A DNA stretch of 64,000 bases, from the NCBI GenBank assembly GCA_005116955.1, contig SWDI01000001.1:694660-758659 (forward strand). Direction: 5' to 3'. Positions 1 to 64,000 of the stretch are shown piece by piece. The notes below the pieces were generated by a model that was not told the DNA's origin, ran no database searches, and saw only the letters and a list, made by a program, of their open reading frames with translations. The DNA comes from Nitrospira sp. Its GTDB lineage: Bacteria; Nitrospirota; Nitrospiria; Nitrospirales; Nitrospiraceae. The stretch's first letter is position 1, and the number at the start of each line of letters is the position of its first letter. A program made the translations under genes and the position numbers.

Positions 1-1
1 C

Positions 2-349
2 CCTGCCGCAGCAAGTGCGAGCGCGGGTGATTTTATGAAGGTGGGCGAGGAGCAGTGGCAACTGCAAGAGTGTTACAACTGTCACAAGCTTCGGGGTGAG
101 GGTGGAAAGAAGCGAGGCCCAGAATTGGATAATATCGGCACGTTGTTAACTGTCGATGAGATTCAAGAGAAAATTTCGAACCCCAAGAGTTTTATGGCCG
201 AAGGGTATGAGAAGGAATGGCAGAAGGGCACCATGCCCAACAAGTTTAAAGATCTGATGGACCCCAAAGAAATGCAGGCGCTTGCTGCCTGGTTAGGGAC
301 GTTCAAGAACGCCTCGGTGAATACCCCCAAGCCGATCAAGAAAAACTAA
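2..349 (+). CDS. Class I cytochrome c, 5' end outside window
   Basis: Small periplasmic monoheme cytochrome c, presumably an electron carrier of the adjacent quinol:cytochrome c complex. The reading frame is open from the first bases of the window. An Ala/Ser-rich stretch (PAAASASAGDF) before the first internal Met at 35 looks like the end of a signal peptide, so the true start lies upstream and the ATG at 35 is not the real start. Counting from that Met, the CYNCH heme motif is at residues 13-17 and the likely axial Met is in GTMPNKF (about residue 67), the usual class I order. The stop overlaps the next start (TAATG at 347-351), indicating translational coupling with the Rieske gene. Confidence 0.85.
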   Translation, partial: PAAASASAGDFMKVGEEQWQLQECYNCHKLRGEGGKKRGPELDNIGTLLTVDEIQEKISNPKSFMAEGYEKEWQKGTMPNKFKDLMDPKEMQALAAWLGTFKNASVNTPKPIKKN

Positions 350-1284
350 TGCTGCAACCGAAGCTGAAATCCAAGGTCCAGTGCACCGACATCAACATCG
401 GTGAAGTCACGAAAGTCGTGCTTGATCCGCTTTCCCATGAGATCAGCCACATCGTGGTATCGGTGAATGGGAGCGGTGAACGACAAGTTGCCATGGGCCA
501 TGTCCAGGTTGTGACGGACGATCTTGTGCAGTTGCGTGCGCCGTCAACGGAGATCTTGGCGTTACCTCCCTTTAAGCGAGAGGACTATGTCACCACACAT
601 GAAGTAGAGATTTCACATCTCGAAGACAACATCCATGTCACGCCGGGCGAAGTCTTGGTGCCCTTACCCGATCTCGAAAAGAACGTGAAGCGTCGCACGT
701 TCTTCATGAATTTCACGCATGTGATTGGATTTTTGATCGGATTGCCGCTTGCCTATCCGATTCTCCGTTTTCTCATGAAGCCCATGTACGCAGAGTTCGA
801 TAACCAATGGCTGAAGGTGGGAAACGTGGGCAAGATCAAACAAGCGGATGTTGGCGTGCAGTTCAAGTACAAGAAAAAGGTGAAAGAAGTCTACATGCCG
901 GAATACGAAATCGAGAAGAACGTCTGGATTCTCCGAGCGACTCCGGAGCTTCTCGATAAAGTCTACAATGACAAAGACGCCGAGTTTCGCGATGCCAAGG
1001 GTAAGACGATCTGGACGAACAAGAAAGATGTTCCCTACGTGGCGTTCTCAGGCAAGTGCCCACATTTAGGCTGTGGGTTTAAGTGGCGGCAGCATAAAAC
1101 ATTAGGGCAAGTGTTTCTCTGCCCATGTCACTTGAGCATCTACGGTGCAACTGGAAAAGTACTTGATGGCCCAGCCCCACGTGGCCTTGACGCGTTACCT
1201 TTGAAGGTAGATGCCAGTGGAGAGGTTGAGGTCATCGATATGGAGTTCAAGGCTGGTACGAAGTTGCAAGTTCGAATTGTGTGA
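349..1284 (+). CDS. Rieske iron-sulfur protein with N-terminal PRC-barrel-like domain
   Basis: Rieske [2Fe-2S] subunit of a cytochrome bc/b6f-type complex, accepting electrons from quinol at the Qo site. The C-terminal part has both cluster-binding boxes: CPHLGC at residues 237-242 and CPCH at 258-261. One membrane anchor lies at about 120-142. Unusually, about 110 residues precede the anchor and resemble a PRC-barrel (pattern INIGEVTKVVLDP followed by alternating beta strands). Ordinary Rieske proteins have only a short N-terminus there, and at 311 residues the protein is much longer than the usual 170-200. It overlaps the preceding cytochrome c by 1 nt and the following cytochrome b by 4 nt. 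The PRC assignment is inferred from pattern only; the Rieske call is firm. Confidence 0.93.
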   Translation: MLQPKLKSKVQCTDINIGEVTKVVLDPLSHEISHIVVSVNGSGERQVAMGHVQVVTDDLVQLRAPSTEILALPPFKREDYVTTHEVEISHLEDNIHVTPGEVLVPLPDLEKNVKRRTFFMNFTHVIGFLIGLPLAYPILRFLMKPMYAEFDNQWLKVGNVGKIKQADVGVQFKYKKKVKEVYMPEYEIEKNVWILRATPELLDKVYNDKDAEFRDAKGKTIWTNKKDVPYVAFSGKCPHLGCGFKWRQHKTLGQVFLCPCHLSIYGATGKVLDGPAPRGLDALPLKVDASGEVEVIDMEFKAGTKLQVRIV

Positions 1285-2426
1285 AAGTTAGCGGCATGAA
1301 CATCAAGCAATCAGCCCCAACAACGGTTCACAATCCACATCAGCCGTCTGCGGTTGAAAAGCTTGTGGCCTTCCTTGATGAACGGATGGGTCTCAAGGAA
1401 ATGCAGGCCAAAATGCTCAATGAGCCGCTTCCTGGTGGGTCTCGTTGGGCCTACGTGTTCGGGTCTGTGTTGTTGTTCATCTTCGCCATGCAGGCCCTGA
1501 CGGGCATGTTGCTGATGTTTTATTATGTGCCGACGGCTGATCACGCCTATGACAGTACGCAATATATTATCCATGAAGTCGACTATGGCTGGTTCCTGCT
1601 GAGTTACCACTTCTGGGGATCGAGTGCGATGGTGGTCTGTGTTTTCGCACACATGTCCCAAGTGTTTCTCTGGGGGGCCTACAAAAAGCCGCGAGAATTG
1701 CTATGGCTTGTCGGTCTTGCCCTGCTTGGCATCGTGATCACCTTCGGTTTTACCGGATACCTCTTGCCTTGGGATCAGCGGGCGTTTTGGGCGACGCTGG
1801 TGGGTGTCGAAATCTTGGATAAGGCGCCGGTCGTTGGCGATTTTATCGCCCGGTTTCTGAAGGGGGGGCCAACTCCTGGTCAGATGACCTTGAGCCGATT
1901 CTTCGTGCTCCATGTGATGATTCTTCCGGCAGCACTCATGGCATTAGCTGGCCTGCATATCTTTTTGTTCCGGGTCGCAGCTCCTGCCGGGCCGTTCAAG
2001 GGGACGGTTGAGGAGATCAAAGCGAAGACCGATTATTTCTTTCCTCGTCAGATTTGGAAAGATATTGTCGGGATGGCTTTTGTCTTTGTCGGTATCTGTG
2101 CTTTAGCCCTGTGGGAACCGGTCGTTTTATTGGACAAGGCTACGCCGGATCCGGGTGAATACCATCCTGAGCCGGAATGGTATTTCCTTTTCTACTTCCA
2201 GTTGTTGAGACTCAAGCTATTTGCCGGCCAGTTCGGTCAATTTATGGGGGCTGTTGCGTTACCGGTTGTCTTCATGGTATTGCTCGTCGCGCTGCCGTTC
2301 CTGGACAAGGATCCTGAGCGGAATATCTTCAAGAGGCCGATCGCCCTCATCAGTTGGATTGCGATCATGGTGGTGATCGTATTGTTCACGGTGGCGGCAG
2401 TTATCAACCGTGAGTTCCTGGATTAG
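1281..2426 (+). CDS. Cytochrome b (fused b6 plus subunit IV type)
   Basis: Membrane cytochrome b of complex III, carrying two b hemes and the quinol sites. Heme ligands are visible as H110/H124 and H211/H226. The spacings of 14 and 15 are those of cytochrome b6 rather than mitochondrial cytochrome b, and a b6-like VVGDF...RFLKGG segment precedes the second pair. The Qo-site PEWY motif is at residues 298-301, in the part corresponding to subunit IV, so b6 and subunit IV are joined in one 381-residue chain. A GTG at 1281 overlaps the Rieske stop; an ATG at 1296 is the alternative start and cannot be excluded. It is cotranscribed with the Rieske gene and is the catalytic core of this operon. Confidence 0.95.
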   Translation: MKVSGMNIKQSAPTTVHNPHQPSAVEKLVAFLDERMGLKEMQAKMLNEPLPGGSRWAYVFGSVLLFIFAMQALTGMLLMFYYVPTADHAYDSTQYIIHEVDYGWFLLSYHFWGSSAMVVCVFAHMSQVFLWGAYKKPRELLWLVGLALLGIVITFGFTGYLLPWDQRAFWATLVGVEILDKAPVVGDFIARFLKGGPTPGQMTLSRFFVLHVMILPAALMALAGLHIFLFRVAAPAGPFKGTVEEIKAKTDYFFPRQIWKDIVGMAFVFVGICALALWEPVVLLDKATPDPGEYHPEPEWYFLFYFQLLRLKLFAGQFGQFMGAVALPVVFMVLLVALPFLDKDPERNIFKRPIALISWIAIMVVIVLFTVAAVINREFLD

Positions 2427-2436
2427 TTTTGATTAA

Positions 2437-3441
2437 ATGATTGCTGAAGAACGCGAATCAATGTCTCCAACGAAGATAGGATTCGGTATCCTTTGGCCAG
2501 CCTGCTGGACGGGTATTCCCATTAAGGCCGTGATTGCTGTCATTGTCATGACGATGGGATTGGTGCATTTCGAAGGGAGATTTGGGCTTGCCGTTGTTAT
2601 GCTGCTCATCAGTCCAGTCACCGTCTTTGCGATTCCGATCATCATGGCCGTCTTTGGGACGCACTTTGGTCAAGGGATCGGCCTCGAGATCCTGTTCTGG
2701 CTCTCGATTCCAGTCGATATTTGGGCGTTCGGCTTGGTTGGTCGTACGTTTTTTCTTGAGCGACTCAGAAAAGAGCCGCCCGACGGACTTGGACTTGCTA
2801 TTTGGTGGAGAGCGGCTTTCATTGGAGCCTTCTTTCTCCCGGCACTCTGGGGCGCCGTGAGCTTCGTAACGGATAACGCAATTACTGCGTCTCGCTCAAT
2901 GGCTGAAATAGAAAGCCTACGGCAAATCTTTGACAACGGCCTGCCGATAGCAGAACGGATAGGTCTTGAACTGACCATCTGGGGAACTATCTCTTCGGCC
3001 TTACTGATCGTCCTCTCGTTGATCGGAGTGTCGATTTTTGGACAAATCATTCGGCGCATATCGGAAGATTGCAAGCCGACTTCTGAGAACTATCAAGGAC
3101 TCATTACGCGCTGGGACTTGATGCGGGTGCCGGCTGATCAAGGGCTGCTGTTGGGTTCATTGGCGGGAGTGGGTGTGGTCATGTCGCTGGTATTTTGGAC
3201 CGTCCTTCCGGTGACCACTCCGCATCCTCATGAGTGCTGTAACAAGCCTGAGGTGCAGGCCGAACCGGTGTTCAAACCGGCGGAGGCATTGAACAAGAAC
3301 GCCCAACGTCTCGTATTACTGACGGCCCAGATTGAGGCGATGGAACGACAAAATGCAGAAACCAAAGGTCAGATAGAAAAGGGCAAGGGGAAAGCCGAAG
3401 GTGAAACGGCTAAGGACTCTTCTGCCAAGACGAAACCGTAA
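2437..3441 (+). CDS. Unknown polytopic membrane protein of the bc/bd operon
   Basis: I do not recognise this family. The 334-residue protein has about seven hydrophobic segments (around residues 28-48, 50-72, 80-100, 125-145, 185-210 and 240-262). It ends in a charged Lys/Glu-rich tail (residues 290-334) preceded by a HPHECC motif near residue 263. It starts 10 nt after the cytochrome b stop. A second ATG at 2461 (MSPTKIG) is also possible and would give 326 residues. Its position between cytochrome b and the bd-like subunit suggests a structural subunit of the same complex, but no cofactor motif apart from the His/Cys cluster is visible. Confidence 0.75.
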   Translation: MIAEERESMSPTKIGFGILWPACWTGIPIKAVIAVIVMTMGLVHFEGRFGLAVVMLLISPVTVFAIPIIMAVFGTHFGQGIGLEILFWLSIPVDIWAFGLVGRTFFLERLRKEPPDGLGLAIWWRAAFIGAFFLPALWGAVSFVTDNAITASRSMAEIESLRQIFDNGLPIAERIGLELTIWGTISSALLIVLSLIGVSIFGQIIRRISEDCKPTSENYQGLITRWDLMRVPADQGLLLGSLAGVGVVMSLVFWTVLPVTTPHPHECCNKPEVQAEPVFKPAEALNKNAQRLVLLTAQIEAMERQNAETKGQIEKGKGKAEGETAKDSSAKTKP

Positions 3442-3457
3442 CTTACGAGGTGATGAG

Positions 3458-5317
3458 GTGAGCGTCATACAGCAAGGGGTTAGCATAGTTCAACGGGCTC
3501 TCCGGGCCGTCGGAAGTCACGACGGATGGCTCGCAGGTCTCTTGTTGATGGCGGGATGGCTGGCCCTTCCTTCACTCGGGATTGCAGCTGAGGGCACAAC
3601 CGCGGGTCCTACAGAGTATCGTGATATTCCTTACGTCGGCAGTCGGAATCTTGTTTGGATCGTTGCCCAGTTGCATCTCCTGTTGGCTGGATTTGTTTTA
3701 GGTGTGCCAATGTTTGCCTGGCTGTGCGAAGTCATTGCCTGGAGGGGGGGCGAGAAGCGTTATGACAAGCTCGCCAAGGAGTTTACCAAGCTCCTGACGT
3801 CCGCCTATTCGACCACCGCGTTGTTCGGTGGCATTCTGTTGTTTCTATTGGTGGCGTTCTACCCCAAACTGATGAACTATTTGACAGACGTCTTTTTCCC
3901 CTCCTTCTTGCTCTATTGCTTCCTGTTCTTGTTAGAAACGGCGACGCTGTATCTGTATTGGTATGGGTGGGATGCCATGCAGGATGGCAGGAAAAAGACA
4001 TTGCATGTGTTTCTCGGGTTTCTCCTGAACTTCTTTGCCTTATTCATTATGATTATCCCCAATGCCTGGGCTACGTTCCAGTCCAGCCCGGTTGTGCTTG
4101 CAGACGGGACCGCCTTTGAGAGGGCCTGGGCAGCAACGTGGAATCCAACCTGGTGGCCGATCAACATCCATCGCCTTATCGCGAACGTCGTTCTTGGAGG
4201 TTATATCTGCGGGGCCTATGCCGGTGTCCGGTACTTATCGGTGAAGAGTCCTGAAGAGCGAGAACATTACGATTGGATGGGGTATGTCGGCAACTTTATC
4301 GGTGTGTTCGGTCTGCTGGCCCTACCGTTTGCCGGCTATTGGCTCATGCGGGAAATCTACCAGTACAACCAGCAGATGGGCATTACCCTGATGGGAGGCT
4401 TCCTGTCCTGGCTCTTCATCCTCCAGGCCATGTTGATCGGGGTCCTGTTCCTCGGCTCGAACTATTATTTTTGGTTGGGGATTACCTATCGAATTCCCGG
4501 GTCAGAGGGTAAATATCGCCGAGCCATGTTGATGATGTTAGTCAGTCTGTTGCTGTGTCTTGCCGTGTGGATGACCCCGCACTCCCTTGTGGCTAGCATT
4601 GAAGAGGCTCAGAAAATGGGAGGGGCCCACCATCCATTGCTCGGTGTTCTCGGTGTCATGTCGGCAAAAATGACGGTGTCGAACCTCATGATTCTTATTA
4701 CCTTCATGAGCTTCGTGATGTATTGGCGGGCAGGGAAGCAGGATACAGCCGGGTGGGCGAAGCTGGCAAAAGCGGTCATGGGTGCCGTGTTGGTGTTGGC
4801 AAGCATTGCGGTCATCGTCCTCGGCGTCTGGGGGTATTTTGTGCCGGCGATCGTCCGCATCAATTATTTCTCTACGTCTCAGGTGCTGATCGTCATCTTT
4901 GTCATTCTGACGATCACTCCGTTGACGGCGCTGTTGCTCAAGAGCGCAAAAACGACGACAGAGATGGTGTGGGGGAGCATGCCGCCACGCGCTGGGTATT
5001 CCTTGGTTCTCAATGCCATCATGGTCATCCTCCTCATGACCTTGATGGGCTATGCGCGGTCCTCGTCCCGTGTCCACTGGCATGTGTACGGAGTCATGCG
5101 CGATACCTCGCCCTATGCCTATTCGCCGGCGCTTGGCAGCGCGTCGTTTATTATGGCCTTCTGTACGTTTTCCTTCTGCCTTATCGTGGCGTTTATCTTT
5201 TGGGTCGCAACCATGGGCGATAAGTACAAGGCGGCTCCAGGATCGGGGAAGGGAGAGCTGCCGCACGGCATTCCGGCGATGGCCGGAGGGGCTCCAGAAA
5301 AGCAGTCGCAGGGATAA
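3458..5317 (+). CDS. Cytochrome bd-like oxidase subunit I homologue
   Basis: Large polytopic membrane protein (619 residues, about 14 membrane segments) related to CydA, the quinol-oxidising, heme-carrying subunit of cytochrome bd oxidases. The first heme-ligand histidine of CydA is matched by AQLHLLLAG (H73) and the b558 histidine by INIHRLIANVVLGGY (H238). A Glu corresponding to the helix III FLEST motif is kept in LLETATLY (E160). The Glu that normally precedes QFGTNW is not present, and the quinol Q-loop is not recognisable, so quinol oxidation or oxygen reduction cannot be assumed. I chose the GTG at 3458 because GAGG lies 7 nt upstream; the in-frame ATG at 3401 sits inside the preceding gene without a ribosome site. 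A signal-like hydrophobic N-terminus ends about residue 44. Confidence 0.85.
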   Translation: MSVIQQGVSIVQRALRAVGSHDGWLAGLLLMAGWLALPSLGIAAEGTTAGPTEYRDIPYVGSRNLVWIVAQLHLLLAGFVLGVPMFAWLCEVIAWRGGEKRYDKLAKEFTKLLTSAYSTTALFGGILLFLLVAFYPKLMNYLTDVFFPSFLLYCFLFLLETATLYLYWYGWDAMQDGRKKTLHVFLGFLLNFFALFIMIIPNAWATFQSSPVVLADGTAFERAWAATWNPTWWPINIHRLIANVVLGGYICGAYAGVRYLSVKSPEEREHYDWMGYVGNFIGVFGLLALPFAGYWLMREIYQYNQQMGITLMGGFLSWLFILQAMLIGVLFLGSNYYFWLGITYRIPGSEGKYRRAMLMMLVSLLLCLAVWMTPHSLVASIEEAQKMGGAHHPLLGVLGVMSAKMTVSNLMILITFMSFVMYWRAGKQDTAGWAKLAKAVMGAVLVLASIAVIVLGVWGYFVPAIVRINYFSTSQVLIVIFVILTITPLTALLLKSAKTTTEMVWGSMPPRAGYSLVLNAIMVILLMTLMGYARSSSRVHWHVYGVMRDTSPYAYSPALGSASFIMAFCTFSFCLIVAFIFWVATMGDKYKAAPGSGKGELPHGIPAMAGGAPEKQSQG

Positions 5318-5396
5318 AGATAATTTTGAGTTTTGATTGTGAGTTTTAAGTTCAGAGCGAAACACTAAGAACTCAGCACTTAACATTCGAGGGCCC
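5318..5396. other. AT-rich spacer in respiratory operon
   Basis: A 79-nt spacer, longer and more AT-rich than the other junctions of this operon. It contains repeated GAGTTTT/AAGTTCAG and AAGAACTCAGCACTTAA-like words that look partly self-complementary. No clear terminator T-run or promoter could be recognised. Confidence 0.4.
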
Positions 5397-6020
5397 ATGA
5401 GTGAAGTCGCACAACTACAACTAATCGCACTGTCCATCATTGGGATCGGCATTTTGATCCTGTTGTTCATCAAGGCCGTGTTTGTCAGGGTGACGGGGTT
5501 TGTTGCCATCGTGCTGGGGTTGTTTGCACTGATGTCGCTTGCCGTACCCCAGCTGGCCTCTCTGCCTCCTGCCGAGGAAAAGATCGATATTGCCAGCATC
5601 AAGACACCGACTGATATTGCTGCCATCGGCCAGACGGTCTTCTTCAGCAAAGGTCAATGTGCACTGTGTCATTCCATCGGGCCAAGTGAATCGGCCCGTT
5701 GTCCTGATCTGAAGGGAATCGGCGCTAAGTTGAGCAAGGATTTCCTCTTTGAAAGCCTAACGGATCCCCAGGCGTTCGTGTATAAGGATTACCGCCATGG
5801 TGGCGTGCCGAAAGACTATCCTGCCACGATGCCAGCTATCAATAAGGATCCGATCGGACTCTCGAAGAATGAAATATTGGCCATTATCGCGTTTCTGCAG
5901 CAAATGAGCGGGGAGCCGATCTCTGTCAGCACGTCGGAGCTTGATATCCCTGGGAAGGCCCCGTCTGCGCCGGTGAAGGCCGCGCAAGCTGCGCTTGTTG
6001 CCGACGCACACACGAATTAG
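5397..6020 (+). CDS. Membrane-anchored monoheme cytochrome c
   Basis: Two N-terminal hydrophobic helices (about residues 8-28 and 33-55) anchor a periplasmic cytochrome c domain. The heme motif is CALCH (residues 88-92) and the probable axial Met is in PATMPAI (M145), so it is a class I type fold of about 100 residues. A Pro/Ala-rich tail follows. It probably passes electrons out of the bc/bd-like assembly to soluble carriers or an oxidase; this role is inferred from position. It is followed after 15 nt by another membrane cytochrome c, with the GGAGG-containing spacer acting as ribosome site for that gene. Confidence 0.9.
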   Translation: MSEVAQLQLIALSIIGIGILILLFIKAVFVRVTGFVAIVLGLFALMSLAVPQLASLPPAEEKIDIASIKTPTDIAAIGQTVFFSKGQCALCHSIGPSESARCPDLKGIGAKLSKDFLFESLTDPQAFVYKDYRHGGVPKDYPATMPAINKDPIGLSKNEILAIIAFLQQMSGEPISVSTSELDIPGKAPSAPVKAAQAALVADAHTN

Positions 6021-6035
6021 GGAGGAAGGATTGTT

Positions 6036-6752
6036 ATGGGAGCGTTAGGGAAGCCAATCATTCTCATGGTCGCCATGTATGCGTTTCTGAAGTTTGGGTT
6101 GCCAAACATACCTGGCTCTGCCCCCCTTCCCTCCAGCCTCATATTTCTGTATCTCTTGCTCACTGCGGGCGGCATTTTCATGTTTAAAACATTGAGTGGT
6201 GAATCGAAGGATGCCTTCTGGGATCCGATTCGACGATTTCTGACCGGAGAGAACATCGGTGGTCTGCAAGCACTTCGCTATGGCGTGTTCATTCTGTTTC
6301 CGTTGCTGGTGGGCTGGCAAACATACGGAAGTACGGCAGTGAGCGACCTCCCTCCGACGGAAAGCCGAACAATTCATCCGGCACCGCCAGGGGAATACAC
6401 GGGCCTGTCAAATCCTGTTCCTAAAACTCCTGAAAATATTATGCAGGGGAAGGGTTTTTACGCTGCCTATTGCTCCCCCTGTCATGGTGGAAACTTTGAC
6501 GGCAAGGGGCCGGCGGCTCGTGGATTTATTCCAGCGCCTGCCAATTTTGCCGACCCCACGACGATCGCTATGTTGCAAGAAAGCTATCTATTCTGGCGCA
6601 TCAAAAAGGGCGGCGTCGGTCTTCCGATTGAAGGTGCACCATGGAAGTCGGCCATGCCTCGTTGGGAAGTTGAGTTGCCCGATGAATGGATTTGGAAGAT
6701 CATCTTAGGTGAGTACGACGGCGCGCATCAATCCCCACGAACCTGGGAGTAG
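6036..6752 (+). CDS. Membrane-anchored monoheme cytochrome c
   Basis: 238-residue protein with hydrophobic segments at about residues 5-22, 33-50 and 80-97. The C-terminal cytochrome c domain has its CSPCH heme motif at residues 146-150, followed by GGNFDGKGPAA, typical of cytochrome c domains in electron-transfer complexes. A candidate axial Met is SAMPRW near residue 209. The start has an upstream GGGAGGAAGG. It is the second of two adjacent membrane cytochromes c with different anchors, so the encoded complex probably carries a chain of heme c groups. The electron partner is not deducible from sequence alone. Confidence 0.9.
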   Translation: MGALGKPIILMVAMYAFLKFGLPNIPGSAPLPSSLIFLYLLLTAGGIFMFKTLSGESKDAFWDPIRRFLTGENIGGLQALRYGVFILFPLLVGWQTYGSTAVSDLPPTESRTIHPAPPGEYTGLSNPVPKTPENIMQGKGFYAAYCSPCHGGNFDGKGPAARGFIPAPANFADPTTIAMLQESYLFWRIKKGGVGLPIEGAPWKSAMPRWEVELPDEWIWKIILGEYDGAHQSPRTWE

Positions 6753-6804
6753 CGGGAAGGAACAGCGTGGATCGATCTAGTTGTGGAGGGAGCACGAGGA
6801 CAGC

Positions 6805-7632
6805 ATGAAACCGGCGAATCGCATCATGAAACAGGTTTTGCGGGGTGGAACGGCAGCAATCGCAGCTATGATTATTGGTGGAGCATCGCTTGGCTATGCA
6901 CAGGAGAGTGTCTCGGTTCGAGCAACGCTTCTGACTGGGGGCGTACCCGTAGATGATCCAAGTGCGGCAGTCTGGAGCAGTGCACCGCCTGCTACATTTC
7001 CGATGTCACCGCAAGTCCATTGGCAGAATCGTATTCAGGAAGTGACCGTTAAGGATGTCATCGTGCGTGCCTTGCATGACGGTACACAAGTGGCGGTGTT
7101 GGTCGAATATACCGATCCTACTCAGGATCCCGATGACGCAGCAGCACTGGAGTTTATGGTGGGTGATAAGAAGGCACATTTTGCCCATGGCCAGCCAATG
7201 CTTCAGGTAGAAGGCGGGCCGGTCAATATTTGGTTCTGGAAAAATAAGACCGGCAAGGCCATCGACATGAGTGCGAAAGGTTTTGGGACATTAAAGCCAC
7301 AAGAGCATCAGGATGTGACAGCCAAGGGCGTCTATTCAAACGGGACATGGAAAGTCGTATTTGCAAGGAAATTGTTGACCGGGCATGCTGATGAGGATGT
7401 GCAAATTACGGCGGGACAATTCATGAGTATCTCCTTTGCTGTATGGGACGGACGAAAAGATGCCGTCGGCGAGTTGGTTGAAAAAGGATCTCAAAAAGCG
7501 GTCTCGTCTTGGTGGTATTTCCGAGCCGATGCCCCGCCTGATTATTCCGGCTATATGTACGCGGCGATCGCTGCTGTATTGGGCTTGGGATTTCAGTTTG
7601 TCCTGATCCGAAAACTCAAGAAAGGGCAGTGA
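6805..7632 (+). CDS. Ethylbenzene-dehydrogenase-type heme-binding protein, membrane-anchored
   Basis: 275-residue exported protein with the beta-rich heme b-binding fold of the EB_dh family. This family includes the gamma subunits of type II DMSO-reductase enzymes and is proposed to include the third subunit of nitrite oxidoreductase. Signals include an N-terminal signal peptide ending about GYAQE, the central VKDVIVRALHDGTQVAVLVEYTDPTQ strand pair, the conserved VNIWFWKN pattern, and SISFAVWDG near the C-terminus. A C-terminal membrane helix (about 252-270) ends in RKLKKGQ. I chose the ATG at 6805 (GAGGA 4 nt upstream) over the TTG at 6781. In Nitrospira such a protein could link a molybdoenzyme to the quinol or cytochrome pool; this is inference. 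Confidence 0.82.
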   Translation: MKPANRIMKQVLRGGTAAIAAMIIGGASLGYAQESVSVRATLLTGGVPVDDPSAAVWSSAPPATFPMSPQVHWQNRIQEVTVKDVIVRALHDGTQVAVLVEYTDPTQDPDDAAALEFMVGDKKAHFAHGQPMLQVEGGPVNIWFWKNKTGKAIDMSAKGFGTLKPQEHQDVTAKGVYSNGTWKVVFARKLLTGHADEDVQITAGQFMSISFAVWDGRKDAVGELVEKGSQKAVSSWWYFRADAPPDYSGYMYAAIAAVLGLGFQFVLIRKLKKGQ

Positions 7633-7634
7633 GC

Positions 7635-8660
7635 ATGAAGGCGCCAAGGCTGGGTATCATAGGATTGGCAGTGGGGGTGATCGGAGGCTTGGCTTTCATC
7701 ACTGGTGGCTGCGCCAACGAACAGGACAAGCGTGGTCATGAACTCTATACCCACTATTGCAGCGATTGTCACGGCGAGAACGGGAAGCAAAATGAAGGGT
7801 TTAATTGGTCGGCTATGCCAGATCCAAAGCCTAAGGATTTGTCTAATAAGTCAGAAATGAGCACGTTCAAGGATGAGGAACTCTTTGCGACCATCTCGCG
7901 GGACATGCTGGACACCAGTGAGGAAGGTGGCGATACGATCGGCGACGACGACTTTGCCGTGCCCACGATGCCGACCTTCAAATATACGCTCTCTGAGGAT
8001 GAACTCTGGTCAATCGTTGGATATGTGCGCACGTTGCACGGAACGAAGATGGGGTTTAACGTCGCCGCACGCAAGACATCCTTGGAAGAAGGACTGAAGG
8101 CCGCACAGGCCAAGTTTGAACAGGCCAAGCAGGCCTACGAAGCCGCCGAGAAGAAAGCCAGCGATGAAGCGGAGCGGAAGAGTGAGCAGTTGAAGAAAGA
8201 TGTCGATGTAGATGAATCCGCCTATGCTGCTGAGCAAGCGACGATGGTGCAAGCCAAGAAAGAGATGGATGTAGCCCAGGTCGCCCTCAACAATTTTTCT
8301 ACGAGAGCGGGAAAGGGACTCAGTATTCCTAGGCCGGATCTGACGGTCAAGCCTGCAGACGTTACAAAATTGGTCGATCGTGGCAAACAGCTCTATGAAA
8401 ATAAGTATGGTTGCAACGGGTGCCACAATGTTGGTGGTGAAGGCGGTAAGATCGGTCCCGCGTTGGATCGAGCTGGATTTCGCTTGAATGCCACGTGGGT
8501 GTATCGTTGGCTCAAGAATCCCCAGGCGATGGATGCGCACACACGGATGCCGGCCTTGGGTTTGAATGATGCGGATGCCAAAGCTGTGACGATGTATGTG
8601 TCCACCTTACGGGCGCCAAAGTCTGAATCTGTAGCCGAGAAGCCGGTCGAAAAACCCTAA
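7635..8660 (+). CDS. Diheme cytochrome c lipoprotein with coiled-coil linker
   Basis: 341-residue lipoprotein (lipobox ITGGC, Cys26) with two cytochrome c domains. The first has CSDCH at residues 42-46 and a candidate Met in VPTMPTF. The second has CNGCH at 260-264 and a candidate Met in TRMPALG. Between them lies an Ala/Lys/Glu-rich helical linker of about 80 residues (150-225), unusual for diheme cytochromes and probably a spacer or coiled coil. The ATG at 7635 has AAAGGG eight bases upstream; a GTG at 7629 overlaps the previous stop. It is the last gene of the operon and its stop overlaps that of the convergent prenyltransferase gene (8657-8660). Confidence 0.9.
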   Translation: MKAPRLGIIGLAVGVIGGLAFITGGCANEQDKRGHELYTHYCSDCHGENGKQNEGFNWSAMPDPKPKDLSNKSEMSTFKDEELFATISRDMLDTSEEGGDTIGDDDFAVPTMPTFKYTLSEDELWSIVGYVRTLHGTKMGFNVAARKTSLEEGLKAAQAKFEQAKQAYEAAEKKASDEAERKSEQLKKDVDVDESAYAAEQATMVQAKKEMDVAQVALNNFSTRAGKGLSIPRPDLTVKPADVTKLVDRGKQLYENKYGCNGCHNVGGEGGKIGPALDRAGFRLNATWVYRWLKNPQAMDAHTRMPALGLNDADAKAVTMYVSTLRAPKSESVAEKPVEKP

Positions 8661-9547
8661 CCCACGAATCCGACAAGCAATCCGAGAAGGATAGCAGCGC
8701 CTGCCCAGACGTGTGCGCGAAACATAGCGAACGCGTGAGTCGGTGTCATCGGCCTCCGCAGGCGCATGACTTGGAGTATGAAAAATACCGACACGCCCAA
8801 TAGCGCTGCATAATATGGCCACCTGAGCTGAGCGAACCACCCTCCGGCGAGTAAGCACACCAGCATGATACTGAACGCCAATCCCACGCCGTGGTGAACC
8901 GAAGCTCCGAAGTACAGCGCGGCTGACTTGACCCCAACGCGTCGATCATCCTCCTGGTCTTGGATCGCGTAGATTGTGTCATAGGCTATGGCCCAGGCGG
9001 CGGTTGCTCCAAAGAGACACCACGCTGAGCTCTCCAATTGTCCTCGCACTGCAGCCCAGGCCATGATCGTTCCCCAGCCGAACGCTATGCCAAGCATGGC
9101 TTGCGGGATATGAATCCATCGTTTGGAGTATGGGTAGAGGGCGGCAAGAAAGACCGCGACCGGGGCAAGCCAGGTTACGATCGGTAGAAGGAAGAACAGG
9201 AGGCTTGCCGCCATGACAAGCAACAGGCTCAGTAGAATCAGCGCATGGCGGCGTGACAATTCGCCAGAAGCCAACGGACGCGTCTTAGTCCGTGCGACTT
9301 GCCGGTCAAATGTTTCATCCGCTAAATCATTCAAAATGACGCCAGCGCTTCTCATGAGGAACGATCCGCCGATGAAAATAACTAAGAGGTGAGGCGGAGG
9401 AATCCCTCGAGAAGCCAGCACGAGGCTCCAGAGCGTGGGTAGGAGTAAGAGATAGGTACCGGTCTGGTTTGGCAGCCGGACCAATCGGGCAAGCGCAGAC
9501 CAAGAAATTCCAGAGGAAGTGGATGAAGACGCGACCGGACCGGACAT
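8657..9547 (-). CDS. ubiA: UbiA-family prenyltransferase
   Basis: Integral membrane prenyltransferase (296 residues, about nine helices) that attaches a polyprenyl chain to an aromatic quinone precursor. The first Asp-rich motif is NDLADETFDRQVARTKTRPLASG and the second is YDTIYAIQDQEDD, both binding the Mg-pyrophosphate of the prenyl donor. The family includes UbiA (4-hydroxybenzoate) and MqnP of the futalosine menaquinone route; in a Nitrospira-like organism the latter role is plausible, so the substrate is not fixed by the sequence. I placed the start at 9547 (MSGPVASS) because the longer frame to 9640 would overlap the divergent gene. No strong ribosome site is visible at either start. 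Confidence 0.85.
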   Translation of the reverse strand: MSGPVASSSTSSGISWSALARLVRLPNQTGTYLLLLPTLWSLVLASRGIPPPHLLVIFIGGSFLMRSAGVILNDLADETFDRQVARTKTRPLASGELSRRHALILLSLLLVMAASLLFFLLPIVTWLAPVAVFLAALYPYSKRWIHIPQAMLGIAFGWGTIMAWAAVRGQLESSAWCLFGATAAWAIAYDTIYAIQDQEDDRRVGVKSAALYFGASVHHGVGLAFSIMLVCLLAGGWFAQLRWPYYAALLGVSVFFILQVMRLRRPMTPTHAFAMFRAHVWAGAAILLGLLVGFVG

Positions 9548-9632
9548 GCCGCGACCATAGCCCAGGGGAAATGGGCTGTCAATGCGGCTCCCCCCGGTTG
9601 TGACGTTAGCGTGAATTCGGTATAACCACAAC

Positions 9633-11675
9633 GTGAACACGCTACAACCTATACTGACTGGCTATTGCCAGACATACCGTCACATTATTGCCTCCTGCGT
9701 GGTGCTGATCCTCGTCCTGTCAGGTGTCGGCTGTTCGCTACTCAAGCGAGGGAAGGAACCGGTCAGTACTCAACCGATTCCACTGACGCCGGTGATCTGG
9801 TTCTCCCCCAGTGTGACCACAGCTGAGATGCCATACCACGATGGTTGTGGCGAGGTGAGATCCTTGTCCCTGACGCATGCGCTTGTCACTTCCGTTCCGA
9901 GGAAGTTGACGGGAGTCTTTACCGGTGTCGCGGCCCAGAGCCACGCGGATGATCCCATCGCCTCAGACGGAGTGGTTGAAGTTGGAGTGGGAGTGAGGCG
10001 GATCGAGCTCGCCGTTCCAAAGCAAACGCCTGGAACCTATCCCGCAAAGGTCACGGTGGGAATCGAAATGGTGTTTTTGGCGCGCGAGGGAACGTTGCTC
10101 TTCAATAAGAAGTTCGAAGGTACCGGCCTTGGTATGGTAATGGTCGGAGAACAGCCGTGTCAGGTGGAGGGGCTGGGGGCGATAGTTCAAGCTGCCATTG
10201 ACTCGGCGACCAATGGATTGGCTCAACAGATCGGGCAATCGGCGCAGATCCGGGAGTACGCTGCTCAAAGAGACACATGGGTTCCAGTAGCATCACGTCC
10301 ACGTTCCTCCGTGGAGCCGTCGGCAGCGGGCCTTATCACGTCGCTCCCCACGGTGATGGAGGCAACGGAAAAACCACCGCAGGTGGTTTCGAGTACGACA
10401 GGTAGTCCAGCGCAACTGAGTTTTCGTGCCATTATCCGAGATGAAAACGGAGACCTATTCCTTCAGCCTGACGAATCCCTCACGATTCAAATTGAAGTCA
10501 AAAATGAGGGCCTGGGGGAGGCAAAAGACGTGATGGTGATAGTTGAAGGAAAAACCGACTTAGCGGCCTTGTTTCCCTCTGAAGTCCACCTCGGCATGCT
10601 CCAATCGGGAGAGATTAAACGGACCTCGATGACACAGCGGGTGACTGCCGCTCAAGAGGCCCTCCAGGGAGAATTAACGCTGAACTTGCGGACAACTAGT
10701 CCGGTGACGTCCGTTCCGCCACCCAAGGTCTTTAGTTTTGGGGTCAAGCCAAGAGGCATCAACCCGGCTCTGGTTCCGAATGTCGACAACCTGCCAAATT
10801 CTCTGGCGGCGTTCCATCAGCCGAAGGCCATCATCATTTCGATCGGCATCGGGACGTTTCGAGACGAACAGATGCCGGCGGTCAAGTATGCGCGCCACGA
10901 TGCGGAAGTCATGGCTGAATATCTGCGCATCATTGGCGGTGTCCCAGGCGAGCGCATCCGCATACTGCTCGACCGACAGGCCCTCGAACGGGACCTGGAA
11001 GACGTGTTTGAGCAATGGCTGCGAAAGCGGGCGGACCGAGAGACCGTTGTGTATATATTTTTTGCCGGGCGAGCACTCGTGGATGGCGGGACCGGTGCGA
11101 TCTCGCTTGTGCCACATGATGGGACACTCTCCGAGGCGAAGCAGCAGCTATACCCACTTGCCCGCCTTCAGGAAGCGCTCTCTCGATTGCCAATCCGGCG
11201 GGCAATTCTGATGTTTGATGTCTCGATGGACCCGTCTCCTGGCGCTGGTCTTGCCGACATCCCTTCGCCTGCCTGGGAATCCCCTGTCAGCGAGGCCCGG
11301 AAAGATGTGGAGATGTGGATGGTGGGTAATCGAAGCTTGCAAGAGGCCGATCCGTATGACGAAGGCAAGCACGGGTTGTTTACCTATCATCTGTTAAGGG
11401 GTTTGCAAGGTCTCGCTGATGTGGATCGAGATGGAACGGTCATCGCCGGTGAACTCTGTACCTATGCTCGTGGACAGGCGGCTCTGGTGGCTCGTGAACA
11501 ATTCGGGAACAAACAAGATGCGCTCTGTCTACCCGCGACTGGCCGGGGAGGCATGGTGCGAATCCATCCGCTGGCGAGAGGTCATAACCCCAAACCTGGT
11601 CCGATACAGAAGTCCCCACACCTTCCTGCTGATTCATCAGTCGCAGGCCCCAATCCAGTGCAGATTGGGCCATAA
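9633..11675 (+). CDS. Lipoprotein with degenerate caspase-like (C14) domain
   Basis: 680-residue lipoprotein (lipobox SGVGC, Cys34). Residues 50-210 resemble a beta-rich periplasmic domain. Residues 262-370 look like an Ig-like/CARDB region (ENGDLFLQPDES...VKNEGLGEAKDV). Residues about 397-660 form a caspase-like domain: SIGIGTFRDEQMPAVKYARHDAEVMAEYL, a Leu-rich helix, a YIFFAG strand and AILMFD. In active relatives the strands end in AGHG and DxCxSG. Here they read FFAGRA (476-481) and FDVSMDP (528-534), so both catalytic His and Cys are missing and the domain is probably non-proteolytic. EF-hand-like DVDRDGTVIAGE occurs near residue 602. Function unknown; it may be a binding or scaffold protein. 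Confidence 0.8.
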   Translation: MNTLQPILTGYCQTYRHIIASCVVLILVLSGVGCSLLKRGKEPVSTQPIPLTPVIWFSPSVTTAEMPYHDGCGEVRSLSLTHALVTSVPRKLTGVFTGVAAQSHADDPIASDGVVEVGVGVRRIELAVPKQTPGTYPAKVTVGIEMVFLAREGTLLFNKKFEGTGLGMVMVGEQPCQVEGLGAIVQAAIDSATNGLAQQIGQSAQIREYAAQRDTWVPVASRPRSSVEPSAAGLITSLPTVMEATEKPPQVVSSTTGSPAQLSFRAIIRDENGDLFLQPDESLTIQIEVKNEGLGEAKDVMVIVEGKTDLAALFPSEVHLGMLQSGEIKRTSMTQRVTAAQEALQGELTLNLRTTSPVTSVPPPKVFSFGVKPRGINPALVPNVDNLPNSLAAFHQPKAIIISIGIGTFRDEQMPAVKYARHDAEVMAEYLRIIGGVPGERIRILLDRQALERDLEDVFEQWLRKRADRETVVYIFFAGRALVDGGTGAISLVPHDGTLSEAKQQLYPLARLQEALSRLPIRRAILMFDVSMDPSPGAGLADIPSPAWESPVSEARKDVEMWMVGNRSLQEADPYDEGKHGLFTYHLLRGLQGLADVDRDGTVIAGELCTYARGQAALVAREQFGNKQDALCLPATGRGGMVRIHPLARGHNPKPGPIQKSPHLPADSSVAGPNPVQIGP

Positions 11676-11772
11676 GGATTTGGGTGAGCCAAATTTGCTT
11701 TATTGACAGGCTCGCCGGTGGCCGTTATCATGCCGGACTGAGATTCAGTCCCCCCGTCTGTCTCACCCAGGT

Positions 11773-11848
11773 GCCGGCGTAGCTCAGTTGGTAGAGCAGC
11801 TGTTTCGTAAACAGCAGGTCGCCCGTTCAATCCGGGTCGCCGGCTCCA
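11773..11848 (+). tRNA. tRNA-Thr (anticodon CGT)
   Basis: A cloverleaf folds with acceptor arms GCCGGCG (11773-11779) and CGCCGGC (11838-11844), D-arm GCTCAGTTGGTAGAGC, anticodon stem GCTGT/ACAGC and a TTCAATC T-loop. Loop TTCGTAA places CGT at 34-36 (11806-11808), reading ACG threonine codons. The discriminator is T and the CCA end is encoded (11846-11848). Confidence 0.96.
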
Positions 11849-12210
11849 CACCGTATTTCGTACCCTCCCACCGATTCTTCGTCGTATCGTCATTGACGTT
11901 GGGGAATAAACATCTCCCATGGTTCTCATGTCTATCTGAAATGACTTACCGGTGCCATGCGTAGGGTATTTCCCTCTGCGGCAAGTCGAAACGATGAAGC
12001 TAGGGAGGAATGTGGAGCGAGTGGTCTCCACATTCTTGGAGAAGAAGGCCTGCTTTGGCGAGTAAGGCCCAAAAAACCGAAGAAACCACCCCTCTAGGGT
12101 TATGGAGGCCTATCCGTGGAGTGCGAGCCGATCATTGTGAGATCATTGCTCGTCTGATGCCACTGAGCAGGAAATAGATCGTCAGCAATGAACGGATCGC
12201 ACGAGTGAAG
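11849..12210. other. Gene-free stretch after tRNA-Thr
   Basis: No credible coding frame is seen. It sits directly 3' of a tRNA gene, a common integration position, and begins the small-gene accessory region. The only strong structure is the hairpin at 12008-12035. Confidence 0.4.
12008..12035. other. Perfect inverted repeat (hairpin)
   Basis: GAATGTGGAG (12008-12017) and CTCCACATTC (12026-12035) form a perfect 10-bp stem with an 8-nt loop. There is no T-run, so it is not a typical intrinsic terminator. It may be a protein-binding site or the end of a mobile element. Confidence 0.6.
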
Positions 12211-12294
12211 CTACTTGCCCTTCAGATATACGATCACACCGCCGATCCCGAGCGCAATAATTACGGCAAAAAAGGTGATGGTATTGACGTCCAT
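12211..12294 (-). CDS. 27-residue single-helix membrane microprotein
   Basis: A very short gene encoding MDVNTITFFAV... with one membrane helix (about residues 5-24, ending GIGGVIVYL) and a basic KGK C-terminus, so the N-terminus is probably outside or periplasmic. Support: a good AAGGAG ribosome site lies seven bases before the ATG, the frame is closed by TAG, and its composition is clearly that of a membrane helix. Size and design resemble small accessory subunits of membrane complexes (CydX or KdpF type), but no sequence identity to those is claimed. The nearest downstream gene on this strand is more than 500 bases away, so it appears monocistronic. Confidence 0.6.
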   Translation of the reverse strand: MDVNTITFFAVIIALGIGGVIVYLKGK

Positions 12295-12464
12295 GATGTC
12301 TCCTTATCATTTTAGTGGGATAGTTATCTCATCGACATGCTAACTCCTTAAGGAGCAACCTGTCCGTGCTGAGTCAGGTACTAGTTCAGAACATACGGCC
12401 TCGATTCAGTGAGCTACGGTCAGTAGGTATCCCCGAGGAAATTATGCCACGTGCAGACTGTCCA

Positions 12465-12650
12465 TTAATAGAGCGGATCTTGAGGCCCCCATTGTAAGCC
12501 CGCGAGGTCAGGGTCTTCACCATCTTGCTCCGGACGGTCGACTTTGGCGGCCTTCCGTTGCACACGGCGCTCTTCCTTGTCCCGTTGCTTCTGCAGACGT
12601 GCTTTCTCACGGTCCCGCTTAGCGGGTGTGGTTTTGCCTGTTCCTCCGAT
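12465..12650 (-). CDS. Small highly charged protein, apparent ATC start
   Basis: 61-residue frame rich in Lys, Arg, Glu and Gln (AKRDREKARLQKQRDKEERR), ending in an acidic/aromatic tail LQWGPQDPLY. The amphipathic charge pattern and sharply different tail suggest real coding. No ATG, GTG or TTG exists between the upstream in-frame stop and the charged region. However, AAAGGAGG lies 5 nt before an ATC codon at 12648-12650 (another ATC is at 12651), so initiation at ATC is the simplest reading. A sequencing error or a lost start is the alternative. It follows the 12688-12957 gene by 37 bases and is probably in the same transcript. Confidence 0.5.
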   Translation of the reverse strand: MGGTGKTTPAKRDREKARLQKQRDKEERRVQRKAAKVDRPEQDGEDPDLAGLQWGPQDPLY

Positions 12651-12687
12651 GATGTCCTCCTTTCAGGCGCGATACGCCTAAATCAAG

Positions 12688-12957
12688 CTATTGCGAGGTG
12701 GTACCACGCTTGCGGGGAGCCGCCGACGCCTTGGACCCAGGTTTTTGGCGTCCCTCTTTCTCGCGAGAGCGAGAGAGTGTATCAGGGCTCAATCCCTGAC
12801 TTGCGGCGGAAGTGATCTGGCGACGAATGTCCTCAATCGATGGTGCCAATGACGACTGTGTAGGATCTTGAAGTCCCAGCATCTCCCAACGGACTTTGGT
12901 TCGAAGAATAGCTCGCTTCCGCCGGTGTGGGGCTTTGGTCCCCCATGATGTATTCAT
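12688..12957 (-). CDS. Hypothetical basic protein
   Basis: 89-residue basic protein of unknown function. The N-terminus is Lys/Arg-rich (KAPHRRKRAILRTKVRWEML), the middle is a possible helix (SIEDIRRQITSAA) and the tail is again basic and low in hydrophobicity. GGAG five bases before the ATG supports the start. No membrane segment or signal peptide. It lies between two other small genes on the same strand with similar soluble, charged character. Nucleic-acid binding would fit the charge but is only a guess. Confidence 0.55.
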   Translation of the reverse strand: MNTSWGTKAPHRRKRAILRTKVRWEMLGLQDPTQSSLAPSIEDIRRQITSAASQGLSPDTLSRSREKEGRQKPGSKASAAPRKRGTTSQ

Positions 12958-13018
12958 TGCTTCTCCATCGTCTAAGATTGAAACCTATGAAATGGGCAGT
13001 AGGATGTTCATCTTTCAC

Positions 13019-13405
13019 TCACTGCGACTTCTCGATAGACGCAGGCACTTTAGACGCAGGCACTTTGCCTCCAGTCGTCACGAACCGATCTTCCGGGAAA
13101 ACCGCTCGGAGCCGGTCGGTGACCGACCGGCGATAAAGTTCGGATTCACGAGCGAGGAGAACCATATTTTTATTGTCAACCAGAATATTGAGGTGATTCT
13201 CCGTGACGAGCAGTCGTGTACTGTCGCCCACATTCACGCGATACTGCGTTTTCCCGTCCGGGTTACGTTCCGATCCAGAGACGATCTCCGTTAAGCCGTC
13301 AATGACCCCATCATAGGCCTCAGAACGATGACGTACTTTCGTACCGTCTGGGATGCGGACCCAGCGCTCAACGGATGGCTGTTGGTTCGTTTTAGTGGTA
13401 CTCAT
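13019..13405 (-). CDS. Hypothetical protein with C-terminal duplicated peptide
   Basis: 128-residue soluble protein. A central beta-rich part (VRIPDGTKVRHRSEAYDGVIDGLTEIV and TQYRVNVGDSTRLLVTENHLNIL) resembles small SH3-like barrel domains that bind nucleic acid or other proteins, but I cannot name a family. The C-terminus has the same five residues twice (KVPAS KVPAS), caused by a 15-bp tandem duplication in the DNA. No convincing ribosome site precedes the ATG at 13405. It is the first of three same-strand small genes (13405 down to 12465) that could form one operon. Confidence 0.6.
   Translation of the reverse strand: MSTTKTNQQPSVERWVRIPDGTKVRHRSEAYDGVIDGLTEIVSGSERNPDGKTQYRVNVGDSTRLLVTENHLNILVDNKNMVLLARESELYRRSVTDRLRAVFPEDRFVTTGGKVPASKVPASIEKSQ
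13036..13065. repeat. 15-bp tandem duplication in a coding region
   Basis: TAGACGCAGGCACTT occurs twice in a row (13036-13050 and 13051-13065). It is in frame and adds five residues to the small protein encoded on the minus strand. Confidence 0.9.
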
Positions 13406-13430
13406 GGACGATCACTTTGATTGTGGGTAT

Positions 13431-13694
13431 TCATCTGTGTCTTCTCCTAGATGCGCGGGCACAAGGTTGCTCAAGTAGGGTCTGTCTAGCCTGCACCGAT
13501 CCCCAGTGCTTCATATGACGGTGGAGGGTCGTGACGACGTCGATGTCGGAGCCTCCGTCGCGTCCACTCTTGACTTGAACACAAAGGTCGTTGTCCGACA
13601 AACTCGCCATAGACTGATCAATACAATCGCGCAGGAACGAAACAGGGAGGAGAGGAGCGCGAGGTTCATGACTCCTACGGTCGTACTCTACCAT
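13431..13694 (-). CDS. Possible small hypothetical protein, uncertain
   Basis: An 87-codon frame whose central part (SDNDLCVQVKSGRDGGSDIDVVTTLHRHMKHWGSV) has a protein-like composition, but no ribosome site precedes the ATG and the C-terminus (CARASRRRHR) looks like noise. A competing frame begins at an internal ATG after AGGAG. The region lies next to an IS remnant and may be decayed. It is included only as a weak candidate. Confidence 0.25.
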   Translation of the reverse strand: MVEYDRRSHEPRAPLLPVSFLRDCIDQSMASLSDNDLCVQVKSGRDGGSDIDVVTTLHRHMKHWGSVQARQTLLEQPCARASRRRHR

Positions 13695-13824
13695 ATGTCG
13701 ATCTAGAATGCGAATCCTATCGCCTCGCCCCGTGCTTCGTCGCTGAACTTTATCCGATGCTGGTTTGCTCTGCGAACTGAGGATTAAATCGGGACGCGGT
13801 TGCCATCAAGGTCCACCTTGGCGC

Positions 13825-13917
13825 GGGATCAATGAGCACCCCAAGCCGTTGGTGTGGACCAAGATCGCCGGCAAGAATCTGCCCAGCGTGGTGCACTGGT
13901 GTTCACGTATGTCTGAC
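13825..13917 (+). pseudogene. Remnant of IS630-family transposase C-terminus
   Basis: A translated segment reads INEHPKPLVWTK followed by IAGKNLPSVVHWCSRMSD. IS630-type transposases typically end with NEDPKPFVWTKTADEIL and then IARFCxRIS, so the match is to the last about 30 residues. The rest of the transposase, its start and any terminal repeats are absent, and the surrounding frame does not continue the family. This is therefore a decayed fragment rather than a gene. The identification is from memory of the family C-terminus. Confidence 0.55.
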
Positions 13918-13978
13918 ATGTGTCCCTGCCAGATGACTCGTGTGAAGGCGTTCTCTCATGCTTAATTAAGAGGATAGG

Positions 13979-14275
13979 TCACGAGCGCTCTGACGATTGT
14001 GGTCCATGCCAGATTAAGTACGGCGGTTTCTTCATGGACTCGGATGCACGAGGGTAGAGCCGGAGGGTGTAACTATAGGCCTGTTCTTGGGCTGTCAAGC
14101 AGGTGGGTGCGGAGAGAAAGTGACTGGCAATGTTGCGGAAGGCTGTGCGATCCCCCTCCTCTAGGACGGTATAGACTGAGCACGAGAAGTGACCTTCCTT
14201 TGAACATTCCGTGCTGATTGCCAAATATGACCCATCAGAAAACGTCATCAGAGGTTGTAGATTCAGACGGCTCAT
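13979..14275 (-). CDS. Hypothetical protein
   Basis: 98-residue soluble protein with a well-placed ribosome site (AAGGAG five bases before the ATG). The sequence has alternating hydrophobic residues suggestive of a small alpha/beta fold (SRLNLQPLMTFSDGSYLAISTECS; FSCSVYTVLEEGDRTAFRNIASHFL) and no signal peptide. I do not recognise a family. Mixed Cys residues (positions 24, 32 and 59) do not form a metal motif. It stands alone between the transposase remnant and an empty stretch. Confidence 0.6.
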   Translation of the reverse strand: MSRLNLQPLMTFSDGSYLAISTECSKEGHFSCSVYTVLEEGDRTAFRNIASHFLSAPTCLTAQEQAYSYTLRLYPRASESMKKPPYLIWHGPQSSERS

Positions 14276-14872
14276 CGGGACTCCTTCCGGTTCACTGCAA
14301 GGGCAGGGAGTACTGGGATGTGGGAGTACGGACCTGCGTCAGTTAGGAATGACCGCAAACGTGCGGCCGGTCGTAAGAATACGACAGAGACGGTTACCAC
14401 TAACCATCTAGCGGATAGGTAACAGTACTCCTACACCAGGGTATCGATCGCGCGAATGCAGTCTGAGCAAGGGAGGCGCGAAGAATGAGATACATGGCAA
14501 TAGTATCATAATAAGAACCATGATAGCGAATCGGTATACATTGCGCGTCATCGAGAGCGACATAACGCTGGTGTGAAGCGGAAAGGGAAAGTTTGAGCGA
14601 AAGAAGTTCTTAGAGGTCTATGAACGATGAGAAAAGAAGGATCGATCGCCGGAGCCGTCGTAGAGTAACGGCTCCGCCAGAAGTCTGAGGTTTACACATA
14701 GCTGTTCATCTCCTTGATAGAAACAAGACACTATTCGACTCAGGGGGGTTGGATTATCCTCTGTATTCGTCTACATCGCTAGAATGCGAACAGTTTCCCT
14801 GCTTTCGCCCGGAAGGTGGAATTGCGCTCTACATCAATTGGGTGAGAGCAAAGGCTGGAGAAAAAATACGAT
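14276..14872. other. Gene-free stretch with one hairpin
   Basis: No credible gene is seen in about 600 bases. GGAGCCGT (14651-14658) pairs with ACGGCTCC (14668-14675) as an 8-bp stem with a 9-nt loop, roughly 200 bases beyond the 3' end of the minus-strand response regulator. Confidence 0.4.
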
Positions 14873-15592
14873 TTACTGAGTCTGGAGGTAGGTGAGAATG
14901 GCCTCGACACGTCCGTCGACGGAAAGTTTCTGATAAATATGATGCAGGTGTGTTTTGACGGTATCGATCGACACACACAGCTGTTCGGCAATTTCTTTAT
15001 TGCTTCGGCCAGCTGTTGCGCAAACTAATATTTCTCGTTCTCGCTCAGTCAGGCTGGGGAGCAGGGTAGTGTGGTTCTCGTGGGGTGGTCTGACTGCGCC
15101 AGGGAGGTTGTGAACGAAGTCAGCTGATATGAGCGGTGACAGGATACGCTCTCCTCGAGCGGTGGCCCTTATGATGCGGAGGAAGTCGGTCTGGTCGGTG
15201 TCCTTCAAGACGTAGCCGAATGCACCGGCCCGCAGTGCGGTCACAATCCGGCTGTCTTCATCATACCGGGCCAAGAGTAAGACTCGTGTATCGGGTCTGT
15301 GTTGATGGATGAGCTTGGTGATCGATTCCACGTCGAGATCTAGCATATCGACGTCTAGAAGAACGATATCGGGTTTGTGTTCGATCACCAGTCGGTAGGT
15401 CTCTTGCCCATCTGTCGCCTCAGTGACAGCGGAGACGTCTCGTTCCTGTTCCAAGAGCAACCGAAGACCTTGTCTGAATAGTCGTTGCGCCTCCACAATC
15501 ATGACTCGGATGGCCCTGCGGCTTGTGCTACGAGTGATTTGATTGAGTGGATGCCCCTGGCGGCGGTTGGAGGTAAAGCTTCCCTCTTTCAT
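14873..15592 (-). CDS. NarL/FixJ-family response regulator
   Basis: 239-residue two-component regulator. The N-terminal receiver domain (about residues 27-145) has the phospho-acceptor D80 in DIVLLDVDM and a conserved Lys in YVLKDTD. The C-terminal LuxR-type helix-turn-helix (about 175-235) carries the standard SLTEREREIL and GRSNKEIAEQL motifs and VKTHLHHIYQKL. Phosphorylation would control DNA binding and transcription. An N-terminal extension of about 25 basic residues precedes the receiver; a later start is possible. No histidine kinase is adjacent, so it is an orphan regulator here. The membrane protein gene upstream on the same strand ends 85 bases before it, which may indicate linked regulation. 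Confidence 0.9.
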   Translation of the reverse strand: MKEGSFTSNRRQGHPLNQITRSTSRRAIRVMIVEAQRLFRQGLRLLLEQERDVSAVTEATDGQETYRLVIEHKPDIVLLDVDMLDLDVESITKLIHQHRPDTRVLLLARYDEDSRIVTALRAGAFGYVLKDTDQTDFLRIIRATARGERILSPLISADFVHNLPGAVRPPHENHTTLLPSLTEREREILVCATAGRSNKEIAEQLCVSIDTVKTHLHHIYQKLSVDGRVEAILTYLQTQ

Positions 15593-15677
15593 CTGAGTGC
15601 CTCTTGCCGGTGCTCGAAGCCATGTCTCTTCGACTGATGGCGCGGCTGGGTACCGGCACAGTCTTTTTAGTTCTGGG

Positions 15678-16628
15678 CTATGCGGCCATACGAAACGTCC
15701 AGCGGTCCGCGTCCTGCCTCAACTGTGCGAGAACTCTCGCCTCCCTGTTTCGCGCTGCCAGGGAAAGGCTCCCCAAAAAGACGGTGGCCAGCATAAGACC
15801 GGCAGCAATCAAGTAGCTTATCGGGATCTCCGGCCATGATGCTGGTTCCGTAGAGGCGACGGCGATGTCCTGAGAGGTCGCGGGGATAGTCGTCTGTACG
15901 GCGACCTCTGCCGAAGTCGTATGGCGTGCTGAGGCAAATATCAAGCTTGCCAGCTGCTCTTGTTGGACCGCGCGTCCTTGTTCGGACCTTGTTTGTACCT
16001 GAACTACTTGAACGAGAGCCGTCCCGAGTCGCTCTTGGATTGTTCGCGCCTGCAGCCAATCCTGCTGGGCAGCCTCGACAATGTGGTGCCCAAGCATGGC
16101 TTGCCAGGTCGAGATGAATTCGTCATGCAAACGTAGTCCTTGGGCTTCGACCGCGCCGATCATCTTCATGTTGTAGATTGTGCCAAACTGATCACCCGAC
16201 AAAAGGCCGTTCCGAACGCCGCGTTTCGTGAAGTTGACGATGGCACGTCCCTTGATACCCTCGACGCGCGCCAGGTGATTGGCTGGCACGGTTTGAGCGT
16301 GGTGTATCACGGATCCCAAAGCACTTCTCGACCCAGACACGAATTCGTGGAACGCGAGCGTTGCACGATTCCACTCGGATACAGATTGAGTCATGGCCTG
16401 ATTGGCTCGCCGCTCGAAGACCGCTTGATCAAGGAGAGCTTGACCGAAGGTCGGCTGGAGCGCCCTCATCCCGATCTCACTGGTTGCCGGTTGTTCCGAC
16501 ACGAGAGCCTGCGGCCGGACGACTTGATAGGTGCCATTGGCTGCGGCGAATACTAACAGTGCTCCACACAGAATGGCACAGAGTCCGACACCCACGATGA
16601 TATCAATGGTGTTGTAACGGTAGGACAT
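15678..16628 (-). CDS. Hypothetical membrane protein with two terminal helices
   Basis: 316-residue protein of unrecognised family. One membrane helix lies near the N-terminus (about residues 8-30, IIVGVGLCAILCGALLVFAA) and one near the C-terminus (about 275-298), with a long helical, Gln-rich periplasmic middle. That is the topology of sensory or scaffold proteins with a large periplasmic loop. I chose the ATG at 16628 because AAGGAGG lies five bases upstream; the longer frame to 16676 has no such site. The last residues (LAQLRQDADRW) are cytoplasmic. With the orphan NarL-type regulator just downstream it could act as an envelope signal input, but no kinase domain is present. Confidence 0.65.
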   Translation of the reverse strand: MSYRYNTIDIIVGVGLCAILCGALLVFAAANGTYQVVRPQALVSEQPATSEIGMRALQPTFGQALLDQAVFERRANQAMTQSVSEWNRATLAFHEFVSGSRSALGSVIHHAQTVPANHLARVEGIKGRAIVNFTKRGVRNGLLSGDQFGTIYNMKMIGAVEAQGLRLHDEFISTWQAMLGHHIVEAAQQDWLQARTIQERLGTALVQVVQVQTRSEQGRAVQQEQLASLIFASARHTTSAEVAVQTTIPATSQDIAVASTEPASWPEIPISYLIAAGLMLATVFLGSLSLAARNREARVLAQLRQDADRWTFRMAA

Positions 16629-17199
16629 AACGACCTCCTTGCCATATCCGACAATCGCAGGTGTGCGACATGTCACATCGGAATAGGGTCCGCAGGCTCA
16701 CAAGCCCGAGGACAGTATGTGAGAAGAGTCTTACGAGATGATTGGTGAGGGACGAACTGGAGAAGAGGGCATGTGTATCCTCTTCATTCAATTGCATCTC
16801 AGGTCGACGAAAGATCATGGTCACCACCTCCGAGACGAAGGCAGGTGGAAACACAGTATTTACTCTACGCTCCGATGGTAGACCGGTCAAGAGCGTGTGA
16901 ACCGGTAGTGGGTCAATCTGAACTGGCATGGTCGCATTTGTATGAAACAAAGACTGGTCAATAGTCAACAGCGCTCAATTTAGCCTAGGTGCCATACAAT
17001 CAGTATGAACAGTATGAAATGTACATGTGGTTGCGTAACTGAATTCAAACTGATCCACCACCATGCGCTCCTACTTCCTGTCCGCAGTTTTATCGTGGCC
17101 ATCACAGTGAACTTGTTCTGCGAGGGTGGAAATGCTAGGGTTAATTAGGACTACACAAATCTCTGCTGGGCATTCGCCAGTGCGTCTGAGGAGCTCACC
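16629..17199. other. Spacer with weak open frame only
   Basis: A minus-strand frame (16603-16968) is open but starts at TTG without a ribosome site and overlaps the next gene, so I do not call it. The 3' part is the divergent promoter area of ftsH and the 16628 gene. Confidence 0.35.
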
Positions 17200-19320
17200 A
17201 TGCGTGTGACGGAACAGCAGACGCCAGGCAACGATAGCGATTCCACACCAGACAGACGCCAGCCACCCGACATTGGGGCTAGTGCCAGAAAGCGGACTGA
17301 GCAGGCGAAGGTGCCACCGGGTAAGACATGGCTCTGGTTCGTGCTCATCCTGCTCGCCAACTTTTTCCTCGGAAAGTTTCTGATCCCGAGCCCGGAAACA
17401 CCGGGCACCGTGCCCTACACCTTCTTTAAGCTGGAGGTGGCGAAGCACAACGTTGCGGCGATCTACAGTCAAGGGGACACCATCACGGGCCGCTTCACGG
17501 CAGCGATAACCTATCCGCCGGTGGGCGAAAAGAGCTTGGCGTCTAGTGGCGAGGGCAAAACCACGGACGAGCGTGGTGCGGTGTCTAGCAGTGTGCCGAA
17601 ACCCATCAGTGTGTTCACTACGACACTCCCCTCCTTCGTCGATCCCAGCTTGGAACAATTCTTAATTACAAATGGGGTCGAGATCAGTGCGAAGCCTATT
17701 CAAGAAGATGGGAATCCACTGGCGACGATCTTTTTTAGCTTCGGCCCGGGTCTGCTCTTCATCGGCTTTTATATCTGGCTCTTCCGTCGGGCTGCGCAGC
17801 AAGGCGGAGGCATGATGGGCGGAGGACTTATGGGCATGGGCAAGAGCCGGGCTCGCCGGTATGATCAAGAGCAGACGGCAAAGGTGACCTTCGAAGATGT
17901 GGCCGGCATCGATGAAGCTGAGAACGAACTGGTCGAGATCGTGGATTTCCTCAAGGATACGAAGAAGTACACCCGCCTCGGAGGGACGGCGCCGAAAGGC
18001 GTGCTGCTCATTGGCGCGCCAGGGACCGGGAAGACGCTGCTCGCAAAAGCTGTGGCAGGAGAGGCGGGGGTGCCCTTCTTCTCGATGAGCGCCGCGGAGT
18101 TTGTGGAGATGATCGTAGGAGTGGGCGCAGCGAGGGTGCGAGATCTCTTCAAGGAGGCGCGTGAGAATGCCCCTGCGATAGTGTTCATCGACGAACTCGA
18201 TGCCATCGGGCGCGCACGCGGGCAGATGGCGATCGGGGGATCCAGCGAGCAGGAGCAAACCTTGAATCAAATCTTGACCGAAATGGATGGGTTCTCGAGT
18301 CGGCAAGGCATCATCGTATTGGCGGCAACCAACCAGCCTGATGTATTGGACAAGGCGCTTCTGCGACCCGGACGCTTCGATAGGCGCGTTGTCGTGAATC
18401 TCCCAGACCGGACAGGACGAGAGGCGATCCTGAAAGTCCACACCCGTAATGTCCCGCTCGCGAACGACGCCATACTGGGAAACCTTGCTGCAATGACGCC
18501 GGGTCTCTCGGGGGCCGACCTGAAGAATCTGGTCAATGAGGCCGCATTACTGGGAGCTCGCCGCGAGCAACAGGAGGTCCGTCACAAGGACTTCCTCGAT
18601 GCGCTGGAGAAGATCGTGCTCGGCCCCGAACGACCGATTCTCATGAGCCGGGACGACCGCGAACGGATTGCCTACCATGAGGGTGGACATGCCATCCTCG
18701 GTCTCGTCGTGCCTGGCGCTGACCCCGTGAATCGAGTCACGATTGTGCCCCGCGGGCAGGCGCTCGGTGTCACCTATCAGCGCCCAGACAGCGACCGCTA
18801 TAACTATCCGGAAGCCTATTTACGCGCGAGGATCGTTGGCATGCTGGGCGGGCGTGCAGCCGAAGAGATTGTCTACGGGACGAAGACCACCGGGGCCGAA
18901 AACGACATCGAGCAAGCCACCGGTCTCGCCCGCCGGATGGTCACGCGTTGGGGTATGAGTGAGCGGCTCGGCCTTGTGCAGCTCGCGCCACGGGAGAACC
19001 CCTACCTAAGCGGCCTAAACGGGTACGGAGACGCAAGGCCGTTTAGCGAGGAGACGGCTCAAGTCATCGATGCCGAGGTGCTGAAGATTATCGTCGAGAG
19101 CTACGACGAGGCCCGGCGGCTTCTCAGCGCGTATCGCAAGCAACTTGGTGTACTTGCCGAAGCCTTGCTCGCGCGCGAGACCCTCAACGAACAGGAGATT
19201 CTCGATGTGACGGGGCTCTCTCATGCGCCGGCCCTAGAGTCTAGAATGTTGTCCCATCCCGGTGTCGGCAGCAGGAACGCGGACTCCTCCCGTGAGGAGT
19301 CCACAGCGCGAATATCATAG
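17200..19320 (+). CDS. ftsH: FtsH-type ATP-dependent zinc metalloprotease (divergent copy)
   Basis: 706-residue membrane AAA+ protease that extracts and degrades membrane and regulatory proteins. It has an N-terminal helix (about 43-61), a periplasmic domain with a long Ser/Gly insertion (110-135), a second helix (177-196), an AAA domain with Walker A GAPGTGKT (272-279), Walker B FIDELD (329-334) and pore loop [10 protein letters not shown]. The zinc site is HEGGH (493-497; HEAGH is usual). GAGGAG lies six bases before the ATG. The divergent periplasmic region and accessory location suggest an additional, acquired FtsH rather than the housekeeping copy. The last codons contain a perfect hairpin (19281-19302). 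Confidence 0.93.
19281..19302 (+). other. Hairpin inside the 3' end of ftsH
   Basis: GGACTCCTC and GAGGAGTCC pair perfectly (9 bp) around a CCGT loop. It lies within the coding region, 15 bases before the stop, and has no T-run; it may slow exonucleases or be a chance coding palindrome (DSSREES). Confidence 0.6.
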
Positions 19321-19461
19321 AAAACCTGACCTAGCTTACTTAAACGGCCGAGATTCTCTGTGAGGATCGGACGAAAGGAGGGCTGCATACCAAGGCTCTC
19401 GTCACACTATCAGAAAGAACAGATCCTTACTCAGCTGCGTGAGGTCACGACTCTCGTTGCT

Positions 19462-20646
19462 TCAACCATTAGTTGGCGGGGCTTTCTTGAGTGTCAACCA
19501 GAGCACCACATAACCCGCTATCGCGGACAGGAGTGATCCAAGCAGAACACCAATGCGCTCATCAAATAATGCAGGTCGCTGCAGCTCCTCAAAGGCGAGC
19601 GCACCGATAAACAGACTCATGGTGAAACCAATTCCGCACAATATGGCGACCCCGTAAAGCTGTATCGCTGTGATCCCCATCGGCAGGCGGGCAATCCCCA
19701 GCAGGGTCCCCACTATGCAAAACAGAAAGACTCCCAATTGCTTGCCCAGAAACAACCCCAGTGTAATGCCGAGGGAGACGGGGTGGGTGAGACTTTCCAT
19801 GGATACCTCGTTCAGGGAGATTCCGGCATTAAAGAAGGCAAAGAGTGGCAAGGTGACAAAAGCCACCGCCGTGTGAAGTTCATGCTCCAGGATGCGGAGC
19901 GGTGAGTGGGCCCGATTCTTGGGGGCAGTGAGTGGAATAAACATCGCGAGAAGGACGCCAGCAAGGGTCGCGTGTACACCGGACTTCAACACGGCGACCC
20001 ACATCACGAGGCCCACCAGGGCATAGAGGGGAATGGCCGTCACGCCACTACGGTTCAAAAGCAGCAGGACTACGAGACAGCCGCCAGCGCTCCACATCAT
20101 GGCCGGAGAGAGATTCGAGGTGAAAAAGAGCGCAATGATGATGATGGCGCCGACATCATCAAAAATCGCGAGCGACACCAAAAAGACTTTCAGCGAAAGC
20201 GGGACCCGTTGACCCAGCAGGGAGAGAATTCCCAATGAGAAGGCCGTATCAGTGGCGATGGGAATCGCCCAGCCAGCCATACCGGCCGGATTCTCAGAGT
20301 TGACCCACCAGTAGATAAATCCGGGAACCACCATCCCACCCAGAGCGCCCATGGCTGGAAGCCCAACGTTGGCTGTATCGGACAGTTCCCCTTCTATGAT
20401 CTCCCGTTTCAGCTCCATCCCGACCAGAAAGAAAAACAGCACCATCAGGCCGTCGTTGATCCAGAGCAGAAGAGGTTTGTGAATCTGCAAGTTCCCAAAC
20501 TGAACCCCAACTGGAATCTGCAGGAGGCTGTCATACAGATGCTTCAGGCCGGTATTGGCGCAAATCATGGCAAGTCCTGCGGCCAGCATCAGCAGAATGC
20601 CACTGGCGGATTCCAGTTTAAGGAACGTGCGAATATTACTAATCAT
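19462..20646 (-). CDS. nhaA: Na+/H+ antiporter NhaA
   Basis: 394-residue antiporter exporting Na+ in exchange for protons at alkaline pH. The ion-binding Asp pair is in SLAIFDDVGAIIIIALFF, and the sequence follows NhaA closely throughout: ASGILLMLAAGLAMICANTGL, LLLWINDGLMVLFFFLVGMELKRE, GWAIPIATDTAFSLGILSLLG, and KQLGVFLFC with GIGFTMSLFI near the end. I set the start at 20646 (MISNIRTFLKLESASG), which matches the usual NhaA N-terminus; the longer frame adds a polar, unconvincing stretch. It is adjacent to the extra ftsH (convergent), consistent with a stress-adaptation cluster. Confidence 0.93.
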   Translation of the reverse strand: MISNIRTFLKLESASGILLMLAAGLAMICANTGLKHLYDSLLQIPVGVQFGNLQIHKPLLLWINDGLMVLFFFLVGMELKREIIEGELSDTANVGLPAMGALGGMVVPGFIYWWVNSENPAGMAGWAIPIATDTAFSLGILSLLGQRVPLSLKVFLVSLAIFDDVGAIIIIALFFTSNLSPAMMWSAGGCLVVLLLLNRSGVTAIPLYALVGLVMWVAVLKSGVHATLAGVLLAMFIPLTAPKNRAHSPLRILEHELHTAVAFVTLPLFAFFNAGISLNEVSMESLTHPVSLGITLGLFLGKQLGVFLFCIVGTLLGIARLPMGITAIQLYGVAILCGIGFTMSLFIGALAFEELQRPALFDERIGVLLGSLLSAIAGYVVLWLTLKKAPPTNG

Positions 20647-21186
20647 TTCGATGCCATCGCGTTCGGTGTCCAGAAGTTTCCGATCGTCTCGGGTACCGTA
20701 TTCCCAGTTCCCACTATGCCACTCTGCGCACACCACGACCGCCATGGCAATGCGAGAGTGTTGTGGCGAGAAGGACCTACCGACACGGACGATCGGATGG
20801 TCAGGTTATCCCAACAAGATGATTGATGAGGGATGAGTTCGAGAGAAGACCACCTTACGCTGTTTCTTGTCGAGAGGGTTTCATGTTTCAATCATGGACG
20901 TGGCCCCTCAATGCGGCTTTTCACTGATCGCATGAATATGGGCCATACATGGCTCCATTGACACAACACAGGGTAGATCTGTAAGCTTATCACATGACGT
21001 ACTAAGCCATCGCTGACTATCCTATCCCTCGCGCGATTCCTTCCCATCCCGTTCGTGCGCGTCTGATTCCCCGGTCGTCGCCGCTTCTGCGCCTGAGTTT
21101 CCACGGTCGTCTCTCTCCCAAGCACGCCGGAGGCGTCTTGCCGTCGAGAGGAGTGGAGACCTCATTTTCTCACCAAGGAGTTCATA
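20647..21186. other. Intergenic region without clear genes
   Basis: About 540 bases holding the divergent promoters of nhaA (-) and the CsbD-like gene (+). Short open frames exist on both strands but lack ribosome sites and protein-like composition. Confidence 0.4.
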
Positions 21187-21429
21187 ATGAATAAAGAGCA
21201 ATTCAGGCAATTCTGGGAGCAACTCAAAACGCCGCTCAAGGCCAAGTGGGTGAATATCACGGAGTCTGATCTAATTGAAATTAAAGGAGATATTGGCAGG
21301 TTCGAGACAGTCATCCAGAAGCGGTATGGAGAACTCCAGAAAGATGAAGTGGCGACATGGGCGAACCGTCGCTACTCCCATTGGACAGGGAACTATATCG
21401 GATATAAGGATGCAGCCCAGGCGGTGTAG
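21187..21429 (+). CDS. CsbD-like stress protein
   Basis: 80-residue hydrophilic helical protein of the CsbD/YjbJ type, a family commonly induced by general stress. The typical opening NKEQFRQFWEQLKTPLKAKWVNITESDL and the KGDIGRFETVIQKRYG segment are clear. AAGGAG six bases before the ATG supports the start. Molecular function of the family is not established. A 114-residue unknown gene follows after 53 bases on the same strand and the pair ends in a strong terminator hairpin, so the two are probably cotranscribed. Confidence 0.8.
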   Translation: MNKEQFRQFWEQLKTPLKAKWVNITESDLIEIKGDIGRFETVIQKRYGELQKDEVATWANRRYSHWTGNYIGYKDAAQAV

Positions 21430-21482
21430 GCGAGCAGTTATTCGGCGGCAGGACAACGGTCGCATTTACTGAGGGAGCGAAC

Positions 21483-21827
21483 ATGAAGCGAATCGTGATC
21501 AACCGGAGCTACGATGAATTCTGCATCAGCCACAAGGCACTGACCAGGCTGCGTGAATTAGGCCAACCTCAGGCGCTGGCGGAGACGGATCGCGGGTCCT
21601 ATTGGCCTCAGGCAGCTGGGCCGCGGGAACCGAGCTTGAATCAGTATGGAAAGCTCATCCCGCGGGATGATGAGAACCTGGTTCGTGTGGTGGAAGAACT
21701 GCTGGAAGCAGCCGATGGACATGCGGCCAAGCTCAAAGTCGTATCTATCCCTGACGATGTGAACTGGGTGATTGCCAAGACTGAGGGTGGTGAACAGGTA
21801 AGTGAAGTTCACCGTACGTGGGGATAA
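21483..21827 (+). CDS. Conserved-looking hypothetical protein
   Basis: 114-residue soluble protein. It opens with RIVINRSYDEFCISHKALTRLRELG and contains a central charged linker (DRGSYWPQ...REPSLNQYG). The compact second half (DDENLVRVVEELLEAADGHAAKLKVVSIPDDVNWVIAKTEGGEQVSEVHRTWG) looks like an alpha/beta domain. Similar small proteins occur in many bacteria next to stress genes, but I know no assigned function. GAGGGAGC precedes the ATG. It is followed 43 bases later by a perfect bidirectional terminator shared with the convergent RRM gene. Confidence 0.7.
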   Translation: MKRIVINRSYDEFCISHKALTRLRELGQPQALAETDRGSYWPQAAGPREPSLNQYGKLIPRDDENLVRVVEELLEAADGHAAKLKVVSIPDDVNWVIAKTEGGEQVSEVHRTWG

Positions 21828-21870
21828 GCGTAGAAGTTAGATCCGACGAGAACAGCATTCCGAATGGATT

Positions 21871-21900
21871 AAAGGGGCGCTTCGAGTGAAGCGCCCCTTT
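21871..21900. terminator. Bidirectional intrinsic terminator
   Basis: AAAGGGGCGCTTC and GAAGCGCCCCTTT form a perfect 13-bp stem with loop GAGT. The stem ends in T/A runs on both strands, so it can stop transcripts from the stress genes (+) and the RRM gene (-). Confidence 0.92.
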
Positions 21901-21927
21901 CGTATTCAGGCAGAATGTGTACCGGGA

Positions 21928-22260
21928 TTAGTAGCGGTTGCGGTCGCGCCCACCCCCACCACCTCCACCGAATCGTGAGCCGCCTCCACCTGCACCACCG
22001 CCGGATCGTGGCTCCATTGGCTTGGCTTCATTCACAGTCAATGACCGTCCGTCCATCTGTGACCCGTTCAGGGCAGTGATGGCTGCCTTGGCTTCTTCGG
22101 CGGTCGACATCTCAACGAAGCCGAATCCACGTGACTGACCCGTGAACTTGTCCGCAATCACGCGGGCCGATTCGACCGTGCCGTGCTCCGCAAACAGGCT
22201 GGTGAGTTGAGATTCGGTTGCCGAGTAAGGCAATCCGCCGACATACAATTTTGAACCCAT
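21928..22260 (-). CDS. Glycine-rich RRM RNA-binding protein
   Basis: 110-residue RNA-binding protein of the bacterial/cyanobacterial Rbp type, likely an RNA chaperone in cold or stress. A single RRM spans residues 3-80 with RNP2 LYVGGLPY (5-12) and RNP1 RGFGFVEM (44-51), so aromatic RNA-contact residues are intact. The C-terminus (86-110) is almost entirely Gly with Arg at the end. GGAAGGAGG six bases before the ATG at 22260 fixes the start; an upstream in-frame ATG at 22293 lacks one. A leader of more than 150 bases with a possible 23-codon upstream frame precedes it, suggesting post-transcriptional control. Confidence 0.93.
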   Translation of the reverse strand: MGSKLYVGGLPYSATESQLTSLFAEHGTVESARVIADKFTGQSRGFGFVEMSTAEEAKAAITALNGSQMDGRSLTVNEAKPMEPRSGGGAGGGGSRFGGGGGGGRDRNRY

Positions 22261-22351
22261 GGGGGTTCCTCCTTCCAAAATGATATTGTCCAAGACACGA
22301 GAAGGACTTCAGAGGGGAAGGAGAGGGCCGAAGACGTAGTTGGTGAACGGC

Positions 22352-22423
22352 TCAGGTCAGGCTTCCGATCAGATTCTCGGCAGGAACAACATCGGTGACA
22401 GGCCGTTGAAATTCGTGTTTCAT
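22352..22423 (-). CDS. Possible leader peptide upstream of RRM gene
   Basis: A 23-residue frame (MKHEFQRPVTDVVPAENL...) with GGAGG seven bases before its ATG and a TGA stop 91 bases before the RRM gene start. The good ribosome site and its position in the leader suggest a regulatory upstream frame or a tiny protein; there is no evidence beyond that. Confidence 0.35.
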   Translation of the reverse strand: MKHEFQRPVTDVVPAENLIGSLT

Positions 22424-22650
22424 GCGAGGCCCTCCGCACTGAAACATTGACATCGTAACAGATGTATACAGGAATAGCTATCCTGGGCACTCGTGGAGGG
22501 CAGGACCGTTATCTACTTCCGGAGAAGGGTGAGGGTTTGAAGCATTCCCCGCAAGACTATCGTGTATCTATACTCAAAGCGGGACGCCGCGCTGTAGCAA
22601 AACTCAGAAATGATTGGTTGAATGGGCTGCTAGCGGTAGCATATGCAGTC

Positions 22651-23142
22651 ATGATGACGCGTTGCATCACCATTGGCCTGGTGCTGGTATCAGTCATCGT
22701 CGCTCCTGCGCTTGCCCAGGCCGACTTCGTCGCGCGGGTCTTGATCGTCCACGAAGGAGATCGTCTCACCATTTACCATCAAGGCCGAAGGGACATGGTC
22801 TATCTTCGCGGGGTGGATTGTCCCGAGCTGAAACAGCCCTATGGGAAACAGGCGAAACGTGCCACGGCTGCCTATATCGGCAACCGTGAAGTGGTCGTGC
22901 GAGACTTGAAGCGGGATCGGCAGGGTCGGATGACCGTCGACATCCTACTGCCGGATGGACGACAGATCACCCATGAACTGGTCAAAGAAGGGCTCGCTTG
23001 GGTGCAACCGGGCGGGTCCGGCGATCAAACCATGAACGATATGGAAGAGCTGGCCAGAGCCGCAGGGACAGGTCTGTGGTCAGAGCCAAATCCCATCCCA
23101 CCGTGGAAGTGGAAGTTCACGAGGCCTGCTCGCAACAAGTAG
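22651..23142 (+). CDS. Secreted staphylococcal-nuclease-like (SNase) protein
   Basis: 163-residue exported protein: signal peptide (residues 1-24, ending APALAQA) followed by an SNase OB-fold. The family landmarks are DRLTIYHQGRRDMVYLRGVDCPELKQPYGKQA and QGRMTVDILLPDG, and GLAWVQPGG. Relative to Staphylococcus nuclease the D40 and E43 positions (VDCPE) and R87 (QGRM) are kept, but R35 aligns with Tyr (VYLRGVD), so nuclease activity is uncertain. Several environmental homologues share this change. The ATG at 22651 begins the signal peptide; the frame is open further upstream but reads as non-protein there. It is divergent from the RRM gene. Confidence 0.85.
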   Translation: MMTRCITIGLVLVSVIVAPALAQADFVARVLIVHEGDRLTIYHQGRRDMVYLRGVDCPELKQPYGKQAKRATAAYIGNREVVVRDLKRDRQGRMTVDILLPDGRQITHELVKEGLAWVQPGGSGDQTMNDMEELARAAGTGLWSEPNPIPPWKWKFTRPARNK

Positions 23143-23828
23143 AATTCTTATTCCACATCTTCTGTGGACAACCATGTGAACAAGTCTCCTCATTCTGCGA
23201 AAGACAGTGCAAATGGCGTGCGTATTCAGCGAAGTGCCTATTTTATGGGCATCCGCTCCATCCTGATTGTGCCACAAGTAATAGTGGTGCAAGGCTAAGT
23301 TCTTTGCTTTCTTGCATATTCCTAGGAATTTTTATTGACATGATCTAGGCGACCTACGCTGATGATGGCGCGTGTGCCACTAATCCAATGGTTATCCACA
23401 GGATTGACAGCTTTCTGGGGATGACGACTCTCGGCAACAGGAGCGAGGTTTCTTTTCTGTCAAGGGGCTAAGGAAGAAAAGACGGCTCCATTGAAATGGG
23501 GAAAAGATCTAGAGACCAATTTCTCAAGGCCAGAGCCAAATGGCTAATGCCAGGCATAATCGTCTCCTTTTCTGAGAGCGAAAGGGTTTATTAGTAGTCC
23601 CTACTTCCATCGGTCAAGGAGTCGGCCCCCTCGCTCCTGATGGAACACCTTGTGTCTGGCATACAAGGAATAAATCCTTTCGATAACCTATGGTGAGACT
23701 AAGTGTTCGTAGGGCGGTTTGAACTACGGGTATGGTGAGCGTGGTGAAGCATGAACGGGTTGTTTGGAGGCACAGGCTCTTCGACAGACACAGAGCGAAC
23801 CGATTCTGACACGAACGGTCGGGATGCT
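23143..23828. other. Gene-free stretch of about 690 bases
   Basis: No convincing gene. TCCACA/TGTGGA flank a short loop near 23153-23170, just after the SNase stop. Otherwise AT-rich sequence between convergent genes with no recognisable repeat or RNA. Confidence 0.4.
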
Positions 23829-24437
23829 CTACTGGCCTGAAGCCTTGTGCCGCCAGCTCTCTTCTGCCACCACCACATATCTCAACGGACCACCGGGCAG
23901 TATGGCATCAAATGGATAGCAGGTGATGAGGACGAGTCTGGCCTGCTGATGATCGAGTGCGATCGTGCCGGATCGTGAATCCGCCATGCGACGCTCTGAA
24001 ACAACGTAGTGCAGCCTCTTACCCGTTGCGGTTTGAATCACGATTTCATCCTGCCGGTGCAGTCGTTTGAGAAAGCTGAAGTGTGTATCACGGTGGCCGG
24101 TGAGGATCGTTGTGCCGACCGAACCAGGCAACGCACTCGATTCAGCATAGCTAGGGCCGAAGGCGAGCGTGCGCCCATACGCGCCGTTCAACACGATCAG
24201 ATCGATGTTCTTTGAAGGGATGGTCAAGCGTGCGACGGGCCACGTATCAGCCCAAGGCCATGGTTTGACGGCAATCTCTCCCGCAAGGGTGCGGGACCAG
24301 GCTCGCTGTAGCAGATACTGCGCGAGCCTGGCCTTCGCATAGATCCACGATCCTTCCCCAATCTGCCAGAGACCGGTCGCAAGGAGACATAGGACCAGCA
24401 TGACTGGGAGAGGTGGAGTGAGTCGCATTCGGCTCAT
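23829..24437 (-). CDS. Sortase (class GN, Gram-negative type)
   Basis: 202-residue membrane transpeptidase that would cleave the LPKTA signal of the neighbouring vWA protein and join it to an amine acceptor. The N-terminal helix (8-26) anchors it. Catalytic residues are visible: H115 in LTGHRDTHF, C173 in VLITCYP and R186 in PGGPLRY. The ATG overlaps the substrate gene's stop (ATGA at 24434-24437), so the two are translationally coupled; the longer frame to 24497 would run into that gene. Sortases paired with a single vWA substrate are known from marine and environmental Proteobacteria; what the substrate is attached to in the Gram-negative envelope is not established. Confidence 0.93.
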   Translation of the reverse strand: MSRMRLTPPLPVMLVLCLLATGLWQIGEGSWIYAKARLAQYLLQRAWSRTLAGEIAVKPWPWADTWPVARLTIPSKNIDLIVLNGAYGRTLAFGPSYAESSALPGSVGTTILTGHRDTHFSFLKRLHRQDEIVIQTATGKRLHYVVSERRMADSRSGTIALDHQQARLVLITCYPFDAILPGGPLRYVVVAEESWRHKASGQ

Positions 24438-26554
24438 GCAAGTCGCTTCCGACAGCTCCACATCAGTAGTGCCAGCATGATCGCAAGCATTCCGCACACG
24501 ACCTGCAACTGGCCGCTCGTGGCCGTCTTGGGAAGAGTTGCAAGAGAGACGAGATTATCTCTCCTCTGTTCCTGCTCAGTGGCCAACTTATCTGTCGGCC
24601 TTGCTGGCGTCACATCGACTGCGACCAGGCTGGTGTACTTGCTGACAAGGTGGTGCGCCAGCGCCACATCGATGATGGCTGTTCGGATCGGTCCTTCCTC
24701 TTCGCCCTTGTACGTGTCGTCCATGAGTGCACCAATCTTCTGTCTGGCCCAATTGATGGAGATGCCGCTGCGTGATGACGCCTGCGTGAAGGAAACAGGA
24801 AGCGACCAAGGCTGAGTGCCTGCCTGTCCTACGAGTGTTCCTTCGTGGGGAGCGGATCGGGTCTTAAAGGCAAGCAAGACCGGCTCACCTTCATAGAGGT
24901 CGGATATCTGCGTTGGATAGGGTTCAAGCCCTGGCCAGCCTGATTGATCGAAGCGAATAGTCGTAAGGACTGGACGTTCCAATTTCTTCAACAGCAGGTC
25001 TAACCGGTCCTTCACCTCGGTCACATTGCCGATGTGGGTGAAGGTACCATGTCCAAACTCCGCGGCCTTACGCATGAGGTGGCTGTTGGGTGTGGCACCG
25101 ATGCCGATCGTAAACAACCGTCTCGAACCCAGCCGGTGGTGCAGCAGCTCAAACAGCTCCTCTTCGTTGCCGACCTGGCCATCGGTCAATAAGACGATCT
25201 GTTGAATGCGTGCGGCGTCTTGTGGGCTCTTTAACGCGTGCCGGAGAGCCGGGAGTATCTCAGTTCCTCCGTCTGCCGAGAGATGTTCCGCATAGTGGAT
25301 GGCTTTCTTGATCGTGCCAGTGGTGACCGGTTCGAGCGTGGGAAAGAGGGAGCGGACTGTATTGTTAAACTGGATGATGTTGAACCGGTCCTGCGTGGTC
25401 AATCGAGTGAGGGCGGCAGCCAGTGACGACTTCGCCTGTTCGATGGACGGGCCGACCATTGATCCAGAGGTGTCGATGATGAAGGTTAGGTCCCGTGGAA
25501 GGCGGGTGGCTTTTTGATCGTGTTCCGTGGGAGGGGCAATCATCAGTAGGCCGTAAGTCTCGCCGTTGTGCTGCTCGGTGAAAACCGTGGCTAGCGGTTC
25601 GGTTCTGGCGGCGGGATGCCAGATGAGTTGAAAATCACGATCTGCAGGGACTGTATCGGTCTTGAGGCTGATGTGGAATCCGCCGTCGGGATCCCGGATG
25701 GCAATGATCGGATGGTACGGGGATTCCACGTCGGCCACAGGGAATCCCGGATTGAGGATGAGTGAGAGACTCACGGGGTTGCTGGAGCCTGGGCTGGGTG
25801 ATTGCACTCGTGGTGTGATGCGAGAGGCATCCGGTACACGGTCGGTGTCCAGCAGGGTGCCAGTTCCCTGTGGCGCTTGGCCTTCAATGATGACCGGGGT
25901 GCCAGGGATGTAGCGCTGGCCGACGGCCATGGGGAAGCGGAGCTGGTACTGACCGCTGTCGTACCGGACTGTTTCCTGGTATTCGATTTCTACTGTGATG
26001 TGCTCGCCGGGGCCGATGTTCGCCACAGACGTGGTGAAGATATTCGGTCGTTCCTGCTCGATCAAACTCGTCCGCTTCCCTTCCTGCTTAGCCTGTTCGT
26101 AGACCTTCTTTGCTTCGGTCCGTTCCTTGATCTGGCCTTCGATGATCCGTTCGCCGACCTTCATGCGGAGATGGTCCACTGCGGCGGATTCCGGCAGGGG
26201 GAACACGTAGATGCCTTCGAGCCAGTCTCCTTTCTTCGTACTGGGATTTGTGAACTCCTGCCGCACGATGGTACGGGCAATGATGCCCGTCACGGCAATC
26301 TCGACGTCGGTTTTGAGAACCGGCGCCGGCAGGTAGCGACCAGACTGGTTTGTCTTGAAGAGGAGCGTGCCTTCGGTCACTTCGTGGATGCCCATCGTCG
26401 GGACGATACCGGTCGTCAGCGATTCAAGCTCGATGGCTGAGGCAGGCTGAGAGAGGAAGATGAGGTAGAGGAGAGAGAGCAGGGTGCAGAGTGTCACAGG
26501 CACGGCAGACCGGAAGGCACGGAGGCCTTGGGCCGGAAACAAATCGTTCAGCAT
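24434..26554 (-). CDS. VIT/vWA domain protein, sortase substrate
   Basis: 706-residue exported protein of the marine proteobacterial sortase target type. Signal peptide 1-40 (ending PASA). VIT domain about 80-210 (VRQEFTNPSTKKGDWLEGIYVFPLPESAAVDHLRM). vWA domain from about 355 with an intact MIDAS DTSGSM (361-366), so metal-dependent protein binding is expected. The C-terminus carries LPKTA at 674-678, a hydrophobic helix and a basic RKRLA tail, the classic sorting signal. I chose the ATG at 26554 (GAGGA upstream) rather than 26629. It is dedicated to the sortase encoded immediately downstream. An OmpA-family gene lies upstream on the same strand. Confidence 0.95.
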   Translation of the reverse strand: MLNDLFPAQGLRAFRSAVPVTLCTLLSLLYLIFLSQPASAIELESLTTGIVPTMGIHEVTEGTLLFKTNQSGRYLPAPVLKTDVEIAVTGIIARTIVRQEFTNPSTKKGDWLEGIYVFPLPESAAVDHLRMKVGERIIEGQIKERTEAKKVYEQAKQEGKRTSLIEQERPNIFTTSVANIGPGEHITVEIEYQETVRYDSGQYQLRFPMAVGQRYIPGTPVIIEGQAPQGTGTLLDTDRVPDASRITPRVQSPSPGSSNPVSLSLILNPGFPVADVESPYHPIIAIRDPDGGFHISLKTDTVPADRDFQLIWHPAARTEPLATVFTEQHNGETYGLLMIAPPTEHDQKATRLPRDLTFIIDTSGSMVGPSIEQAKSSLAAALTRLTTQDRFNIIQFNNTVRSLFPTLEPVTTGTIKKAIHYAEHLSADGGTEILPALRHALKSPQDAARIQQIVLLTDGQVGNEEELFELLHHRLGSRRLFTIGIGATPNSHLMRKAAEFGHGTFTHIGNVTEVKDRLDLLLKKLERPVLTTIRFDQSGWPGLEPYPTQISDLYEGEPVLLAFKTRSAPHEGTLVGQAGTQPWSLPVSFTQASSRSGISINWARQKIGALMDDTYKGEEEGPIRTAIIDVALAHHLVSKYTSLVAVDVTPARPTDKLATEQEQRRDNLVSLATLPKTATSGQLQVVCGMLAIMLALLMWSCRKRLA

Positions 26555-26643
26555 GATGTCCTCGCTTCTATAATTTGTAGGTAGTTCAGTACGGTAGTGA
26601 GACCTGGGGACGACGGAGGTCATCCCCAAGCCTCACCGATTAA

Positions 26644-27444
26644 TTACCTGCCCTTTGTAGGCTTAGGAATGAGGGCTGGCTCGGACCATGAGGGAGGAAG
26701 GCTTTCTCCTGTCGTGCCATCTTCACCTATGGTGGATGACGAATCGATAGTGGTCTCGGGCGAATCGGACGGAGTGGTCGGGGTGAATGGAAGTACCATA
26801 TGTTCTTGGCCGATCTTGCGGACTTCGAGATGCACGCGACGATTCATGTGCCGGCAGACGTCGCTAGTGTCGATACAGAGGATACCTTCTTCGCCCAAGC
26901 TCACCGTTTTAATGCGGTGTTCGGCGATTCCGACATTGACCAACTCGGCCTTGACCGTGTCCGCTCGCTTCATGCCCAACTGCTTGTTGTAGCTCGCCGA
27001 CCCCTGTTGATCGGTGTACCCCTGAATCAACACGCCATAGTCCTCATGCTGCTTCAGCATGTCGGTCTGGGCGGCGAGTTGAGCCTTCCCTTCGTCGGTC
27101 AGACCCTTCCGACCGACTTCGAAGTAGACATCGGCATGAATAATCTCCGGGGCGGATAGGACCGGAGCCGTGATCTGGGCGGAATGGGTAGATGATGCCC
27201 CGGTCTGGTGTAGAACTGAGGATTTCATGAGCAAGCCAGGGACGCTGGCATGCTCGACCTTCTCCGTGGTGGGAGAAGCCGTCACCCGGTCGCCGGTTTG
27301 GCTATAGAGCCACGCGGCGGCAAGCAATCCTCCAAGGAAGAGGACGACTCCGGCCAGGACAATGACTTCTTTTGTGTTTCTCTCTGGCCCCTTGATCGTG
27401 GGGGCAATATTTCCTGACGCGACCTGTGATGCACCCTGTGGCAT
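26644..27444 (-). CDS. OmpA-family envelope protein
   Basis: 266-residue protein with one membrane helix near the N-terminus (about 27-48), a linker, and an OmpA C-terminal peptidoglycan-binding domain (about 100-210). The family pattern is visible in DVYFEVGRKGLTDEGKAQL, VLIQGYTDQQGSASYNKQLGMKRADTVKAELV and MNRRVHLEVRK. A polar Pro/Ser/Thr-rich tail follows. AAGGAGGACTGCC precedes the ATG. It is upstream of the sortase substrate and sortase on the same strand with a 90-base gap, so it may help hold the surface protein system to the cell wall; this role is inferred. Confidence 0.85.
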   Translation of the reverse strand: MPQGASQVASGNIAPTIKGPERNTKEVIVLAGVVLFLGGLLAAAWLYSQTGDRVTASPTTEKVEHASVPGLLMKSSVLHQTGASSTHSAQITAPVLSAPEIIHADVYFEVGRKGLTDEGKAQLAAQTDMLKQHEDYGVLIQGYTDQQGSASYNKQLGMKRADTVKAELVNVGIAEHRIKTVSLGEEGILCIDTSDVCRHMNRRVHLEVRKIGQEHMVLPFTPTTPSDSPETTIDSSSTIGEDGTTGESLPPSWSEPALIPKPTKGR

Positions 27445-27903
27445 GATGGCAGTCCTCCTTGTTATTCAAAGTGTGAAAGTTAGAAAGTCCTAAAGTTTCA
27501 GGCCGACAAGCTGACAGGCCCCCGGGCGTTCACGCGTTCATCACCTCCTTTTTGGTCTTGGTGCCCATGGCCTGTTGGCTTAGTGCTTGAGCAACGGTGA
27601 TGCCGAAGAGGAACAGTTGGAAATCTGAGAAAGTTGTGAGGGAAGTTGAGGGGTTACGTAATTGGGCTAGGTTGAAGAAAGATGCGGGGACGCGAGGCCC
27701 ATCACGCCATGCGGGGATGGCCCCGCATCCAGTTTGCTAAAAAACAAACGATATTGGAGTTAGTTGGCCGTTCGGCACAGTGTATCCGTTAAGTTGGAGG
27801 AGTAGAATGCCCTCAATCTTCTCCTCATTGCTATGTGTGGGACGGATTAGCCAATAAAGCAGACTACTGCAGAAAAGTTAGGATGTGGATTGGTTAGGCT
27901 GAA
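27445..27903. other. Divergent intergenic region
   Basis: About 460 bases between the OmpA gene (-) and the DUF3800 gene (+). CATGCGGGGATGG and GGGGACGCGAGGCCC words give weak secondary structure near 27690-27730; no gene or clear promoter recognised. Confidence 0.35.
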
Positions 27904-28995
27904 ATGTCTGATGAACTCGGCGAAAGTCCAAAAGCAGAGGTTGATAGTAGGGCGGAGAAGATAGAGGAGGAACGGCAAGATTTACTTACACGGGTGGCTT
28001 CATCAGAGCTTTCTAATATGCGACATCGAGTTGCATGGTTACTAAATCAATTCCCCAGCACTCGGAATTCCGATATCGCACTTCAAATCAAATACTGGAC
28101 AATTTTCGAGAAAGACATCGTTGGCGGGTCCTATGTGGATTTGGACGATCTCTATAGGTTGACCAGGCTAACTTCTTTAGTAAGGGCGCGAGCAACAATA
28201 CAAAATGATTACCGATTGTTCCTTGCTGATCCGGAAGTGAGGGAGCATCGAGGAACGCTTGAGGAAAGCGAAAGGGAAAAGGCAGTTGAAACACCGGACT
28301 ATCCTGTCTACAAGGTGTTTCTTGACGAAAGTGGTAAAACCTCTTCCGATCTTTTGGTTGGTAGTTTGTGGGTCTTGTCTGCCGGGATAGAGACTTTTCA
28401 ACTAATCAGTGATGTGAATGAACTGAAAAGGAAACAGAGTTTCTCAGGCGAGTTTCACTTCTCTAAGATGAAGAAGCAGGATGTTGGTATTTACAAGGAG
28501 TTAATCGATATTTTCCTTGTGAGGGGTGGACCGATCAGTTTTAAGTTTCTTTCAGTGCCAAAGGAAGGTTTGAAAGTGCAAGCTGCTCTTCCGGACCTCT
28601 TCTATCATCTACTCAAACAAGGGATTGATCACGAGGATTCAACGGGGCGAGCTCCATTACCTAGGACACTTCAGGTGTGGAAGGATCTTGAGGAGGCAGG
28701 GGCGGACAAACTCTTGATGGCTAACTTGGCTGATAAGATGCACCACTCGGCTGCAAGCGTCTATGATAACAAGTTAGTAGTGAAGGATTTTCACGCAGTC
28801 GATTCCAAAGGTAACGTATTTCTGCAAATGGCAGATATCATGGCAGGTAGTGCGAATCGAATTCTTTCTCGCTCCGGAGAAGCCTATACACATAAAGACG
28901 AGTTGGCCGAATATCTACTTGCTAGGTTAGGCATAAGCGCAGCTGCAGATCTTGAGGTGATCTCTGGAGATCTAGCTTTGCACATTAAGCTTTAG
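27904..28995 (+). CDS. DUF3800 family protein with phage-type N-terminal domain
   Basis: 363-residue protein. Residues about 130-340 form a DUF3800 domain, a fold related to RNase H: the first strand ends in the acidic VFLDESG motif (138-144), and the C-terminal DSKGNVFLQMADIMAG carries the second acidic/Asn-Gln pattern. Residues about 38-115 (RHRVAWLLNQFPSTRNSDIALQIKYW...LTRLTSLVRARATIQNDYRLFLA) match a small domain seen in phage and mobile-element proteins. DUF3800 proteins have no settled function but often occur in phage and defence islands. The sequence is clearly more AT-rich than its neighbours and the start lacks a good ribosome site, so acquisition by transfer is likely. Confidence 0.8.
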   Translation: MSDELGESPKAEVDSRAEKIEEERQDLLTRVASSELSNMRHRVAWLLNQFPSTRNSDIALQIKYWTIFEKDIVGGSYVDLDDLYRLTRLTSLVRARATIQNDYRLFLADPEVREHRGTLEESEREKAVETPDYPVYKVFLDESGKTSSDLLVGSLWVLSAGIETFQLISDVNELKRKQSFSGEFHFSKMKKQDVGIYKELIDIFLVRGGPISFKFLSVPKEGLKVQAALPDLFYHLLKQGIDHEDSTGRAPLPRTLQVWKDLEEAGADKLLMANLADKMHHSAASVYDNKLVVKDFHAVDSKGNVFLQMADIMAGSANRILSRSGEAYTHKDELAEYLLARLGISAAADLEVISGDLALHIKL

Positions 28996-29342
28996 GCATA
29001 GTCAAAGAGATAGGCCATTATCCTAATGTTTGGTCGAAGTATTCGGGGTCGCGTCTTGTTCTGTGCATGCGAGTGACAATGATCTGGGAGGTACGGTGCC
29101 ATACGGTCTGTGAACCCCGCGCCTCATGTTGCGCTGTCAAACAAAGGGGGAGATTAGCTCGATCTATCAGTGCATCGTAACCTCGTGATAATTGGTTGAC
29201 GCACGAAACTAGATTTGCCCGCAGATTGCTGACTCCAGATTTCTGTGCTTCGCTTGGTGTGAGGTGAGGGGCAAAGCTGCAATGGCAAGTCTGAGATGGA
29301 TTAGACGGTCGAACGTGTGACATTCGACGGATTAGGCGAGAG
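28996..29342. other. Intergenic stretch with first dispersed repeat
   Basis: Holds the repeat copy at 29041-29118. An open minus-strand frame spanning it (29018-29371) ends inside the repeat and is not called. Confidence 0.4.
29041..29118. repeat. Dispersed intergenic repeat, copy A (module 1)
   Basis: Module 1 begins ATTCGGGGTCGCGTCTTG, continues TTCTGTGCATGCGAGTGA and ends ACGGTCTGTGAACCCC; the ends are partly inverted (GGGGTC/GAACCCC). It closely matches the module in copy C and the first half of copies B and D. Confidence 0.85.
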
Positions 29343-29669
29343 TCAGTATTCCACCTTTCCTGGTTCACCATTAAATTGGCCCTTACAGTGATACCCTTCG
29401 CCCTTGATCCCGTGAATCGCAGCCAACAGGTGATCAGGATTTACTTTCCCCGCATCCATAATAACGACGACATGGCTTTGCATTGCTTCAAAGTCGACCC
29501 CGAGGACCCCAGACACTCGTTTCAAGGCTTCCCCCAGTTCATAGCTATGAAATAGGCAGTATCTCCCACTCAACTGAATCACAACACGCTGTTGTGCGGC
29601 ATCGACAAAGCCTGGGATGACTCCGTATCCCATGACGACGAGAAGCAAGAGACTGAATAATCTCCTCAT
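29343..29669 (-). CDS. Exported HMA-like small protein lacking CxxC
   Basis: 108-residue protein with a signal peptide (1-24, ending FVDAA) and a ferredoxin-like alpha/beta fold resembling heavy-metal-associated domains: QRVVIQLSGRYCLFHSYELGEALKRVSGVLGVDFEAMQSHVVVIMDAGKVNPDHLLAAIHGIKGEGYHCKG. The usual GMTCxxC metal site is replaced by a stretch with a single Cys (YCLFHS), with another Cys near the C-terminus (YHC), so classical soft-metal transfer is doubtful. GGAGGG precedes the ATG. Several Nitrospira-like genomes carry families of such periplasmic small proteins; function unknown. Confidence 0.7.
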   Translation of the reverse strand: MRRLFSLLLLVVMGYGVIPGFVDAAQQRVVIQLSGRYCLFHSYELGEALKRVSGVLGVDFEAMQSHVVVIMDAGKVNPDHLLAAIHGIKGEGYHCKGQFNGEPGKVEY

Positions 29670-30199
29670 TGATCTACCCTCCCTACAAGACTTCCTAAAC
29701 CTTGAAGAATGTCTCAGCTCGGCGAAGTCTCCTAGGAAAATCTATCACATCTTCTGAATTTGTCTTGCTGTCTCGTTCCCTCGATTCTACAAACTCAGGG
29801 CGGCTGCTATAGGGATTTCCATAAATTGAATTCGCACTAATTCTGCTTGTGTAGTCGTACTCAACCACCAGAAATCATTGGATTATTCAGACCTAGGCCG
29901 GTGCGGTATTTGACTGAAAGAAGCCCACAGAAGGAAGCGAAAGACTGGGGCCGGATCTTGTATTGTGCATGCGAGATAGAATGGGCGTAGGGAAATCAGT
30001 GTGATTCGAGGATCTGAATCTGCTCGGCTCGAACTCTGACGTCACGCGGAGCCTCACTCTTTCGCACGTGCACCCTCTCGATCTGTGAAATTATGCTGAA
30101 GGCCATTGGAGGAGGGGGGCTCAACGGTCAGTCGGAATAGGGGGGGGTGTCAAGAGGATAACATTATGGGGTCGGATACGAATGAACTCGAAGGCCTTA
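29670..30199. other. Intergenic stretch with second dispersed repeat
   Basis: About 530 bases; contains the repeat copy at 29943-30052. No gene recognised. Confidence 0.4.
29943..30052. repeat. Dispersed intergenic repeat, copy B (modules 1+2)
   Basis: A shortened module 1 (GGATCTTGTATTGTGCATGCGAG) is followed at once by module 2: AATCAGTGTGATTCGAGGAT, CTGAATC, and CTCTGACGTCACGCGGA. Confidence 0.85.
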
Positions 30200-30688
30200 T
30201 TACGGAGTTACGTGAGAGCCGGTCTGCGAGCTGGAGAACGCGCCCGGTTCGACGAGCGTGCCTGCATTAGTGAACGGCAATCGCCCCTCTATGCTATGCA
30301 GCACGCCCTTGATGTCGTAGGCCAATTCCTGTTTCTGAGAGAGGTTGAGCAGTTGACGTACGATGTCGAGTGTCGAGGTTGTGGTGTCGATCGTCATCAC
30401 GGTATCACCTAACCGGGGAATCGTCACTTCCTTGCTCCCCAGGCCACGGGCCAGACGTTTCCCGTTCAGATTCAACGTGAAGTCGATGCCCGTTAGATGA
30501 TAGTCGAAGTCGTTTGCGTTGCGGACCCGGAGGTCGACGCGGAGACGCTGTTCGAACAGCGTCGCGTCCAGCGGCGTGACGTTGGTGACGAGCACCTCCG
30601 GAGGTTCGCCTTTTATGAACCAGGAGGCGCAGCCGGGAAACAGTAAGACTGTGGCGAATAGGAACAAGAAGGCTCGATGAAGTCGCAT
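30200..30688 (-). CDS. LEA14-like (WHy domain) lipoprotein
   Basis: 162-residue lipoprotein: basic N-terminus (MRLHRAF) and lipobox LFPGC (Cys20), followed by a LEA type 2/WHy beta-sandwich. The typical pattern is LEVLVTNVTPLDATLFEQRLRVDLRVRNANDFDYHLTGIDFTLNLNGKRLARGLGSKEVTIPRLGDTVMTID. In bacteria these domains are linked to desiccation or osmotic tolerance, but their biochemical role is unclear. I used the inner ATG (30688), which gives the best lipoprotein signal; 30700 is the alternative. No strong ribosome site is visible at either. A dispersed repeat lies about 150 bases downstream. Confidence 0.8.
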   Translation of the reverse strand: MRLHRAFLFLFATVLLFPGCASWFIKGEPPEVLVTNVTPLDATLFEQRLRVDLRVRNANDFDYHLTGIDFTLNLNGKRLARGLGSKEVTIPRLGDTVMTIDTTTSTLDIVRQLLNLSQKQELAYDIKGVLHSIEGRLPFTNAGTLVEPGAFSSSQTGSHVTP

Positions 30689-31013
30689 GGACAATATCAT
30701 AACAAGAATATTTACTGGAAATCGACGCTCAGAGCATGGTGTCAGGATATTCAGGGGAACAGCTGAGGTTGGTATAGATGCGACATGGAATAGGTATCGG
30801 AGAATCAGTGTAATTCAAGAGTCTGCATCGCGGTTGTCTGAGCTCTGACGTCACGCGGATCTTCGTGCGTTAGCACGCGCTATAAGTATTGGGGGTTGCG
30901 TCTTGTTCTGTGCATGTCGGTGAGCAATGATTTGAGCGGTTAGCCACGGTACGGTCTGTGAACCCCAGGTCTGTCGTTGCGAGCCATTCCGATCCGTGGG
31001 CAGCTGTGGCGCT
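30689..31013. other. Intergenic stretch with third dispersed repeat
   Basis: About 325 bases, mostly occupied by the repeat at 30793-30966. No gene recognised. Confidence 0.4.
30793..30966. repeat. Dispersed intergenic repeat, copy C (modules 2+1)
   Basis: Module 2 (GGTATCGGAGAATCAGTG ... GAGCTCTGACGTCACGCGGAT, 30793-30860) comes first here, then a short CGTGCGTTAGCACG hairpin, then module 1 (GGGGGTTGCGTCTTG ... GTCTGTGAACCCC, 30888-30966). The module order is opposite to copies B and D. Confidence 0.85.
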
Positions 31014-31574
31014 TCATCGTTTCGTCTGCAACTCCACGTTCACGAGTTTTATTTCTGAGAGATCTTCGAGCCGCGGGCACCACCGTGTACCGGCACGCCA
31101 CAAGGCCGAGTCCAGTTGGGCATAGATCGTTCCGGGGTGCTCATAGTGCATGCCATACGCGTGTGTGGCCGCGCATCGACACGGAAACACGAACGACTTC
31201 CCCGAGTCGTCGGACTCCACTTCAATCCGTGTCACGGCCAGATCCAATGTGAGCCGGATCTTGAACCAACAATGCGCATGATAGTCCTCGACCTGCATCG
31301 ATTGCTGATAGCACTGCAAGACATCACGGACGGTTGTCATGGGCCACGACGTATTTCCCGAGAGGACCTCGGCTCGCTTGTCGAGCACCAAGGCTTTGGC
31401 CAGGGACAAAGCGTGTCCTACGTGAATCGGGTTGAGGAGGTCGAACGCCGACTCATAAATGGTGATGTTGGGATGTACCTTAAATTCGCGGAGAGATCCT
31501 CGCTTGGCCAGCTCCAGGTTCCAATAAAAGTCCACGGCTTGGGATTGGCGGAAGCGAAAGGTCACCAGGCTCAT
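31014..31574 (-). CDS. Hypothetical protein
   Basis: 186-residue soluble protein of unrecognised family. It opens SLVTFRFRQSQAVDFYWNLELAKRG and has a central TTVRDVLQCYQQSMQVEDYHAHCWFKIRLTLDLAV segment with several His and Cys, then a beta-rich second half (FVFPCRCAATHAYGMHYEHPGTIYAQLD). No signal peptide or membrane helix. The Cys/His content (FPCRCAATH, DYHAHCW) might bind a metal, but no known motif is complete. GGGGATTG lies before the ATG. It is the only cytoplasmic protein in this group of small envelope genes and is followed 48 bases later by repeat copy C. Confidence 0.65.
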   Translation of the reverse strand: MSLVTFRFRQSQAVDFYWNLELAKRGSLREFKVHPNITIYESAFDLLNPIHVGHALSLAKALVLDKRAEVLSGNTSWPMTTVRDVLQCYQQSMQVEDYHAHCWFKIRLTLDLAVTRIEVESDDSGKSFVFPCRCAATHAYGMHYEHPGTIYAQLDSALWRAGTRWCPRLEDLSEIKLVNVELQTKR

Positions 31575-31960
31575 CGTTCAATCCCCATCATCAGGGCTGA
31601 CTGAATCTGAAACCTTCAAGCGGGTACGCTGTCACGGTTAATCTTGGCTGACCATTGTAACATCTTCTACGACTATTTAAAGAGGACCTTGATCCCTATT
31701 CTCCGGCTAAGTACGGGACTGGCAACGTCCACGATGGTGTCCGATCGTATGCGGAGCGGGAACCGGCATGGCATCCACATTGCTTGATCGTACGCTGTTA
31801 CGCCTCACCACGGCAGCGCAGCAGGCCCTCATGGCCCTGGCACGAGCCAATATCCTGGCCCTCAGCCCGACTTAGCCGGAGATTAGGGTTGATGGTGGCC
31901 CGACCACTAGGGATACCTGAGACTACTCGAAGCTGTACAATCTTGTGCGTGGCGCGCTCC
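31575..31960. other. Gene-poor stretch
   Basis: No convincing gene. A 35-codon plus-strand frame (31768-31875, MASTLLDRTLLRLTTAAQQAL...) has a protein-like start but ends abruptly; it could be a fragment of a lost gene. Confidence 0.35.
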
Positions 31961-32368
31961 CTAATAGCAATTCGGAGAGGAAGGCCAACCTCCTGGGGAA
32001 GGGATACAGTTTATTGGACGCTGCGGAGGGAGCCTGGCCGGACCTTCCGGTCGTGGTTCCGCCTCATGGCGGTAGCCTTTCGCCAGCGCCTCGCTGACCA
32101 ACGTCTCGACCTCCGCATCGGTTAACTCGGGGTGTTCGTGTCGGAACTTACGCTCAAGGATTGGGCGAGTAGTCGCGATATACCGTTCACGAGACTGTCG
32201 TAGACCCTCGCTGGCCTGCTGATACAGTGCCTTGCGCTTCTCCGTCCACATACTGCCCGTTTGGTCGGAAACGGTATCGGTTCTGGATTCGGAATCAATC
32301 CCATGCTCGAGGCCGGATCCGGCACATCCCGTGATCAGGATGAAGAGGAAAACCAGAGCGAGTCGCAT
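31961..32368 (-). CDS. Small lipoprotein, unknown function
   Basis: 135-residue lipoprotein (lipobox LITGC, Cys15) with a polar, helical body (EKRKALYQQASEGLRQSRERYIATTRPILERKFRHEHPELTDAEVETLVSEALAKGYRHEAE) and a Pro-rich tail (EGPARLPPQRPINC...). I chose the ATG at 32368, which begins the lipoprotein signal. The frame is open another 50 codons upstream, into repeat copy D, which is an accident of the repeat. I do not recognise a family. It belongs to the run of small exported proteins in this region. Confidence 0.7.
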   Translation of the reverse strand: MRLALVFLFILITGCAGSGLEHGIDSESRTDTVSDQTGSMWTEKRKALYQQASEGLRQSRERYIATTRPILERKFRHEHPELTDAEVETLVSEALAKGYRHEAEPRPEGPARLPPQRPINCIPSPGGWPSSPNCY

Positions 32369-32491
32369 GACGCGGCCTCGTAGAGGGTTCCGATCGGTCG
32401 CCACTGTTCGGATTAACGGTCTAGGGTAGCCAGCTTGCGTACGCTGTTGGCAACAGGCATCTATCTTCCAACTCTTCCACGCAACACAGGA

Positions 32492-32639
32492 ATTGAGGTC
32501 GCGTCTTGCTCTGTGCATGCCAGTAAGCTATGACTTGAGGGGCAGCCCAATTTCTTTAGACCGGTCGACATACGGGTATCGCTGAATCAGTGTGATTCGA
32601 GGGGCTGGGTCAGGGTTGCCTGGACTCTGACGACACGCC
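32492..32639. repeat. Dispersed intergenic repeat, copy D (modules 1+2)
   Basis: Module 1 starts at TTGAGGTCGCGTCTTGC (32493) and module 2 (GGTATCGCTGAATCAGTG ... GGACTCTGACGACACG) ends at 32639. The end of module 2 overlaps the last codons of the minus-strand gene ending at 32610, so the repeat supplies part of that protein's C-terminus. Confidence 0.8.
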
Positions 32640-33032
32640 CACGAAGTAGAGGTGCTTCTCTCCGGTGAGATGTTGCGGCTGGACGATATAGTCGCCTGTC
32701 ATCGAGGGAACCCAAATGGACTTTGCCACCGCCGTATTTCCTCCCGTCACCGCCCAAGCGAAGCCGCCCACAATGCCTCCGCCGATCGCATAGACCATTT
32801 TCGCGGCACCATAGGGAAGGGTGAGCGCCCAGCAAGCTGCTTGCCGTCCGGCTGCCTCGGGGCTGGATAGATTCGATGGGCTGGACGGGTTCGAGTATGA
32901 TGGACTCGTCTCGGATATGTCGTCACCATGAGCCTGTACAGATTCCCCTGGCAGGACCAATAGTGCGCAAAAAGCAGCTCCAACAAGAAGCCTCCGCCTG
33001 ACCTGCACCCATAGAAAGCGATTCGTGCTCAT
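32610..33032 (-). CDS. Exported small protein with glycine-rich hydrophobic segment
   Basis: 140-residue exported protein: signal peptide (1-35, ending ESVQAHG), a Ser/Pro-rich linker (SPSYSNPSSPSNLSSPEAAG), and a hydrophobic part (ALTLPYGAAKMVYAIGGGIVGGFAWAVTGG) typical of small envelope proteins. The last 15 residues (FVGVSSESRQP) are encoded by dispersed repeat copy D. GGAG precedes the ATG. I cannot assign a function. The gene and the repeat give a case in which a mobile-looking intergenic sequence has become coding. Confidence 0.7.
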   Translation of the reverse strand: MSTNRFLWVQVRRRLLVGAAFCALLVLPGESVQAHGDDISETSPSYSNPSSPSNLSSPEAAGRQAACWALTLPYGAAKMVYAIGGGIVGGFAWAVTGGNTAVAKSIWVPSMTGDYIVQPQHLTGEKHLYFVGVSSESRQP

Positions 33033-33145
33033 GGCTGTTCTCCAGTGGTGAGACGTTCCAACAGGCGAGACGAGTACAAGTGCTCGCTTACCTGCTCCTG
33101 GGCAACGGGAACTCCGTGATTGTGGTGTGTTCTGGGAAGTTTGGC

Positions 33146-33448
33146 TTATGGTTCGTCTTTGGGAGACTCCTCGCTCTGTTTGAGCCAGAGTTCGAGTAGT
33201 CTGGTCTCCCGTTCGGACTGGGAAATGTGCTCCAGCGCAAACGCACCCGTCAAGCGATCTTCATAAAACGCGCGTTGCTTGGCGTAGGTTTTCTTAAAGG
33301 CTCTTGTCTTGAGGACGTTCCACTCAGCATCGGATATTCCCGCGTGGGCACGCAAGAGGTTGATCTCGATGGCTTGGAACGCAAAGACTTTGGCTAACAC
33401 CTTGACGACCGTGGCATTCGTCAGGAATCGTGGACCCTTCTCAGCCAT
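33146..33448 (-). CDS. Hypothetical helical protein
   Basis: 100-residue soluble, mostly helical protein (TNATVVKVLAKVFAFQAIEINLLRAHAGISDAEWNVLKTRAFKKTYAKQRAFYEDRLTGAF). No signal peptide, metal motif or recognisable family. It lies between the exported protein gene and a ferredoxin gene on the same strand; a strong hairpin (33471-33494) separates it from the ferredoxin. Confidence 0.65.
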   Translation of the reverse strand: MAEKGPRFLTNATVVKVLAKVFAFQAIEINLLRAHAGISDAEWNVLKTRAFKKTYAKQRAFYEDRLTGAFALEHISQSERETRLLELWLKQSEESPKDEP

Positions 33449-33470
33449 GACCCATCGTTTCGGTTAGGCC

Positions 33471-33494
33471 GCCGGCACAGATGACTGTGCCGGC
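33471..33494. terminator. Strong hairpin between ferredoxin and downstream gene
   Basis: GCCGGCACAG and CTGTGCCGGC form a perfect 10-bp stem with loop ATGA. No T-run follows on either strand, so termination is only possible; it may instead separate transcript stability domains. Confidence 0.55.
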
Positions 33495-33541
33495 GCGTTC
33501 TCAGCATGTTCACATGGCACGGAATCCCAAAGTGGATAGGG

Positions 33542-34421
<880 letters not shown>

Positions 34422-34685
34422 ATGGCAGACGTCAAAGAGCAGATCACGAACGCGTTGGAGCAATTCAAGCAGCAGCGCGATGAGCTTCAAGTCCAGCTTC
34501 ACTTGGCGAAAGCGGACGCGAAGGATGAATGGGCTCGTCTGGAGAAGCAGTGGGAGGAAACGAAGCCTAAGCTGGAAGCGGCACGGGAGGAAGTAGGGAA
34601 AACAGCAGTGTCCGTGGGTGATGCACTGAATCAGGCAATTGAAGAATTGAAGAAGGGGTATGAGCGGCTGCGGAGTCGGCTCTAA
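34422..34685 (+). CDS. Small coiled-coil protein
   Basis: 87-residue protein, almost entirely alpha-helical coiled coil (EQFKQQRDELQVQLHLAKADAKDEWARLEKQWEETKPKLEAAREEVGK). A hinge (TAVSVGD) precedes a second helix ending in ERLRSRL. AAAGGAGCATATC gives a good ribosome site. No signal peptide. Similar short helical proteins are often stress-associated (KGG or YtxH-like company) but no function can be assigned. Confidence 0.75.
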   Translation: MADVKEQITNALEQFKQQRDELQVQLHLAKADAKDEWARLEKQWEETKPKLEAAREEVGKTAVSVGDALNQAIEELKKGYERLRSRL

Positions 34686-35035
34686 GGTAAGTTGTATCCG
34701 GAGAGCAGCTGGTCACTAGGAGTTCATGTCGGGACACCCGAAGCCCGCAGCAACAGTACAATTTGACTCATTCGTCGCGATTTCAGTGGAGTGGCTCAGG
34801 GGGCAGGGCTCAGGGCTCTGTCCCCTGTTTATTGAGACAGATGATGCTGTCAAAGGTGTGGTATGCCAGTCCCGGATTGTTTGCACTTCATATGTGCTCA
34901 GAATTCCTTTGCGCGGAGTTTTCCGAAGGGGGCATCGGAACTATCGTTCGAGTGAGGTGGTGAACAATCCTGCGAGGCGTGGATCCGCTCAGATACCGGA
35001 CGAATTCCTGAGCCTGCGGTTCGATCAATGATAGA
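34686..35035. other. Gene-poor stretch
   Basis: Contains GGGGCAGGGCT and CTGTCCCC that could pair imperfectly (about 34799-34827), perhaps a terminator for the coiled-coil gene. A 101-codon plus-strand frame lacks a ribosome site and protein-like composition. Confidence 0.35.
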
Positions 35036-36724
35036 TCACCGTTTGTGTGACCCATCTTGTGGTTTCTTGCCAATTTGCGTCTTCCCTTCACCCACGGCGA
35101 TTCCTGATTCCGCGGTCTGGGTCATCACGATTTCCATGCGCCGGTTCTTACTCCGGCCTTTGTCCGTCTCATTCGTCGCGATTGGTTTGCTATCCGCATA
35201 CCCCGCGGCTTTGATTCGGTCGGCTTCCAGTCCTCCGTTGATGAGGACCTGACTGATATGTTCGGCCCGTGTCCGGGAGAGTTCGAGATTGTCCCGAAAG
35301 CCTTTCCGAGGATCGTTCCGGAGTGGCGTGTTGTCGGTGTGCCCGGCAACCTCGATGCTCTGGTAACGGAATCCGTGTAAGACGACGCCGACTCGTTCGA
35401 GCAATGAGGCCCCCCCGAGGGTGACCGTCGCGTCACCGGTGGAGAATAACTCACTGGTGGCCAAGGCGAGGGTCAATCGATTCCCTCGCTGCCTCATGGT
35501 CACACTGCCTTTCTTGAGTTCAGGCTGTAAGAGATTGGCCAGGCTTTCGCTGATTTTTCCGAGGTCAGCATTTGATGAGAAGCCTTCGCCATCATCTGTC
35601 CATTCAGGGTCTGGTCCGGTCGAGGTGCTCAAGGATAGGTTGTGATCGATAGGTAATAGAGAAAGGGAGGGTGGGCTCTCCTCTTGCGCGGCCGTTGGCG
35701 GGGCTGGTTTGGATGCATTGAGTTCAAACTCCACCAGCAATTGCTTTGCGCGCGCGAGTTCTGCATCCTTCGCCAGGAGTTGGGGGTTGAGATCGGCCAG
35801 CTTTTGCGTGACGTGCTTGATCTCTTCCTTGACCTGCGTCAGTTCTTGCTCTTTCTTTGCTATCTGCTGTTCCGCTTCACCGGCGCGACGCTTGGCCTGG
35901 GCCAGTTCCTGCTCCTTCCCTGCGGTCTGCTGGTCTGTTTCGGTTGCGCGGCGTTTGGCTTGGGCCAATTCCTGTTCTTTCCCCGCCAATTGCTGTTCGA
36001 CTTCACCGGCACGACGCTTGGCCTGGGCCAGTTCTTGCTCCTTCCCCGTCAGTTGTTGCTCAACGTCAGTGACACGGCGTTTGGCCTGGGCTAGCTCTTG
36101 CTCCTTCCCTGCCAACTGTTGTTCCGCTTCGGCGGCGCGCCGTTTCGCCTGCATCAGTTCTTGCTCTTTTCCTGCCGTCAGCTGATCGACTTCGGTCGCG
36201 CGGCGCTTTGGTTGAGCCAGGTCCTGCTCTTTGGCCACAGCTGCCAGCTGTTGTTCGACCTCGGCGACACGGCGTTTGGCTTGGGCGAGTTCCTGCTCTT
36301 TCCTCGCGACCTGCTGTTCGGCTTCGGCGACGCGTCGTTTCGCCTGCGCCAGCTCCTGCCCTTTCCCCGACGTGGCGATCTGTTGTTCGAGATCCGCAAC
36401 ACGGCGCTTAGCTTGGTTGAGTTCTTCGGTGCGTGACGCAAGATCTTCTCGAAGCTGCTTGGAATTCGCATGGGCGTTGGTGATCTGGGTTGCGATCTCA
36501 TTTTCCTTCGCATGGAGCTGGAGCACGAGCTCGCCGATCCGTTGCTTGAGCTGCCGTTCGAGCTCATCGATTTTTTGCTTGGCCTGTTGAAGCTGGGCCT
36601 TCGTCGAACTCAATTCGTCTTGCGACGACTGGCCACCTGAATCTTCGGCGGCCCTCGCAATCGGGACGGTTCCGCAGAATAAGATGATGGATACAGAGGC
36701 AATGGCGGATAACTTGATGATCAT
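35036..36724 (-). CDS. Exported coiled-coil repeat protein with OmpA domain
   Basis: 562-residue envelope protein. A signal peptide (1-25, ending IARAA) is followed by a long coiled coil (35-330) built from nine tandem units of 21-23 residues (residues 106-298), each of the type KRRAGEVEQQLAGKEQELAQA: three heptads per unit. The C-terminal OmpA domain (about 415-540) binds peptidoglycan: EVAGHTDNTPLRND, NLELSRTRAEHISQVL and GYADSKPIATN with RSKNRRMEIV. The architecture (rod plus wall anchor) suggests a spacer linking the wall to another envelope layer. Its nearly identical DNA repeats favour unequal recombination, so length may vary between strains. Confidence 0.88.
   Translation of the reverse strand: MIIKLSAIASVSIILFCGTVPIARAAEDSGGQSSQDELSSTKAQLQQAKQKIDELERQLKQRIGELVLQLHAKENEIATQITNAHANSKQLREDLASRTEELNQAKRRVADLEQQIATSGKGQELAQAKRRVAEAEQQVARKEQELAQAKRRVAEVEQQLAAVAKEQDLAQPKRRATEVDQLTAGKEQELMQAKRRAAEAEQQLAGKEQELAQAKRRVTDVEQQLTGKEQELAQAKRRAGEVEQQLAGKEQELAQAKRRATETDQQTAGKEQELAQAKRRAGEAEQQIAKKEQELTQVKEEIKHVTQKLADLNPQLLAKDAELARAKQLLVEFELNASKPAPPTAAQEESPPSLSLLPIDHNLSLSTSTGPDPEWTDDGEGFSSNADLGKISESLANLLQPELKKGSVTMRQRGNRLTLALATSELFSTGDATVTLGGASLLERVGVVLHGFRYQSIEVAGHTDNTPLRNDPRKGFRDNLELSRTRAEHISQVLINGGLEADRIKAAGYADSKPIATNETDKGRSKNRRMEIVMTQTAESGIAVGEGKTQIGKKPQDGSHKR
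35831..36409 (-). repeat. Nine tandem 63-69-bp coding repeats
   Basis: The coiled-coil part of the OmpA protein consists of nine units; seven are 63 bp (21 residues) and two are 69 bp. The KRR start and the EQELAQA end are constant while the middle varies. Confidence 0.9.
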
Positions 36725-37365
36725 GGCTCACTCACCAATTGAGACGATGCAGGATTCAGAGCGAATTCTCGCTTCACCAACGGATTGCGCGACACTCATG
36801 TATCCATCACGTCCGCTCGCGAGGCATAGACGGAAGTTCCTCAATTGACCGAACCGCAGTCGGCACCTTTCCTGCTTCATGAACGATACAGAAAAAATGG
36901 AAGGCGATCCTATCGCCTTCGTAATTCGCTTTGCAACGGGGTGTGCAGGGTCTTAATACCTATTGAGCTGTCTGACGCGACGGAAGATTGAAGTTGCCAA
37001 GCTACGAGTCATTGGATTCTTCTGTGTAGAGGCGGTTTGTCCAGTCCACGTTGTCTCTATTTGAGCTGCGCGCATGGGGGCAGGACGAACAGCTGAATGT
37101 GTATTGCCGACAGTGAGGCATAGGGACTCTCTCTTGATATTGACGATCTGGAACCCGAATTGTGTCAACAGTGTTCATCGCATGGACATCTTCCTGTTTT
37201 TTTAGGGAATGTGATCACCTGTCCATGAGCATGTCCACATATGGTGAAGCGAGTCACCGCATCCACTGATGTGTGGATAGGTTCGACCTCCCTGTCTTGA
37301 ATCTCATCGGCTGTCTCGCTAGACTTCGCCCCGCTCAAGTTTTCCGCATCTTCGGAGGTGGCGCA
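36725..37365. other. Gene-free stretch
   Basis: About 640 bases between divergent genes. A minus-strand frame (36953-37168) lacks a ribosome site and is rejected. No RNA or repeat recognised. Confidence 0.4.
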
Positions 37366-38400
37366 ATGATGGTTCGTTCACTACTTCACGCAGTCATTGT
37401 TTTCACGGCGGTAGTCTCAATAGGGATAAGACCTTCGGAGGCAGCCGACCAGCCGCAGCATCTGAAAGCCACGTGTGAGAAAGGTATTGCGACCGCATGC
37501 AACTCCCTCGGATTGTTATCTATGAAAGGTGAGGGGGTGAAGCAAGACGACGTTCGCGCTGCCGCGTTTTTTAAGAAAGCGTGTGATGGCGGGGATGTGG
37601 GTGGCTGCTCCAACCTCGGTGTGATGTACGCCGAGGGAATCGGGGTCCCACAGGATGAGGCGCAAGCCGTCGCATTTTCAAGGATCGCGTGTGATGGTGG
37701 GAGCATGAAGGGCTGCTCCAACCTCGGTGTGATGTATGCTGAGGGAACCGGGGGCCAGCAGGACGAAGCCCAGGCTGCCGACTTCTATAGACAGGCCTGT
37801 GACGGAGGGAATGCGAAGGGTTGCTACAACCTTGGCGTGATGTATACGGAGGGAGCCGGGGTCTCTCAGGATGACGTGCAAGCCGCTGCCTTCTCGCGGA
37901 AAGCGTGTGATGTGGGAAGTACGAAGGGCTGCTATAACCTTGGCGTGATGTATGCCGAGGGAGTTGGGGTTCCACAGGACGACGTGCAAGCCGCCGGCTT
38001 CTACCGGAAGGCCTGCGAAGGGGGAAATGCGAGGAGTTGCTACACCCTCGGTGTGATGTATGCCGAGGGAAGCGGGGTCCAAACGGATCATTTTCAAGCT
38101 GCCGACCTCTATCGGAAGGCCTGTGATGGAGGGAACTTGAGGGGTTGCTCCAATCTCGGCGTGATGTATGCGCAGGGGACCGGGATTAAGCAGGATGACA
38201 TTCGAGCTGCCGCACTGTACAGGAAGGCCTGTGATGCTGGAGAAGCAAAGGGTTGTATCCATCTCGGCATGGTGTATCAAGTCGGACGAGGTATTAAATC
38301 GGACGATGCCGAAGCCCTCAAGTATTACGGGAAGGCATGTGATCTCAGAGAGCCCAAAGGCTGTGCTCATTATGCCAAATTGAAGACGGGGAGACGGTGA
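37366..38400 (+). CDS. Exported Cys-rich Sel1-repeat protein
   Basis: 344-residue exported protein: signal peptide (1-27, ending RPSEAA) then eight Sel1/Hcp-type helical repeats of 36 residues (CSNLGVMYAEGIGVPQDEAQAVAFSRIACD and variants). Each repeat keeps two Cys at fixed spacing, the arrangement that forms a disulfide inside each repeat in Helicobacter Hcp proteins, so an oxidising periplasm is expected. Such proteins bind partner proteins. I chose the ATG at 37366 (GGAGG seven bases upstream); the longer frame to 37273 has no ribosome site. The repeat DNA is strongly similar between units. Confidence 0.9.
   Translation: MMVRSLLHAVIVFTAVVSIGIRPSEAADQPQHLKATCEKGIATACNSLGLLSMKGEGVKQDDVRAAAFFKKACDGGDVGGCSNLGVMYAEGIGVPQDEAQAVAFSRIACDGGSMKGCSNLGVMYAEGTGGQQDEAQAADFYRQACDGGNAKGCYNLGVMYTEGAGVSQDDVQAAAFSRKACDVGSTKGCYNLGVMYAEGVGVPQDDVQAAGFYRKACEGGNARSCYTLGVMYAEGSGVQTDHFQAADLYRKACDGGNLRGCSNLGVMYAQGTGIKQDDIRAAALYRKACDAGEAKGCIHLGMVYQVGRGIKSDDAEALKYYGKACDLREPKGCAHYAKLKTGRR
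37480..38385 (+). repeat. Tandem 108-bp coding repeats (Sel1 units)
   Basis: About eight direct copies of a 108-bp unit, recognisable by the recurring GTGATGTATGCCGAGGGA and GCCTGTGATGG words. Edges are approximate. Confidence 0.85.
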
Positions 38401-38486
38401 GATCCTGTGCTGGATAGACGCGGTCTGTCTGATCGCACGCAAAAGTTATGGCTGTGATTCGGTTTATCGTGAGATTGAAGTGACCA

Positions 38487-39026
38487 ATGCGACGATTGCT
38501 CCTTGGCCTCTTACCCTTCGTTCTGGCTGGATGCCCAACGACGACGGCTCTATTGGTTGGAGCCCCGGCACTTCTATCAAAATCCGAGTTCGATGAACGA
38601 CGGACGGAAACCAAGCAGCAGATCGAAAAGGGGCTGATTTCCAAGGAGGCTGGTGAAATGAGTTGCCGGCAGATGCTGAATACGGCCGATCGGAATCATG
38701 CGGCGCCACCGCCGGTAGATCCTGCCGTCTGCGAATTTGGATCGCTTGCCGATAAGCTCTATGAACTCACCAGATCCGTGGAGAGCGGTGCATTGACCCC
38801 GGATCTCTGGGTAACCAAGTGTCAGCAACTGGCCGGGCAGTCTTCCGGCAAGGATGTCTGTCGATACGATCCGTTTGCTGATCGGATTATCCAATGGCGA
38901 CGGGTAGTTCACGAAGGCAAGGCATCGAAGGAAGGGGCCGAGATGGACTGCCGCAACTATGTGCAGCGGGTTCGCCAACACCCGATCCCTGGCCCAGAGA
39001 TCAAGGAGGACTCCTGCAAGTTCTAG
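38487..39026 (+). CDS. Lipoprotein, unknown function
   Basis: 179-residue lipoprotein (lipobox VLAGC, Cys16) with three loosely repeated segments that each pair helical stretches with conserved Cys (KEAGEMSCRQML; TPDLWVTKCQQLAG; KEGAEMDCRNYVQR). The pattern of one Cys per segment resembles the neighbouring Sel1-type protein and points to disulfides in the periplasm. No known family is recognised. It follows the Sel1 gene by 86 bases on the same strand and may act with it. The ribosome site is weak (GAGATTGAAG). Confidence 0.75.
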   Translation: MRRLLLGLLPFVLAGCPTTTALLVGAPALLSKSEFDERRTETKQQIEKGLISKEAGEMSCRQMLNTADRNHAAPPPVDPAVCEFGSLADKLYELTRSVESGALTPDLWVTKCQQLAGQSSGKDVCRYDPFADRIIQWRRVVHEGKASKEGAEMDCRNYVQRVRQHPIPGPEIKEDSCKF

Positions 39027-39135
39027 TAGGTCATTGAACCCGTCCTCCAGCTTAGTTCTTGCGTGGCTAGAGGGCGTACCATACGAGACAACGTGCGTTT
39101 CCTGTTTCTTCTGATCGTACCAGGGAGAAGACATC

Positions 39136-39411
39136 ATGATATTCAGACGGCCAGAACTTGAAAAAGACAATCCGATCGCTCCTCAACCGTATATCGGCCC
39201 TCGAAGACGGCTGGCGATGGCTCGCGCGGCGGCATCTGGGGAATTGAGCGAAGTGAGTGATATGCGAGACACGTTGCAAACCTTGACGAAGGCAGCGTCT
39301 CGCTTTGTGAACAGTCTCCCGAAAGCGAGGAAAACCGATACTGAGCTGAAGGCCTTGCGGGATGCGCTTGCGCAAGCCGAACAAGTCCTCTCTGTGAAGA
39401 CGGCTCCCTGA
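39136..39411 (+). CDS. Small hypothetical protein
   Basis: 91-residue soluble protein: a basic Pro/Arg-rich start (MIFRRPELEKDNPIAPQPYIGPRRRLAMARAAASGE) and a C-terminal amphipathic helix region (SDMRDTLQTLTKAASRFVNSL...TDTELKALRDALAQAEQVL). GGGAGAAGAC precedes the ATG. No family recognised. It may be the last gene of the Sel1/lipoprotein group. Confidence 0.6.
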   Translation: MIFRRPELEKDNPIAPQPYIGPRRRLAMARAAASGELSEVSDMRDTLQTLTKAASRFVNSLPKARKTDTELKALRDALAQAEQVLSVKTAP

Positions 39412-39693
39412 CTTCAAAAGGCGTGAGGGTTGAATGGGGCAGGCGCGCTTGGGAATGATCCTGCGCCGCGAGTCAACGGCGAGAGCAACCCCGTATCTCT
39501 TTCGATACTACGGTCGAATTTTCCGATACACTGTGGTCTTACCATTCTCTGGTGTCTATCGCTCTACTACTGCGCAGATAGCTGAAAAATAAGAAAAGAT
39601 ATGTTTTCAACAACTGCGGTACAGGCCTTGCGTGAATGTAGGAGGTCTCGTTGTGTCTGTGTCTGATCCTCAACTGTCAGGAGGAGTGTGATC

Positions 39694-40107
39694 ATGGCTG
39701 ATGCATTTTTCACCATGAATGGCAACGTACGGGCGATCGGATCGATCCTTCGTGGGGTGATGCATGCGAGTCAGTGTAGTGGCGATGGCTGGACTGCGAT
39801 GCAGGAATTACTGTACTTCGGGACAGACACGCCATCCGGTCACGTGACGTAGGAAGAGTGGACGCAATTCCTGAGTGAAACGATCACTTCGCGTTTCCCA
39901 GAAGATCTCTCGACCTGGCAGGTGTCCGGCCAATGGCGTTCAGCTTCAGGTCAGATTATTCGCGAGCCATCATATGTCCTGAACCTTGTTCATCCGGATG
40001 ACCCAGTACCGAAGAAGGCCGTTCAGGAAATTATCGCATCCTATAAATCACGCTTCCAGCAGGAAGCTGTGCTCCGCGTCAAAACCACTGTATGCAAAAC
40101 GCTATAA
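39694..40107 (+). pseudogene. DUF3574 protein gene interrupted by an amber codon
   Basis: 138 codons from a well-placed ATG (AGGAGGAG seven bases upstream) to TAA encode a DUF3574-type protein: LYFGTDTPSGHVT, then an in-frame TAG (39850-39852), then EEWTQFLSETITSRFPEDLSTWQVSGQWRSASGQIIREPSYVLNLVHPDD and SYKSRFQQEAVLRVKTTV. The reading frame continues correctly beyond the stop and the family features on both sides are intact, so the break is recent. A Glu (GAG) to TAG change is the simplest cause. Family function is unknown. Readthrough or a sequencing error are alternatives. Confidence 0.8.
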
Positions 40108-40187
40108 TCTGCACTGTCCGAGCGGACTGTTCGTGTGGGGGAGAAGGTCTAGGCTCGTTGTGTTTATCCGCGCGGAACCGGTCGATT

Positions 40188-42800
40188 CTATTGGAAGTGT
40201 TGCCGCACCAGTGTCTCGACCGATGAGAAGTGGCGTTCCGGAAGGTTCTTGAAACGCCGTCTGCAATCAACCAGCGCTTCTTCAGCGGTCGTGAATGGTT
40301 CGATGACGGATCGTAGGTGATCATAGTAGTCCATTAGTTTGAGCTCAACGGTCCGCAGGCGACCGGGGTCTCCCGCGATAGTCAGGGCGGCCTTGGCTTG
40401 ATCGCCGTTGGTTTCAACGAGTGCCTGGAAGCAGAGCCCCTTTAAACGCTGTGTCACCGTGCTGCGGTCCCATCCAAGCGTTCTGGCCGTGGACTGCATG
40501 TCGAAGCCATGTTGTCGCAGACAGTTCAGGACCGCGGCATCACCGGCTAGGTCAGGAACCGTCTGTCCGGTCCGTCCTCTTGCTGGCCCACGCTCTTCGC
40601 CAAGTCTGAGAGAGTCTCTGGTTAACAGGGTTCCGTCGTTCAGCGTGATGGCCTGTTCCAAGCAGTGGCGGAGCTCCCGCACATTTCCTTTCCAGTCATG
40701 TTCGGTCAATGCACGAAGCGCTTCATTCGTCAGCTGAGGGACAGGCTTTCCGATTTGCTCGGCAAGCTGGTTGAGGAAGATGTCAGCGAGCAGCGGAATG
40801 TCTCCGGTACGCTCACGCAGCGGTGGAAGATGGAAGACCATCCCGTTCAGCCGGAAGTACAGGTCTTCGCGAAACCATCCCTCTGACACGCCTTTCTGTA
40901 AGTCGCGATTCGTCGCGGCCACGATGCGAATGTCTACCGTCGTCGGGGTGGTGGCGCCAACTCGATAGAATGATTTGTCCTGAAGCACCCGCAGCAGTTT
41001 GCTCTGATGATCCATCCGAAGGTCGCCGATCTCGTCAAGAAAGATCGTGCCATGGTCGGCAAGACCGAAATAGCCGCGACGGTCACCCGTTGCCCCGGTG
41101 AAGCTGCCTTTCATATGGCCGAAGAGCTCGCTCTCAAACAGCTCAGGAGAAATGGCTGCCATGTTGACGGCGATGAAGGTCTTTCCCGATCGTGGACTGA
41201 GCCGGTGGATGGCATGGGCGAAGAGCTCTTTCCCGGTGCCTGGTTCTCCGAGAAGGAGAACGGTCAACGAAGACTGTGCGCTCTTTTTTACATCGTGAAA
41301 CAACCGCAGCAAAGAGCGATCTTGGGTGAGGATGCCGAACTGGCGGGATTCGACTTGAAGGCGGTTGAGTTCCGCATTGCCGATCGCGCGTGATGTGGTG
41401 CCGGCTGCTCGGAGATCGCCAAGCTGCCGCTCCAGTTCCTGGAGGTGTCGACGAGCCTCTTGTTCCTCACCCTGGGCTTCAGCAATTTGGAGCCGTAGTA
41501 AGTGTGTCGTTCTGGTCAACTCTTCCTGTTGGCCGGCCGAAAAAGCTATGGCTGCGTTAGCGCTGTCTAAATCTTCTTGAAGAGCTTCCGCTCGATCCTC
41601 ATGCAGAACAAGGGCTTCTCTCACGGCAGCAGACTCTTGCTGGATGCGGATCATGTCACGTTCAAGCAAGATCAGACGTTGGCGTGCCGTCAGATTCACC
41701 CACACGGCTGTGCCGATGAAGACGGACAATGAGGCTGCGAGAGGGGTGGCGATGGGCATCACGAGAGATGCCCAGCTCACCATCGCGATGGCCAGTGCTC
41801 CATACAGAACAACGACGGCACTGGCAATTAAGAGGCCCATCATCCCACGAAACTGTAAGAGGCTCCAGGCAGCCAGTGAGGCCAGCACGATGGTGACGAT
41901 GAGGCGGCCTAACCAGCCGAGTGAGTCAATCCGTTCATGGTTGAGTAAGGCATTCAGGAGGTGGAGGTGGGTAGTCAGGCCGTCGACCGTGGAGTTGGAG
42001 GGTAAGAGCCATGTCGCCAAGTCTCCGGGACTTGATCGGATCACAACGGCTTTGTTCTTGAACCAGGAGGCCAACAGTGGCTCGTCGTGACGTTCGACGG
42101 CGTTCCAGACCGATGACAATGGGATCGGCTGAAGGGCAGCCAGTGATCCGTCGCCGACGATATTGATCAGAACGTCGGCATCCGAGTGGTTCGAAAGAAC
42201 CTGCGTGGGGGTGGCGGTGTGTCGGTGAAAGATATCGGACAGGATTGAACCAAAAGCCGGAACGGTTTGGGCTCCGATCTTGGTAGACGGCGGAATGTGG
42301 CGGGATACGTGATCGAGACTACTCGTGACGGTGAGATGTCCATAGCTTGCGGCATCGGATTGAAGGAGTACATCCGTATCGTGAATCAGGACCACGGGGG
42401 ATGCTGTACGAAGCGCTTCAAGGAAGAGCGCATCGCTCGCGGCTCCCCCAAGTTGAGCAGGGCTCGCATAGTCCAGACGATGGTCTAGGCCGATGACTGC
42501 GGCGCCGGCCTCATGGATCGTCACAATCAACTGAGCGAGGATACCACGATCCCAAAGACCCTTCCCGAAGCGTTCTTCACTGGCTACGTCGCGCGTCACG
42601 ATGGTCAGCGATGGGCTCACCTGGGCGGTCGTGCGGTGGTGAAGCCAGGTGTCGTAGACGGTGTAATCCAGCGCCGTAAAGGTAGCAGGGGCGGTGGACC
42701 ACAGCATCGCCGATAGGAGCGTGGTCAGCAAGCCGATGCCTAACGCTTGCAGAGGAAGCGACGAGATGAGCAGGCGCCAGAATTTCTGCCGGTCCAGCAT
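40188..42800 (-). CDS. Membrane CHASE2 receptor fused to sigma-54 activator
   Basis: 870-residue one-component transcription regulator. A first helix (about 16-34) and an extracytoplasmic CHASE2 sensor (about 35-310; TVYDTWLHHRTT, GLDHRLDY, GLTTHLHLLNALL) are followed by three helices (about 318-390), a coiled coil (405-480) and a sigma-54 interaction AAA+ domain: Walker A GEPGTGKE (518-525), GSFTGA loop (565-570; GAFTGA is usual) and Walker B FLDEIGD. A Fis-type HTH (about 757-790) precedes an extra C-terminal extension of about 80 residues. A signal sensed in the periplasm would directly activate sigma-54 promoters from the membrane. It starts 4 nt after the TPR gene stop, so they are cotranscribed. 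Confidence 0.9.
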   Translation of the reverse strand: MLDRQKFWRLLISSLPLQALGIGLLTTLLSAMLWSTAPATFTALDYTVYDTWLHHRTTAQVSPSLTIVTRDVASEERFGKGLWDRGILAQLIVTIHEAGAAVIGLDHRLDYASPAQLGGAASDALFLEALRTASPVVLIHDTDVLLQSDAASYGHLTVTSSLDHVSRHIPPSTKIGAQTVPAFGSILSDIFHRHTATPTQVLSNHSDADVLINIVGDGSLAALQPIPLSSVWNAVERHDEPLLASWFKNKAVVIRSSPGDLATWLLPSNSTVDGLTTHLHLLNALLNHERIDSLGWLGRLIVTIVLASLAAWSLLQFRGMMGLLIASAVVVLYGALAIAMVSWASLVMPIATPLAASLSVFIGTAVWVNLTARQRLILLERDMIRIQQESAAVREALVLHEDRAEALQEDLDSANAAIAFSAGQQEELTRTTHLLRLQIAEAQGEEQEARRHLQELERQLGDLRAAGTTSRAIGNAELNRLQVESRQFGILTQDRSLLRLFHDVKKSAQSSLTVLLLGEPGTGKELFAHAIHRLSPRSGKTFIAVNMAAISPELFESELFGHMKGSFTGATGDRRGYFGLADHGTIFLDEIGDLRMDHQSKLLRVLQDKSFYRVGATTPTTVDIRIVAATNRDLQKGVSEGWFREDLYFRLNGMVFHLPPLRERTGDIPLLADIFLNQLAEQIGKPVPQLTNEALRALTEHDWKGNVRELRHCLEQAITLNDGTLLTRDSLRLGEERGPARGRTGQTVPDLAGDAAVLNCLRQHGFDMQSTARTLGWDRSTVTQRLKGLCFQALVETNGDQAKAALTIAGDPGRLRTVELKLMDYYDHLRSVIEPFTTAEEALVDCRRRFKNLPERHFSSVETLVRQHFQ

Positions 42801-42804
42801 ACGG

Positions 42805-44016
42805 CTAGTGGAATCCTAGCTCATCGAGCAAGGATTGTGTGTCTTGTTTCGGGAGACCTTTGAGAAGAGCCTTCGCTTTCGGGATGTCGGTATCGAGACC
42901 GAGCCCCTTGGCATAGATACGAGTCAGGATTTTCTTCGCCGGGGTGAAGCCGTCGGCTGAAGTCGTTTGAAAACAAGTCAGAATGTTCTTATCGAACGGT
43001 TTCAAATACTGATCCCATCCGGTTTCGTAGAGTGTGGCGAGTTCAGCATGGGCCTCTTCACTCAATGCGAAGCATTCCTTTAAAAGTATTGGAACCGCGT
43101 CTTCCGCACGGTTCTGTTCGAGGAGGACTTTCCCCAACGATTGCGGCTCATTCGGGCGACTGATATCAGGAAAGTCGTTCCAAAGTGTGTTGCGGTAGAT
43201 CTGCAACGCGCTCTGCCATTCCATGCGCCGCTGCTTCGTCGATTCGAAGGAGAGCGCCTGGCGCCGCACCTTGGACAACGAGTCGGAGGCGGTTTGCTGG
43301 CCGAGGTCGGCTGCCTGCATCCACCAAAAAATAGCCAAACCGAGGTTTTTCTCGACGCCCTGCCCGGTTTGGTAGGCATTGCCGAGAAATAATCGGGCCT
43401 GGGGCACCCCGCCGGCCGCTGCTGTTTCCAGATGTTGGACCGCTTCTCGCGTGCGTCCCGCAACTCTCAGCAACAGCGCGAGTCGATAATGTGCGTCAGG
43501 GAAAAGAGGCCGCAGCTCAAGCGTTCGTCGATACGACTGAACTGCGGCCGTCACATTGCCGAGTGAGTACTGTACGCTCCCCAGGCTGTAGTGGGCGTGG
43601 GGCAGATTCGGTTCCAGTCGAATGGCCTCTCCCAGAGCAGAAGCGGCGGCCCGCCATTCTTGTTTCGCCATGAGCATGAGGCCAAGCTGGAGATGGGCGT
43701 TTCCATCATCCGGTTGTAATGTAATAGCCGCCCGACACTCCTCAACGGCGGCATCTAGATCGCCGACACGAAGAAGGGCTCCGGCTAATTGTAACCGGTA
43801 GTCTGGGTCATTCGGTAGGAGGCGAACCGTTCGACGCAATGATGCGATTTCTGTCACCGCGTCGGCTGGCTCGTTGAACCCTAGTCCGGGAATTGACCCA
43901 GACGCTTCGGATGATTCGGAGGGACTGTGTTCACTCGGTGAATGAGAACGGGCGAGAGACGAAGAGCAAACGGTCGCGGTGACAGTGAGGATCAACAGTA
44001 TGGATCTGGGACGCAT
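42805..44016 (-). CDS. Exported TPR/Sel1 repeat protein
   Basis: 403-residue exported protein: signal peptide (1-23), Ser-rich linker, then TPR units (residues 55-200; for example DYRLQLAGALLRVGDLDAAVEECRAAITLQPDDGNAHLQLG and PHAHYSLGSVQYSLGNVTAAVQSYRRTLELRP). A Sel1-like unit (LFLGNAYQTGQGVEKNLGLAIFWWMQAADLG) follows, then a less regular C-terminal half with another (KKILTRIYAKGLGLDTDIPKAKALL). It probably presents a protein-binding surface in the periplasm. The cotranscribed CHASE2 receptor just downstream has a periplasmic sensor, so signal delivery to it is a reasonable guess. Confidence 0.82.
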   Translation of the reverse strand: MRPRSILLILTVTATVCSSSLARSHSPSEHSPSESSEASGSIPGLGFNEPADAVTEIASLRRTVRLLPNDPDYRLQLAGALLRVGDLDAAVEECRAAITLQPDDGNAHLQLGLMLMAKQEWRAAASALGEAIRLEPNLPHAHYSLGSVQYSLGNVTAAVQSYRRTLELRPLFPDAHYRLALLLRVAGRTREAVQHLETAAAGGVPQARLFLGNAYQTGQGVEKNLGLAIFWWMQAADLGQQTASDSLSKVRRQALSFESTKQRRMEWQSALQIYRNTLWNDFPDISRPNEPQSLGKVLLEQNRAEDAVPILLKECFALSEEAHAELATLYETGWDQYLKPFDKNILTCFQTTSADGFTPAKKILTRIYAKGLGLDTDIPKAKALLKGLPKQDTQSLLDELGFH

Positions 44017-44097
44017 CAGAAAAGTTTCACGCCTCGACAGAGAGCCATAATAGCTTTCAATTATATCATCTGTGCGGGGGATGTGGGACGAACGGGT

Positions 44098-44526
44098 TTA
44101 CCGGGCCAGGCGAAGAGGGTGTGCTAAGCGGTTGATAGCTTCATGAAGCGCCGTGCCCGTCAGAAGCAGGGGGCTATGCGGCACCCGCCAAACTGGTTCC
44201 AGAGGGGCCGGATCGCCTGCAAGGCGGGGAATGATATGCCAATGGATATGAGGAAGTTGGTTCCCGAGCAGTTCGTAATTCATCTTCTTCGCTCGGTGGA
44301 CTGTGGCCGAGATTTCCGCCACTCGGTTGACCTCTTCGATCAGCTGACAACGTTCGGAGGGTGCCAGTTGGAATAACTCAGTCGCATGACGTTGAAACAC
44401 GACGACGGCCCATCCGGGGAAGAATTGGTCATCGTGGAGATAGACCTTTGACAATCCGAGGTCTGCGATGAAATGGTCCTGTCTCGGCCAGGTGCCTTGG
44501 CAGGCCATGCAGGGTGTGTCCCTCAT
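44098..44526 (-). CDS. HIT-family hydrolase/transferase
   Basis: 142-residue HIT-superfamily protein, a nucleotide phosphate hydrolase or transferase. The active-site motif HIHWHIIPR carries the three histidines; FPGWAVVVFQRH and an N-terminal CMACQ (a possible metal-site Cys pair, with C6 and C9) are present. The ATG at 44526 overlaps the stop of the upstream gene (ATGA), showing translational coupling; the longer frame to 44547 lies within that gene. Substrate unknown; the group acts mostly on dinucleoside polyphosphates or AMP derivatives. Confidence 0.88.
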   Translation of the reverse strand: MRDTPCMACQGTWPRQDHFIADLGLSKVYLHDDQFFPGWAVVVFQRHATELFQLAPSERCQLIEEVNRVAEISATVHRAKKMNYELLGNQLPHIHWHIIPRLAGDPAPLEPVWRVPHSPLLLTGTALHEAINRLAHPLRLAR

Positions 44527-45164
44527 GGCTGATTGGCTTTGCGCCACTCTTCTTCGGTCAACACACCCTTTTTGATCAGCAGCTGAATCAGCTTGTCGAC
44601 GGCATGACGATTGGTGGCTGTCGATGGTCCGAGAGCCGGAGATGCAGGAGATATTGGGGATTCCGCACGCTTCGCCTCTGGAGGGGGCCGCTTCTGTCCT
44701 AGAACTTTGAATGAAGGGGTGAAGACCGCCACGTAATCCCGATTCCTGATTCGGACCACGGCGGGTAGACTATCGGTTTGCGGAACGAGGTTGGGGGAAG
44801 TCCCAGCGGGAATGCGGAAGTATGGCTTCCCATCGTCAGTCTGGCCGTCTTGGTCGAGCACGTCGAATCGTTTCAGGAAGGATTCTCCCGTCAGACCCTC
44901 ATGATCCTCGCCGGCCAGGTTGGTGATGCGATCGAGCACGATGATCAGGGAGTCGCCGATGATTGTGTCCGGGGAAAGGTTCCTGACACTGATGTCGTAG
45001 CGATATTCGCTGACGAAGTTGTCACGACTTTTCAACGTTACGATGGCTTGTACGCGTCCGGTCAGATCGGTCAAGTTGTCGAGTGATCCGGCGAAGCCGT
45101 ACAGCGGCTCTGTGGCGATGGCCGAAGCCGCAGCAAGACACCAGGGGCGTACCCAGTTGATCAT
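44523..45164 (-). CDS. Exported hypothetical protein
   Basis: 213-residue exported protein. A signal-like N-terminus (about 1-25, ending YGFAG) is followed by a beta-rich region (VQAIVTLKSRDNFVSEYRYDISVRNLSPDTIIGDSLIIVLDRITNLAG) and an Ig-like segment, then a Pro/Ala-rich linker and a C-terminal LIKKGVLTEEEWRKA motif, the short helix often found in envelope and porin-associated proteins. Start chosen at the ATG 45164 because the longer frame to 45251 has no signal peptide. Coupled to the HIT gene. No family recognised; a structural role in the envelope is likely. Confidence 0.7.
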   Translation of the reverse strand: MINWVRPWCLAAASAIATEPLYGFAGSLDNLTDLTGRVQAIVTLKSRDNFVSEYRYDISVRNLSPDTIIGDSLIIVLDRITNLAGEDHEGLTGESFLKRFDVLDQDGQTDDGKPYFRIPAGTSPNLVPQTDSLPAVVRIRNRDYVAVFTPSFKVLGQKRPPPEAKRAESPISPASPALGPSTATNRHAVDKLIQLLIKKGVLTEEEWRKANQP

Positions 45165-45314
45165 CTGAATATTCTCACGTACGTACTGTTGGTGAGCATA
45201 GCAAAGTCCATGCGATTGGGCGAGCCTATTCCCTCGGAGTCGCCTTGACACATCCTTTCAACCGACGATATTCTCGCCACGGTCTCTTCAGTTGTTCAGC
45301 TCTGGCTGCGAATT

Positions 45315-46199
45315 ATGGCTCTATCTGATTCTCGTCGGCAGAAACCTCTGGAAGTTTCCCGCCCTCTCGCGAAAGCCCTCATGACACTCTATGATTATCC
45401 GCACCCCCATCGACCGGGCTGCACCATCCGCGGCTACGATCGGCCACACGCCGTGCGAACAGCGAAGATGTGTGTGATCGTGGCCGACCGCCTTGGCCAT
45501 CCACGCGATCGGGTTCGGCTCTATCACGTTGCTTGTCTACTGCATGACCTGGGCCGCGCCGGCCTTGATCGGCAACTCTTTGGAACTATTTGGTCTTGGG
45601 CCAAGCAACGGGGTATTCCGACGAGGCCTCGTGAATGGCGTGCCCTTCACCCGAGGACGATGTATGGCCGGGAGACAGAAGCCTTCGTGTCGTTGTATCG
45701 CCAGGATCTGATGGCCTCCGGCGTGGCCATGGACTCATGGGCTGTCGAGCAGATCGAAATGCGGTTGGGTTATGCGCGACGTCTGGCCAGGCGATTGCGT
45801 GTGGTGAAGCCGACGTTGAAGACACTGGGCGTCGAGTGGACACCTTGGATGCAACAGGTGATGCTGTATTACTACTACCCGGAACGGCTGGCGAAGGCCA
45901 AGGCATGGGTGCGGCAATTGGCGGAGATTCTTGTTGCCTGCGAACAGTTTGAAGCCTACAGCAATCAGCGTCGGGGACGTGATTATTATGCTCGAAAAAA
46001 AGAAAGCTTGTCGGACGCCTTTGCGTATCTCGATAAGCTAGGGCAAGAAGGCATCCTGAGCGATCAAGTCTTGAGCGCGGTACGAGCGTTGACAGCAGAA
46101 GGGGTGTTCGATCCAATTTTGGAAGCAGCGCGAGGCGAGCCGCTGACCCGGAGCGACCGCCGCTATCTTCGTAGCCTCACGGGTTGGAGAAAAGGATGA
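45315..46199 (+). CDS. HD-domain protein (metal-dependent phosphohydrolase-like)
   Basis: 294-residue soluble protein with the HD fold: H45 (YDRPHAVRTAKM) and the HD pair H77/D78 in CLLHDLGRAGLD match the metal-binding signature, and a later helix-rich part (PRTMYGRETEAFVSLYRQDL...) is similar to HD-GYP-like proteins, though the GYP motif itself is not seen. It is a possible nucleotide or cyclic-nucleotide phosphohydrolase. Its stop overlaps the following YjbQ start (ATGA at 46196-46199), so it is cotranscribed with yjbQ and the protease upstream of the UBact-proteasome cluster. Confidence 0.82.
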   Translation: MALSDSRRQKPLEVSRPLAKALMTLYDYPHPHRPGCTIRGYDRPHAVRTAKMCVIVADRLGHPRDRVRLYHVACLLHDLGRAGLDRQLFGTIWSWAKQRGIPTRPREWRALHPRTMYGRETEAFVSLYRQDLMASGVAMDSWAVEQIEMRLGYARRLARRLRVVKPTLKTLGVEWTPWMQQVMLYYYYPERLAKAKAWVRQLAEILVACEQFEAYSNQRRGRDYYARKKESLSDAFAYLDKLGQEGILSDQVLSAVRALTAEGVFDPILEAARGEPLTRSDRRYLRSLTGWRKG

Positions 46200-46618
46200 G
46201 TGTCCACACCGTTTCCCTGACGATCCGTATGGAAGGCGGCACGCAGGTCGACAACATCACGAAATCCGTTGCCGATGCCTTGGCCGGTTCCAACCTCACC
46301 GCTGGAATTGTGACGGTATTCGTCAAACATACCACCGCCTCTGTCATGATTATTGAGGACGAACCAGGGATTCGTGCAGACACGAAAACGTTTTGGAATC
46401 GTCTCGTTCCTCCTGACGCTCGGTGGCAGCACAACAGGGTCAATCCAGGAGAAGACAACGGCCACAGCCATCTTCGAGGGCAACTCCAAGGGCCCTCTGT
46501 CACCATTCCGTTTGCGGCCGGTGCGCTTCTGCTTGGCACCTGGCAACAAATCGTGTTGGTGGATTTCGATACCCGTGCCAGAATGCGTGAACTCGTCGTG
46601 CAGGTCCTGGGTGAATAG
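46196..46618 (+). CDS. yjbQ: YjbQ/UPF0047 family protein
   Basis: 140-residue YjbQ-family protein, a trimeric alpha/beta fold of which the Escherichia coli member has been reported to have secondary thiamine-phosphate synthase activity; the physiological role is uncertain. Family marks are GIVTVFVKHTTASVMIIEDEPGIRAD, NGHSHLRGQLQGPSVTIPFAAGALLLGTWQQIVLVDFD. The start at 46196 overlaps the HD gene stop, and the gene's own stop overlaps the next start. Coupled translation makes a common expression level with the protease likely. Confidence 0.9.
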   Translation: MSVHTVSLTIRMEGGTQVDNITKSVADALAGSNLTAGIVTVFVKHTTASVMIIEDEPGIRADTKTFWNRLVPPDARWQHNRVNPGEDNGHSHLRGQLQGPSVTIPFAAGALLLGTWQQIVLVDFDTRARMRELVVQVLGE

Positions 46619-47729
46619 CCTCGCCAGATCTCTGACATTTTTCCTGGTTACGGCAACACTGTGCTCGTCGACCCATGCTGCCGAGTGGGGCAAGCCATTG
46701 GGTGCCGTCTATGACGGCCCTGAAGGGAAGCCGCGTCTAGTGACGCCCCCACCGACTGAGCTGAGTGCCGATGAACGGGCGACGATCACGGTGTTTGAAC
46801 GGGCAACCAAGTCCGTTGTGTTCATTGCCAACACAGCGATACAGCAAGATATCTGGTCTCTGGATGTCATGGAAGTTCCGCAGGGGTCGGGGTCTGGTTT
46901 TATTTGGAGTAAACAGGGCCATATCGTCACCAATTTTCATGTGATCTATGGGGCCAGCTCGATCAAGGTCACATTGGCCGATCGGAGCGAATACGAGGCG
47001 AGATTGGTCGGCGCCGATCCTGATCACGATTTGGCCGTGTTGCAAATTCAGGTGTTTGACGGTCATGTGGAGCCGTTAGCCGTTGGGGCTTCCAATGACT
47101 TGCGCGTGGGGCAAAAAGTACTGGCCATCGGAAATCCGTTCGGGCTCGATCATACGTTGACGACCGGAGTCGTGAGTGCATTGGGACGGACCATCAAATC
47201 CATGTCGAATCGGACGATTGAAGGTGTGATCCAGACCGATGCGGCGATCAATCCCGGCAACTCAGGCGGCCCGCTTCTGGATGGAGCTGGTCGATTGATC
47301 GGCGTGAATACGCAAATCGTGAGTCCGAGCGGGGCCTACGCCGGGATTGGGTTCGCCGTTCCCGTGGATACGGTGAATCGCATCGTTCCAGAGCTCATCA
47401 AGCACGGTAAGCTCATCCGACCAGGGTTGGGCGTCTCGCTCGTGCCGGACGCAATGGCGAAGCGATGGGGGATTAAAGGGGTCATCATTGGCAAGGTGAC
47501 GCGCGGCGGTGCCGCTGACCGTGCAGGGCTCAAGGGAGCGCGTGAAACCATGATGGGGCAGGTCCAGCTCGGCGACATCATTGTCTCAGCCGCCGGAAAG
47601 CCGGTAGCCACGATTGATGACCTGATGGATGTGATGGAAGCGCACAAAGTTGGTGAGCAGGTGAGTGTGGAGATTCTGCGTGGAAATCGGCGGGAAAAGA
47701 TTTCGGTGGTTCTCCAGGCCGTCAATTAG
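46611..47729 (+). CDS. HtrA/DegP-type periplasmic serine protease
   Basis: 372-residue protease with one PDZ domain. A signal peptide (1-24) leads to a trypsin-like domain with H110 (TNFHVIYG), D140 (DPDHDLAVLQI) and S218 (NPGNSGGPL), a complete catalytic triad. The PDZ domain follows (about 275-365; GVSLVPDAMAKRWGIKGVIIGKVTRGGAADRAGLKGA). It degrades or holds misfolded envelope proteins. I use the GTG at 46611 because it overlaps the YjbQ stop by 8 nt and directly begins a signal peptide; the frame upstream is the shadow of YjbQ. It is encoded immediately before the UBact-proteasome genes, so this may be a joint quality-control locus. Confidence 0.93.
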   Translation: MNSLARSLTFFLVTATLCSSTHAAEWGKPLGAVYDGPEGKPRLVTPPPTELSADERATITVFERATKSVVFIANTAIQQDIWSLDVMEVPQGSGSGFIWSKQGHIVTNFHVIYGASSIKVTLADRSEYEARLVGADPDHDLAVLQIQVFDGHVEPLAVGASNDLRVGQKVLAIGNPFGLDHTLTTGVVSALGRTIKSMSNRTIEGVIQTDAAINPGNSGGPLLDGAGRLIGVNTQIVSPSGAYAGIGFAVPVDTVNRIVPELIKHGKLIRPGLGVSLVPDAMAKRWGIKGVIIGKVTRGGAADRAGLKGARETMMGQVQLGDIIVSAAGKPVATIDDLMDVMEAHKVGEQVSVEILRGNRREKISVVLQAVN

Positions 47730-47794
47730 TGCAACGGTAATTCAAGACATGCGTATGATAGGATCATCCGTGCCGTCTTTATGGAGGATTTTCC

Positions 47795-49531
47795 ATGGGT
47801 GATCGCAGAGCTTCTGAACAGGATGAATCCAACAATCGGAGTGATGAGTCGGCACTGAAGACAGGAACCGATCCGCTTGAGTTGATTGAGCAATGTCTGG
47901 CCTCATTTCCTGAGGGGGATGCTCGGCAGAAGCTGCTGTATAAGCTGCGCCATGCGGTGACGCTGTCTCAAGCCTCCCATCAGCAACGTGAACTGGAATT
48001 CAAGAAAGTCGGCGAGGTCGTTACCAAACTGACGGCACCAGCCAATCGAATCGGTATTTTACTGGATATTCCAGGTGAGGGCCTCGCCCGCATCGTCGTT
48101 GGTGGAGCTGAGTACTATGCCAACGTGGACCCCCGTGTTTCCAATACGGATCTGAAGATCGGAACTCAAATTCTGGTGAACGAAGCCTACGCGGTGATCA
48201 AGACGCTCGGGTACGATCAGAATGGGCCGATCTTGAAACTGGCCGAGGCCATGCTTGACGGACGGTTGCGGTTTGAACAGGAGATGGGCCGGCAATCATT
48301 GATTCTACAGCGGTCGACCGATCTCGTCGGCGTGGAGCTCAAGGCAGGTGATGAGATCCGCATTGATCCTAGCCACCGTGTGGCGATTGAGAAATTGGGT
48401 GATCGCAAAGCAAGCCGACATGTCCTTGACGAAACCCCGAAAATTACTTGGGAGCAGATTGGTGGACAGAATGAGGCAATCGCTGCTATTCGGAAGGCGA
48501 TTGAGTATCCACTACTTCATGCTAAGACTTTTGAGCAGTTCAAGTTTTCCCAACCCAAAGGTTTTCTTCTCTACGGGCCGCCTGGATGCGGCAAGACCCT
48601 TATCGGGCAAGCGGCCGCTGGTAGCTTGGCCAAGCTGGTCAGCGAATCCAAGCCAGAGCACCAGTCCGATGGGGACAAGCGTCCGCCGGTGACAGGCGGA
48701 GCATTCCTGCATGTAAAGGGGCCTGAAATCCTCAACATGTGGCTGGGGGAATCGGAACGGATGGTTCGTGACCTCTTCGAGCAAGCGAGGGCAAGACGCC
48801 GGGACGGCGCGTTGCCGTTTATCTTCATCGACGAAGCGGAGTCGATTTTGGGAACGCGACGCGCCATGCGTTCCTTCAATATCTCGAACACGCTCGTGCC
48901 AATGTTTTGCAGCGAAATGGACGGGATCGAGTCGCTGCACGACGTTGTCATCATCCTGGCTTCTAACCGCCCCGACTTGATCGATCCAGCGGTGCTGCGC
49001 CCAGGCCGCATTGATCGGAAAATCAAAGTCAGCCGGCCGAACAGGGATGCCGCGGCTGAGATTATGAGGGTCTATTTAACATCTGATCTGCCGCTGGATC
49101 CTGCGTTGGTCCAGGAACGAGGCGGTGAACACGTGCGAGCGGTGGCCTCGCTCGTAGAAGAAATCATCGAGTCCATCTTCCGTCGAACGGAGGAGAATCG
49201 GCTTCTGTCGATCAGGCTCAGGAACGGGCGGAACAAGGTGTTGTATCGCGGAGATCTCGTGAGCGGAGCCATCTTGGCCTCGATCGTTCAGCGTGCCAAG
49301 GAAAAGGCAATCGACCGTACAGTTCAGTCGGGGCAGCCGTCTGGCTTGCAACCCAAAGACTTCTTGGATTCCGTCTCGGCAGAATTTCGAGAGGGTGATA
49401 TGTTGCCGCCGGACGATGCGGCGGAGGAGTGGCTAAAGCTGCTGGATCATCACCCTGAACAGGTTGTTGGGGTTTCGTCGTTCCGGCGGGGGCGTCAGAC
49501 CGAAGAACGCCTTGTGAATCAGATCATTTGA
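47795..49531 (+). CDS. mpa: Proteasome-associated AAA+ ATPase (Mpa/ARC type)
   Basis: 578-residue hexameric unfoldase that would recognise UBact-tagged proteins and thread them into the 20S core. An N-terminal helical (coiled-coil) part with a charged start precedes tandem OB domains (about 80-215, GEGLARIVVGGAEYYANVDP; ELKAGDEIRIDP). The AAA domain has Walker A GPPGCGKT (261-268), FLHVKGPEILNMWLGESE, Walker B IFIDEAES (343-350) and arginine-finger region RPGRIDRKI. It ends LVNQII, without the terminal Tyr-Leu pair that docks actinobacterial Mpa to the proteasome. Order ATPase-dop-modifier-prcB-prcA-pafA is the usual Pup-type arrangement. ATG at 47795 has GGAGG upstream. Confidence 0.92.
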   Translation: MGDRRASEQDESNNRSDESALKTGTDPLELIEQCLASFPEGDARQKLLYKLRHAVTLSQASHQQRELEFKKVGEVVTKLTAPANRIGILLDIPGEGLARIVVGGAEYYANVDPRVSNTDLKIGTQILVNEAYAVIKTLGYDQNGPILKLAEAMLDGRLRFEQEMGRQSLILQRSTDLVGVELKAGDEIRIDPSHRVAIEKLGDRKASRHVLDETPKITWEQIGGQNEAIAAIRKAIEYPLLHAKTFEQFKFSQPKGFLLYGPPGCGKTLIGQAAAGSLAKLVSESKPEHQSDGDKRPPVTGGAFLHVKGPEILNMWLGESERMVRDLFEQARARRRDGALPFIFIDEAESILGTRRAMRSFNISNTLVPMFCSEMDGIESLHDVVIILASNRPDLIDPAVLRPGRIDRKIKVSRPNRDAAAEIMRVYLTSDLPLDPALVQERGGEHVRAVASLVEEIIESIFRRTEENRLLSIRLRNGRNKVLYRGDLVSGAILASIVQRAKEKAIDRTVQSGQPSGLQPKDFLDSVSAEFREGDMLPPDDAAEEWLKLLDHHPEQVVGVSSFRRGRQTEERLVNQII

Positions 49532-49608
49532 GAGATGGCCAACAGTTAACAAGCGCAGGCCATTCTAGTCGGTCAACCTGTTGTCTGTAGACCTGTCAGC
49601 TGACAATT

Positions 49609-51135
49609 ATGCGTCTTTTTGGCATTGAAACCGAATACGGGATCACGCGCGATGACGTGCCAGAGGTGGATCCGGTCGTCGAGTCGATGGAATTGGTGCG
49701 GGCCCATCTGGATGCTTCCTTTGAGCGGCGTTGGGACTATGCGGGTGAGGATCCCCACGAGGACGCTCGCGGCTTTCGTGCATCGGGCTTGCAGCAGGAT
49801 CGAGAGGAAGATGAGTTCGCACAACGCGATGCCCATCGCCCTTTTTCGTTTCATGACATGAAGAGCGATTTGGTGTTGCCCAACGGTGCGCGCTTCTACA
49901 ACGATCACACACATCCGGAATATTCGACGCCTGAGTGCCGAACGCTTCGAGACCTGCTGGCTCAGGATCGCGCGGGGGAACGTATCGTCCTACGCGCCGC
50001 CGAGCGACGTAATCGGGCGCTCGGTGGCCCGCATCTCCGGCTGTACAAAAACAACACAGATTTCCATGGCCACAGCTATGGTTGTCACGACAACTATCTC
50101 GTCTCGCGGGCCGTTCCCTTTCCGGATCTCGTTGCCGGCTTGATGCCGTTCTTGGTGAGCCGACAAGTCATCGCCGGCGCAGGAAAGGTCGGGACTGAAG
50201 CTCAGGAGTCCGGACATGTCCCAGGGTGGTATCAGCTCTCCCAACGCGCCGACTTTATGGAGGCTGAGTTGGGCGTCGATACGATGCACAACCGACCGAT
50301 TCTCAATACCAGAGATGAGCCTCATGCGGATCGGAGGAAATATCGGAGGCTCCATCTCATCATCGGCGATGCCAACATGTGCGAGTATGCAACGGCGCTC
50401 AAGGTCGGGACGACCAGGCTTGTGCTCGATCTCATCGAGCGAGGGGCTATGCCTCACATCGAGCTGGATCAGCCGGTGGCTGCCGTGAAACAGTTATCGC
50501 GCGATCCGGACCTGAAAGCAGTGGTTCGGCTCAAAGACGGACGCCGGCTTTCTGCTGTGGAGCTTCAAGCGCAGTACTGTGATGCGGCGCGCCGCGAGTT
50601 GGCTGGATCAGACGAAGAGGCGGATTGGCTATTGAATGAGTGGAGTAATACCTTGAGTCTGTTGTCACAAGACCGTTCACAGTTAGTGGGAAAGCTAGAT
50701 TGGGTCACAAAACAGTGGTTGCTCGAGACGTTTCTGCGAGAAGAGCGGATCGGCTGGGACGATCCCTGGTTGGCCAGCTTGGACTTGGAGTATCACAATA
50801 TCAACCCCGAACAAGGGCTGTACCTGGGATTGGAAGCCGAGGGGAAAGCTTGGCGGATGACGACCGACGAGGCAATTGACAAGGCGATTCGGAACGGTCC
50901 AAGCGATACCCGTGGTGGGTTGCGCGGACTTTGCGTACAGCGCTTTTCTGATCAGATTCAATCGATGCAATGGGAACGGATTCAGTTCGTGGGAAGGCTA
51001 CGCGCACATAGTCTGGACATGGGAGATCTCTTTGATCCACAGGAAGTCCGACGATGCATGGGGGTTTTTCAATGTGCCCATTCACCGGCTGATGCGCTGG
51101 CAACGTGGCGACACAGGAAGGATGGTGAGGCATGA
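49609..51135 (+). CDS. dop: Depupylase/deamidase homologue (Dop)
   Basis: 508-residue enzyme of the carboxylate-amine ligase-like fold. It carries the GIETEYG ATP/metal signature (5-11), the catalytic Asp D99 in GARFYNDHTHPEYSTPEC, and the RDEPHADRRKYRRLHLIIGDANMCEYATALKVGTT core. The longer loop before D99 (about residues 50-85) marks it as Dop rather than ligase. It would remove the modifier from substrates; because the modifier here already ends in Glu, deamidation of a C-terminal Gln is not needed. The ATG at 49609 follows the ATPase by 77 bases; its stop overlaps the modifier start (ATGA), so production of modifier and Dop is coupled. Confidence 0.9.
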   Translation: MRLFGIETEYGITRDDVPEVDPVVESMELVRAHLDASFERRWDYAGEDPHEDARGFRASGLQQDREEDEFAQRDAHRPFSFHDMKSDLVLPNGARFYNDHTHPEYSTPECRTLRDLLAQDRAGERIVLRAAERRNRALGGPHLRLYKNNTDFHGHSYGCHDNYLVSRAVPFPDLVAGLMPFLVSRQVIAGAGKVGTEAQESGHVPGWYQLSQRADFMEAELGVDTMHNRPILNTRDEPHADRRKYRRLHLIIGDANMCEYATALKVGTTRLVLDLIERGAMPHIELDQPVAAVKQLSRDPDLKAVVRLKDGRRLSAVELQAQYCDAARRELAGSDEEADWLLNEWSNTLSLLSQDRSQLVGKLDWVTKQWLLETFLREERIGWDDPWLASLDLEYHNINPEQGLYLGLEAEGKAWRMTTDEAIDKAIRNGPSDTRGGLRGLCVQRFSDQIQSMQWERIQFVGRLRAHSLDMGDLFDPQEVRRCMGVFQCAHSPADALATWRHRKDGEA

Positions 51136-51326
51136 CGCACAGTATGATGCCGGAACGACGTGAGGGGCCAGTTGATCCTATGCCGAAGTCGCCAAGTCCG
51201 CTGGATGAAGGCGGCGGGCCGCGACGGCCCGATACGGGATCGCCCGAGAAGGATAGCCTTATGAAACGGATGCGCAAGGTCGATCCCAAGCAGGCAGAAC
51301 GGTATAAGCAGCGGACGGGCGAATAG
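51132..51326 (+). CDS. ubact: UBact, Pup-like protein modifier
   Basis: 64-residue intrinsically disordered modifier, the Pup analogue of Nitrospirota and some other Gram-negative phyla. A Pro-rich start (PMPKSPSPLDEGGGPRRPDTGSP) is followed by a charged helix (DSLMKRMRKVDPKQAERYKQ) and the C-terminal RTGE. The terminal Glu side chain is the expected point of ligation to substrate lysines by PafA. It differs from actinobacterial Pup in lacking the GGE/GGQ end. It overlaps dop by 4 nt (ATGA). Short genes like this are often missed in annotation; its identity here is supported by both sequence and the full partner set around it. Confidence 0.92.
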   Translation: MTHSMMPERREGPVDPMPKSPSPLDEGGGPRRPDTGSPEKDSLMKRMRKVDPKQAERYKQRTGE

Positions 51327-51405
51327 GACCTGAGGGGGGGCGGTAGGCATAAGAATGGGGAGAAAGTTTTCCTCACCATTGCCCCCCACTGGAGCGGAGC
51401 GATAT

Positions 51406-52179
51406 ATGGGCATGCAGAGTGATTTCTATCAGCTGTTGAAAGAACAAGGGCATGTGTTTGGCGTGCCGAGCCAGACTGCGCGAGGGCAGGAACTGACCAC
51501 GGCTACGACGATCCTCGCGTTCAAGTACCGGGATGGGGTGCTGGTCGCTGGGGATCGGCGTGCGACGGCCGGCAATATGGTGATGTACGACCGCACTGAC
51601 AAGGTATTGGAGATCGATCGACATAGCGTCATGGCAATTGCCGGAGTGCCAGCGACCGCGTATGAAATGGCGCGCATACTTGAACATTCGTTCAAGTATT
51701 TTCGGCGGACACAGCTTCAGGAACTCAGTTTTGAGGGCAAACTCAGGGCTCTCTCAAAGTTGCTGAAAGACAACGTCCCGGCGGCGCTGGCGGGTACGGG
51801 TGCTGTGGTGCCGATCTTTGCCGGGTACGACTTGGAGCAGGAAGTGGCAAAGATTTATTTTTACGACATTCTCGGTGCGGAGTTCGAAGGAGTGGACTAT
51901 GCAGTATCCGGGTCCGGTTCACCGACCATTCGCGGAATCCTACATTACGTGAATACATGGGGTGAACAGCCGCTGAGCGCGATGCCGGAAGAGCAGGCAA
52001 CCGTTCAGGCATTACGACTGTTGACGAGTGCCGCAGAATTCGATAGCGCGACCGGAGGAGTCAACCGAGAAGCTGGTCTCTATCCGGTGATCAAATTCAT
52101 TACTGCTTCCGGTGTGCGCACGATGCCGGATGCGCAATTGAAGCCTCTCTTCGAGACAAAGGTTAGTCGCCATGTATGA
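51406..52179 (+). CDS. prcB: 20S proteasome beta subunit (PrcB)
   Basis: Catalytic subunit of the 20S core: 257 residues, including a 33-residue propeptide cut before a TTILAF segment so that the N-terminal Thr (residue 34) is exposed. Counting from it, Asp17 (VAGDRR) and Lys33 (RTDKVLEI) fall exactly at the family positions, and the SGSGSP and DSATGG elements are present, so the site should be active. I chose the ATG at 51406 (GGAG six bases upstream); the frame starts at 51355 as well. It overlaps prcA by 8 nt, fixing coordinated production of alpha and beta rings. Confidence 0.95.
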   Translation: MGMQSDFYQLLKEQGHVFGVPSQTARGQELTTATTILAFKYRDGVLVAGDRRATAGNMVMYDRTDKVLEIDRHSVMAIAGVPATAYEMARILEHSFKYFRRTQLQELSFEGKLRALSKLLKDNVPAALAGTGAVVPIFAGYDLEQEVAKIYFYDILGAEFEGVDYAVSGSGSPTIRGILHYVNTWGEQPLSAMPEEQATVQALRLLTSAAEFDSATGGVNREAGLYPVIKFITASGVRTMPDAQLKPLFETKVSRHV

Positions 52180-52972
52180 AGAGCCATATAAATGGGTTGA
52201 AGCGGTCGGCAATCGTCGGACCTATCTCGACGAACAGTTTAAGGAGGGAGCCCCTGTTGTCGGAGTGACGTGTGAGCGCGGCATTCTGCTCATGACGATG
52301 AGCAAGGGCACTCCCAAGCTCTATGAGATTTACGATCGTCTAGCCCTGGGTGGGATGGGCCACCCGGCTGATCTCGAGAAGCTGCGTTTCAATCTGTTGG
52401 AGATGGCTCACGTCGAAGGATTTAATCGCTCCGCTTCCGATGTGACCGGAGGCCGTCTGGTGAAGTACGGGATGGCGCCGACAATCAAGCAGGCGTTCGA
52501 AGAGGTATTCAAAGCCCCTTTTATCGTGAAAATCTTGCTGGCAGAGATCGGACAAAAAGCCGGGAAGGACGGGTTCTTGACGATCAATTACGACGGGACG
52601 TTTGAGGAAAAGAGCCAGTATGCAGTGCTTGCCGCGACGTCGGCGGTCGAGCAGAAGATGGCTGGATATCTCCGAGAACAGTCTCGTGCGTCTCTTGCGG
52701 ACGCTGTAGGTACGGCGATTCGCACGTGGGCGGTCGGTGATCGAGCGCAGCGACGAGTCCTGGACGAGGGAGAAGGCCATGACGAGGCGAGGACCAGCCA
52801 GGTGACGGACGCTGAGACACTCTATGCCTATCTGCGGCGATGTATCGCTGAAAAGACGGTCGAATGTGCCTTGCTTGATCGTCATGTGCAAGGACCCTCC
52901 AAGTATCGAGCCCTTGGGGTCGATGAATTGAAAACCTTGCTCCCCAATGAGCTGAGCCCATCACTCTCGTAA
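52172..52972 (+). CDS. prcA: 20S proteasome alpha subunit (PrcA)
   Basis: 266-residue structural subunit whose heptameric rings cap the core and gate substrate entry. It opens YEEPYKWVEAVGNRRTYLDEQFKEGAPVVGVTCERGILLMTM and lacks the catalytic Thr, as expected; the middle holds the conserved IYDRLALGGMGHPADLEKLR and GRLVKYGMAPTIKQAF. A charged tail (EGEGHDEARTSQVTDAETL) follows. It overlaps prcB (ATG 52172, before its stop) and ends 4 nt before the pafA ATG. Within the family it is somewhat diverged, matching the divergent ATPase tail. Confidence 0.93.
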   Translation: MYEEPYKWVEAVGNRRTYLDEQFKEGAPVVGVTCERGILLMTMSKGTPKLYEIYDRLALGGMGHPADLEKLRFNLLEMAHVEGFNRSASDVTGGRLVKYGMAPTIKQAFEEVFKAPFIVKILLAEIGQKAGKDGFLTINYDGTFEEKSQYAVLAATSAVEQKMAGYLREQSRASLADAVGTAIRTWAVGDRAQRRVLDEGEGHDEARTSQVTDAETLYAYLRRCIAEKTVECALLDRHVQGPSKYRALGVDELKTLLPNELSPSLS

Positions 52973-52976
52973 TAGC

Positions 52977-54464
52977 ATGTTGAATCGTATCTTCGGTTTA
53001 GAGACTGAATACGGACTCTTGATCCACGAGGATCGACCGGACCATTCTCCGACGTGGTTTGCACATAAGATTCGTGACCATCTCTTTCAGGTTCAGCGGC
53101 GGGGTGTGCTGGACTTGCACCATCGAGGGCATGATGAGCCTCCAGGCAATGGGGGATTTCTTACCAACGCCGGACGAATTTATTTGGACATGGGGCATTT
53201 GGAGTATGCTTCACCGGAATGTCATTCCCTCATGGATGTCGTGGCGTCGGACCGTGCTGGGGATCTCTTGTTGCAGCGAACGATCGAAGCTCTTGGGTTC
53301 TGTGACCAGGTATCCTTGATCAAGAACAACATCGACCATGAGACGGATGCGACCTTTGGCTCGCATGAGAACTACCTGGTGCCCCGGCGGTTCCCTTTTT
53401 CGAGGAGCGGGATGGCTCCGCTCGTGACGTTTCTTGTGACCAGGCAGATTTTTACCGGCTCTGGGCGTGTCGGTTCCGCCCCCCTCCAGGATGCCTGGAT
53501 TCAGATGGATCGGTTGCTCGTGCCACGTTCGACGTTTGGGACGCAGCCTATATCGGAGCTGCCCTTTCAAATCTCCCAGCGTGCCGACTATATCGTGAAC
53601 GATTTCTTCGAATGGGTGCAGCAGAATCGGGCGATTGTGAATACGAGAGATGAACCGTTGGCGGACCCCAATCAATACCGACGGATTCATCTGTTGCTGG
53701 GCGATTCCAATATGGCTGAATATGCGACGGCATTGAAGCTCGGTACGACCGGGCTGGTGTTGCAGCTGATTGAGGAGGGACATGCGCCTCAAGAATTGGA
53801 AATCGACGAACCGGTGGAAGCGCTTCAAGAGATTTCACAGGATCAAGAACGGCGCTGGCTGGTCCGGTTACAGTCTCACAAGATGATGTCGGCTGTGGAT
53901 ATTCAAGAACGGTTTCTTGACTGTGCCGTCCGACATTACAGCGGGCAGGATGAAGAGACCGATTGGGTTCTTGCCCAATGGGCATCAGTGCTCCATGATC
54001 TGCGCGGCGATTATCAGAAGCTCGTTGGGCGTGTCGATTGGGCGTCCAAACTGTGGTTGCTGAACTGCTTCCGAGAAGCGGAGCATGTCGAGTGGACCGA
54101 TCCTATGCTGAAGAGTTTAGACTTGGAGTATCATAACCTGAATCCAGCAAAGGGGCTGTATCACGGATTATTGGAAGAGGGCCGTGTCCCTCGTGTGACG
54201 ACGGACCGCCTCATTGATCTCGCAATGGACACCGCACCAAAAAACACTCGTGCCTACGGCCGCAGTGAGCTGGTTAGATATCTTCTGAGTGAGCGGCCCG
54301 CTTCAGTGGCGGATCAGCTTCCAGCCGCTGATGGCTTATTCCCTTCCTATGTCATCAATTGGTCGATCTTCCAAGTGAGGGGTCGCGCCCCGTTTCCCAT
54401 GCCGGACCCGTTTAAGACCTATCTGAAAGATGTGCGGACACATCTCGACAGCGTGATCGTCTAA
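52977..54464 (+). CDS. pafA: Pup/UBact ligase (PafA)
   Basis: 495-residue ligase that would phosphorylate the C-terminal Glu of UBact with ATP and join it to substrate lysines. It shares the Dop fold but lacks the long Dop loop: FGLETEYGLL (6-15), catalytic D71 in GRIYLDMGHLEYASPEC, NIDHETDATFGSHENYLVPRR, NTRDEPLADPNQYRRIHLLLGDSNMAEYATALKLGTTGL and YHNLNPAKGLYHGL. It starts 4 bases after the alpha-subunit stop. Presence of both this and dop shows that tagging and its removal can occur in this organism. A gene of unrelated function follows, so this is the last gene of the proteasome operon. Confidence 0.93.
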   Translation: MLNRIFGLETEYGLLIHEDRPDHSPTWFAHKIRDHLFQVQRRGVLDLHHRGHDEPPGNGGFLTNAGRIYLDMGHLEYASPECHSLMDVVASDRAGDLLLQRTIEALGFCDQVSLIKNNIDHETDATFGSHENYLVPRRFPFSRSGMAPLVTFLVTRQIFTGSGRVGSAPLQDAWIQMDRLLVPRSTFGTQPISELPFQISQRADYIVNDFFEWVQQNRAIVNTRDEPLADPNQYRRIHLLLGDSNMAEYATALKLGTTGLVLQLIEEGHAPQELEIDEPVEALQEISQDQERRWLVRLQSHKMMSAVDIQERFLDCAVRHYSGQDEETDWVLAQWASVLHDLRGDYQKLVGRVDWASKLWLLNCFREAEHVEWTDPMLKSLDLEYHNLNPAKGLYHGLLEEGRVPRVTTDRLIDLAMDTAPKNTRAYGRSELVRYLLSERPASVADQLPAADGLFPSYVINWSIFQVRGRAPFPMPDPFKTYLKDVRTHLDSVIV

Positions 54465-54580
54465 GCTGATCAGATTCAGTAATGACTGTTTCTTTCTCAG
54501 GCAGAATCCCCTTGTGCTAAGCTTTGGCACATACGGTGGACGGTGAATACCGACGGCTATGCTGCATGAGAGGGTGGGTT

Positions 54581-55039
54581 ATGGGGGCCAGACGATGGGT
54601 GATGGAATATGGCGTCGCTCTGGTTCTAGCATTTCTCTTCGCGATGATCCTTGGACAGGTGTCGTTATTTCGAGAAAGCTCGCTGGGGAAACTTCGGGCG
54701 TCAGACCTTGTCCAATTCGTCGGCTACAGTGGTTCACTGGCGATCGGATGGTTGGGTGCCAGAGAGTTGGCGAGAAACCCGCCGGTGGAATGGAAGTGGA
54801 TCGTACCGTTTCAAGGTCTGGTCGTGCCTTGCGCGACGCTGCTCGCAATTACTATTGCGTACGGTGTGCTGCTCTTTGCGCTCGATCCGTTTCTTGGGAA
54901 ATTAGGCAAGGCGATTTACAACTGGGTCTTCATCGTGGCTATTGTTGCCGATAGCATCTGGCTCATTCTCAGCTGGGTATGGAAGTGTGCTCCGCTCGTT
55001 GCAGCCCTGGAGTCTCGCAAACTTCGCAAAGCTGCGTAG
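54581..55039 (+). CDS. Small polytopic membrane protein
   Basis: 152-residue membrane protein with about four helices (around 9-29, 45-62, 78-98 and 112-132) and basic ends. No family recognised and no catalytic residues visible. I chose the ATG at 54581 because an AGAGGG element lies six bases before it; the longer frame to 54524 is polar at the N-terminus. Located between pafA and the convergent hydrolase gene, with no sign of being part of the proteasome operon. Confidence 0.6.
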   Translation: MGARRWVMEYGVALVLAFLFAMILGQVSLFRESSLGKLRASDLVQFVGYSGSLAIGWLGARELARNPPVEWKWIVPFQGLVVPCATLLAITIAYGVLLFALDPFLGKLGKAIYNWVFIVAIVADSIWLILSWVWKCAPLVAALESRKLRKAA

Positions 55040-55076
55040 GCGTTCTGCTCAGGGGACAAGCTTGACGCAGCGTTCG

Positions 55077-56081
55077 TTATAACCGACCCAGCAAAAAGTC
55101 TACGATTCGGTTCTCCGCCCAGTACGGGTCTTCTCCATTTTGGCTTCTGTGAAAAAACCCGCAATGGCCTCCATAACGAGGCGCGGCCACACGAATGTGT
55201 GGGTGCCGCTGAATGGTCGGTACGGTAAACATTGAGTAGGGAATAAATGGGTCGTCTTGTGCCGTAATGATGAGCGTAGGAACCGCGATGGCATCGAGCA
55301 CATGGCGTGCGCCCGCTCTGTCGTAGTAATCGACACCGTCTCGATAGCCTCCGTCGTGAGCGGTGTAGCGATCATCAAATTCGCTGATCGTGGCGATCCG
55401 ATCGAGTTGGGAAAGATCCCATTTCCCTGGCAATAGCACCGCCTTTTCCCGCAGCCTCGACTTCAAGCGAGTCAGAAAGTGGCGATGATAGATGAAGTTG
55501 CGAGGTTCCTCCAATGCACGAGCGCAAACGGTTGGATTGATATTGGGGCATACTGCTGCCACTCCGGCTAGGGTGGGCTCGGTTTGGCCCAGCTCGCCTC
55601 CCGCTTTCAGGACGAGATTCCCACCCATGGAATACCCGATCAGCCATATGCGATCGAGTCCATCCCGGTGGGCCAGTTCGTTCAGGATGGTACGGTAGTC
55701 TCCGCTTAAACCGCTGTTATAGAGAGTCGGAGTGAGATGCTCGGTTCCTCCGCACGTACGCTGATTCAGGCGAATAACGTTGAAGCCGGCCCGATAGGCC
55801 TTTGCTGCAATGCCACGCATGTACCGCGACTCGCTGCAGCCTTCAAGGCCGTGAACCAGGACTGCTGTGGGAGACGTCATGCGATTGCCTTGCCAATGAC
55901 AGAATCCCTGAAGCTGTGTCTGTGGCTCAACGGGAAAAAGTCGAGCCTCCTGTGGCAATCCCGCCAAGGATGTGTCTCGGGGCACATAGCGAGGGAGGAG
56001 GGTCATGAGATGTGCGTTCCGGAGGGGGATCGGAGGCTGAAATGACGAGGCGATATCAAGTTTGTTGGAATTGGTTGTCAT
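55077..56081 (-). CDS. YheT-family alpha/beta hydrolase
   Basis: 334-residue alpha/beta hydrolase. The N-terminus IPLRNAHLMTLLPRY is a hallmark of the YheT/EMB8 group, followed by TAVLVHGLEGCSESRYMRG, the nucleophile elbow GYSMGG (S151), PTLIITAQDDPFIPYSMF (Asp of the triad) and YGGHCGFF with the catalytic His. Substrate unknown; some members are carboxylesterases or acyl-lipid hydrolases. Faces the membrane protein gene convergently. Confidence 0.88.
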   Translation of the reverse strand: MTTNSNKLDIASSFQPPIPLRNAHLMTLLPRYVPRDTSLAGLPQEARLFPVEPQTQLQGFCHWQGNRMTSPTAVLVHGLEGCSESRYMRGIAAKAYRAGFNVIRLNQRTCGGTEHLTPTLYNSGLSGDYRTILNELAHRDGLDRIWLIGYSMGGNLVLKAGGELGQTEPTLAGVAAVCPNINPTVCARALEEPRNFIYHRHFLTRLKSRLREKAVLLPGKWDLSQLDRIATISEFDDRYTAHDGGYRDGVDYYDRAGARHVLDAIAVPTLIITAQDDPFIPYSMFTVPTIQRHPHIRVAAPRYGGHCGFFHRSQNGEDPYWAENRIVDFLLGRL

Positions 56082-56330
56082 GTCGAGTATGCGATGCGGA
56101 GAACTTGAATGGGATCCTGATGGTTGTGCGGATCAAGTCTAAGACCTCACAGGAAAAACATTCAATGCAAAACCATACGATTATTGTTACGGAGGAATCA
56201 TGTAGACGGGGGCCTGGTGAGATCTTGGTTGAGTGATTGAAAACCGTCTCGATTTGCTCAAACCATGAGATCAAAGTTTTCCTTAGCCCGATTAGGAAAG
56301 AGGGGGGAGATCTGGATAGGAGAAGTGTTG

Positions 56331-56406
56331 TGGCTCCCCGGGCAGGACTCGAACCTGCGACCAGCCGGTTAACAGCCGGCTGCTCTACCAACTGAGCTAC
56401 CGGGGA
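56331..56406 (-). tRNA. tRNA-Asn (anticodon GTT)
   Basis: On the minus strand: TCCCCGG (56406-56400) pairs with CCGGGGA (56341-56335), discriminator G at 56334 and an encoded CCA at 56333-56331. D-arm GCTCAGTTGGTAGAGC; anticodon stem GCCGG/CCGGC with loop CTGTTAA giving GTT (56373-56371). T-loop TTCGAGTC. Confidence 0.96.
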
Positions 56407-56469
56407 ACAGAGATTTGAGTCAAAGCGAGTTGTATTTTAGCAAAACTTTTCCAGGAATAGGGAGATTTT

Positions 56470-56739
56470 TTAGACGTCGAAATCTTCGGTCTCGTCTTCG
56501 TCGGAAGAAGCGTCTGTGTTGCCTTTAGCGACAGCGGCGTAATGTTTGGCCCATGTCAGATAGAGGTTACCGCTATCACGCATTGTGTCTGCCGCTTTGA
56601 TCAGCTTGTCCACAAGCTCAGGGTCTTTGCCTGTCGCTTGAATGATCGCCGCCTGCCGTTCGATAGCTTTAGGGTATTGGGTGATCAAGCCGGAAATCTC
56701 GCCGAGCAGCGCATCGATCATATTGTCCTCGTGTTCCAT
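56470..56739 (-). CDS. Small hypothetical protein
   Basis: 89-residue soluble protein, helical and acidic at the C-terminus (SSDEDETEDFDV). A central segment reads MIDALLGEISGLITQYPKAIERQAAIIQATGKDPELVDKLIKAADTMRDSGNLYLTWAKHYAAVA. GAGG six bases before the ATG at 56739 supports the start; the longer frame to 56784 extends into a terminator stem. No family recognised. It is downstream of the oxidoreductase operon terminator and probably has its own promoter. Confidence 0.65.
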   Translation of the reverse strand: MEHEDNMIDALLGEISGLITQYPKAIERQAAIIQATGKDPELVDKLIKAADTMRDSGNLYLTWAKHYAAVAKGNTDASSDEDETEDFDV

Positions 56740-56760
56740 CAGATACCTCGTGCCTAAAGA

Positions 56761-56792
56761 AAAACCCCATAGCGCGAACGCCATGGGGTTTT
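56761..56792 (-). terminator. Terminator of the oxidoreductase operon
   Basis: AAAACCCCAT and ATGGGGTTTT flank a GCG..CGC inner stem with a short loop; on the minus strand it ends in a T-run. It is 23 bases after the stop of the ferredoxin subunit gene. Confidence 0.88.
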
Positions 56793-56814
56793 GAAAAGTT
56801 TAGCCCGTGACGAA

Positions 56815-57093
56815 CTATCCCTGATACGCTTGGCCCAAAGCCGCAGACTCACCTTTATTGGACATGAGCTGTCCGGTGGAACTGACGGCCTGCATGGTAA
56901 TGGCATTGTGCTTGGCTGCGTCACAGACGATCACACAGAGTTCACAGCCCTTACAGCGGTCGATGATCACTTCTGCCACCATCTTGCTCGAATTGAGATC
57001 AAGGGTGTTGGCCTCAGGGCAATACATGATGCAGAGCCGACATCCCTTTTTGGCCACGCATTTTTCGTCGATGACTTGAGCTACGTTATACAT
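56815..57093 (-). CDS. 2-oxoacid:ferredoxin oxidoreductase, delta (ferredoxin) subunit
   Basis: 92-residue 2[4Fe-4S] subunit that carries electrons between the catalytic TPP dimer and free ferredoxin. First cluster motif: C-x5-C-x2-C-x3-CP (VAKKGCRLCIMYCP), with an extra three residues in the first spacer compared with the usual Cx2C. Second motif CKGCELCVIVCD. Last gene of the operon, 23 bases before a strong terminator. The identity of the 2-oxoacid (pyruvate or 2-oxoglutarate) cannot be decided from sequence here. Confidence 0.88.
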   Translation of the reverse strand: MYNVAQVIDEKCVAKKGCRLCIMYCPEANTLDLNSSKMVAEVIIDRCKGCELCVIVCDAAKHNAITMQAVSSTGQLMSNKGESAALGQAYQG

Positions 57094-57116
57094 GCGAGCT
57101 GGTTCCTTCTCTCTCG

Positions 57117-57824
57117 TTAAGCCGCCACGGCAGGATTGCCGACTCGCAGCTCATACTGATTCTTCTCGGCCCACGCGCTGGCGATGTCATAAGCCGCCTT
57201 CACGGTTGCCAGGTTCTTGGCCAGCAACATTTCTTTCTTGGCGAATTTCTTCTTGATCGCTTCATCCAAGGAGGCGGTTCCACCGGAGGCGACGAACTTC
57301 TTCCCGAATCGTTCCTGTAAGGCGCCATCCAGAGCTTCCATTGAGACGCACTTGGTGATGCCCGCGACCGATCCGATCATCGACATATTCGTCGATAACT
57401 CAGTGCCGGCCACCTCAATCGCGAGTTCGGTTCCTGCAATGTAAAATACCTTTACGTTCAGATCCTTGAGCCGTTCAATGTCATCGGTCGATAGAAGCTC
57501 TTGATCAGAGTTGATCACCACGAGGCCGCCTTCTTTCACACCGGAATAGAAGGGCATGGTGTAGCTTTTGCCCATAGTGATGACTTGTGGATGAAAAACC
57601 TGGATGACATCGGGAAATACTAACTCGCCGCGGTCATAGATTCTCTCGATGCCAATGCGGCAATAACTTTCCGCTGGTGCCATGCGCTTCTCGGCGCCGA
57701 AGAACGGGTTGGAGATGGAGAACTTTCCGTCCCGGTTCGCAGCCATGGCCAAGACATGCGCTGCGGTGACCGCACCCTGTCCCCCCAAGCCTGACATCCG
57801 GATATTCAATCGTCTCTTAATCAT
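57117..57824 (-). CDS. 2-oxoacid:ferredoxin oxidoreductase, gamma subunit
   Basis: 235-residue gamma subunit with the family's opening RRLNIRMSGLGGQGAVTAAHVLAMAANRDG and FFGAEKRMAPAESYCRIG, forming the CoA/substrate-facing domain of the enzyme. Central strands (VIQVFHPQVITMGKSYTMPF) and the DIERLKDLNVKVFYI segment complete it. Lies between the ferredoxin and beta-subunit genes with short gaps. Confidence 0.9.
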   Translation of the reverse strand: MIKRRLNIRMSGLGGQGAVTAAHVLAMAANRDGKFSISNPFFGAEKRMAPAESYCRIGIERIYDRGELVFPDVIQVFHPQVITMGKSYTMPFYSGVKEGGLVVINSDQELLSTDDIERLKDLNVKVFYIAGTELAIEVAGTELSTNMSMIGSVAGITKCVSMEALDGALQERFGKKFVASGGTASLDEAIKKKFAKKEMLLAKNLATVKAAYDIASAWAEKNQYELRVGNPAVAA

Positions 57825-57841
57825 GTCTGCCTCCGGTCTGA

Positions 57842-58750
57842 CTATGCTGACGCTTGTCCTGCCAGCTGTTTGGCGGCTGCTTTCCGTTCCTTATCCTTTG
57901 CTGCCAATTCAGCCAGCAATTGCTTGGCTGGCTCACTGATGTATTCCTTGTAGGCGAAACGCTCGGTTGGCTTTTCAGAATCACGCATTTCCTGAAGGCC
58001 TTCCATGCTGTTCTTGCCGATTTCAAGAATGCATGGCGTGTAGAGCTGGAGATAGGTCGGGCCAATTTCACGGGCAATATGTACGGCATTGCGGATGACC
58101 TTCTCGACCAGTGACGGCTTGCTAACCGTGCAGTTGACCACGTAATGGCAGCCGGATTCACGAGCAATTTCAGGCAGCCGCACCTTATCGAATAATTTTC
58201 CGACTGGTGCCATCTTGGCCACAAAGCCCTTTTGCATCAAACCACTTTCCTGGCCGCCTGTATTGGCATACAGTTCGTTGTCAAAACAAATTGTTGTGAA
58301 CTTCTCCTGCCGGAACCAGGCCTGCAGTGTCATATCTAATCCGATGTCAACAGTTGCACCATCACCAGCAAGGACAACGACATCCTTGACACGACCGGGG
58401 AAGCGGACACTCAAGGCACGTTTGAGGCCTGATGCGATGGCGTTCTGGTTGCCGAACAACGAGTGGATGTTATGAACCGCCACCATCGGGAATACCAGGC
58501 TGGTACAACCTGTTGATCCGACCATGACCGTATCCTCTGGATTCGGGAGAGATGCCAGTATGTATCGGAAGGCCATCGACTCAGGACAACCAGCGCAGAG
58601 TGAGTGTTGCTCAATCAGTTCCTTTGATGTGCCTATATCTTTCCAGCCTCGATCTTCCTTGCCATATGTGGCACTCTTTACGAGGTCTTGATAATCCGGT
58701 GGCATGATATCGTATAAGTCTTCGGAGATTTGTATACGCTCTTTGCTCAT
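57842..58750 (-). CDS. 2-oxoacid:ferredoxin oxidoreductase, beta (TPP) subunit
   Basis: 302-residue catalytic beta subunit that binds thiamine pyrophosphate: the GDGATVDIGLDMTLQAWFRQEKFTTICFDNELYANTGGQESG segment carries the TPP motif (GDG ... N). LCAGCPESMAFRYI provides two of the four Cys for its 4Fe-4S cluster, and NCTVSKPSL another. Together with the alpha subunit it does CO2 fixation or release on a 2-oxoacid, a key step of the reductive TCA cycle. Confidence 0.93.
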   Translation of the reverse strand: MSKERIQISEDLYDIMPPDYQDLVKSATYGKEDRGWKDIGTSKELIEQHSLCAGCPESMAFRYILASLPNPEDTVMVGSTGCTSLVFPMVAVHNIHSLFGNQNAIASGLKRALSVRFPGRVKDVVVLAGDGATVDIGLDMTLQAWFRQEKFTTICFDNELYANTGGQESGLMQKGFVAKMAPVGKLFDKVRLPEIARESGCHYVVNCTVSKPSLVEKVIRNAVHIAREIGPTYLQLYTPCILEIGKNSMEGLQEMRDSEKPTERFAYKEYISEPAKQLLAELAAKDKERKAAAKQLAGQASA

Positions 58751-58804
58751 ATCGCCTCCTCAATATCGCTCATAAGAACGACATAGGTTTGAAGTCAGTA
58801 CAAC

Positions 58805-60016
58805 TCAGCTTCCACGACCAGCCAAGGAGAAGGTCTTCATCCCCAGGGCTGTTTTAATTTCGGACACAATGATTTCCGGCGGCATCGTCATGCCTCCGCA
58901 GACACGGGGTCCTGCATGTACTCGTTCAGGATTTGAAATTGTCGCCTTAATCTCTTTTGCCAGCCAGCCGGTCACATTGAATTCTGGAACGAAGATGTGC
59001 TTAGCGTTCTTCGTCGCTTCTCGGATTTCCTCTTCCGGCCATGGACGCAATGTCTTCACCTTGACAAGTCCGCAGCGCACCCCTTCATCTTCCAAGAGGC
59101 GGATCGCTTCGCGGCCCTGCGAAACGGCAGTGCCGGATGCCACGATTATAATTTCCGCGTCGGTGTTCTCTGTATCGATGAGGCCGTTCAGCCAGTGGAT
59201 CGAATGCTTGCGCGAGCGTTCTACCGCGGCCCAGATTTCTTGTTGCCAGGACGCGTGGGTTGCATAGCTGATGTAGTTGCTCTTCATCACGAATGGATCA
59301 CGCATCATGCGGACTGGTGGACATTCCATATCCATGCAAGGCACTGGTGAGCGATAGGGATCGTATGGTGGCAAGCACATGTCGGCCGGTGTGAGATTGA
59401 CGACGTCCTTCGTATGCGTCACGAAGAATCCGTCGCAGCATAGTGCAAGCGGAAGGTGCACATCCGGCTCCTCGGACACCATGTAGCCCTTTAAAATCCA
59501 ATCAAAGAAGTCCTGAGCCGTTTCTGCATGCCACACCAACATGCCGGTATTCAGTAAATAGGCAATCTCAAGCGTGTCTGGCTGAATCGAGAGAGGTGAG
59601 TTAATACCGCGGCAAGTGACGATCATTTGGATCGGCAGTCTTGCACCAGACCACATCGGGAAGTTTTCCATCGCACGCATCGTGCCAGGTCCCGCAGTCG
59701 TCGTAAATACACGGGCTCCGCCAAACGCAGCACCGGCGCACTGCGACATGACGGCAAATTCGCTCTCACCACGGAAATAGTCTCCGATATAGCCTTCAGC
59801 GAATAGTTCACCGATCAATGCGGCGGCTTCACTCTGTGGTGTGATGGGATAGGCGATCATCACATCACAGCTGGCTCGGCGAAGCGCTTCCTTGATGACC
59901 TCGGATCCCGTAAAGAACGATGGGGTCCGCGGAGCCTCGTTCATTAATTTCCACGTGTCTGTATAGGTCTGACCTTTTTTATTTTTTGTGCCGATGACTG
60001 AGTGTATATCCGCCAT
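58805..60016 (-). CDS. 2-oxoacid:ferredoxin oxidoreductase, alpha subunit
   Basis: 403-residue alpha subunit. The N-terminal domain SEVIKEALRRASCDVMIAYPITPQSEAAALIGELFAEG and ESEFAVMSQCAGAAFGGARVFTTTAGPGTMRAMENF are typical pyrophosphate/substrate regions; the C-terminal part has VKTLRPWPEEEIREA. I set the ATG at 60016 (AAGGAGG, then GCTGGATCC) rather than the frame start at 60076. Catalyses with the beta subunit the reversible oxidative decarboxylation of a 2-oxoacid to acyl-CoA with ferredoxin. Confidence 0.93.
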   Translation of the reverse strand: MADIHSVIGTKNKKGQTYTDTWKLMNEAPRTPSFFTGSEVIKEALRRASCDVMIAYPITPQSEAAALIGELFAEGYIGDYFRGESEFAVMSQCAGAAFGGARVFTTTAGPGTMRAMENFPMWSGARLPIQMIVTCRGINSPLSIQPDTLEIAYLLNTGMLVWHAETAQDFFDWILKGYMVSEEPDVHLPLALCCDGFFVTHTKDVVNLTPADMCLPPYDPYRSPVPCMDMECPPVRMMRDPFVMKSNYISYATHASWQQEIWAAVERSRKHSIHWLNGLIDTENTDAEIIIVASGTAVSQGREAIRLLEDEGVRCGLVKVKTLRPWPEEEIREATKNAKHIFVPEFNVTGWLAKEIKATISNPERVHAGPRVCGGMTMPPEIIVSEIKTALGMKTFSLAGRGS

Positions 60017-60059
60017 GGATCCAGCCTCCTTATTTACAGGCCCGAACAGTCTCAGGTCG

Positions 60060-60695
60060 TTAACTTGAAACCCCATTGTTAGCTGATGCTAGCCGTGGTT
60101 GGACGGTCCCTTTCAATCGCTTGACTGTATCGGCCAACTTCATGATTTTCTCAACCGACGCATCCCGAAATGAAAGCATTGCATCTTCATGCCCGGCTTG
60201 TGCGCACATTGCGATCGTATAGCAAGAAGTGCCTCCGCGAATGATCTTCAGCGACAGGTTGGCTTGATGGCAATGCACTCCGATAAACATGCAGCAGTCG
60301 ATTCTGTTGTGCCAGATCGTCAAATTCGGATGGTTGGGATTAATCTCGACTTCAGGGTTAATCTTTGGATACTTTGGACGGTAGTCAGGCATTGGGATCA
60401 GCATTGGTTTTTGGCCAGGCTGAACGCATTCGACAAGCGTATTAAAAAGATGGCGAACGGCGGTGGCTTTCTTAGCGGCCTTTTCATTCCAGGCCCACAA
60501 TACCAGGGGCCCTGGGAAAATTGTCGGTACCTTCGCCATTAAGAATTGACGCGCCGCTTCCTCATAAGCCTTTTCTTCTGGAGCGATCACACCATTGATA
60601 TGGGCTTCTCCTGGATTTGGCAAGCAAATCCCCATACTGGCAGCAGCTGGCGGCAGAAAGTGTTCTGGCCCTGGAAGCACACGATAGTCACTCAT
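60060..60695 (-). CDS. 2-oxoacid:ferredoxin oxidoreductase, epsilon subunit
   Basis: 211-residue fifth subunit (epsilon), characteristic of the five-subunit enzymes of Hydrogenobacter/Aquificales and Nitrospira. It contains LMAKVPTIFPGPLVLWAWNEKAAKKATAVRHLFNTLVE, DYRPKYPKINPEVEINPNHPNLTIWHNRIDCCMFIGVHCHQANLSLKIIRGGTSCYT and CAQAGHEDAML. Its detailed role is unclear; it may stabilise the complex or help with electron transfer (it keeps several Cys and His). First gene of the operon (epsilon, alpha, beta, gamma, delta). ATG at 60695; the preceding GTG (60698) is an alternative. Confidence 0.85.
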   Translation of the reverse strand: MSDYRVLPGPEHFLPPAAASMGICLPNPGEAHINGVIAPEEKAYEEAARQFLMAKVPTIFPGPLVLWAWNEKAAKKATAVRHLFNTLVECVQPGQKPMLIPMPDYRPKYPKINPEVEINPNHPNLTIWHNRIDCCMFIGVHCHQANLSLKIIRGGTSCYTIAMCAQAGHEDAMLSFRDASVEKIMKLADTVKRLKGTVQPRLASANNGVSS

Positions 60696-61060
60696 CACAA
60701 GCTACACTCCATGAAAATTATAGTTAATGGAAGAAGCGTTTTGTTTTTTAAATACTTATTAGTTTTCTTTATCTACTCTAAGCTGTTTTCCTACTCGTGT
60801 TCAAGATCACAGAAGACCCAACTCAAAGAGATTTTGGGTCACTATTGAGCAGATAGTGTAGGCCATTTGCTCTTCGTGTGCGTGTTAGTGGAAGCTGCTC
60901 AAGCGTCGATTAACAAAACCCAGTCCATTATAGGTGTCGCCCTTTTGGATTGTCAAATGAGTGTGTGGGGTCAGGTTATTGAGATGGCTGGCGAAATGCT
61001 GAGATGATGCGCGTAGCTGGGCTGTAGTCAAGCCTGGCCTGGGAGTGAGAAGTGTGACGA
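60696..61060. other. AT-rich promoter region of the oxidoreductase operon
   Basis: About 365 bases, strikingly AT-rich between 60720 and 60790. Likely holds the promoter for the minus-strand operon; no clear -35/-10 pair could be fixed and no gene is seen. Confidence 0.45.
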
Positions 61061-62326
61061 CTATGGGAGCTGTTCGCAGGCAGCTGTTGCTCCGAGCATG
61101 CACGCATGTTCAAGATCGTCTTTTGCAGCACGCCCTTGCAGTTCTTCCTGGTAAAGCGCGGCTCTTGCGAGCAAGGCCTGTCGATCAGTGGGATCGGTTC
61201 GCAGGATCGCACTAAGGTCGTCAATTGCTTGGGCGGGCAGGTTCAGGTTCTTATAGATCTCGCTCCTGAGCAAATAGGCCTCCTTTTGATATGGAGTCCA
61301 ACTCTCAGGCGTTTGTGGGGGTAAGCACTTTTGTAAGACGGTAAGGGCAGGCAACAATTGCTTGAGGGAGACCAATTTACGAGCCTCGGCGGTATACAGA
61401 TTGATGAGACGATGACGTGCTAAATCAAAAAAAGGATCCAACTCGAGTACTTGTTCGAATGCGTGGGCTGCCTCGATGGGCCGCTGTAACCATGTGCTGA
61501 CGTCTCCTCGGCCAAGAAGGGCCCAGGTATTCTTTGGATCAATGAGAATGGCTCGATCGAAATCCATTCGGGCACTGTCGATATATTCGGAGTATTCACT
61601 CTGTCTGGATTTGTTGGCGTAGGTCGCGGAGGCAAGCCGTAAATACGTTTGCCCACGCACAATCAAGGGTTCCACAGACTGAGGGTCTAGAGTAGCCGCC
61701 CGTGAGGCTAAATCGAGTTTCTGGGGAAGGTGATGAGCAAGAATCGCTTTTTCGACGAATATCCGAGCTTGCTCTCGACTTTTTGTGTGGCTGAGCGGCT
61801 CAATGGTGAGAGTTCGCACGCCTGTCGGAGCGGTTCGTAACTCATGGAGCTGGGCCTTGAGTTCCGCATTCTCGCTCTGCAGTCGACGGAAATGTTCAGC
61901 AAGTCGTTCTTCGGATTGCCATCGTCGAACGGCTGCTTGAAGATTGTCGAGGTCGACGACTGCGCGGATTCGGATATAGAAGCTTGGTCGATCATTTTCG
62001 ATGGAACGCCGAGATTCCAGAGTTTCTGTTTTTGTTATCGCGGCCGCAATAGTACGAATCTCCAATGAGCTGGATTGGAAGCTTTTGCCGGGAGAGGTTT
62101 TTTCGATATCGTGAAAGGTAGACTCGATATACAGTCCGGCCTCTTCAACCGCTCGGCGCTGAGCTAATCGGAGGGCCTGTTCTTCAGCTCTTGCGAGAGT
62201 ATCGCCATCTCCCATTACATAACGCCCCTCGGTGACTACCGTGGTTTCTGAAGCACTTGCCGGTTGATAGAGGAGAAGGAGGAAGGCGACGACGGGAAGA
62301 ATTCTTAATACACGTCGAAAATTCAT
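61061..62326 (-). CDS. Exported TPR protein with N-terminal LPP20-like domain
   Basis: 421-residue exported protein: signal peptide (1-26, ending SASE), an LPP20/FlgT-N type alpha-beta domain (about 30-150; GRYVMGDGDTLARAEEQALRLAQRRAVEEAGLYIES, RIRAVVDLDNL), a coiled-coil stretch (EERLAEHFRRLQSENAELKAQLHEL) and TPR units to the end (SVEPLIVRGQTYLRL; TWALLGRGDVSTWLQRPIEAAHAFEQVLELDP; QAIDDLSAILRTDPTDRQALLARAALYQEEL). Start at 62326 gives the signal peptide; the longer frame to 62389 does not. Role probably structural in the periplasm. Confidence 0.78.
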   Translation of the reverse strand: MNFRRVLRILPVVAFLLLLYQPASASETTVVTEGRYVMGDGDTLARAEEQALRLAQRRAVEEAGLYIESTFHDIEKTSPGKSFQSSSLEIRTIAAAITKTETLESRRSIENDRPSFYIRIRAVVDLDNLQAAVRRWQSEERLAEHFRRLQSENAELKAQLHELRTAPTGVRTLTIEPLSHTKSREQARIFVEKAILAHHLPQKLDLASRAATLDPQSVEPLIVRGQTYLRLASATYANKSRQSEYSEYIDSARMDFDRAILIDPKNTWALLGRGDVSTWLQRPIEAAHAFEQVLELDPFFDLARHRLINLYTAEARKLVSLKQLLPALTVLQKCLPPQTPESWTPYQKEAYLLRSEIYKNLNLPAQAIDDLSAILRTDPTDRQALLARAALYQEELQGRAAKDDLEHACMLGATAACEQLP

Positions 62327-62403
62327 AAGAGAACTATACCGCTCGGGGTAGTATCGGACAATGCTTCGAAAGAGGAGGCTAAATTCCAAGGAGTGAGAGA
62401 AGT

Positions 62404-62685
62404 TTACGAGGGGGATTTTGGGAAAACCTGCAGGAACGGGTGAATTTCAACTCGTTCAAAGACACCGTAAACCGTATAGGGGTCATGATGGGCGAAGTTT
62501 TCAGCCTCCTCCTGCGTCTCAAATTCTAGCACTAGGAGGCTCCCAGTTTTATCTGTCAGAGGGCCTGCGAGAACGATTCGCCCTTGCTTATCCAGCGGTT
62601 CGAGGTTAGCTAAGTGGGCGGCCCGATGGATTTTTCGTTTGGCTTCCCCTTGTGGGCTATCATAGCCGATGATGACGAATTTCAT
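62404..62685 (-). CDS. YciI-family protein
   Basis: 93-residue protein of the YciI/YCII fold, a small dimeric alpha/beta barrel related to muconolactone isomerases, with function mostly unknown. The family's central features are KFVIIGYDSPQGEAKRKIHRAAHLANLEPLDKQGRIVLAGPL, EFETQEEAENFAHHDPYTVYGVFERVEIHPF. Directly follows a DUF2203 gene on the same strand. Confidence 0.88.
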   Translation of the reverse strand: MKFVIIGYDSPQGEAKRKIHRAAHLANLEPLDKQGRIVLAGPLTDKTGSLLVLEFETQEEAENFAHHDPYTVYGVFERVEIHPFLQVFPKSPS

Positions 62686-62747
62686 ACCTTAATAAACTGC
62701 TGCGCGCTTCGGTGTTGTGTGCCGCTCCCTGTTAAGGAGGTATGGGA

Positions 62748-63164
62748 CTAGGCAGGATCGTCTTCGATGGGACAACGATCGTCGTATCCGGATGTGACTT
62801 CGTGCCACCAGCGGATTTCTTTCTCGTCAAGCTTCCAACATAAGTAGACGACTCGACCGTCACGGATATGTGGGAAGTCGCACAGCCCAAGATCAATGTC
62901 TTTTACAACGACTCCCAGCTCATGGATGGCATGGAGGTTGGCACTGATGTCCTGAAGGCTTTTCACGTAGGATACGCCTGCTGATGTCCCACCGCCGAAA
63001 CATGCATTGGCCGATGCTTTGCTCGCCTCCTCACGAGTTCGCATCAAGACGGTTTTACCTTCCCGCACGGTTGATAGATGTAACTGGAGCTGAGGGATAA
63101 GCTGATTGGCTTCCAGGAGTGAAAATACGCGGCCCGGGCTAGTTTCGTTTTCGTCACGCGCCAT
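62748..63164 (-). CDS. DUF2203 family protein
   Basis: 138-residue protein with the DUF2203 pattern: RVFSLLEANQLIPQLQLHLSTVREGKTVLMRTREEAS, GTSAGVSYVKSLQDISANLHAIHELGVVVKDIDLGLCDFPHIRDGRVVYLCWKLDEKEIRWWHEVTSGYDDRCPI. Function unknown. I use the ATG at 63164 (MARDENETS), the usual N-terminus of the family; the longer frame to 63311 is unlike the family. Lies upstream of the YciI gene and divergent from rho. Confidence 0.88.
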   Translation of the reverse strand: MARDENETSPGRVFSLLEANQLIPQLQLHLSTVREGKTVLMRTREEASKASANACFGGGTSAGVSYVKSLQDISANLHAIHELGVVVKDIDLGLCDFPHIRDGRVVYLCWKLDEKEIRWWHEVTSGYDDRCPIEDDPA

Positions 63165-63680
63165 GTCGTACTCGCTGTCCCATCGGTGGTAGATTCGAGA
63201 TTCTCCTGTGTAACACACTTTAAATTCAGGGAACAACCCGTGAGCGAGATTAACTAGGAAGGATTGTTCGCATGATGTAGAGAAAACAAAATTCTGGATG
63301 CTAGTTGACAACCGGTTGATGCCTGGGTATCATCACCTTATCGTCTAAGGCTGGGCTGATTCTCTCCACCGAAGAATTCAAATCCGGAACCTGTCCTGAA
63401 TCAAATCTAGCAGTGAGCGTGACGTAACGTTAAGTGAGCCCATCAAAGATCCTGCTTGAGCTGTAGACCTCGGAGAGTTTTAGAGGTGACCGTAATCCCT
63501 GCAGTTCATAAAGAGACAACTCAATAAAGAAGCGGACAACGAATCTTCCGCAAGCAATTCCAACCCAAACAGACCAAGATCTAAATAAGCTCATCGCTAC
63601 GATAAAAGCACGTTTCGCATGACCAAATCAGTTCGAGTGTATTCTGGAGAATAACAAACCCACGGCTTGAGAGGAGTTCT
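63165..63680. other. Divergent leader region before rho
   Basis: About 515 bases without a convincing gene between DUF2203 (-) and rho (+). A long untranslated leader is usual for rho, which regulates its own transcription. No riboswitch recognised. Confidence 0.4.
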
Positions 63681-64000
63681 ATGTCAGTAGATAGGGGGGA
63701 AGTAATGCATCTTGCAGAACTGAAACAGAAGTCCATCGCCGACCTGAATGATGTGGCGCGTGAACTGAAGATCGAAGGGGCCGCCAATCTGAGAAAGCAG
63801 GAACTGATCTTTGCGATCCTCCAAGCTCAGACTGAGAAAAACGGTGTGGTCTTTGGGGAAGGGGTGCTAGAGACGCTTCCCGATGGATTCGGCTTTCTCC
63901 GCGCGCCAGACTCAAATTATCTGCCGGGTCCCGACGACATTTATATCTCCCCGTCACAGATCCGCCGGTTCAACCTTCGTACCGGCGACATTGTGTCGGG
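63681..64000 (+). CDS. rho: Transcription termination factor Rho, 3' end outside window
   Basis: First 106 codons of Rho, the RNA-dependent helicase that ends untranslated transcripts. The N-terminal helical bundle ([45 protein letters not shown]) is followed by the cold-shock-like RNA-binding domain ([49 protein letters not shown]), both matching the family closely. GAGGAG lies 4 nt before the ATG at 63681; an in-frame ATG at 63705 (MHLAELK) matches the usual family N-terminus, so the start is one of these two. The ATPase part lies beyond the window. Confidence 0.95.

Follow-up and report, generated by a model that had tools for sequence, protein, structure and literature searches.

The window analyzed here, a stretch of 64,000 nucleotides from Nitrospira sp., contains a UBact-proteasome operon on the plus strand (positions 47795-54464), in which six open reading frames follow one another in the order ATPase, Dop, UBact, PrcB, PrcA and PafA. 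The first-pass annotation had called this run a complete operon for UBact tagging and the proteasome, and the description stands: all six frames are present where they had been placed, the tag passes the curated UBact cut-offs (PF20513 and NF033388), and the family matches of all six products are far beyond chance. The parts of the operon, with their family matches, are as follows.

47795-49531, plus strand: UBact-side proteasomal ATPase (Mpa/ARC-like), 578 aa, with proteasomal OB domains, an AAA domain, the pore loop MWLG and the C-terminus NQII, without an HbYX/GQYL tyrosine (Pfam AAA 6.6e-29; Prot_ATP_ID_OB_N 4.2e-15)
49609-51135, plus strand: Dop-like hydrolase/deamidase, 508 aa, with the Dop-loop and catalytic D99 (Pup_ligase 1.1e-166)
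51132-51326, plus strand: UBact, 64 aa, ending YKQRTGE (PF20513 1.6e-20; NF033388 1.1e-21)
51355-52179, plus strand: PrcB, proteasome beta subunit, 274-aa frame (family match 1.9e-24)
52172-52972, plus strand: PrcA, proteasome alpha subunit (Proteasome 5.3e-5; bacterial alpha family TIGR03691 1.1e-19)
52977-54464, plus strand: PafA-like UBact ligase, 495 aa, without the Dop-loop, catalytic D71 (Pup_ligase 1.2e-127)

The frames of dop and ubact overlap by 4 nt (51132-51135) and those of prcB and prcA by 8 nt (52172-52179), both as had been claimed. The catalytic residues read from the sequence in the first pass are likewise borne out by alignment to solved enzymes, in which D99 of Dop falls on D94 of the Acidothermus enzyme (AcDop) and D71 of PafA on D64 of the Corynebacterium enzyme (CgPafA), both positions being invariant, and by an alignment of PrcB in which Thr1, Asp17 and Lys33 are all present. 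In the 274-aa PrcB frame Thr1 is residue 51, and the start of this frame at 51355 is uncertain; it may be near 51406 instead, since PrcB in relatives is most often 257 aa long (19 loci), the length that such a start would give. The residue preceding Thr1 is Ala, which was considered as a peculiarity and rejected: it is frequent among UBact-side sequences, and the genome's own Pup-side PrcB has it too. In the operon's alpha subunit the pocket Lys (the column of Mtb K52) is conserved. The structure model of PafA (mean pLDDT 57.7) is too weak to use.

Directly upstream and on the same strand (45315-47729) lie genes for an HD-domain protein, a YjbQ-like protein and an HtrA-like protease, with 65 nt between the end of the HtrA-like gene and the ATPase start. 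The arrangement is syntenic among close Nitrospira relatives, and, as the synteny is confined to these, the three genes were not counted as operon members.

The UBact tag

The tag scores 73 bits against PF20513 (cut-off 27.8), with residues 23-64 aligned to profile positions 2-43 of 43, and 76.8 bits against NF033388 (cut-off 35). Its RTGE end had been read as a departure from GGE/GGQ, and its length of "only 64 residues" as a peculiarity, and neither view holds. An end in GGE or GGQ is the rule for Pup; RTGE is the norm of the UBact family and no exception to it, being found at 66 of the 73 retrieved loci (near-duplicates included), with RTGQ at 6 and RSGQ at 1, and a length of 64 residues is normal for UBact. 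R61 and G63 do not vary among 17 diverse UBact sequences.

Purifying selection on the UBact frame is strong, with changes mostly at third positions and dN/dS values of 0.018-0.124 in the usable comparisons with relatives (0.297 for a near-identical pair separated by just two differences), which makes it unlikely that the 64-codon frame goes untranslated, a possibility that the first-pass annotation had itself named. In the AlphaFold2 model the N-terminal half of UBact is of low confidence, and two C-terminal helices are predicted (38-50 and 52-62).

Among very close Nitrospira relatives, the last residue of UBact varies between Q and E (L038:6001-6195 versus L037 and L040), so that a requirement for Dop to deamidate the tag can come and go within a short evolutionary time. 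A second UBact-like match in one relative (G120; 26 bits, below the cut-off) lies antisense to a transporter ORF and was discarded as spurious. One metagenome-assembled genome (L033:109-9155) contains two tandem UBact operons, the second without the ATPase and part of Dop, as the result of either a duplication or an assembly artefact.

The sole likeness between the UBact and Pup tags is the tail pattern Y/F-x-Q-[KR]-x-G-[EQ]. A descent of UBact from Pup was considered: the last ten residues and a shuffle test on a single sequence pair point to similarity, but a comparison of the full tag profiles does not support homology (hhalign probability 0.6%). In Pfam the operon's tag matches UBact only, even at E up to 10, and it does not match the Pup family (PF05639, TIGR03687).

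A Pup-type system in the same genome

The same genome contains four Dop/PafA domains, not two, and two bacterial-type beta subunits, which the first-pass annotation could not see. A second set of genes lies at two further places.

L109:4609-10880 (G000:C6): canonical Pup-type operon, ATPase2-Dop2-PrcB2-PrcA2-PafA2, without a tag gene
L110:6647-6844 (G000:C3): orphan pup, 65 codons, product ending VQKGGE, flanked by recJ and the gene of a proton-pumping pyrophosphatase

The gap between dop and prcB in the operon on contig C6 is only 23 nt and holds no tag gene, and the product of the orphan pup matches solved Pup chains. All six proteins of this second set exceed the Pup-system equivalog cut-offs (ATPase 740, Dop 554, PrcB 302, PrcA 309, PafA 561 and Pup 61.6 bits), whereas the UBact-operon proteins are below all five NCBIfam Pup-system equivalog cut-offs (ATPase 432 against 504.75, TIGR03689; Dop 470 against 492, TIGR03688; PrcB 168 against 192; PrcA 71 against 139; PafA 312 against 551 bits). 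Within the same genome, the UBact series and the Pup series are 29-45% identical. Four of the Pup-side proteins (ATPase, PrcB, PrcA and PafA) have more identity with the corresponding actinobacterial proteins than with those of the UBact side (e.g., 58% versus 38% for the ATPase and 51% versus 29% for PrcA), and the Pup-side Dop is about equally identical to both. Since the Pup-side proteins are nearer to the actinobacterial than to the UBact-side ones, the UBact system is no recent copy of the Pup system.

The separation of pup from its operon is general in the order to which this Nitrospira sp. belongs, where pup lies within 1 kb of its Dop in none of the 95 scored genomes, as against 19 of 20 elsewhere in Nitrospirota. 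Operon-based surveys would overlook such an orphan pup and wrongly infer UBact alone in these bacteria. The closed chromosome of the cultured Nitrospira moscoviensis carries both the UBact and the Pup sets, with pup ~49 kb from its Dop; the dual system is therefore no binning artefact, and uncultured material is not needed for its study.

Distribution and origin of the two systems

The conserved gene order for which the first-pass annotation had proposed searching Nitrospirota genomes is indeed found. UBact is present in 102 of the 296 sampled Nitrospirota genomes (about a third), the order of the operon genes is the same in essentially all relatives, and PrcA and PrcB are kept in nearly every one. 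Of the named relatives taken from a genome collection, nearly all belong to Nitrospira or Nitrospirales, with one Fimbriimonadaceae in addition. This distribution places the window in Nitrospira or a near relative. The operon is ordinary for the phylum and expected in Nitrospira, and adds one more species with a known system. In the Fimbriimonadaceae genome (Armatimonadota), Dop, UBact and PrcB lie together (L084:4072-6490), a second Dop/PafA domain is located on another contig, and Pup was not found.

Enzyme pairs sort one to one with tags. Nearly all UBact genomes (99/102) also contain pup, and exactly four Dop/PafA domains (two pairs) occur in 92 of these 99 genomes, compared with two domains in 34 of the 41 Pup-only genomes. 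Three genomes contain UBact only; two of them, both from one genus, have two domains, and the third, with four, is a fragmented assembly and may simply miss its pup contig. Best matches are pure with respect to series, every UBact-operon gene leading to the UBact series and every Pup-operon gene to the Pup series. Tags and enzyme pairs come and go together.

When 65 sequences of Dop and PafA are placed in one tree, the UBact Dop joins the UBact PafA, apart from all Pup-side and actinobacterial enzymes, and the split between the UBact pair and the Pup pair has an ultrafast bootstrap of 96 and an SH-aLRT of 99. Such a grouping would mean separate duplications. The alternative, with just one old duplication, is worse by 18.4 log units but is not rejected (AU p = 0.10), and a published tree has one ancient Dop/PafA duplication (PMC7947786). 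Separate duplications, which the tree favors, are therefore a possibility beside a single one, and the split might also be an effect of gene conversion or of long branches. It is a possible, tentative reading that most Nitrospira have two insulated lines together with a UBact ligase/hydrolase pair from a duplication of its own, distinct from that behind the actinobacterial PafA and Dop. If the UBact pair did arise in this way, one enzyme fold would have given rise to a tag ligase on two occasions.

Two probable disposal lines in one cell

The C-terminal Tyr motif of Mpa/ARC (GQYL-like) docks on the 20S proteasome. A penultimate Tyr is found in all 22 Pup-side ATPases, which end in GHY[LF] and so resemble Mpa with its GQYL, and in none of the 64 UBact-side ATPases, which end mostly in NQII, SQIV or NHII, with IE in some of the deeper ones. 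Pore loop 1 is divided in the same way, reading MW[LV]G in 64/64 UBact-side and KYVG in 22/22 Pup-side ATPases. Walker A is identical in both groups, and the alpha-subunit pocket Lys is kept in 66/66 UBact-side and 22/22 Pup-side proteins. As a hypothesis, each ATPase would dock on its own barrel, the UBact side by means of a different tail motif, and the cell would contain two insulated tagging-degradation lines. The pocket Lys and the tag tail being shared, cross-talk between the UBact and Pup systems is possible.

It is quite likely that the operon of the window is a working UBact-proteasome operon and that a second, Pup-based set acts in the same cell, the two largely insulated. According to this proposal, PafA would work in the direction of conjugation, activating with ATP the side-chain carboxylate of UBact Glu64 and joining UBact to lysines of its targets; prior deamidation would not be needed, because UBact already ends in Glu, and Dop would serve mainly in the opposite direction, that of tag removal. 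The operon's own ATPase would recognize the disordered UBact tag, unfold the target and pass it on to the PrcA/PrcB barrel encoded in the same operon, where cleavage would proceed via Thr1. The second set (the operon on C6 and the orphan pup on C3) would do the same job with Pup. The natural pairing of two complete tag/ligase/hydrolase/ATPase/proteasome sets in one cell is a useful part, and it makes testable how cells keep two look-alike disposal tags apart.

A cell with two such sets might instead share its parts freely, UBact and Pup being alternative tags for either ligase and either proteasome and the second operon providing redundancy. The tail common to both tags, the same pocket Lys in both series and the same catalytic residues in both enzyme pairs speak for sharing of this kind, but it is rather unlikely given that four Dop/PafA domains accompany both tags and two accompany one, with joint gain and loss, that ATPase C-termini and pore loops differ between the series without exception, and that the series are only 29-45% identical in one genome. 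A doubtful reading, and one less probable than free sharing, is that UBact is mainly a reversible mark, as in proteasome-lacking pupylators such as Corynebacterium, with degradation as a side role. The UBact ATPase is indeed without the Tyr motif by which Mpa/ARC dock on the 20S; nevertheless, PrcA and PrcB are kept in the operon of nearly every relative, with Thr1 and the docking-pocket Lys intact, and the recurrence of an alternative tail (most often NQII) suggests another docking motif rather than a loss.

That the operon is decaying, or is not expressed as a tagging system, is very improbable. No sigma-70-like promoter above chance was found upstream of the operon, a result in keeping with decay, although the promoters of this organism may not fit that consensus, and promoter and terminator scans of the operon gave sites no commoner than in shuffled sequence. 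Against decay stand the intact catalytic residues throughout, the low dN/dS of UBact (mostly 0.018-0.124) and the occurrence of the same operon in about a third of the sampled Nitrospirota.

The UBact conjugation-proteasome system was reportedly named from Nitrospirae and other Gram-negative phyla by Lehmann et al. in 2017, and both the tag and the operon are already known, with curated families. The operon of the window resembles that known system (PF20513, NF033388) in tag family, with a full C-terminal match, in gene set and order and in its RTG[EQ] end, and differs from it in nothing of substance. With the actinobacterial Pup-proteasome (Mpa/ARC, Dop, Pup, PrcBA, PafA) it has in common the gene order, homologous enzymes, the catalytic Asp, a Thr-protease barrel and a small tag with C-terminal G-[EQ]. 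It differs in a tag body that is unrelated by profile and ends in RTGE instead of KGGE/KGGQ, in five partners that fall below the equivalog cut-offs, and in an ATPase with a Trp pore loop and without a GQYL-like end.

The literature searched, the founding UBact paper not among it, contained nothing on how Pup and UBact coexist across Nitrospira, on the orphan pup or on the difference in ATPase tails, and no priority is claimed for the dual-system points. A double system (L1 and L2) in Leptospirillum ferrooxidans was recorded in 2012, with an L2 tag that "lacks the terminal GGE" (PMC3511204). The L2 tag of L. ferrooxidans is most likely UBact. As in the present case, a Nitrospirota genome there holds two complete copies that diverge in sequence; they are described as identical in genetic context (PMC3511204, Figure 2 legend), whereas in Nitrospira sp. 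pup has left its operon.
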